This document shows, in pieces, positions 1 to 22,045 of a stretch of DNA of 22,045 bases. The notes under the pieces were generated by a model, which made no database searches, was not told the DNA's origin, and was given only the letters and a program-made list of their open reading frames with translations. The stretch covers positions 1-22,045 of the IMG/VR virus record IMGVR_UViG_3300031963_001016. One strand, given 5' to 3'. This DNA comes from a virus. Each line of letters opens with the position of its first letter. Within the stretch, counting starts at the first letter, position 1. Position numbers and translations under genes: made by a program.

Positions 1-296
1 GAACTTGGAACGTCAATGTATGTTATTGATTGTACCATCCCTAACGGGATATGAGAAGGATTGCTGTAATAAACCTTACTATCTAACTCGTTACGGTCTG
101 CTAACCACGTACCAACTAACGTAATGTGGTCTTTCAAAAAGTCTTCTACTACCCAACCAATTGAGATTGGCCGAACTGGGTGGGGCTTGTATTCTGTGGG
201 GTCCACCCACCCAGTAGGGCCATCAAAGGCGTCAAGCCATGTAATTAAAGCAAGCTTTGGAATAGTAGGTTTCTTAGACTTTTTGGCTTTGTGCAT
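1..296 (-). CDS. Unknown phage protein, C-terminus cut by window edge
   Basis: An open frame of 98 codons starts with ATG at 296 and runs off the left edge without a stop. The start is basic (MHKAKKSKKP), followed by a Trp-rich stretch (ITWLDAFDG, GWVDP, ISIGWVVEDF, LVGTWLAD). The ATG lies inside the last codons of the metallophosphoesterase, a 23-base overlap, and a purine-rich AGAGGGAAG about ten bases upstream can serve as ribosome-binding site. The overlap and the leftward direction fit one operon. I do not recognise the family. The Trp and acidic content and the lack of hydrophobic segments suggest a soluble protein. The missing C-terminus prevents a firmer call. Confidence 0.6.
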   Translation of the reverse strand, partial: MHKAKKSKKPTIPKLALITWLDAFDGPTGWVDPTEYKPHPVRPISIGWVVEDFLKDHITLVGTWLADRNELDSKVYYSNPSHIPLGMVQSITYIDVPS

Positions 297-1260
297 TGTA
301 AAACTTCCCTCTAAAGAATGCTGTTCCGTTATGAAACGGTATTTGCTCGTAGAAAAAGTTTCCCTCACCGGGTTGGTAAGTCACAACACCAATACCCTGT
401 TGCCAATCTTCAACAATGGTCATTGGCCGTCCATCCAAGTCGATGGACCCTTTAGTGGAGGGTACGGTCCCGTCGCATCTTGCCAACGTACCAGGGGATG
501 CGGCCATGATAGTCTTGGGTCCATCGAAATCGTCGCGTGAACGCTCCGCCCATTCGCGGCGGTGGATGTGCCCGTATAGTACAGAGGATTTCTCTGTGTT
601 GAGGTAGGCATGCGCTGTAGACCCGTTACTGCGTACTTTTGTGCCGTGGATGACCCGGAGTCTTTGGTTGATCCAAAATTGTCCCGCTGGATAGCCCGGT
701 ACATAATCCACCCCATAATCATCGAAACGGCAGAGATAAGGGATAGACAGAACAGGCCAAGAGTCAGGGGTGTTACCACGCTTGATGCCGAATGCTGCTT
801 TCGCATTGTCGAGGACAAAGTTCACCAATCTTTCTTCGTGGTTACCAGCTAACCAAACTATTCTAGCGTTTGGGGCAACCGTGCGTAATTGAGCACAAAG
901 TACTGTAGCCCGGTCTATGGACGCTTGCGTCGTCAATGCATACGCACTGCTTAATCTGTACTTTCCAAATTCAGGAAAGTCCAAGTTATCTCCAACCAAA
1001 ACCACTAGATCTGGGTTTAGATTCTTAACTATCGAAAATGCAATATCGATTGCTTCTTCGTCGTGTGTTGGCTCTAGCTCACCAGAACGAGCTCTAAAGT
1101 AACCAATCTGCATGTCTGGTAGAACCACACAGGTTTCATACCCATCTTTGTTAGATGATGCTTTTGCCGTCAGTTTCGGCATTCGTACAGATGGTCCTGG
1201 CTGTACTACAGGCCATTCAGGTGCAACGGTCAACGCTTTAACAAGATCACTCACAGCCAC
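274..1260 (-). CDS. Calcineurin-like metallophosphoesterase
   Basis: This is a 328-residue protein with the ordered metal-binding motifs of the calcineurin-like phosphoesterase superfamily: D49-x-Q51 (LPDMQIG, where many members have DxH), GDN at 90-92, GNHE at 139-142, an isolated H205 (VIHGTK) and GHIH at 230-233. These residues normally hold a two-metal centre that hydrolyses phosphomono- or diesters. Phage relatives are usually intracellular enzymes of unknown substrate, sometimes linked to nucleic-acid or nucleotide processing. No signal peptide is visible. The start overlaps the end of the helix-turn-helix gene by 14 bases, implying co-transcription. The superfamily call is secure. The substrate cannot be read from the sequence. 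Confidence 0.9.
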   Translation of the reverse strand: MAVSDLVKALTVAPEWPVVQPGPSVRMPKLTAKASSNKDGYETCVVLPDMQIGYFRARSGELEPTHDEEAIDIAFSIVKNLNPDLVVLVGDNLDFPEFGKYRLSSAYALTTQASIDRATVLCAQLRTVAPNARIVWLAGNHEERLVNFVLDNAKAAFGIKRGNTPDSWPVLSIPYLCRFDDYGVDYVPGYPAGQFWINQRLRVIHGTKVRSNGSTAHAYLNTEKSSVLYGHIHRREWAERSRDDFDGPKTIMAASPGTLARCDGTVPSTKGSIDLDGRPMTIVEDWQQGIGVVTYQPGEGNFFYEQIPFHNGTAFFRGKFYNAQSQKV

Positions 1261-1522
1261 ACCGCCCGTTCATATGACGAGAAATGGTGCTTGAGCTAAC
1301 TGGGTAACCGTTCTTGGTTAGGATTTCAGACAACCAAGTGCAAGAGTAGATCTTTGCTCTACCGTTACCAGAGTCAGTCTTTATTGCCTTTTCTGCGTTT
1401 TCTACAGCCCCAGCTTCATCAGCTGGAAGGTTTTCTTTGATGCGCGTGTACGAGCACTTTTGTTTCATAGAGCCCGTGTGACGCTCCATTAAGTCTTTGA
1501 TAAGACCGTTGGAATCTGACAT
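1247..1522 (-). CDS. Small helix-turn-helix DNA-binding protein
   Basis: The product is 91 residues. The C-terminal third (YSCTWLSEILTKNGYPVS followed by SSTISRHMNGRCGCE) reads like a helix-turn-helix: a first helix, a turn with Gly/Pro, then a Ser/Thr-rich recognition helix ending in RH-x-x-G-x-C-x-C. This C-terminus resembles small phage regulators and also the DNA-binding part of some small terminase subunits. The latter role is possible because the large subunit lies about 0.7 kb upstream in the same transcript, but nothing here proves it. AAGGAG precedes the ATG by seven bases. The next gene starts inside its last codons. Confidence 0.6.
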   Translation of the reverse strand: MSDSNGLIKDLMERHTGSMKQKCSYTRIKENLPADEAGAVENAEKAIKTDSGNGRAKIYSCTWLSEILTKNGYPVSSSTISRHMNGRCGCE

Positions 1523-1561
1523 CTAATACTCCTTGTGATACCACTCTGATTGAGAGTGTGT

Positions 1562-1723
1562 TTATGCGGCAGTTGTGCCACTCGTAGTATACACAGGTTT
1601 TGCGTTATGCAACGCATTTGAAAGTGCTTGTATTAGTGCGTAGAGTTCCTGCTCTTCTTCAACTCCACGAGCTGTTACACGCTGAAGGTATTTGAGTGCT
1701 GCTGCAATCTGCAGGATATTCAT
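1562..1723 (-). CDS. 53-aa phage protein of unknown function
   Basis: The start was set at ATG 1723, because AAGGAG sits five bases upstream of it, rather than at the further upstream in-frame start. The product (MNILQIAAALKYLQ...) is a mostly helical, Ala/Leu/Glu-rich mini-protein with a Thr/Ala-rich tail. The first helix is amphipathic rather than a membrane span. The family is not recognised. The ribosome-binding site is buried in a perfect 9-bp inverted repeat (1724-1749), so translation may be controlled or dampened. Confidence 0.6.
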   Translation of the reverse strand: MNILQIAAALKYLQRVTARGVEEEQELYALIQALSNALHNAKPVYTTSGTTAA

Positions 1724-1749
1724 AAGTGCTCCTTTTTGGTGGAGCACTT
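1724..1749 (-). promoter_or_regulatory. Hairpin enclosing the ribosome-binding site of the 53-aa gene
   Basis: On the minus strand AAGTGCTCC and GGAGCACTT form a perfect 9-bp stem around an 8-base loop (ACCAAAAA). The 3' arm contains the GGAG core and ends directly before the ATG at 1723. The stop of the preceding gene (1763-1765) is about 14 bases before the hairpin. The pairing is read directly; translational control is inference. It lacks the U-tract expected of an intrinsic terminator. Confidence 0.6.
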
Positions 1750-1762
1750 ACTGTATCAGATC

Positions 1763-2164
1763 TCAGCCAGAAACAACCGTCTTGTTGGGAAGATTCATGT
1801 GCCCACCTGTGTTATAGGAGTACTCAAACTGAGGCATGCCGTCGCCTGACATTGAACCCATGACGAACTCTTGGAGGTGGTCAGGGGCTTCAATCCAGGT
1901 AGCTGAGCCAACGTGAGCACGCTCACGCATGGTCTCCTCAGGGTACTTGTAGAACATCTCGGGGTTGTTATGGTTCACCCGCATTGGCGAAGGAGCAGTG
2001 TCCTGGTAGGCGCCAATGCTGAAGTCCATGGGAACGTCGGTGTCAGTTGCTACGCCTTCCTCAAAGCGGAGTGGACCACGGTTCATGGGAATGCTGGGAG
2101 CAAGTGAGCGCTCAAATTGTGGGTCACCCTTTTCTGGGAACATTGGGGCGGGGGCTACAGCCAT
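1763..2164 (-). CDS. 133-aa phage protein of unknown function
   Basis: A strong AGGAGG precedes the ATG by six bases. The 133-residue product is Pro-, Met- and acid-rich (MAVAPAPMFPEKGDPQFERS at the N-terminus) with little regular hydrophobic pattern, no signal peptide and no transmembrane segment. Such low-hydrophobicity, Pro/Met-rich proteins are often loosely folded virion or scaffold-associated proteins, but I see no motif that proves this. It directly follows the large terminase gene in transcription order, where portal or head-assembly genes often sit. Its size is far below a portal and no known head-gene signature is visible. Function is left open. Confidence 0.7.
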   Translation of the reverse strand: MAVAPAPMFPEKGDPQFERSLAPSIPMNRGPLRFEEGVATDTDVPMDFSIGAYQDTAPSPMRVNHNNPEMFYKYPEETMRERAHVGSATWIEAPDHLQEFVMGSMSGDGMPQFEYSYNTGGHMNLPNKTVVSG

Positions 2165-2223
2165 AGGTTATCCTCCTGTTGGAATGGACGTGTATATATG
2201 TAGATTACCACGTTTTGATGCTC

Positions 2224-3783
2224 TTATCTGAAAAACGGACTCTCAGATACGGTCACCATTGGCATGGTGTCAGCGACAGACATAGCGCATGCGATAGCCA
2301 AGGAATCTGGGTAGTCGTCAAAAGCGCCCTTTTCTTCTGGTGCTGAGGCCAATAAATAGGGTCCTCTGTACACCTTCTCTAGGTCTGACATTTGCTGATT
2401 AAAGCGTTTCCATGATCGTGTACGACGTGCTTTTGAGTGACCAGGGATGATGAGTTGGTCACGCTGTATAAGTTCAGTTAGATGAACCCAACGTTCATTT
2501 TGGTTTTTGGCGTCTGAGGTAACAGCAAGGACCTCAATTTTTGGAAGCAAAATTTGCAACCGCTCTGCTACAGCACCGCCAACACCCTGGGCATCAACAC
2601 CAATTCTGTACACATTATAATTGCGAAGAAAGTCAATAATCTCAAAATACTGGGATTCCCATTCTTCATTGTTAATCTCCAACCAGTTTAGGACTCTATG
2701 TTCATAGAACCCAAAGCCATCAGGATGATCCCAATCAACCCAACAAACCGTTACTACTGTCGAGTCATTAGATCTTGCTACGTCAATTCCAACGACAACT
2801 GGTGTTCTCCACCACTGCTTTACGAGGCCCATTGACTGGTCGTACATGCGTGATAGACGTTCATCTGAAACAAACATTCCCTTTTCAAGAATCCATTTAT
2901 TGCAATAGGACATTTGGAACTCGTCAGAATCTTCTCCGATTCTTATTTTTTCCTTAGATATGAATTTTGCGTAGTTGTCATTGTACTTTGCGGCTGTCTT
3001 CCAGTCGTACTCAAAATGGCACTGACGGTGATTACGGCGAGAGTTGACATCACGGCGTTTGTTGAACTGGATCATTTTGTAAAAATAGGATTTGTTACGA
3101 GTTGCGGTTCCAGTAAGGGCAATACTCCCGTTGTTGAACGCCAACATGGGTTTGATTGATTTAGTGATCATAAACTCGTCGGCTTCCTGAGCCTCGTCTA
3201 CTAGCACAAAATGGTAGGTTTTAGATTCAATCTTTGCCTTAGGGTTACAGGTTTGCATACGGCACAAAGACCCTGAATGCTTAAGGCTTATGATCCTTCC
3301 CTTACCACGAGACCCACCAGATGTGGCTTTGTCATCGATTTCTGGGTCAAGGAGAAAATCCATAGCGTGATCGCTAGTAAGTTTATTTACAATACGGCTA
3401 AATACCGTATCAGCCTGGTCTTCTACTGGAGCAAACACCCCACACCAGAATCCTTTATCAAACTTTCCAAGCCAGGTTGGATAGACTTTTGACAACTTAG
3501 GAAGAATAACCATCATAGATGCGAGCACGTTTGATAGTACTTCTGATTTTCCAGACTGGCGGGTAGCAACAAGTGTAATCTCTTCACCGTCACCAATAAC
3601 AATTGACTCAATCATTCGATACGCAATTGGTATTTGGTATGGGAAAAACGTTACGTTACAAAATTCCTCTGTAAAGAGGATGAGTTTCATAACTAACTGA
3701 TCAATGAATTCCTGGGATGTTTCATCGAGCTCAATCGCCTCGATGTCCTCTGGTATCGAACCTTCTTCTGCCACTTGTTGCAT
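2224..3783 (-). CDS. terL: Terminase large subunit (DNA-packaging motor)
   Basis: The 519-residue protein has both terminase halves. The N-terminal ATPase shows an adenine-binding region (FFPYQ near 47-51), Walker A at about 73-81 (ATRQSGKSE), Walker B at 193-198 (VLVDEA) and the coupling motif GTATRN at 225-230. The C-terminal RNase H-like nuclease shows three acidic clusters: D334 (VGIDVARSND), D397 (IGVDAQG) and D489/D490/D493 (FDDYPDS). It powers translocation of phage DNA into the prohead and cuts the concatemer. Length is typical. The ATG at 3783 has only a weak GAAG site, and the upstream gene ends 7 bases before it, so coupling is likely. The small subunit is not securely identified in this window. 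Confidence 0.96.
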   Translation of the reverse strand: MQQVAEEGSIPEDIEAIELDETSQEFIDQLVMKLILFTEEFCNVTFFPYQIPIAYRMIESIVIGDGEEITLVATRQSGKSEVLSNVLASMMVILPKLSKVYPTWLGKFDKGFWCGVFAPVEDQADTVFSRIVNKLTSDHAMDFLLDPEIDDKATSGGSRGKGRIISLKHSGSLCRMQTCNPKAKIESKTYHFVLVDEAQEADEFMITKSIKPMLAFNNGSIALTGTATRNKSYFYKMIQFNKRRDVNSRRNHRQCHFEYDWKTAAKYNDNYAKFISKEKIRIGEDSDEFQMSYCNKWILEKGMFVSDERLSRMYDQSMGLVKQWWRTPVVVGIDVARSNDSTVVTVCWVDWDHPDGFGFYEHRVLNWLEINNEEWESQYFEIIDFLRNYNVYRIGVDAQGVGGAVAERLQILLPKIEVLAVTSDAKNQNERWVHLTELIQRDQLIIPGHSKARRTRSWKRFNQQMSDLEKVYRGPYLLASAPEEKGAFDDYPDSLAIACAMSVADTMPMVTVSESPFFR

Positions 3784-3790
3784 AAACTAA

Positions 3791-4090
3791 TTATACTTCT
3801 TCTGTATAGAGTATTCCTTGGTTTGGAATATCTAGTGGTTTCTTTGGCATTCCAATGGATTCAGCAATTCTGTCAATCAAATAAAACAGATCTGGCAAGC
3901 TCACTAAGTACCCGTAGTCTTCCCGTTCACCAGAAATTATTGGTGACACAGCACCGAAGTCGTAACCAAGGTGGTTAATGCTGTTAACCAACTCATGCAG
4001 GTACTCACGATCTTGCCCGTTACCGCGAAGCAAAGCTTTACGGTTAGGGTGAGGATTTTCCTTGTCTGTTTTTCTGTTTAAATTTACCAT
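3791..4090 (-). CDS. 99-aa phage protein of unknown function
   Basis: AGGAG lies eight bases before the ATG. The 99-residue product starts with a basic, polar segment (MVNLNRKTDKENPHPNRKAL) followed by a predicted helical region with an aromatic/hydrophobic pattern (YLHELVNSINHLGYDFG, LPDLFYLIDRIAESIGM). It ends eight bases before the terminase start. A small basic protein directly upstream of a large terminase is a classic position for a small terminase subunit. However, no helix-turn-helix is evident, so I regard that only as a positional possibility. Confidence 0.7.
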   Translation of the reverse strand: MVNLNRKTDKENPHPNRKALLRGNGQDREYLHELVNSINHLGYDFGAVSPIISGEREDYGYLVSLPDLFYLIDRIAESIGMPKKPLDIPNQGILYTEEV

Positions 4091-4119
4091 TAGTTGTCTC
4101 CTGTACGCTCAATAATACA

Positions 4120-4356
4120 CTAATTGTTGTTCAAACTAGCTTTTCTAGTCAAAAGTTCATCCCAAAGAGCATTAATAATGTCTAAATGCTGCGCAACTTC
4201 TTCCTCTGGAAGGTCGTTGTACCTCCAGCTGTCAAATGTTTGCCCAAGATTCATGATCGTAATATCCATCCAATTAACTATTGATGGAGTATCCATTTTT
4301 TCAATCCGGGCTAACTTTTTGTGTGTCTGGGGCTTTTGTTCTCGTTTAAAAAACAT
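4120..4356 (-). CDS. 78-aa phage protein of unknown function
   Basis: The chosen start is ATG 4356. It overlaps the stop of the upstream gene by one base (TGATG) and has GGGAG five bases upstream. Two GTG codons just before it are possible but less likely starts. The product opens with a basic stretch (MFFKREQKPQTHKKLARIEK), followed by helices rich in Asp/Glu/Trp/Leu (MDITIMNLGQTFDSW, HLDIINALWDELL). It is soluble, has no recognisable domain and is probably translationally coupled to the preceding membrane protein. Confidence 0.65.
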   Translation of the reverse strand: MFFKREQKPQTHKKLARIEKMDTPSIVNWMDITIMNLGQTFDSWRYNDLPEEEVAQHLDIINALWDELLTRKASLNNN

Positions 4357-4688
4357 CACCACTCCCGTATGTCGCTCGTTGAAGTATCTAGGTATCTGCC
4401 ACCTAGAGCGCCTAGGATACCCTCAGTTTCGTCAGAATGTTTTGATTTCTTACAAATGCCAAATTGAAAAGAATACCTACTAATGCTCACCTGTAAACCC
4501 TTACCTACTTTCCAAGGAAAGCTAGTCTGACGCATAAACCCAATAGACAACAATGGTGTTCCTTTAGGCGTGTTATCACGTGTTATCCAATAAATAGGGC
4601 CTATATATTGAAGTCTGTTTAGCGTGTCTCTAAATAGGAAATATAGAGATAAGCTTATTATTGTTAAACATACAACAGTTAGTATCAT
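4356..4688 (-). CDS. Single-span membrane protein, unknown function
   Basis: The first 20 residues (ILTVVCLTIISLSLYFLF) form one uncleaved transmembrane or signal-anchor segment. About 90 residues of basic, aromatic sequence follow with no motif I recognise. The total is 110 residues. A modest AAGG site precedes the ATG. The stop overlaps the next start (TGATG). The position between a tail-associated protein gene and the terminase genes is unusual for a lysis gene, and the single N-terminal span does not by itself define a holin. Confidence 0.6.
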   Translation of the reverse strand: MILTVVCLTIISLSLYFLFRDTLNRLQYIGPIYWITRDNTPKGTPLLSIGFMRQTSFPWKVGKGLQVSISRYSFQFGICKKSKHSDETEGILGALGGRYLDTSTSDIREW

Positions 4689-4703
4689 TTGTTAACCTTA
4701 TTC

Positions 4704-5267
4704 TCATACGTATACAAAAGTGTGTGGTTCAAGTACGTCAACTATAGCTTGCCCAAGGCTCACCGACTCTTTAAACTCAATAAAATCTTTAACGGGCATT
4801 GGACCATATTTGCATCTATTGGACGGCTTATTGTAAGCTCTTTTTATAAACTCAACAGTTACGTATCCTTCAAGAGTGCCATTTTCCAAAGCTTTTTGAT
4901 TATTGATCGTAACAGGTTCTTCTGTAGAAAAGTTAAACCTCCTTACTCTACTGCTGCGGTTAGGGCCCTGGTAGTAGACATCGGTTTCAACAATATTAAC
5001 CATTGTAAATATTTGTGGGTTTAACTTATCCCATTCTAAGGTTAATACCGCGTCTGGATCTTCCTCAGTTTCACTGTCGTCAACTACATCTGGTCCGCTA
5101 GCGGCTCTCTCTGCAGTACTACCAGTGTCTGCAAACAAAGTTTTACCAAGACCCTCAGACGCCTCACTTTGCTCAAGAATCTCTCCTAGACCAGTCCCTA
5201 GTCTTTTTCTTTTCTTTAAAGCATCAAGTCGCTGTTTTGTCTCCGGGTCCATGGGCTCATTGGCCAT
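4704..5267 (-). CDS. 187-aa phage protein of unknown function
   Basis: The N-terminal half is charged and probably disordered or coiled (MDPETKQRLDALKKRKRLGT, then an acidic DDSETEEDPD stretch near 63-72). The C-terminal half from about residue 76 looks folded, with alternating beta-like segments (QIFTMVNIVETDVYYQG, RVRRFNFS, GYVTVEFIKRAY). AAGGAG precedes the ATG by six bases. The gene lies between the fibronectin-domain tail protein and the membrane-protein gene. No family is recognised. A disordered acidic arm plus a beta domain could suit a virion assembly adaptor, but this is speculation. Confidence 0.75.
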   Translation of the reverse strand: MANEPMDPETKQRLDALKKRKRLGTGLGEILEQSEASEGLGKTLFADTGSTAERAASGPDVVDDSETEEDPDAVLTLEWDKLNPQIFTMVNIVETDVYYQGPNRSSRVRRFNFSTEEPVTINNQKALENGTLEGYVTVEFIKRAYNKPSNRCKYGPMPVKDFIEFKESVSLGQAIVDVLEPHTFVYV

Positions 5268-5277
5268 GAGGTGCTCC

Positions 5278-6705
5278 TTAGTTGAATACTAGTGTAATTA
5301 GACCTGAGAAATCAGATAAACCACGCAACCCACCTGGTTGGTTGCTGTGGTTAGTTAGGGCAACACCATATGCTGTACTGTTTGCGAATGCTGACAACCA
5401 ATCACTAGGCATTGACACATACGTTGATGCGTTATCGCCTGATAGATAAGCTGTTGCTTCAGTTCCAGAAAACGACGCAGCCCCTGAAGCCGAAGTTCTG
5501 TCGTGAACTCTAAATGTGAATGTGCCCGTGTTTCCTCTAAATGCAGCTGTAGACCCCGCTCTTTTTACAAATATAGTTCCGCTGTCCGCAGCGAACCCTT
5601 TGCAGGTGTCTGGTAGTTGTGTCCCATAGAAAAACGCACCATAACTCCAGGTTGTTGACCTACGTACGACGGCCTCATCGGCCACAGCAAGGTTAGCCCA
5701 GTTTGTTCCAAATGAATCAGCATCGGTTAGACCAATGTTGTACGTACCAAGTGGTCTTGTCCATTCAAAGAATGAACCTTCACTGGTGAATGTAGTTCCC
5801 ACGTTGTCTACAACGTATATTTGGTATGTAACTTGCCAAGTTTCACCAGAAGGTGTGTTTCTTCTGTTACTTGGAACACTCATAGTTACAGTGCCACCAC
5901 TAAATGAGCCAGATGGTATGGAGTAGGTGCTACCACTGACATACCCAGAGCTTGACCCAATAAACGTTTGAATTACTGTAGCTGAGGCTACACCAGAACC
6001 TACGTCAGTGATAGCACCCCAGGTAACGTTAAAGCTCGACCCATTCTTAGTAGCTGTGGGTCTAGCTGTGTAGGGAGCAACAGGTCTAGTAGACCCAGTT
6101 CCACTCCCAGAACTAGACCTGTCATTGTTTGTAGTTATCGCTCTAACGGTTACAGTATAAGAAGTTTCATTAGCTAATCCACTGATTGTAAAGTTAGCAG
6201 ATGAAACAGTTGTCCAGGTTGACCCAGAGTTCAAACTGTACTCGTACGGGGTAGTGCCGTTTAGGCTGTCTGTACCAGCAGTTCCGTCTGTAACAGCAAC
6301 GTTGATCTTACCAAGATCAGTTGGGTGCATCGTCACAGATACTGATGGTGCTCCAGGAAGAGCTATTGGGCGACCAACCGTAGAGTTGGATTGTTCGGAG
6401 GCTCCAATTGAGTTAACAGCACGTAGCCTTATTGTGTAGCTTGTGCCATTTGTTAGCCCAGTGATGACCACTGGAGACGCAGTGCCAGATCGAGTTGTCC
6501 ATGTTGCACCGTTGTTTAACGAGTACTGATAGTCAGTTGTGGCAGTTGTGCCAACCGTACCAGCAGTAAACGACACCTCTAGGCGACCTCCGGTAGTACC
6601 GTTTAGGTATGAAATACCCGTTATTGTTGGGGCGCCCGGTCTGATACCACTGCCAAGACCTAGGGATCTTGAAGACCCAGAAGAAAAGGTGGATACTAAC
6701 GGCAT
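5278..6705 (-). CDS. Tail protein with fibronectin type III domains
   Basis: After a Ser/Gly-rich start, residues about 22-113 and 118-207 form two fibronectin type III repeats. Each has the family's Trp/Tyr pattern and closing strand (YQYSLNNGATWT...GLTNGTSYTIRLRAVN and YEYSLNSGSTWT...GLANETSYTVTVRAI). Residues about 213-318 look like a third, divergent Ig-like domain. The last 155 residues are a Gly/Ser/Thr-rich beta domain without a match I know. Such Ig-like modules are common on tail and baseplate proteins and are thought to bind surface glycans weakly. The ATG overlaps the stop of the upstream fibre gene (TAATG), so the two are coupled. Confidence 0.85.
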   Translation of the reverse strand: MPLVSTFSSGSSRSLGLGSGIRPGAPTITGISYLNGTTGGRLEVSFTAGTVGTTATTDYQYSLNNGATWTTRSGTASPVVITGLTNGTSYTIRLRAVNSIGASEQSNSTVGRPIALPGAPSVSVTMHPTDLGKINVAVTDGTAGTDSLNGTTPYEYSLNSGSTWTTVSSANFTISGLANETSYTVTVRAITTNNDRSSSGSGTGSTRPVAPYTARPTATKNGSSFNVTWGAITDVGSGVASATVIQTFIGSSSGYVSGSTYSIPSGSFSGGTVTMSVPSNRRNTPSGETWQVTYQIYVVDNVGTTFTSEGSFFEWTRPLGTYNIGLTDADSFGTNWANLAVADEAVVRRSTTWSYGAFFYGTQLPDTCKGFAADSGTIFVKRAGSTAAFRGNTGTFTFRVHDRTSASGAASFSGTEATAYLSGDNASTYVSMPSDWLSAFANSTAYGVALTNHSNQPGGLRGLSDFSGLITLVFN

Positions 6706-7652
6706 TACGCAAACTTAGTCTGTGAGGCAAACACCGTGTATGTATTAGTAGCGGTTTTAATGATAGTGTAAGCGTATATATCTACGCTGTTTGCGCTGCC
6801 AGCTGTAGGTGCTGTGCCGCCTTGCCATTTAGGTGTAACTGCCGAGCCATCAATAGTTATGGATGTTGGGTAATACGGGGTAGACCCGTTTGTTACACCT
6901 ACCGCAACTGTAATGCTTTGGTTATTTGAGAGCATAGAGTTAAGGGTAGTTGAGCCGTTTCCTCGTATGTTGAGTACAGTATTTGTTGTTGCGTTGCTGG
7001 TGTACACCCACGCAGATGAGGTCTTAACATCTATGTTTTGGGTAGACGATGGTGCTGAACCAACAACGTTCCATGATTCTATTGGGGCAGTAAATATTGG
7101 TGTTACTAAAGTTGGCGATGTAAATGTACCGGTAGTAACAGTTGGGTTTGTAACCGTGGCAGTAGATACTGTGCCACCGTTAATAGTGGGGCTTGTTAAA
7201 GTCTTGTTTGTTAGCGTTTCCGATCCAGCAATTGTTGCTCCGTTAACCCAAGTTAAACCAGTAGCTTGAGAAGAATCAGCTGCTAACATTTGACCGTCTG
7301 TGCCAACTGCCAACTTTGTTGGTGTGTTTGCAGCTGAGGCAACCAAGATGTCGCCCTTGGTTGTTAGGGTACCTCGCGTGATCAATCCAGTAGACCCGGA
7401 CGTAGATACAGTGAGTGTAACAACCCCGGAAGTTCCACCACCGGTTAACCCAGTACCAGCTATTACCTCAGTGATTGTTCCTGAGTTAAAAAAAGGTAAG
7501 GACGCCCATGTAGTGCTACCATCTCCAACTTTTAGTTGCTTTGATGTAGTGTCTACACCAATCTCACCAGCTGCCAACACAGCGTTAGTGGTGCCTGCTG
7601 CGTCAGTCCACTGTTGAGTGGTACCACGTCGCATCTGTATTCTAACTGCCAT
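6705..7652 (-). CDS. Tail fibre with Mtd-like N-terminal domain
   Basis: The N-terminus (RIQMRRGTTQQWTDA, then AAGEIGVDTTSKQLKVGDGS) matches the major-tropism-determinant N-terminal/beta-prism type module that attaches many fibres to the tail. Thr/Gly/Ser-rich repeats follow (TLTNKTLTSPTINGG). The C-terminal beta region from about 195 (NIDVKTSSAWVYTSNATTNT, PKWQGGTAPTAGS, YTVFASQTKFA) is a type I know from marine and freshwater phage fibres. Residues around 105-135 (GDILVASAANTPTKLAVGTD) recur in the fibre encoded at 11158-12342. AGGAG precedes the ATG. Likely role: receptor binding or fibre assembly at the virion surface. Confidence 0.85.
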   Translation of the reverse strand: MAVRIQMRRGTTQQWTDAAGTTNAVLAAGEIGVDTTSKQLKVGDGSTTWASLPFFNSGTITEVIAGTGLTGGGTSGVVTLTVSTSGSTGLITRGTLTTKGDILVASAANTPTKLAVGTDGQMLAADSSQATGLTWVNGATIAGSETLTNKTLTSPTINGGTVSTATVTNPTVTTGTFTSPTLVTPIFTAPIESWNVVGSAPSSTQNIDVKTSSAWVYTSNATTNTVLNIRGNGSTTLNSMLSNNQSITVAVGVTNGSTPYYPTSITIDGSAVTPKWQGGTAPTAGSANSVDIYAYTIIKTATNTYTVFASQTKFA

Positions 7653-7664
7653 TTGAGGCTCCTA

Positions 7665-8480
7665 TCAGCCGAACATCTTCTTCCATGTTACAGGACCAAC
7701 GATGCCGTCTGCTTTTAGACCATTAGCTGTTTGCCAAGCTTTTAGGGCTTGCTCTGAACGGGGGCCAAAGTCACCGTCAGCGGTAGCTCCGATGATGGCT
7801 TGTACAAGAGCAGCAGCTGGCCCTTTAGACCCACGCTGAACCGGGGTACCAGGGTAGTCAAACTTCATGGGGCCAGCTTCTGGAGACCCGCCTGAGGGCT
7901 TGATTGCCTCTACAGGGGCCGCTACAGAACCATCTGGGGCCTTATCGCCAAGACAGTACTGCCAGTGCCAGGACTCAAATTCCTTTGAGTTCTTGTCGCC
8001 GGTCTGAAGGTAGAAACCCCACTTAGGGGCGTTGGCGCACATCCACTCAAAGCAAGCTCCACCCATCGACTGAACCTTGCCACCAGCTTCGTAACCGAGG
8101 TCAATAGCAAGACCCCAACCGTGGTTAGAGCCCTTCTTGCCGGTTGGATCTGGGGCAGCACTGGGAGCCTTACCAGGCTTGAGATACCAGGTTTTACCCT
8201 CGTACTGACGAGTAACTTGAGGGTTGCGTCCCTGGTCAGTGGTGGTGTACCGGTCCATGAACATGTTCAACTGGCCCTGGAAAGAACGGTAGTCGCCAAC
8301 ATTCCTAAGCTTGTGACCGGCGGCAAGGGCGGCATCGTACATCTTGTTGAACTGCTCAGCGGCAGGTGCGTACATCAAACCACCGGTTTTTACCTTGGCA
8401 AGAAGCTCCTGCGGAAGCTGACCGTTCTTATGATTTGCTAGGGCTGAGGGAAGTACTAGTTTGATGTATGGGTAATTCAC
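7665..8480 (-). CDS. Endolysin: M15 (VanY-like) peptidase with peptidoglycan-binding domain
   Basis: Residues about 40-178 form an M15 D-Ala-D-Ala carboxypeptidase/L,D-endopeptidase: YRSFQGQ at 64-70, zinc ligands H120 and D127 (SNHGWGLAID), E169 and H172 (ESWHWQY). A Pro/Gly/Ala linker at about 180-205 leads to a C-terminal PG_binding_1 domain at 208-271 (VQRGSKGPAA, DGDFGPRSEQALKAWQ, DGIVGPVTW). It should cut cross-linked peptide stems of host peptidoglycan at lysis. No signal peptide is present, so export needs a holin, and the preceding gene is the likely partner. The GTG start at 8480 overlaps that gene's stop as GTGA, which decides the start. Confidence 0.93.
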   Translation of the reverse strand: MNYPYIKLVLPSALANHKNGQLPQELLAKVKTGGLMYAPAAEQFNKMYDAALAAGHKLRNVGDYRSFQGQLNMFMDRYTTTDQGRNPQVTRQYEGKTWYLKPGKAPSAAPDPTGKKGSNHGWGLAIDLGYEAGGKVQSMGGACFEWMCANAPKWGFYLQTGDKNSKEFESWHWQYCLGDKAPDGSVAAPVEAIKPSGGSPEAGPMKFDYPGTPVQRGSKGPAAALVQAIIGATADGDFGPRSEQALKAWQTANGLKADGIVGPVTWKKMFG

Positions 8481-8668
8481 TCAGACCCCTTACCGAACGC
8501 AATGTCCTTGGGGTTAAGGAAGCGCATAGCAACAGGAAGGGCAGCGGCCCAGAGGGCATTAAGGGTGAGCTTCCAGTCTTGGGTAGCGGTGTAGGTAGCT
8601 ACGGCAGCGCCAAGTACGCTACGTGCGTACGATGCAATTAGGGCTTTATTTTGTTTTGTCAGATACAT
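8477..8668 (-). CDS. Putative holin (small membrane protein)
   Basis: The start was placed at ATG 8668 because AGGAGG lies six bases upstream; a longer in-frame start at 8704 lacks such a site. The 63-residue product has two short hydrophobic segments (IASYARSVLGAAVATYTA and LNALWAAALPVAMRF) joined by a TQDWK turn, and ends in LNPKDIAFGKGSE. This layout and the R-x-LNPxDxAFG end are familiar from small membrane proteins next to endolysins in actinophages. The stop overlaps the endolysin start by four bases (GTGA), strong support for a lysis pair. Holin function is inferred from topology and position. Confidence 0.75.
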   Translation of the reverse strand: MYLTKQNKALIASYARSVLGAAVATYTATQDWKLTLNALWAAALPVAMRFLNPKDIAFGKGSE

Positions 8669-8801
8669 CAGTGACCTCCTGCTTGGCCTTTTGGATAGCA
8701 TCAATTGTAGCCTCTAGGACTGCTATACGCTGGGCCTGCTGTGAAATCTGATTTACGAGCGATTCAACAATCTTGTTGACGTCTAGTTGTACATTGGACA
8801 T
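8646..8801 (-). CDS. 51-aa coiled-coil protein upstream of the holin
   Basis: Reading the minus strand directly gives a 51-codon frame. AGGAG lies seven bases before ATG 8801. The product, MSNVQLDVNKIVESLVNQIS and onward, has a heptad-like pattern of V, L, I and A through residues 7-40 and a polar tail. It overlaps the holin candidate by 23 bases. Small coiled-coil proteins at this place are frequent in actinophage lysis or tail cassettes; possible roles include a holin regulator or minor virion protein. There is no membrane segment. The good ribosome-binding site, overlap and regular helix support a real gene. Confidence 0.75.
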   Translation of the reverse strand: MSNVQLDVNKIVESLVNQISQQAQRIAVLEATIDAIQKAKQEVTDVSDKTK

Positions 8802-8832
8802 TATTCTTCTCCTGTTGATAGGTCTGGCGGAA

Positions 8833-9066
8833 TTATATTAACCCATGAAAGGGTATTCTCATCCCATGCAAATGGGGTATCCCAACTTCTATTGGTAACT
8901 CAAAGTATGCCCGTGCTTCTTCTTCTGTATCAAACCAATACCAACCATCAACAGGATAGGTATGTTCATCTTTTGTTTCTTTGCGCAGTTCGTAATCCTT
9001 GTTGAGCACAAAGTTGGGGCCGTATAGCAGAATGCCGTCGTCGTTTTTGTAGAAGCCGGGGTTCAT
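8833..9066 (-). CDS. 77-aa phage protein of unknown function
   Basis: The start chosen is ATG 9066, which overlaps the stop of the upstream leucine-rich-repeat gene as ATGA. An in-frame ATG at 9081 is also possible. The product has an aromatic, acidic core (DGILLYGPNFVLNKDYELRK, DGWYWFDTEEEARAYF) and a Pro/His-rich end. WYWFDTEEEARAYF resembles a small alpha/beta domain found in various short phage proteins. No family is named with confidence. Coupling to the repeat protein suggests it could be a chaperone or accessory for that tail protein, as small genes behind fibres often are; this is inference. Confidence 0.7.
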   Translation of the reverse strand: MNPGFYKNDDGILLYGPNFVLNKDYELRKETKDEHTYPVDGWYWFDTEEEARAYFELPIEVGIPHLHGMRIPFHGLI

Positions 9067-10790
9067 CCTGTGACCGTCCATCCTTTAGCAGTTGCAATTG
9101 CGGGGTTGTCGGTGGCGGTTCCCCAGTTGCCGGTGACAGACAAGGTTTGGGCGCTGACGGTCGGGAGGGCTGTGTAGTAAGCGTTGAGGTAAGTTGCGCT
9201 TAGTTTGCAGTATTGGATGCTGTGAGTGAATTTCATGTTGGTTGCTGAAATAGATTGCAGGCTGGGACAATTGTTGAACATGCTGGTGTAGGTGCCGCTG
9301 CCGTAAGCGCTTGCGCCGCTTAGCCCTGTCACTGACTGCAAGCCGTAACAATTGTTGAACATCTGAGCCATGTTGTAGACGGCTGCCGTGTTCGCCAGCG
9401 ACACCGACTGCAAGTTGTAACAACTGCTAAACATGCCGCCCATGTCGGTGACGGCCGCCGTGTTCGGCAAAGACACCGACTGCAAGCTGGAACAACTGCT
9501 AAACATGCCGCCCATGTCGGTGACGGCCGCCGTGTTTGTCAGCGACACTGACTGCAAGCTGGAACAACCGCTAAACATGCTGTTCATGTTGGTGACGGCT
9601 GACGTGTTCGTTAGCGACACCGACTGCAAGCTGTAACAACTGCCAAACATCTGGGTCATGTCGGTAACGGCTGCCGTGTTCGGCAAAGACACCGACTGCA
9701 AGCTGTAACAACCGCTAAACATGAAGCTCATGTTGGTAGCGGCTGACGTGTTTGGCAGCGACACCGACTGCAAGCTGGCACAAGTGTCGAACATGAAGCT
9801 CATGTCGGTAACGGCTGCCGTGTTCGGCAAAGACACCGACTGCAAGCTGTAACAACCGCTAAACATCTGGATCATGTCGGTAACGGCTGCCGTGTTTGGC
9901 AGCGACACTGACTGCAAGTTGTAACAACCGCTAAACATGCTGTTCATGTTGGTGGCGGCTGACGTGTTTGTCAGCGACACTGACTGCAAGCTGTAACAAG
10001 CGTTGAACATGCCGCCCATGTCGGTGACGGCTGACGTGTTTGTCAGCGACACTGACTGCAAGCTGGAACAATTGTTGAACATGCTGTTCATGTTGGTGAC
10101 GCTCGACGTGTTCGGCAAAGACACTGACTGCAAGCTGTAACAAGCGTTGAACATAACGCTCATGTTGGTGACGGCTGCCGTGTTCGGCAAAGACACTGAC
10201 TGCAAGGCATTACAATTGCTGAACATGCGGGCCATGCTGGTTATCGAACAGGTGCCGATAAAAGCAAAGTTTTCTAAGCTCAGGTGAGTAATGTTCACAC
10301 TCGATGCAGACATTGTGAAAGATGTGATAGATGAACCCTGGGCGCTTATTTCAACAATTTGCGACGAAGCGGAGGGGGTAATAACACTTGCATGCCTTAG
10401 GTTGAAATTGACCCCTGTAATGTTGCCAGTAATTCGGACTCGAGCTTGGCGATAACCCCTTGCTGACAAGTTCCCATAACTAGCCCACAAGAACTGTTTG
10501 GCGACCGACGTGCCTGAGGCATACGAGTTGCTTGTGCCATTGCCCCAATCAACCGTAAAATTGCCGGATGATGTCGTAACGCTGAACTGAAGAAAGTTTG
10601 AGTCAGGTTGATAAACGGCGTACAGAAAACAGATTTCTGTCGCTGCAACCGGAGTGGTATTTAGCCAATCTGATGGCCTAACCCAAGGCATGCCCTCGGA
10701 GTTGCGAAGGTATTTTTCGGGTCGGCTGACGTTGGGCAGAAAGTCATCGACCACACCAGTGCGTTGAGTGCGTTGGGCAAACCTTGACAT
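9063..10790 (-). CDS. Tail-tip protein with BspA-type leucine-rich repeats (DUF285-like)
   Basis: The 575-residue protein has three parts. Residues 1-50 form a short N-terminal arm that may attach to the virion. Residues about 55-175 are a PKD-like beta domain (FTVDWGNGTSNSY, VRITGNITGVNFN) of the kind seen before BspA/DUF285 repeats. Twelve canonical 24-residue repeats follow at 196-483 (consensus LQSVSLPNTAAVTDM-x-x-MF-x-x-C-x-x), with degenerate units on each side and a C-terminal cap at about 520-575. BspA-type repeats are known from bacterial and protozoan surface adhesins, so a receptor-binding role is likely but inferred. The start overlaps the previous stop (TAATG). There is no signal peptide. 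Confidence 0.85.
   Translation of the reverse strand: MSRFAQRTQRTGVVDDFLPNVSRPEKYLRNSEGMPWVRPSDWLNTTPVAATEICFLYAVYQPDSNFLQFSVTTSSGNFTVDWGNGTSNSYASGTSVAKQFLWASYGNLSARGYRQARVRITGNITGVNFNLRHASVITPSASSQIVEISAQGSSITSFTMSASSVNITHLSLENFAFIGTCSITSMARMFSNCNALQSVSLPNTAAVTNMSVMFNACYSLQSVSLPNTSSVTNMNSMFNNCSSLQSVSLTNTSAVTDMGGMFNACYSLQSVSLTNTSAATNMNSMFSGCYNLQSVSLPNTAAVTDMIQMFSGCYSLQSVSLPNTAAVTDMSFMFDTCASLQSVSLPNTSAATNMSFMFSGCYSLQSVSLPNTAAVTDMTQMFGSCYSLQSVSLTNTSAVTNMNSMFSGCSSLQSVSLTNTAAVTDMGGMFSSCSSLQSVSLPNTAAVTDMGGMFSSCYNLQSVSLANTAAVYNMAQMFNNCYGLQSVTGLSGASAYGSGTYTSMFNNCPSLQSISATNMKFTHSIQYCKLSATYLNAYYTALPTVSAQTLSVTGNWGTATDNPAIATAKGWTVTG
9342..10205 (-). repeat. Tandem array of twelve 72-bp repeats encoding BspA-type LRR units
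   Basis: Identical blocks such as CGACTGCAAG recur at 72-base spacing (for example 9621 and 9693). Each unit codes 24 residues. Positions 1-6, 8-9, 15, 18-19 and 22 (LQSVSL, NT, M, MF, C) are nearly invariant. Positions 16-17 (GG, NS, SF, IQ, TQ, AQ, SV), 20-21 and 23-24 vary between units. The repeats are close enough in DNA to recombine, so copy number may change between related phages. Confidence 0.95.
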
Positions 10791-11149
10791 TAGGCAATCT
10801 CGTTGACGTATCCGCTGATGTTTACCTGGCTTGCAGTATCAGCAAACGCCCGGACAACGAGTGGCGTTGCGTTTCCTTTCAAGATGAGGCCAGGGACAAC
10901 AACAACAAGACCGCTCTGCGCTGGCAAAGCGAACGTGATGTAATCATTCGGGCTGGTTGTCCCACCCCATTGAATGGTCACGGTGCGTTGAACGCCTCCA
11001 GGGTTGCTGGCATACAGCCAGATTTCCTGAAATGTGGTGGCGGTGCTCGATCCAGTGTGAATGGTGGTGCCAGGCGAGCTGTTGGTGGCGACCAAGATGG
11101 GTCGTCCATCGGTTGATCCGCTGAGTATTTTTTTGCTGAACGTAGCCAC
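10790..11149 (-). CDS. 119-aa putative virion/tail-tip protein
   Basis: The start is GTG at 11149, with AGGAG six bases upstream. The product is all-beta in appearance: SDG-rich start, TTIHTGSSTATTFQEIWLYA, RTVTIQWGGTT, a hydrophobic strand (GLVVVVPGLILKGN) and LVVRAFADTASQVNISGYV. This layout matches small beta-sandwich virion proteins often encoded between fibre genes in actinophages. I recognise the type but no named family. The stop overlaps the start of the repeat protein (TAATG), so the two are probably made in a set ratio and may form one tail-tip assembly. Confidence 0.75.
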   Translation of the reverse strand: MATFSKKILSGSTDGRPILVATNSSPGTTIHTGSSTATTFQEIWLYASNPGGVQRTVTIQWGGTTSPNDYITFALPAQSGLVVVVPGLILKGNATPLVVRAFADTASQVNISGYVNEIA

Positions 11150-11157
11150 TGGTGCTC

Positions 11158-12342
11158 CTAACTAAAAACCTGGTTGGCAAGAATGTTCTGGTCGTCTTCA
11201 AAGTTTGGCATCACCGAGATGGTTTGCCATTCAAGGCCAGTTGATGTTACCGAATTAGCAACCAAGAACTGGCCGTTTGTTCCGACCGGCAGCCGGGCTG
11301 CAGTGTCAGGTGCGCTGGCAGCGATCAAGTCGCCTTTGGCATCGAAAATGGTGTCTGGGATGCCACCGCTGACTGTGGCTGGCACAAACTTGGTGCCGTT
11401 GTATTGAAGTACCTGATTGGCTGACGCTCCGGTCGTGTCAATCTCGATGCCGTCAACAGTCAACACCGAGGTTGCAGTAGTGCCCGTAGACGTTAACCCA
11501 GCAAATTGTGGTGTAGCAGAAGTAGCAACCGATTGGCCGATAGCAACAGTTGGTGTCGCTCCTTCAAAACCTGAACCAGTAACAGTGACACCAGTGCCAG
11601 CAGTAACTCCCGCAACATAATTTCCTGTGGTATCAGTACCAAGATCAACAGTATCAGCCACCCACAATGATCCGTTGTACTTAAGGAACTCTCCAGAGTT
11701 GGGCGATGGCAAGCTGACGTTGTGCAACTCATCGAGTTCATAGCCGTTTTGAGTAGCAACATAGATAATCCCGTTAATAGTTGCACGAACGACTACACCT
11801 ATGAATACTAGGTGGTCTGGGGCGGATGGCTTAGTAGTGGTAAATGCACCATTTTCTCCCAACCACAAGGTATCTCCAGCGGTATACCCCGTTGATAGGT
11901 CAATACCATCTACATATCCACGGGTAACAATGGGTCCATTGTTACTAGCAGTAATGTTTGCCCCAGCAACACCAATGGTCTTAGATGAGGTTGTGTCACT
12001 GTTATTGTCTGCCCGCTTTACAGTTGCGTGATCTCCAGTAGCACCAAACAGGTAGACACAAGTACCAGTTGTAATCGTGGTCGATTCAACGTTACGCACA
12101 TAAGAAACTAGAGGGATATGGCTATTTACCCACGATGTGCCGTTGTATGAAAGCCCTTGAAACTCCTCGGGAGCCGTAACTACAACGTCGGAAAGATCGT
12201 CCAATGCGCCAACACTGGAACCACCACCCGCAGAGGCCGCACCAAATTTTGTACCATCATATTTAAGGACATCACCAGTAATGGCTCCTGCCGTATCAAT
12301 TTCAACCCCCTTAACAAAGAGGGACTTTAAAAAGTTAGCCAT
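11158..12342 (-). CDS. Tail fibre protein
   Basis: The 394-residue product is rich in Gly, Thr, Ser and Ala with repeating beta motifs typical of trimeric phage fibres. A motif near the N-terminus (VEIDTAGAITGDVLKYDGTK, from residue 13) recurs near the C-terminus (IEIDTTGASANQVLQYNGTK, from residue 299), an internal duplication. Residues about 80-205 (GTCVYLFGATGDHATVKRA, GYTAGDTLWLGENGAF, DHLVFIGVVVRATINGIIYV) form a conserved fibre domain known from many environmental phages. A GDLIAASAPDTAARLPVGTN segment near residue 337 is shared with the fibre at 6705-7652. AAAGGAG lies five bases before the ATG. Likely role: host recognition or an adaptor for the following tip proteins. Confidence 0.85.
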   Translation of the reverse strand: MANFLKSLFVKGVEIDTAGAITGDVLKYDGTKFGAASAGGGSSVGALDDLSDVVVTAPEEFQGLSYNGTSWVNSHIPLVSYVRNVESTTITTGTCVYLFGATGDHATVKRADNNSDTTSSKTIGVAGANITASNNGPIVTRGYVDGIDLSTGYTAGDTLWLGENGAFTTTKPSAPDHLVFIGVVVRATINGIIYVATQNGYELDELHNVSLPSPNSGEFLKYNGSLWVADTVDLGTDTTGNYVAGVTAGTGVTVTGSGFEGATPTVAIGQSVATSATPQFAGLTSTGTTATSVLTVDGIEIDTTGASANQVLQYNGTKFVPATVSGGIPDTIFDAKGDLIAASAPDTAARLPVGTNGQFLVANSVTSTGLEWQTISVMPNFEDDQNILANQVFS

Positions 12343-12364
12343 AGGGCTCCTTTAAAACGACTTA

Positions 12365-13621
12365 TTATGCAAGTATAACAACTCGATACTTGTTAGCATC
12401 AGGAGCTGTAGCAAAATAAACAGTTGTAGTCGTGTTGGTGTTAACGATGTCGGCGTACACAACTTCACCTGTATAAACGTCGTACACTGCTACTGAAATG
12501 TCAGCGGTGCCAAGTCCGTGTGTAAGGGCGTACGAAGTAGCACTGGTAGCCAGAGTCTCAGCGTGCTTCTTCTTTGTCCACGCTGGGGCGCTTGCACCTG
12601 CAGTAAGAACATACCCTGAGGTACCAAGCCCTAACGTAGTGGTTGTAGACGCACCACTCTGGTATACCAATGAGCCAGCGGCACCGCCAGTGACGTTGGT
12701 GGCGGTAGTAGCAGTCGAGGAGTTACCTGTGTACTCCGTTGCCGATAGCACTTGGGTACCAGCAATCTTAAGAACCTTGCCCGAAGCCAGGTCGATGTTC
12801 TCAGAGGATGTCCACGAGCTGGTCGACGATACCCAGTTCCATGTCTTATCACCATCTACACCACCTGCAACAGTGATACCTCCACCGTTTGCAGTGCTGT
12901 TAGTTGGGGTGGTTACAGACCCCAAAACGATGTTTAGATCGTCTACGGTAACGGTGGTGCTGTTAATGGTGGTGGTTGTACCGTTTACAACTAGGTCACC
13001 GGCAATTGTGGTAGTGCTGTTTGCAGCACCAATGTTTACAGCAGTGGCTGCACCGGCGAAGTTAACGGTGGTAGCAGTGGTGTTAACAAGGTCAAACGAA
13101 GTAGACGCAGTTGTAATACTGGTGCTAATAGCTGGGGAAATGCTGAAAACTGCCTTAGCACCAGTTGAGTACCCAGTCTCATCTGACAGCACCGTGGCAA
13201 GTTGCGCTGAAGTGGTGGTGCCTGTACCAAACTGGCTTAACCCAGTAGTGGTTACGGCTATGTCAGTAATTACACCACTGTTTCCGTTTACGCTGACAAC
13301 ACCAGTACTGGAAGTTAAGTATGTGTTGGTGTCTAGGGCCCAGGTGTCTGCAGCGGTCTTTTTAAGAAAACCAGAAGTACCTGTAAGCGCGGCAATTGCC
13401 GTAAGGTCAGCGTCTACTGGTTGCCAAGTACCAGAGGGACCAACTGATAGTTCTACCCAGGCGCTTCCGTTGTAGTACTTAAGCTTGTTAACTCCGCTAG
13501 AGGTGTCAAAGTACAGACCACCCAGCTTTGCGCTGGCTGATGGAGCGGTACCGGCATTATGAATTACAACGTTCTGTAGCTCATTACCAGTTAGATCAAT
13601 GTTTGTAAGAAACTTAGACAT
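12365..13621 (-). CDS. Tail fibre protein
   Basis: The start (MSKFLTNIDLTGNELQNVVI) is a common attachment motif of fibres in cyanophages and other environmental phages, followed by LGGLYFDTSSGVNKLKYYNG. The middle (TVDDLNIVLGS, NGGGITVAGGVDGDKTWNW, SSENIDLASGKVLKI) is a recurrent beta module of T4-like and freshwater phage fibres. The C-terminal about 80 residues (YALTHGLGTADISVAVYDVY, ANKYRVVILA) form a knob-like domain. The total is 418 residues, almost entirely small and polar, with long Thr runs. GAGG lies five bases before the ATG. Probable long or side tail fibre contacting the host surface. Confidence 0.87.
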   Translation of the reverse strand: MSKFLTNIDLTGNELQNVVIHNAGTAPSASAKLGGLYFDTSSGVNKLKYYNGSAWVELSVGPSGTWQPVDADLTAIAALTGTSGFLKKTAADTWALDTNTYLTSSTGVVSVNGNSGVITDIAVTTTGLSQFGTGTTTSAQLATVLSDETGYSTGAKAVFSISPAISTSITTASTSFDLVNTTATTVNFAGAATAVNIGAANSTTTIAGDLVVNGTTTTINSTTVTVDDLNIVLGSVTTPTNSTANGGGITVAGGVDGDKTWNWVSSTSSWTSSENIDLASGKVLKIAGTQVLSATEYTGNSSTATTATNVTGGAAGSLVYQSGASTTTTLGLGTSGYVLTAGASAPAWTKKKHAETLATSATSYALTHGLGTADISVAVYDVYTGEVVYADIVNTNTTTTVYFATAPDANKYRVVILA

Positions 13622-13627
13622 GGAACC

Positions 13628-14050
13628 TCACGATAGGTAGGCTTTTCCACCAAAGGAAGAGCTGAATGACACGGTTACAACGTTTTGTGATACATATGTT
13701 ACATCACCTATGACGTAGTTACCGCCGCTGTCTACAACTGAAACAGCGGGGAAAAACCCAAGATTGTGGTTTATAGTCCATGTTGTAGAAGATACTATTT
13801 GATTATGTATGTATGAGGAGCCTACTGGCAAAACAAAGTTAAGAACTTGGTTGGGGGCTGTTCCAGTTATAGTTACAGCCGCTGGGCCAGAAGAAACAGT
13901 TCCCACTGTTAAAGCGTTTGGTGGTCCTGCTACTCCCGGATCGTGTATTTCTAAAATTTGCTCAATTGGCTTTTCAACTGTAGAGACAGTTTTAGTCTTA
14001 GTAACTGTTACGTAGCTATTTGAAGGTTTAGATACTTCTACAGTGCTCAT
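13628..14050 (-). CDS. Tail-associated protein with fibre-type C-terminal knob
   Basis: The 140-residue product has a polar N-terminus, a GVAGPPNALTVGTVSSGPAA segment followed by TITGTAPNQVLNFVLP, a motif of phage tail appendages that often precedes collagen-like or knob domains. The C-terminal domain (TTWTINHNLGFFPAVSVVDS, DVTYVSQNVVTVSFSSSF, GGKAYLS) is also frequent at fibre tips and resembles the end of the fibre at 12365. Its ATG overlaps the upstream stop as ATGA. It probably forms a short appendage near the baseplate; the receptor is unknown. Confidence 0.8.
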   Translation of the reverse strand: MSTVEVSKPSNSYVTVTKTKTVSTVEKPIEQILEIHDPGVAGPPNALTVGTVSSGPAAVTITGTAPNQVLNFVLPVGSSYIHNQIVSSTTWTINHNLGFFPAVSVVDSGGNYVIGDVTYVSQNVVTVSFSSSFGGKAYLS

Positions 14051-14784
14051 GTTGGGGGTACCGATATTGCTTCTTCTACTACTACTACACCGGATGCCAA
14101 ACAGTCCCAGTCTCCAGCAGAGTCTTTGACAAACATGTCAAAGTTATGACGACCTGCAGGTACTGTATTTTTATCCGAAACGTGTAGTTCAAGTGTGGCA
14201 CCAGCTATTGGTGCAATATACCCACGTCTGTTACCAGCTAACCCAATAACTGTTGCTTCGGATGGGGTTGATGAGTACCATCTAAGGTCAAGTACAGTAG
14301 CCCCAGAAGAGTCTTTTGCCTGCATAAAGGCATCTTGTACTGCGATGATTGCACCTGTGCTGTCTCTCCAGGTAAAGTTTCTACGGAAGTCCACACGCTG
14401 TTTAAACCTGATTTCCATAGCCTGTGTATCCTCCAATGGAGTAATGTTCTCCAATCCTGTAACAGTAATTGTACCCCGAGCAACGGGTCTGGTTACCTCT
14501 TCGCTAGCTCCTGAGTATGGAGCCTTTCTTGGATAAGTTGCCAATACATCATATTCCAAGTTACCAGTAGGTAGGTCTGTGGTCTCTTCCTCGGTTAATC
14601 CAAGGAGTATTCCCCCTTCTGCCGTAAGAGTAATATTAAATTCTTTGCGGCCAGTAGTGCTGGTTTTGATGCTGCCGCGTGCAGATGTGGGGAAAATGAC
14701 TCTATGAGTACGTTGATCACGTACTATGATCAAGCGCTCCCACGGCAACCCTTTAGATATGGAATAATTAACTGTATTAGTCAT
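14047..14784 (-). CDS. Tail/baseplate protein with two related beta domains
   Basis: The 245-residue protein appears to be an internal duplication. Residues about 7-110 and 124-237 each start with a short hydrophobic/basic strand (LPWERLIIVRD and RRNFTWRDSTG). Each continues with a residue-matched core (GSIKTSTTGRKEFNITL versus AKDSSGATVLDLRW) and ends in LPTGNLEYDVLATY versus VPAGRHNFDMFVKD. This resembles upper-baseplate or LtfC-like beta-sandwich proteins that carry fibres. Naming the family is tentative. It precedes the fibre genes in transcription order, fitting an adaptor role. The ribosome-binding site is weak (GGAA), and a strong hairpin lies just upstream. Confidence 0.75.
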   Translation of the reverse strand: MTNTVNYSISKGLPWERLIIVRDQRTHRVIFPTSARGSIKTSTTGRKEFNITLTAEGGILLGLTEEETTDLPTGNLEYDVLATYPRKAPYSGASEEVTRPVARGTITVTGLENITPLEDTQAMEIRFKQRVDFRRNFTWRDSTGAIIAVQDAFMQAKDSSGATVLDLRWYSSTPSEATVIGLAGNRRGYIAPIAGATLELHVSDKNTVPAGRHNFDMFVKDSAGDWDCLASGVVVVEEAISVPPT

Positions 14785-14807
14785 GGTTCCATTCTAGCCT
14801 AAGAATG

Positions 14808-14839
14808 TGGGGTGGGCCATCCTCAGATAGCCCACCCCA
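14808..14839 (-). other. Perfect 10-bp intergenic hairpin
   Basis: TGGGGTGGGC and GCCCACCCCA pair perfectly around a 12-base loop in the 75-base gap between two leftward genes. No run of T follows on either strand, so it is not a standard intrinsic terminator. It could stabilise processed mRNA ends, weaken read-through or act on the next gene's weak ribosome-binding site. The pairing is seen; its function is unknown. Confidence 0.6.
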
Positions 14840-14859
14840 ATCGGACTCCGTGTTAATAA

Positions 14860-15102
14860 TTATACACTTTTCTTTCGTGTTTTTGCTGCCTCTAGATTAG
14901 TTACCCGCCCATCTAGTCGATCTACCTTCTCATCAAGGCGGTCTACCTTACCGTCCATGCGGTCTTGCTTATGCTCTATTCTCTCTAAGACCTTCATGTT
15001 TTGGCCGTGTTGTTCGGTGTTTCGCTTATCAAAGCGATGTAGAAACCACATTACGGGTCCACCTATCAAAGCGACCACAATTGGTATGTACACCGGCTCC
15101 AT
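14860..15102 (-). CDS. Membrane-anchored coiled-coil protein (holin-like accessory)
   Basis: Residues 4-21 (VYIPIVVALIGGPVMWFL) form one transmembrane segment. A basic, polar stretch and a heptad coiled coil at about 38-75 follow (VLERIEHKQDRMDGKVDRLD then EKVDRLDGRVTNLE), ending in KTRKK. DRLD(E/G) repeats make three near-copies. This one-span plus coiled-coil layout is like small actinophage proteins found near lysis genes and sometimes called putative holins or holin regulators. Its ATG overlaps the stop of the two-span protein upstream (TAATG), so the pair is probably made together. Confidence 0.7.
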   Translation of the reverse strand: MEPVYIPIVVALIGGPVMWFLHRFDKRNTEQHGQNMKVLERIEHKQDRMDGKVDRLDEKVDRLDGRVTNLEAAKTRKKSV

Positions 15103-15398
15103 TACTCGCTATCCTCTTTTTTACCAGAAGACATAGCACGCCCAGCAGCCAAGCCAGTAAGGGCGCCGCCAATGCTAAACATGAGAGGCTCAAGTATTTT
15201 AAGAAATGCCGCATCATTTGGACTCTGCTCCGCAGGTTGATACACAAAGATTAATGAATATAGTAAAGCGCATACGCTAAAAAGGAGAACTCCAGCAAGG
15301 GTCATAATCACCACTGCTCTGGTTCTGGCCTCTAAATCTTCTGGCGATAAGCGCTTACGGGGCTGGTACAGTTGTCGTTGATTGGTTTCTTGGGTCAT
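15102..15398 (-). CDS. Two-span membrane protein (holin candidate)
   Basis: The 98-residue product has a polar N-terminal 28 residues, a long hydrophobic helix (VVIMTLAGVLLFSVCALLYSL then IFVY), an acidic/polar loop, and a second weaker hydrophobic region (FLKILEPLMFSIGGALTGLA) followed by GRAMSSGKKEDSE. Holins often have this size, two or three spans and a charged C-terminus, so it is a second holin candidate 6.4 kb from the endolysin pair. An AGGAAC site precedes the ATG by nine bases. The lipoprotein frame overlaps its first 44 bases. Confidence 0.65.
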   Translation of the reverse strand: MTQETNQRQLYQPRKRLSPEDLEARTRAVVIMTLAGVLLFSVCALLYSLIFVYQPAEQSPNDAAFLKILEPLMFSIGGALTGLAAGRAMSSGKKEDSE

Positions 15399-15474
15399 CT
15401 GCAGGGTTCCTATATCTGTCCGAACAGGCTGATAGAGCCAGTAATGTTGCTAATAATAGTACAGCTTTTTTCAT
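15355..15474 (-). CDS. Tiny phage lipoprotein (39 aa)
   Basis: The frame starts at ATG 15474, inside the stop of the preceding gene (ATGA overlap), and ends at TAA 15355-15357. Its first 17 residues (MKKAVLLLATLLALSAC) are a textbook lipoprotein signal: two lysines, a hydrophobic core and the lipobox LSAC with Cys17 as lipidation site. Only 22 residues follow (SDRYRNPADDPRN, a Thr cluster and PAP). Its last 44 bases overlap the next membrane-protein gene in another frame. Short lipoproteins of this form are known from phages as outer-membrane spanins or of unknown role. With a Gram-positive-type host an envelope or superinfection role is as likely. Confidence 0.7.
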   Translation of the reverse strand: MKKAVLLLATLLALSACSDRYRNPADDPRNQSTTTVPAP

Positions 15475-15650
15475 TCCTCAGACTCCGTTTCTTTTGTAAA
15501 AAAGACACCGAGAAAGTGGATAATTAATGATACACCGGATATCCATAAACCTATTGCTTTTGTGGGACCACTTAATGTAATTAACACTAGGGCTGTTCCA
15601 CCCAATGTCCATGACAGCGAAGACGTTTCTTTAAAGAATTTCTTAATCAT
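15471..15650 (-). CDS. 59-aa membrane protein
   Basis: The ATG overlaps the stop of the secreted-protein gene (ATGA) and the stop overlaps the lipoprotein start (ATGA), so the gene is locked between its neighbours by two four-base overlaps. The product (MIKKFFKETSSLSWTLGGTA and onward) carries two hydrophobic segments, about 14-30 and 33-51 (LGGTALVLITLSG and IGLWISGVSLIIHFLGVFF), with a basic N-terminus and an acidic end (TKETESEE). It is small and likely an inner-membrane protein. The family is not recognised; a holin or antiholin role is possible given its neighbours. Confidence 0.75.
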   Translation of the reverse strand: MIKKFFKETSSLSWTLGGTALVLITLSGPTKAIGLWISGVSLIIHFLGVFFTKETESEE

Positions 15651-16852
15651 CTAACTTTCCTTGAGCTAGTAGGGGTTGGCATTGCAAAACTGGCTGCAGC
15701 TGCAGCCACTATCACTCTTCGTGCTCCTACAGACACAGCAGACCCTGTTGGTACATAAGTGTCAAATTGGCCACCAAACACGTCCACTTCAGCTTCAAAC
15801 TCTTCTTTTACGTCGTCTGGGGCGTTAGTCAACGCTTCAGAAAGCACTAATGCTTGTTCGTCAGACAGTTCTTCTGGGACAATTGCGTCAATTAGTTCTA
15901 CTATCTGCTCTTCAGATAGTTCATTAAGTACTTCTTCGCTGAATACAGCGGCAATTGATTCCTCGGTTAGTTCACTTACTTCTATAGATTCTACTAGATC
16001 AGTGAGTTCCTCGTCCGATAGGTCGAGGATCTCTTCCTCAGAAACCTGAGGGCCATTCTCCACAGGCACAATCGTCGTTGTGGTCGTGCTGGTAGACGAA
16101 CTGGTTGACTCCGGTATGGAGGTGCTCGTAGACGTTGAGACGACCGTTGTTGTAGTGGTAGTAGAAGGGGGAAGGGTTGGTGGTATCACAGTGGGGACAG
16201 TCGGCAATGAGGGTACTGTCGTAGTGGGCTCCACAGGAACACTGGGTAGTACCGGGGTAACAGATGTAACAGTCGGGGCCACAGTAACAGTCGTAGTTGT
16301 AGGTTCCGTCGTCGTAGTAGTCGGTGCTTCCGTAGTTGTCGAGGTACTCGTGGTAGTTGGGGGTTCCGTGACAGGTACAGTCGTTGTTGGGGCAGTGGTA
16401 GTACTGGTCGTCGTTGAAGTCGTGGATGTTGTAGTTTCCGGCCATGTCGTTGTTGTTTCTGGGATGTTAGTAGGGGTAGTGTTTAGTTCTACAGTATAGC
16501 TAGTACCATACCATGCGTCGGGGTTTCCACAGCACACACCTGTGCGAAGCCTGTATGAGCCCGGTTGGACGGCGACTTCAAGCCACGAATCCAGCCCAAA
16601 GAAATCGTCGTTCTGGGCGAGTAAGACACCATTTGCGTCGTATAGCCACAACATGGAGTCAATCCCGTACTCCCATGCGTAAGTACGTACCTTAAAATCA
16701 GAAGGTTCGGTGTACGTAAACCACAGATCATTAGCCCCAGTTACGGTGTAAGTGGCTAGTTCTGCTTTAGCAGAGCTGACTGGAAATATTGATAAAACTA
16801 TTAAAGACCATTTTGAGATACTTATGATTCTTCCAAATAGCTTTTTAATCAA
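15647..16852 (-). CDS. Secreted Thr-rich surface protein with PPC-like domain
   Basis: Residues 1-30 form a Sec signal peptide (basic start, hydrophobic WSLIVLSIFPVSS, cleavage after AKA). Residues about 31-125 look like a pre-peptidase C-terminal (PPC) beta-sandwich (DSMLWLYDANGVLLAQNDDF, LEVAVQPGSYRLRTG). A Thr/Pro/Ser linker fills about 126-280, an acidic helical repeat about 282-355 (EEILDLSDEELTDLV, EELSDEQALVLSEAL), then VFGGQFDTYVPTG and a hydrophobic stretch with a basic tail (RRVIVAAAAASFA...RKVR) that may anchor it. Such TTT-linker proteins are typical of actinobacterial surfaces. The TTG start is fixed by the TTGA overlap and AAGGAG. It probably acts at the host envelope, but its job is unknown. 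Confidence 0.8.
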   Translation of the reverse strand: MIKKLFGRIISISKWSLIVLSIFPVSSAKAELATYTVTGANDLWFTYTEPSDFKVRTYAWEYGIDSMLWLYDANGVLLAQNDDFFGLDSWLEVAVQPGSYRLRTGVCCGNPDAWYGTSYTVELNTTPTNIPETTTTWPETTTSTTSTTTSTTTAPTTTVPVTEPPTTTSTSTTTEAPTTTTTEPTTTTVTVAPTVTSVTPVLPSVPVEPTTTVPSLPTVPTVIPPTLPPSTTTTTTVVSTSTSTSIPESTSSSTSTTTTTIVPVENGPQVSEEEILDLSDEELTDLVESIEVSELTEESIAAVFSEEVLNELSEEQIVELIDAIVPEELSDEQALVLSEALTNAPDDVKEEFEAEVDVFGGQFDTYVPTGSAVSVGARRVIVAAAAASFAMPTPTSSRKVR

Positions 16853-16980
16853 TATACTCCTTCACAGCATGCGTCACGTCTACCACAGTCTTTGCACTTA
16901 TAGTGTGCGTGTTCTGGAACCAGCTGACCACCACAGTAAACACACTGTGTAGAGGTATCACACTGCTTTTCGTCGCTCAT
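16849..16980 (-). CDS. 43-aa zinc-ribbon protein
   Basis: A frame starting at ATG 16980 (ATGA overlap with the preceding stop) ends at TGA 16849-16851. It has CVYCGG at 13-18 and CKDCG at 29-33, a CxxC-x12-CxxC zinc ribbon, followed by RRDACCEG. Similar mini-ribbons ending in RDxCCxG occur in many environmental phages, usually without known function; nucleic-acid or protein binding is plausible. The stop overlaps the TTG start of the secreted-protein gene as TTGA. The two tight overlaps and the clean metal-binding pattern make this a real gene despite its length. Confidence 0.82.
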   Translation of the reverse strand: MSDEKQCDTSTQCVYCGGQLVPEHAHYKCKDCGRRDACCEGVY

Positions 16981-17141
16981 GAGTACTTAGAAACTATCAA
17001 AGTAACTTCATAAGCTTGTGCGCCAACTTGCTTCACGTTAGTTACTGACACTCTACCCCAACCCTCTGCCGTAGCACGGCGCATAGCAATGCTACGCGCA
17101 TCGTGCATCATTGGAGTGCTGATAGTGTAAGTAACAACCAT
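16977..17141 (-). CDS. 54-aa phage protein of unknown function, possibly leaderless
   Basis: The frame begins at ATG 17141, 17 bases after the tRNA 3' end, and ends in an ATGA overlap with the zinc-ribbon gene. The product (MVVTYTISTPMMHDARSIAM and onward) has a helix with Met/Arg/Ala and two beta strands (GRVSVTNVKQVG, YEVTLIVSKY), which looks like a small alpha/beta fold. No Shine-Dalgarno site is visible. Instead TATAAT lies seven bases upstream of the A of ATG, the spacing of a leaderless transcript, a common form in actinobacteria. Function unknown. Confidence 0.7.
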   Translation of the reverse strand: MVVTYTISTPMMHDARSIAMRRATAEGWGRVSVTNVKQVGAQAYEVTLIVSKYS

Positions 17142-17148
17142 GTTATCA

Positions 17149-17154
17149 ATTATA
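17149..17154 (-). promoter_or_regulatory. Candidate -10 box (TATAAT) for a leaderless transcript
   Basis: A perfect TATAAT on the minus strand lies between the tRNA end and ATG 17141, seven bases from the start codon. That would place initiation at or next to the ATG. No convincing -35 is seen; the best match (TTCAAC, 18-base spacer) is in the tRNA T-arm. Genes 16977-16849 and onward would be its output in addition to read-through. Confidence 0.45.
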
Positions 17155-17158
17155 ACAG

Positions 17159-17232
17159 TGCCGGGTACGGGAGTTGAACCCGTCTACCGGTGTTTATAAG
17201 ACACCTTGCGTCAACCGGACGCATCACCCGGC
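17159..17232 (-). tRNA. tRNA-Ile(UAU)
   Basis: A full cloverleaf is visible on the minus strand: acceptor GCCGGGT/ACCCGGC with discriminator A, D-arm TGCG/CGCA with a GG-containing loop, anticodon arm GGTGT/ACACC with loop CTTATAA, variable GGTAG, and T-arm ACGGG/CCCGT with loop TTCAACT. It totals 74 bases and CCA is not encoded. The anticodon UAU reads AUA. If the host is G+C-rich, AUA is rare there and this tRNA would support phage codon use. Its first base is the last base of the glycosyltransferase stop codon, so it is probably processed from the same transcript. Confidence 0.93.
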
Positions 17233-17987
17233 TAGCGGGGGCGCAACCATGTTTGCGGGCAGCGCCGTGTCTTTATATACTCAGGGTACGTATTGTCAAT
17301 GTCAACAGGTATGAGTTTTTCACCAAGAACATGATACCCATCAGTATACAGCTTCCCACCCATTTGTCGAATATATTCTTGAATATGTGTTTCAGTGTGG
17401 GAAAAAGAAGCTGCTTTTAATTTTATAAACTCTTCGCCACCCAGCCAAGTAAAGTGCCAACCGTTGGCTACCGACCTAGTAGTCGTGCGCATTCGCCTCC
17501 ACGCGCTTATACTCAAGTTATTTAAAGTCTTTTTGTGACTAACTACAATTCCAGTAATTGTTTCTGGGTGTTCCCAATCAACAGCCATAGAATAGAACGC
17601 ATGATCAAGCACGATTATTTCCCCATAACGCAGGGTGTTAGGTAAGTTTGTAATAAACTCTCTAGTCGGTATTTCGTCTACGTCACCGTGTAGGATAATT
17701 GTGTCGTCACTAAGTTCTTGTAAATACGTTTTTAAAGAATCCCTAGCGGCGTACTCCCTTTCCCATGGATTGTCGGTTATTGGGAGTTCTGCTTCAATAT
17801 AGACAATTTTATCGGACCACTCTTTAAACCGATCTAAGTTATTTTTGTATATTAGGGGTTTTGAAGATCCTTGAAAAGTTACTGAAGATTCAATAAGATA
17901 AAACTTGTCAACTACATCGTAGAGCTCAATTAGGCGGCACTCAAGCATGTCAAGTTCCCAGCCAAATAAAAAGCTATCAACAATCAT
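17232..17987 (-). CDS. Glycosyltransferase family 17-like protein
   Basis: The 251-residue protein follows the GT17 (beta-1,4-mannosyl-glycoprotein N-acetylglucosaminyltransferase) pattern. It starts with VDSFLFGWELDMLECRLIEL, then VDKFYLIESSVTFQGSSKPL, and carries the nucleotide-sugar motif HGDVDEIP at 100-107 and GWHFTWLGG near 197-205. It should transfer a sugar from a nucleotide donor, but donor and acceptor are not readable. No membrane span or signal is present, so it acts in the cytoplasm. The ATG overlaps the methyltransferase stop (ATGA), and the stop codon runs into the tRNA. A role in decorating virion or host-surface glycans is inferred. Confidence 0.85.
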   Translation of the reverse strand: MIVDSFLFGWELDMLECRLIELYDVVDKFYLIESSVTFQGSSKPLIYKNNLDRFKEWSDKIVYIEAELPITDNPWEREYAARDSLKTYLQELSDDTIILHGDVDEIPTREFITNLPNTLRYGEIIVLDHAFYSMAVDWEHPETITGIVVSHKKTLNNLSISAWRRMRTTTRSVANGWHFTWLGGEEFIKLKAASFSHTETHIQEYIRQMGGKLYTDGYHVLGEKLIPVDIDNTYPEYIKTRRCPQTWLRPR

Positions 17988-18535
17988 ACATACCGTTTGT
18001 CTATAACAAATATTAGTTCGTCGTTTATGCTATTGCGTCCTGGAACCCATCGGCGGTCAATACCATAGCTGTATGGTTTTAACGAATCAGGGGTTGCCTC
18101 AGTAAGCGCTGGTATCCATTCAGGGTGGGGTATATCCTCTACTACTAGTATTCCATTTGGTGATAACAACGAACTATATTTATTAACAAAATACTGTTGA
18201 GATTCAAGGGTGTGAGGGCCGTCATCTATCATAAAATCAAACTTAATATGTGACACTTTGCCTAGAGCCTCCTCAGAGTACGCGTCTAGGTATACAGGAG
18301 AGATGCGGTCTTCTCCTTTAAATCCGTTGCAGTTGTCGTGAACGTCCATGCAGTGAATCGTTGCGTTTGGAAAGTAGGATTTCCACATGCGTATTGAGCC
18401 GCCCCAATAAATACCAATTTCAAGAACATTCTTTGCGGTGTTTCGTATTGGTTCTAATAGGGCTTCATACACGTGTATATACTGGTGAGCCGACAGTTTG
18501 TCGGTATCTTTAGCAAAATCACATAGTCTTGTCAT
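17984..18535 (-). CDS. Class I SAM-dependent methyltransferase (CmcI/sugar O-methyltransferase type)
   Basis: The 183-residue protein has SAM motif I as VLEIGIYWGGS at 37-47, the ribose-binding acidic residue D64 after a beta strand (TIHCMDVH), a DDGPHT motif at 104-109 and VVEDI at 131-135. The ExG-x-GGS and DDG-x-H pattern is that of metal-dependent cephalosporin-hydroxylase/macrocin-type O-methyltransferases that act on sugars. It is shorter than many members but all core motifs are present. AGAAAGG lies before the ATG. Coupled to a glycosyltransferase, it probably methylates a sugar in the same modification, which can block host defences or receptor competition (inference). Confidence 0.85.
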   Translation of the reverse strand: MTRLCDFAKDTDKLSAHQYIHVYEALLEPIRNTAKNVLEIGIYWGGSIRMWKSYFPNATIHCMDVHDNCNGFKGEDRISPVYLDAYSEEALGKVSHIKFDFMIDDGPHTLESQQYFVNKYSSLLSPNGILVVEDIPHPEWIPALTEATPDSLKPYSYGIDRRWVPGRNSINDELIFVIDKRYV

Positions 18536-18560
18536 TGTAAACCTTTCTAACGTCAGCTCA

Positions 18561-18568
18561 ATTATAGT
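18561..18568. promoter_or_regulatory. Overlapping divergent -10 boxes between methyltransferase and plus-strand glycosyltransferase
   Basis: In the 48-base divergent gap, minus strand TATAAT (18561-18566) faces the methyltransferase and plus strand TATAGT (18563-18568) faces the glycosyltransferase. The minus box leaves room for a leader of about 20 bases containing AGAAAGG. The plus box would place initiation near the AAAGGGG site, so it is weaker. No good -35 is seen on either side. Confidence 0.4.
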
Positions 18569-18583
18569 ACTAAAGGGGTCAAT

Positions 18584-19243
18584 ATGGGAACATTAATTGC
18601 AATTCCAACTAGATCAAATTGGCAAATGTTATCTCCGTTGTTATCTTTTTTAAAAAACTATGATGTTGTCATATACGACAACGGTCACACTTCTGAAGAA
18701 GGCGTATCTGCCATAAACAACCATCAGGGAGAAATAGTCAACGCCCACGGTTGGAAATTCTACAGAATGTGGAACGACGCCTGGAAAAAGGCCCACGAAA
18801 ATGGTTATGAGTCTGTAACTCTATTAAATGATGACATAGAACTTCACGAAAACTCAATAGAGGTGGCCCAACGTGTTTTGATGGATGATCCAACTGTGGG
18901 TATTGTTGGTCTTAATTACAATAGGAGTTTGTCTGACGGATCAGACTTTACCGCTGGGTTTAAACAATGTGATGGATCATATAGAAAATATGGAATTTGG
19001 GGTTGTGCATTTTTAGTAAAAAGTAACCTATGGGGGGTAGTTCCGCCAATAGATGAAGGTTATAACCTATGGTACGGAGATGATGAGCTGTTTGAAAACA
19101 CAATTCGCCATGGTTACAGAATCGGTATAGCTTTAGGAGCTCCAGTTCTTCACTACGCGTCAACTACCGCTTCGGCTCATCCAGAACTGTTAGCTATGAC
19201 CGGAGATGACGCAGAACTGTTCTACAGTAAATTTAATAATTAA
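18584..19243 (+). CDS. GT-A type glycosyltransferase, the only plus-strand gene
   Basis: The 219-residue protein starts with a Rossmann-like strand (GTLIAIPTRSNWQML), then VVIYDNGHT, NDAWKKA and the donor/metal motif LLNDDIEL at 80-87 (NDD in the DxD place). GIWGCAFLVKSNLW and YGDDELFENTIRHGY follow near 138-177, the usual acceptor-side motif of GT2-like enzymes. It is short but complete for the catalytic domain and has no membrane span. AAGGGG lies before the ATG. It is read opposite to every other gene here and its end overlaps the convergent glycosyltransferase by four bases. Inference: transfers a sugar in the same modification pathway. Confidence 0.83.
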   Translation: MGTLIAIPTRSNWQMLSPLLSFLKNYDVVIYDNGHTSEEGVSAINNHQGEIVNAHGWKFYRMWNDAWKKAHENGYESVTLLNDDIELHENSIEVAQRVLMDDPTVGIVGLNYNRSLSDGSDFTAGFKQCDGSYRKYGIWGCAFLVKSNLWGVVPPIDEGYNLWYGDDELFENTIRHGYRIGIALGAPVLHYASTTASAHPELLAMTGDDAELFYSKFNN

Positions 19244-19926
19244 ATTACTACAGTTCTGTTGTACCCTCGGTTTTCTAAAGGAGAAATACACTCTGGGTAG
19301 TGCCTACCAATGCAGTCTTTTCTTACGTACGTTGGGACTCCTAAGAATTCCTTAGCGTCCATAGCGTAGCATGGGTCGTCGCTCAAAGACCAATCCCATC
19401 TCCAGCGAATTCTTGAGTAAACCCTTTTTGAAGCAAGTAAATAACCAGCTGTATTCCAATGTTCTTGTACTGGAAATGGGTATTTGTCAACAACAGGCCC
19501 TGATAGGCAGTATGTGCCCACTTCACCACCTACTAAATCGTGGTTCATTTCAAGAAGTTTGGGGAAAGTCTGCTGATCAGGAGTTGTGTCAGAGTCTAGG
19601 AACAAAATATGACTGGCGTGCCTTGCTAATGCAAAATCTTGCACAATATTCCTTCCAGCGCATATATGCGGGATTCTATTGCCACTAGTAACCTCAGTCC
19701 TGGTGTCATCGTAAGAATATGAGAAATATTGACCGTTTATTAGGTTTAAAGAGTCAATTAATGGCTTAAATGGCTCTAATCCGCGCTTATCTACCTCAAT
19801 AGCAGCAAAATAGCAAACCTCTTCGTTGTGGCTGGCTTTAAGCAATTCAAGGTTAGTAAGCCAACTTGCCCAAAGTGGCTGTTGGTCCATTGCAAAAGCA
19901 GTTAAAGTGGTACCCACTACGATCAT
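19240..19926 (-). CDS. GT-A type glycosyltransferase
   Basis: The product is 228 residues. The N-terminus is VVGTTLTAFAMDQQPLWASW. ICAGRNIVQDFAL at 89-100 and ILFLDSDTTPD at 107-117 give the DxD metal site (D111, D113). EVGTYCLSGP and a C-terminal part with YLLASKRVYSRIRWRWDWSL and a DDP segment resemble GT2-like or phage GT-A proteins that check for a processive or galactosyl acceptor. AGGAGG precedes the ATG by six bases. It converges with the plus-strand enzyme at 19240-19243. Donor and acceptor are unknown. No transmembrane helix is visible, so it works in the host cytoplasm. Confidence 0.82.
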   Translation of the reverse strand: MIVVGTTLTAFAMDQQPLWASWLTNLELLKASHNEEVCYFAAIEVDKRGLEPFKPLIDSLNLINGQYFSYSYDDTRTEVTSGNRIPHICAGRNIVQDFALARHASHILFLDSDTTPDQQTFPKLLEMNHDLVGGEVGTYCLSGPVVDKYPFPVQEHWNTAGYLLASKRVYSRIRWRWDWSLSDDPCYAMDAKEFLGVPTYVRKDCIGRHYPECISPLENRGYNRTVVI

Positions 19927-19991
19927 TATGCCTCCTAGTTTAACTATTTATGATTTTTAAGCAATTTTTAGCCTAAAACACCTAATTTACA

Positions 19992-20483
19992 CTATTTTTC
20001 CTCGTTTGCTGACTGTTCAAGGGCTTTTATACCCTCTTGAACGTCATCATACTGCCTAACTGCTGTCTTTGTTATGTCACCAGTGGGTCCAGCTAGTCGA
20101 CTTACCATACCGCGCTCGACCATTTCGGCTCTTTTACGAGATGAAACACCCCAAAATGGTGATTTAACAGGCCCTTTAGGCCCAATTATGTTAACTTGCC
20201 AGTCAGATGAGCCCTCATAAAGTGGTGTTATGTGAGTTTTTACGGATGGTTGATCTAGTGAGTCTTCACCAATAGCGTATTCTCGGTGTGTTCTTTGCCC
20301 ATCATCCGATGTTAAGTCTCTAACCATCGTAAAATGCATGTCCTGAGCGTAGAATTGTCGTGGGTTTAGAGGAGAAACCTTCTTACGCCCACTCATGCTC
20401 GGGTGGTTACGCCTGCGCACTTCCTGAGGAGTAGACTCATCTGGCTCGTCGTCACCTTCGTCGTCGTCAAATGTTGTGTTCAT
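19992..20483 (-). CDS. 163-aa phage protein of unknown function
   Basis: The N-terminus is acidic and disordered (TFDDDEGDDEPDESTPQEVR), followed by a basic stretch (RRRNHPSMSGRKKVSPLNPR). A folded-looking middle with QDMHFTMVRDLTSD, HITPLYEG and WQVNIIGPKGPVK comes next, then a helical basic end. No motif is recognised. AAGGA lies before the ATG. The acidic/basic disordered arm is typical of phage scaffolding, packaging or DNA-binding accessory proteins, but this is too general to assign. It follows two other unknown genes in what looks like one transcript. Confidence 0.7.
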   Translation of the reverse strand: MNTTFDDDEGDDEPDESTPQEVRRRNHPSMSGRKKVSPLNPRQFYAQDMHFTMVRDLTSDDGQRTHREYAIGEDSLDQPSVKTHITPLYEGSSDWQVNIIGPKGPVKSPFWGVSSRKRAEMVERGMVSRLAGPTGDITKTAVRQYDDVQEGIKALEQSANEEK

Positions 20484-20504
20484 AGCTCATCCTTAATACA
20501 ATAA

Positions 20505-20861
20505 TTAGCAATTTCCGCCGTTACACGCGCAGTTGTTGCTTCCGTGAGAAAAGCTCCCGTATCTGGTGTTAGTAGAACATGCTTTCCAGTCAGGTTTGTT
20601 AATAACGTTACCTTCATCGTCCATGCGGTCCACATCAGGGTTGGTCCTGTAGAACCACTCAGCATTCAGTTTGGCGTCATTTGCAGGCTTAGACAATGCT
20701 TCATAGCGTTTATTATGCTCAGCTATCTCTTTACGCTTCTTACCAATTAGATTGTGTTCAGTAATATCATTAATTCGACTAGGGTTATAACCTTTATACG
20801 GGTCGTCACGGTACCCAGCCTTCAATACTTCTTCATCAGACAGTTTTTTCATTTTAGCCAT
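20505..20861 (-). CDS. 118-aa phage protein of unknown function
   Basis: The start was set at ATG 20861 (MAKMKKLSDEEVLKAGYRDD) with GAGG five bases upstream, in preference to an upstream TTG at 20876. The product is polar, helical and rich in Lys/Asn/Asp, and ends in a Cys/Asn/Gly-rich tail (NNCACNGGNC) with three Cys that might bind a metal or form disulphides. An alternative frame covers its 3' end (down to 20480) and ends in an ATGA overlap with the next gene. I treat that as chance because no slippery site is evident. Function unknown. Confidence 0.68.
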   Translation of the reverse strand: MAKMKKLSDEEVLKAGYRDDPYKGYNPSRINDITEHNLIGKKRKEIAEHNKRYEALSKPANDAKLNAEWFYRTNPDVDRMDDEGNVINKPDWKACSTNTRYGSFSHGSNNCACNGGNC

Positions 20862-20913
20862 AATCGCCTCAGTCAAACCCGCAAATTTTTACTACCCCAA
20901 CTATACTTCAATC

Positions 20914-21759
20914 TCACGTTGGGAAGTATTCGTCTGGGTGGATCTTGGCCCAAGTACCAGTGCTAAGGTCAACTACGTCTTCTGCAACATCGTGACCTCT
21001 ACGAGATTGCTGTATTATTTTAAGGAATTGTGGACTAAACCTCTCTGGGTCCCAACCTCTCAGCTGTGGCTGATGTACAGGGTTTGCTAATGCGTGTTCC
21101 ATTATTTCACGAGCTCTTGGAGAACTGGGGTCGCGCAGAACCCCCCGTACTCTGTGTCTTAACTCGCCCATGGCCTCTCTAAAGTTACTACTCTGTGTGT
21201 CATCTCCAAATGCTTGCCACTTTGCGTCTTCCACAGTATACCCCCAATGCGGGTCGTGCTCGGCAGCAATAAGTTTTGCGGTAAACGCATCATGTTCGTT
21301 TCTCCACCCAGGCTCTCCAGGTATGATATCTATATGATGGGTATATGGCATTCTAGTAGATATTAAGTGCGTACTGGCAGATTCGACATCTTTATCTACA
21401 TTCCCCGACCTAACACGGTTGGTGTAGTCGTTTACGTCTTTGTAGCCGAAACGTAAAGCTGCAGTGTTAGCCTCATCTAGGTGACCTGATGTGTGGATCA
21501 GCCCTTCATCATGTTCGTCAACCCTGATCAGATTGCTAGGTACGTGTTGTTCCCCTCTAGTTGGAGAAATATACATTCGTTTGTTACTAAATACTGGGTG
21601 AGTAGAAGCAACATTCCCCATACCAGAGGTAAATGAGGTTAGTCTACGTATATGAGCTTCAGGGTCAGCGAGACGGAAAGTTCTGTTACGATCAAATGAC
21701 CCCCCAAAGTCATCAGCATCAACCCAGGTTTCTTTACTATTCCTCAGTAATTCAGCCAT
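20914..21759 (-). CDS. 281-aa phage protein of unknown function
   Basis: AGGAGG lies seven bases before the ATG. The 281-residue product is soluble, rich in His, Arg, Asp and Glu, with no signal peptide or transmembrane segment. Segments such as GDDTQSSNFREAMGELRHRV, REIMEHALANPVHQPQLRGW and FLKIIQQSRRGHDVAEDVVD look helical. I recognise no catalytic motif. It is the first gene of the leftward series visible here and has a TATAAT-type promoter 27 bases upstream. Its length and lack of disorder suggest an enzyme-like or virion protein. No name can be justified. Confidence 0.72.
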   Translation of the reverse strand: MAELLRNSKETWVDADDFGGSFDRNRTFRLADPEAHIRRLTSFTSGMGNVASTHPVFSNKRMYISPTRGEQHVPSNLIRVDEHDEGLIHTSGHLDEANTAALRFGYKDVNDYTNRVRSGNVDKDVESASTHLISTRMPYTHHIDIIPGEPGWRNEHDAFTAKLIAAEHDPHWGYTVEDAKWQAFGDDTQSSNFREAMGELRHRVRGVLRDPSSPRAREIMEHALANPVHQPQLRGWDPERFSPQFLKIIQQSRRGHDVAEDVVDLSTGTWAKIHPDEYFPT

Positions 21760-21785
21760 GGTTTACCTCCTAATAGAATAGGTCT

Positions 21786-21791
21786 ATTATA
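21786..21791 (-). promoter_or_regulatory. Candidate -10 box (TATAAT) of the leftward operon
   Basis: The minus strand carries TATAAT 26 bases before ATG 21759, with AGGAGG between them, a good layout for a promoter of the 281-aa gene and those after it. No clear -35 is seen at 17 bases. The same bases contain a plus-strand TATTAT (21785-21790) with TTTACC 17 bases upstream (21762-21767), so the site could also fire rightward into the structured region. Confidence 0.5.
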
Positions 21792-21796
21792 GCTCA

Positions 21797-22045
21797 CTTG
21801 TCGGTTGGGCGGCTTTACGATGTAACCGGTTAAGTTGCAGAATAGGGCTATTGCGTAGTTGGGTGCTCATTGGGGGCTGGGCCCTACGGGGGAGACGTCT
21901 GGCTGGTCGTCATAATGGTGGTAGGTAGGGAACACGCACCTAGCGACGCAAGTCGCGTAGCACGCAAGTGCTTGGTCGTGCCCCCACTTAGGCTCATTCC
22001 CGAGCCGAATAATGCCTACGGGCAGGAAGGTATGGCAACTCATGT
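21797..22045 (+). ncRNA. Candidate large structured RNA, cut by the right window edge
   Basis: This G+C-rich stretch (about 59 percent by my count over 21841-22020, against about 42 percent in nearby coding DNA) has no convincing gene. On the plus strand it forms hairpins with stable-loop signatures. These are GCGAC-GCAA-GTCGC (21943-21956), AGCAC-GCAA-GTGCT (21959-21972), TGCC-TACG-GGCA (22013-22024), CCC-TACG-GGG (21882-21891) and GGCTC/GAGCC (21991-22006). Two longer-range helices also fit: CGGTT/AACCG (21802-21828) and TGGGGGC/GCCCCCA (21871-21877 with 21980-21986). GNRA and UNCG loops appear only in the plus-strand reading. Large ornate phage RNAs (GOLLD, ROOL) are possible relatives, but I cannot match a family. 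A 58-codon minus-strand frame (21867-22043) is the alternative. Confidence 0.5.

Follow-up and report, generated by a model that had tools for sequence, protein, structure and literature searches.

The right edge of the analysed window, a virus record of 22,045 bases, is most likely a divergent promoter and leader of an ordinary kind, though rich in hairpins: positions 21760-22041 probably form a phage control region with two promoters directed outward and an mRNA leader on the plus strand. The hairpins of this leader are not a conserved RNA machine. More than the window edge, a structured RNA candidate of about 720 nt, located 1.86 kb past the window end and containing a tRNA-Arg(TCT) within its predicted fold, deserves follow-up.

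The locus and its flanking genes

The window contains a terminase large subunit gene and one tRNA-Ile, and its other phage genes are mostly encoded on the minus strand. One of them, a minus-strand gene of 575 aa at 9063-10790, is built from numerous, almost identical repeats of the form LQSVSLPNTAAVTDM-MF-C and is possibly a receptor-binding or surface protein.

The stretch 21785-22045, which the original prediction had described as a multi-hairpin RNA at the right edge, is not the end of the phage. The rightward extension of the contig proposed there as a check was obtained from locus L018, which shares 16845-22045 of the window (5,201 bases) at 100% identity, proceeds into gene A and carries the sequence on for 16 kb (window-equivalent coordinates are L018 positions plus 16844). 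The stretch is flanked by divergent genes, a leftward operon with its ATG at 21759 and the rightward gene A with its ATG at 22042, so that both flanking genes are transcribed outward and, from the gene order on both sides, the region is the gap between them. The following features were assigned:

20914-21759, minus strand: gene that heads the leftward operon, 281 aa, no assigned function (open reading frame; six related loci)
21763-21771, minus strand: ribosome-binding site of the leftward gene, AGGAGGTAA (sequence)
21776-21791, minus strand: leftward promoter element TATAATAGACCTATTC, with palindrome AATAGGTCTATT at 21777-21788 (seven-row alignment)
21798-21826, plus strand: sigma-70-like hexamers TTGTCG-N17-TGTAAC, candidate promoter of gene A (comparison with relatives)
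21833-22041, plus strand: predicted 5' leader, about 209 nt, of the mRNA for gene A (hexamer position and ATG of gene A; start placed about 7 nt past the -10)
21840-21889, plus strand: conserved first part of the leader, with the second palindrome AATAGGGCTATT at 21841-21852 (alignment)
21894-22030, plus strand: lineage-variable hairpin part of the leader (GCAA stems 21943-21956 and 21959-21972; stems 21991-22006 and 22014-22023)
22042-22045, plus strand: start of gene A (196 aa, extending beyond the window), the first rightward gene (L009 3221-3811)

Relatives of the 281-aa gene are present in other lineages. Its product has no PHROG match, a single Pfam match (ABATE) that is below threshold (E 0.017), and no match in a protein search of INPHARED phages. 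Six other lineages carry a relative of gene A in this position, with 20-34% identity; the L025 gene located there shows no detectable kinship to gene A. The copy of gene A in the phage of the window matches nothing in Pfam up to E 0.1, and its PHROG matches are all weak (E 0.075 and 0.093). Its AlphaFold model (196 aa, seven sequences, mean pLDDT 77.6, pTM 0.61) has no match in the viral or PDB libraries at E <= 0.001. Just 3' of gene A a terminator-like hairpin with a T-rich tail can be recognised by eye.

Six related loci were found through the 281-aa gene and sixteen through a MoxR-like ATPase gene beginning 4.8 kb beyond the window's right end; a repeated MoxR search with a wider alignment yielded no new contigs. 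A further candidate from a motif scan, L015, was dropped, having no similarity to L009. The MoxR-like AAA ATPase gene (Pfam AAA_5, E 3e-12) and the long gene after it, with a sub-threshold VWA match (E 0.0028), occupy positions 8024-11669 of L009 and are a recurrent pair in these phages.

Predicted promoter elements and palindromes

The operon headed by the 281-aa gene would be driven leftward by the -10-type promoter TATAATAGACCTATTC, with the -10 at 21786-21791. Within this element GAATAGGTCTAT is invariant in all seven aligned rows, and the minus-strand TATAAT is intact in six of the seven. In the window and in L023, L025, L026, L028 and L030 the element is followed, on the minus strand, by a purine-rich site and an ATG. 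The motif TATAATAG-N2-CTAT occurs in 0-2 copies per record, as counted in six records of 68.6-94.0 kb.

A plus-strand promoter, TTTACC-N17-TATTAT, had been proposed directly before the hairpins. Its letters are present. Read on the opposite strand they spell the leftward ribosome-binding site and -10, and for this reason the promoter was rejected; its TTTACC part is not conserved in relatives. Another pair of hexamers is found further right. Among seven aligned lineages the plus-strand -35 reads TTGACG in four and TTAACG, TTTACG and TTGTCG in one each, the last being the window, and 17 bases later TATAAC (four lineages) or TGTAAC (three) follows. Promoter-like elements are thus conserved among relatives on both sides, the rightward one being weak in the window (four of six positions in each hexamer) and broken in L019, where a gene is inserted between the two palindromes. 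Since the promoter scan did not report the window's rightward hexamers, the rightward promoter rests on comparison.

Transcription of the plus strand, opposite to the operon, is probable, as the original prediction held, in the form of a 5' leader, judging from the gene order and the conserved hexamers. Starting from about 21833, the predicted mRNA would have a leader of about 209 nt before gene A. The palindrome AATAG-N2-CTATT is conserved at both the leftward and the rightward element. It overlaps the leftward -10 and sits just past the presumed rightward start, so that one regulator could serve both promoters. The conserved first 50 nt or so of the leader would probably represent an operator together with early transcribed sequence, and the later hairpins, which turn over between lineages, may influence mRNA stability or translation of gene A.

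Divergent promoter/operator regions are known from tailed phages. The region studied here shares with them two gene blocks pointing outward from one intergenic region, -10-like elements and a repeated palindrome. It differs in that its transcription starts and its regulator are predicted ones and in that its DNA, at the window end, has no match among 50,697 phage records (INPHARED).

Hairpins, helices and composition

The structural elements that had suggested a folded RNA are present in the sequence. These include two GCAA-capped hairpins, GCGAC-GCAA-GTCGC (21943-21956) and AGCAC-GCAA-GTGCT (21959-21972), two TACG-capped ones, CCC-TACG-GGG (loop from 21885) and GCC-TACG-GGC (22014-22023), and the 7-bp helix TGGGGGC/GCCCCCA (21871-21877 with 21980-21986). 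The second pairing, TTGGGTGC/GCACCTAG (21859-21866 with 21936-21943), which would cross the long helix, can be formed, but only with the help of G-U pairs. The rise in G+C was also found, 0.556 against 0.466 in the neighbouring gene; among 436 windows of 261 nt, 17 have a G+C content as high.

Measured against shuffled sequences, these elements are for the most part unexceptional. Tetraloop-capped 5-bp stems are mildly above chance (two against 0.21 expected, with 10 of 500 shuffles reaching two), while the three 5-bp stems with loops of 3-8 (1.43 expected; 92 of 500 shuffles reach three) and the perfect 7-bp helix (found in 71 of 100 shuffles) are not above chance. The stability of the whole region is unremarkable on either strand (z -0.75 plus, -0.95 minus), as is that of 21838-22045 (plus strand, z -0.34).

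Comparison of the leader among relatives

Nine leaders were aligned. The alignment leaves out L003, L004, L009, L016 and L018, which are identical to the window there, L001, which is the window itself, L005, which has the same leader block as L006, and L022 together with further loci whose contigs begin only to the right of the leader; L006, L012 and L019 belong to a single contig. Roughly the first 50 nt are well conserved over the nine leaders and consist of the palindrome and then a G-rich block ending in CTAC; positions 21839-21893 have 93% identity to L006/L012. This part includes the G-run that forms one arm of the 7-bp long-range helix. Beyond it, both the hairpins and the length (130 to 208 nt as aligned) vary among lineages.

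Comparison of the window with its near-twin L002/L008 revealed eight differences over 3,221 bases, all in the intergenic region (window 21820-21905). Seven of them cluster within about 11 bases around 21895-21905, which would fit the replacement of a short segment.

No conserved fold was found in the leader. The RNAalifold consensus of the nine sequences has 15 pairs and -1.6 kcal/mol, and its z value against column shuffles is +0.53; that of window, L031 and L019 is -0.22. Loss of pairing in homologues had been named beforehand as evidence against a folded RNA, and most relatives do lose the pairing; a fold kept with compensatory changes, as expected of a structured RNA class, is not seen in the window region. 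The helices of the original prediction have 48% to 80% of cells paired per helix over the nine leaders. Taken together, the helices have 65.0% of cells paired (56.0% in shuffles), 15 cells with changes on both sides (7.4 in shuffles) and a covariation score of 0.128 (0.074 in shuffles), and none of 500 shuffles reaches any of these values. The excess is less clear for pairs with both sides changed, of which there are 8 (5.6 in shuffles; 17 of 500 attain this), and the figure for further pair types is reached by 133 of 500. The structure for this count was taken from one row, which favours the helix set.

The leader could still be a fast-evolving cis-regulatory RNA, in which the G-run helix and the hairpins control gene A and structure rather than sequence is selected. 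Such a role is unlikely on the present comparison. The G-run arm has a better partner than in shuffles in three leaders, those of the window (p 0.028), of its near-twin L002 (p 0.040) and of L019 (p 0.040), but no significant one in L031, L028, L030, L023, L026 and L025 (p 0.15-0.77). The leaders of L028, L030 and L023 jointly beat column shuffles (z -3.4), a value of little weight since it lies within the range of protein-coding controls in the same test (z -4.18, -3.29 and +0.45), where values near -3 or -4 mean little. Single leaders of L028, L023 and L025 are stable (z -2.5, -2.5 and -2.8), but their minus strands are about equally so (z -2.2, -2.2 and -2.5). By eye, the two GCAA stems of the window look like a tandem copy with one base lost on both sides, which is a hint that the stems matter.

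It is very improbable that 21785-22045 is a free-standing structured RNA, either a relative of GOLLD or ROOL or a new class, as the hairpins and G+C content had led the original prediction to propose. This reading is largely refuted by the relatives that lose the pairing. With GOLLD (RF02032) the region has only hairpins in common, and at about 260 nt it is much shorter than GOLLD or ROOL. Membership of GOLLD, ROOL or another Rfam family is ruled out for the window region, where no covariance model matched: no hit reached the gathering threshold, and the only two hits up to E 10 for 21500-22045 are sub-threshold and left of the region. In addition, a gene starts at 22042, and no terminator-like site was found in 21600-22045. 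The suggestion that a small protein is encoded here can hardly be credited: the frames 21867-22043 (minus) and 21870-22043 (plus) are both open, but the minus frame has no PHROG match, L012 repeats just its last few residues, over the conserved DNA block, and the many gaps in the aligned leaders and their range of lengths also speak against it. The divergent promoter and leader remains the preferred reading of the window edge.

A candidate large RNA enclosing a tRNA beyond the window

To the right of gene A, in plus orientation, a large structured RNA candidate was identified at window-equivalent positions of about 23909-24624. Copies are present in three lineages:

L018, about 7065-7780
L019, about 6455-7220
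L031, about 6834-7560

No long open frames are present, the longest run between stops being 58 codons in six frames (L018 7057-7592). The consensus fold comprises 176 pairs including the tRNA, of which 42 are changed on both sides, against 17.9 in shuffles (reached by 0 of 500), and sliding the partners lowers this number to 3-12. After removal of the tRNA columns the z value is -11.2 on the plus strand and -7.2 on the minus strand, the minus strands of two other elements described below scoring likewise (-7.6 for the sister-clade RNA and -8.4 for the L018 5869-6277 block). Some of the predicted helices pair the 5' flank of the tRNA with its 3' flank. Enclosure of the tRNA is less well supported than the local stems, because the long-range helices H6 and H8 vary on one side at most. 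Taken together, the comparative case for a large RNA appears strong but not final, being built on three lineages with a structure fitted to them.

PMC12286853 places the genes for GOLLD and ROOL in phages and prophages, frequently close to tRNA islands, and describes both RNAs as forming nanocages, with tRNAs sometimes located in the GOLLD linker; PMC6582537 describes a pseudo-tRNA within a mycobacterial GOLLD gene. The candidate RNA has the corresponding GOLLD feature, proximity to tRNA genes and sometimes a tRNA inside, through its tRNA-Arg(TCT), and it resembles ROOL (RF03087) as a large phage RNA near tRNA genes (PMC12286853). By the Rfam models it differs from GOLLD and apparently also from ROOL. 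In a cmscan with all families tRNA was the one family to reach threshold on it, and neither GOLLD nor ROOL matched. The GOLLD model had no match at E <= 10 in seven records, in a search whose control rang in 5 of 14 genomes, none over the cut-off; the ROOL model had none in the same number of records, the control genomes also being silent. Other long phage RNAs have been described in PMC7567579 and PMC9241854; the long non-coding RNAs of ICP1 and phage K likewise come from phage regions without ORFs, near tRNA genes in phage K. Those RNAs were seen as transcripts, whereas the RNA beyond the window is known here from comparative structure.

No similarity was found by DNA search between the large RNA without tRNA and 3' part and the 50,697 INPHARED records; with a query containing the tRNA-Arg, the best 20 of 1293 matching records match only at the tRNA. 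Bacterial genome contigs gave no match by MoxR alignment and no exact match to one motif of the large RNA. A literature search of titles and abstract openings, with most subscription journals outside its coverage, found no description of it.

A candidate sister-clade RNA and a conserved intergenic block

In six more distant relatives another structured RNA candidate directly precedes the syntenic tRNA-Arg:

L023, 3130-3610
L025, 6960-7450
L026, 7330-7800
L028, 4590-5090
L030, 7510-8005
L022, 660-1136

Its fold has 87 pairs, 16 of them changed on both sides (reached by 0 of 500 shuffles), while further pair types are not above shuffles (441 of 500 reach the value); z is -6.0 and -7.6 on the two strands. 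Model R1, built on 148 positions of the large RNA, did not match the sister-clade RNA at E up to 5, and gave two weak hits elsewhere, in G001 and G002 (13.1 and 15.3 bits). Eight records with short matches to the sister-clade RNA (E 0.4) were taken as chance.

Between gene A and the next gene, L018 5869-6277 (window-equivalent about 22713-23121) contains some 410 conserved bases with 90% identity to L012. This block has repeated palindromes like TGTGACAAATGTCACA, which we take to be CRP-like, and scores z -10.4 and -8.4 on the two strands. Possible readings are an origin, an array of operators or a segment of an RNA.

Significance of the two regions

The window edge illustrates that a hairpin-rich phage leader can mimic a structured RNA class, a question that comparison with relatives settles. 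That a large tRNA-linked RNA exists in the same phage population is a coincidence with respect to the guess made from the window edge. We consider it likely that these phages carry an undescribed family of large ornate RNAs with a tRNA-Arg(TCT) built in, neither GOLLD nor ROOL by the Rfam models, and a second structured RNA at the same place in the sister clade. If this is true, it would be an independent large-RNA family beside GOLLD and ROOL, and with its enclosed tRNA this family would make it possible to ask whether the holding of phage tRNAs is a feature common to such RNAs.
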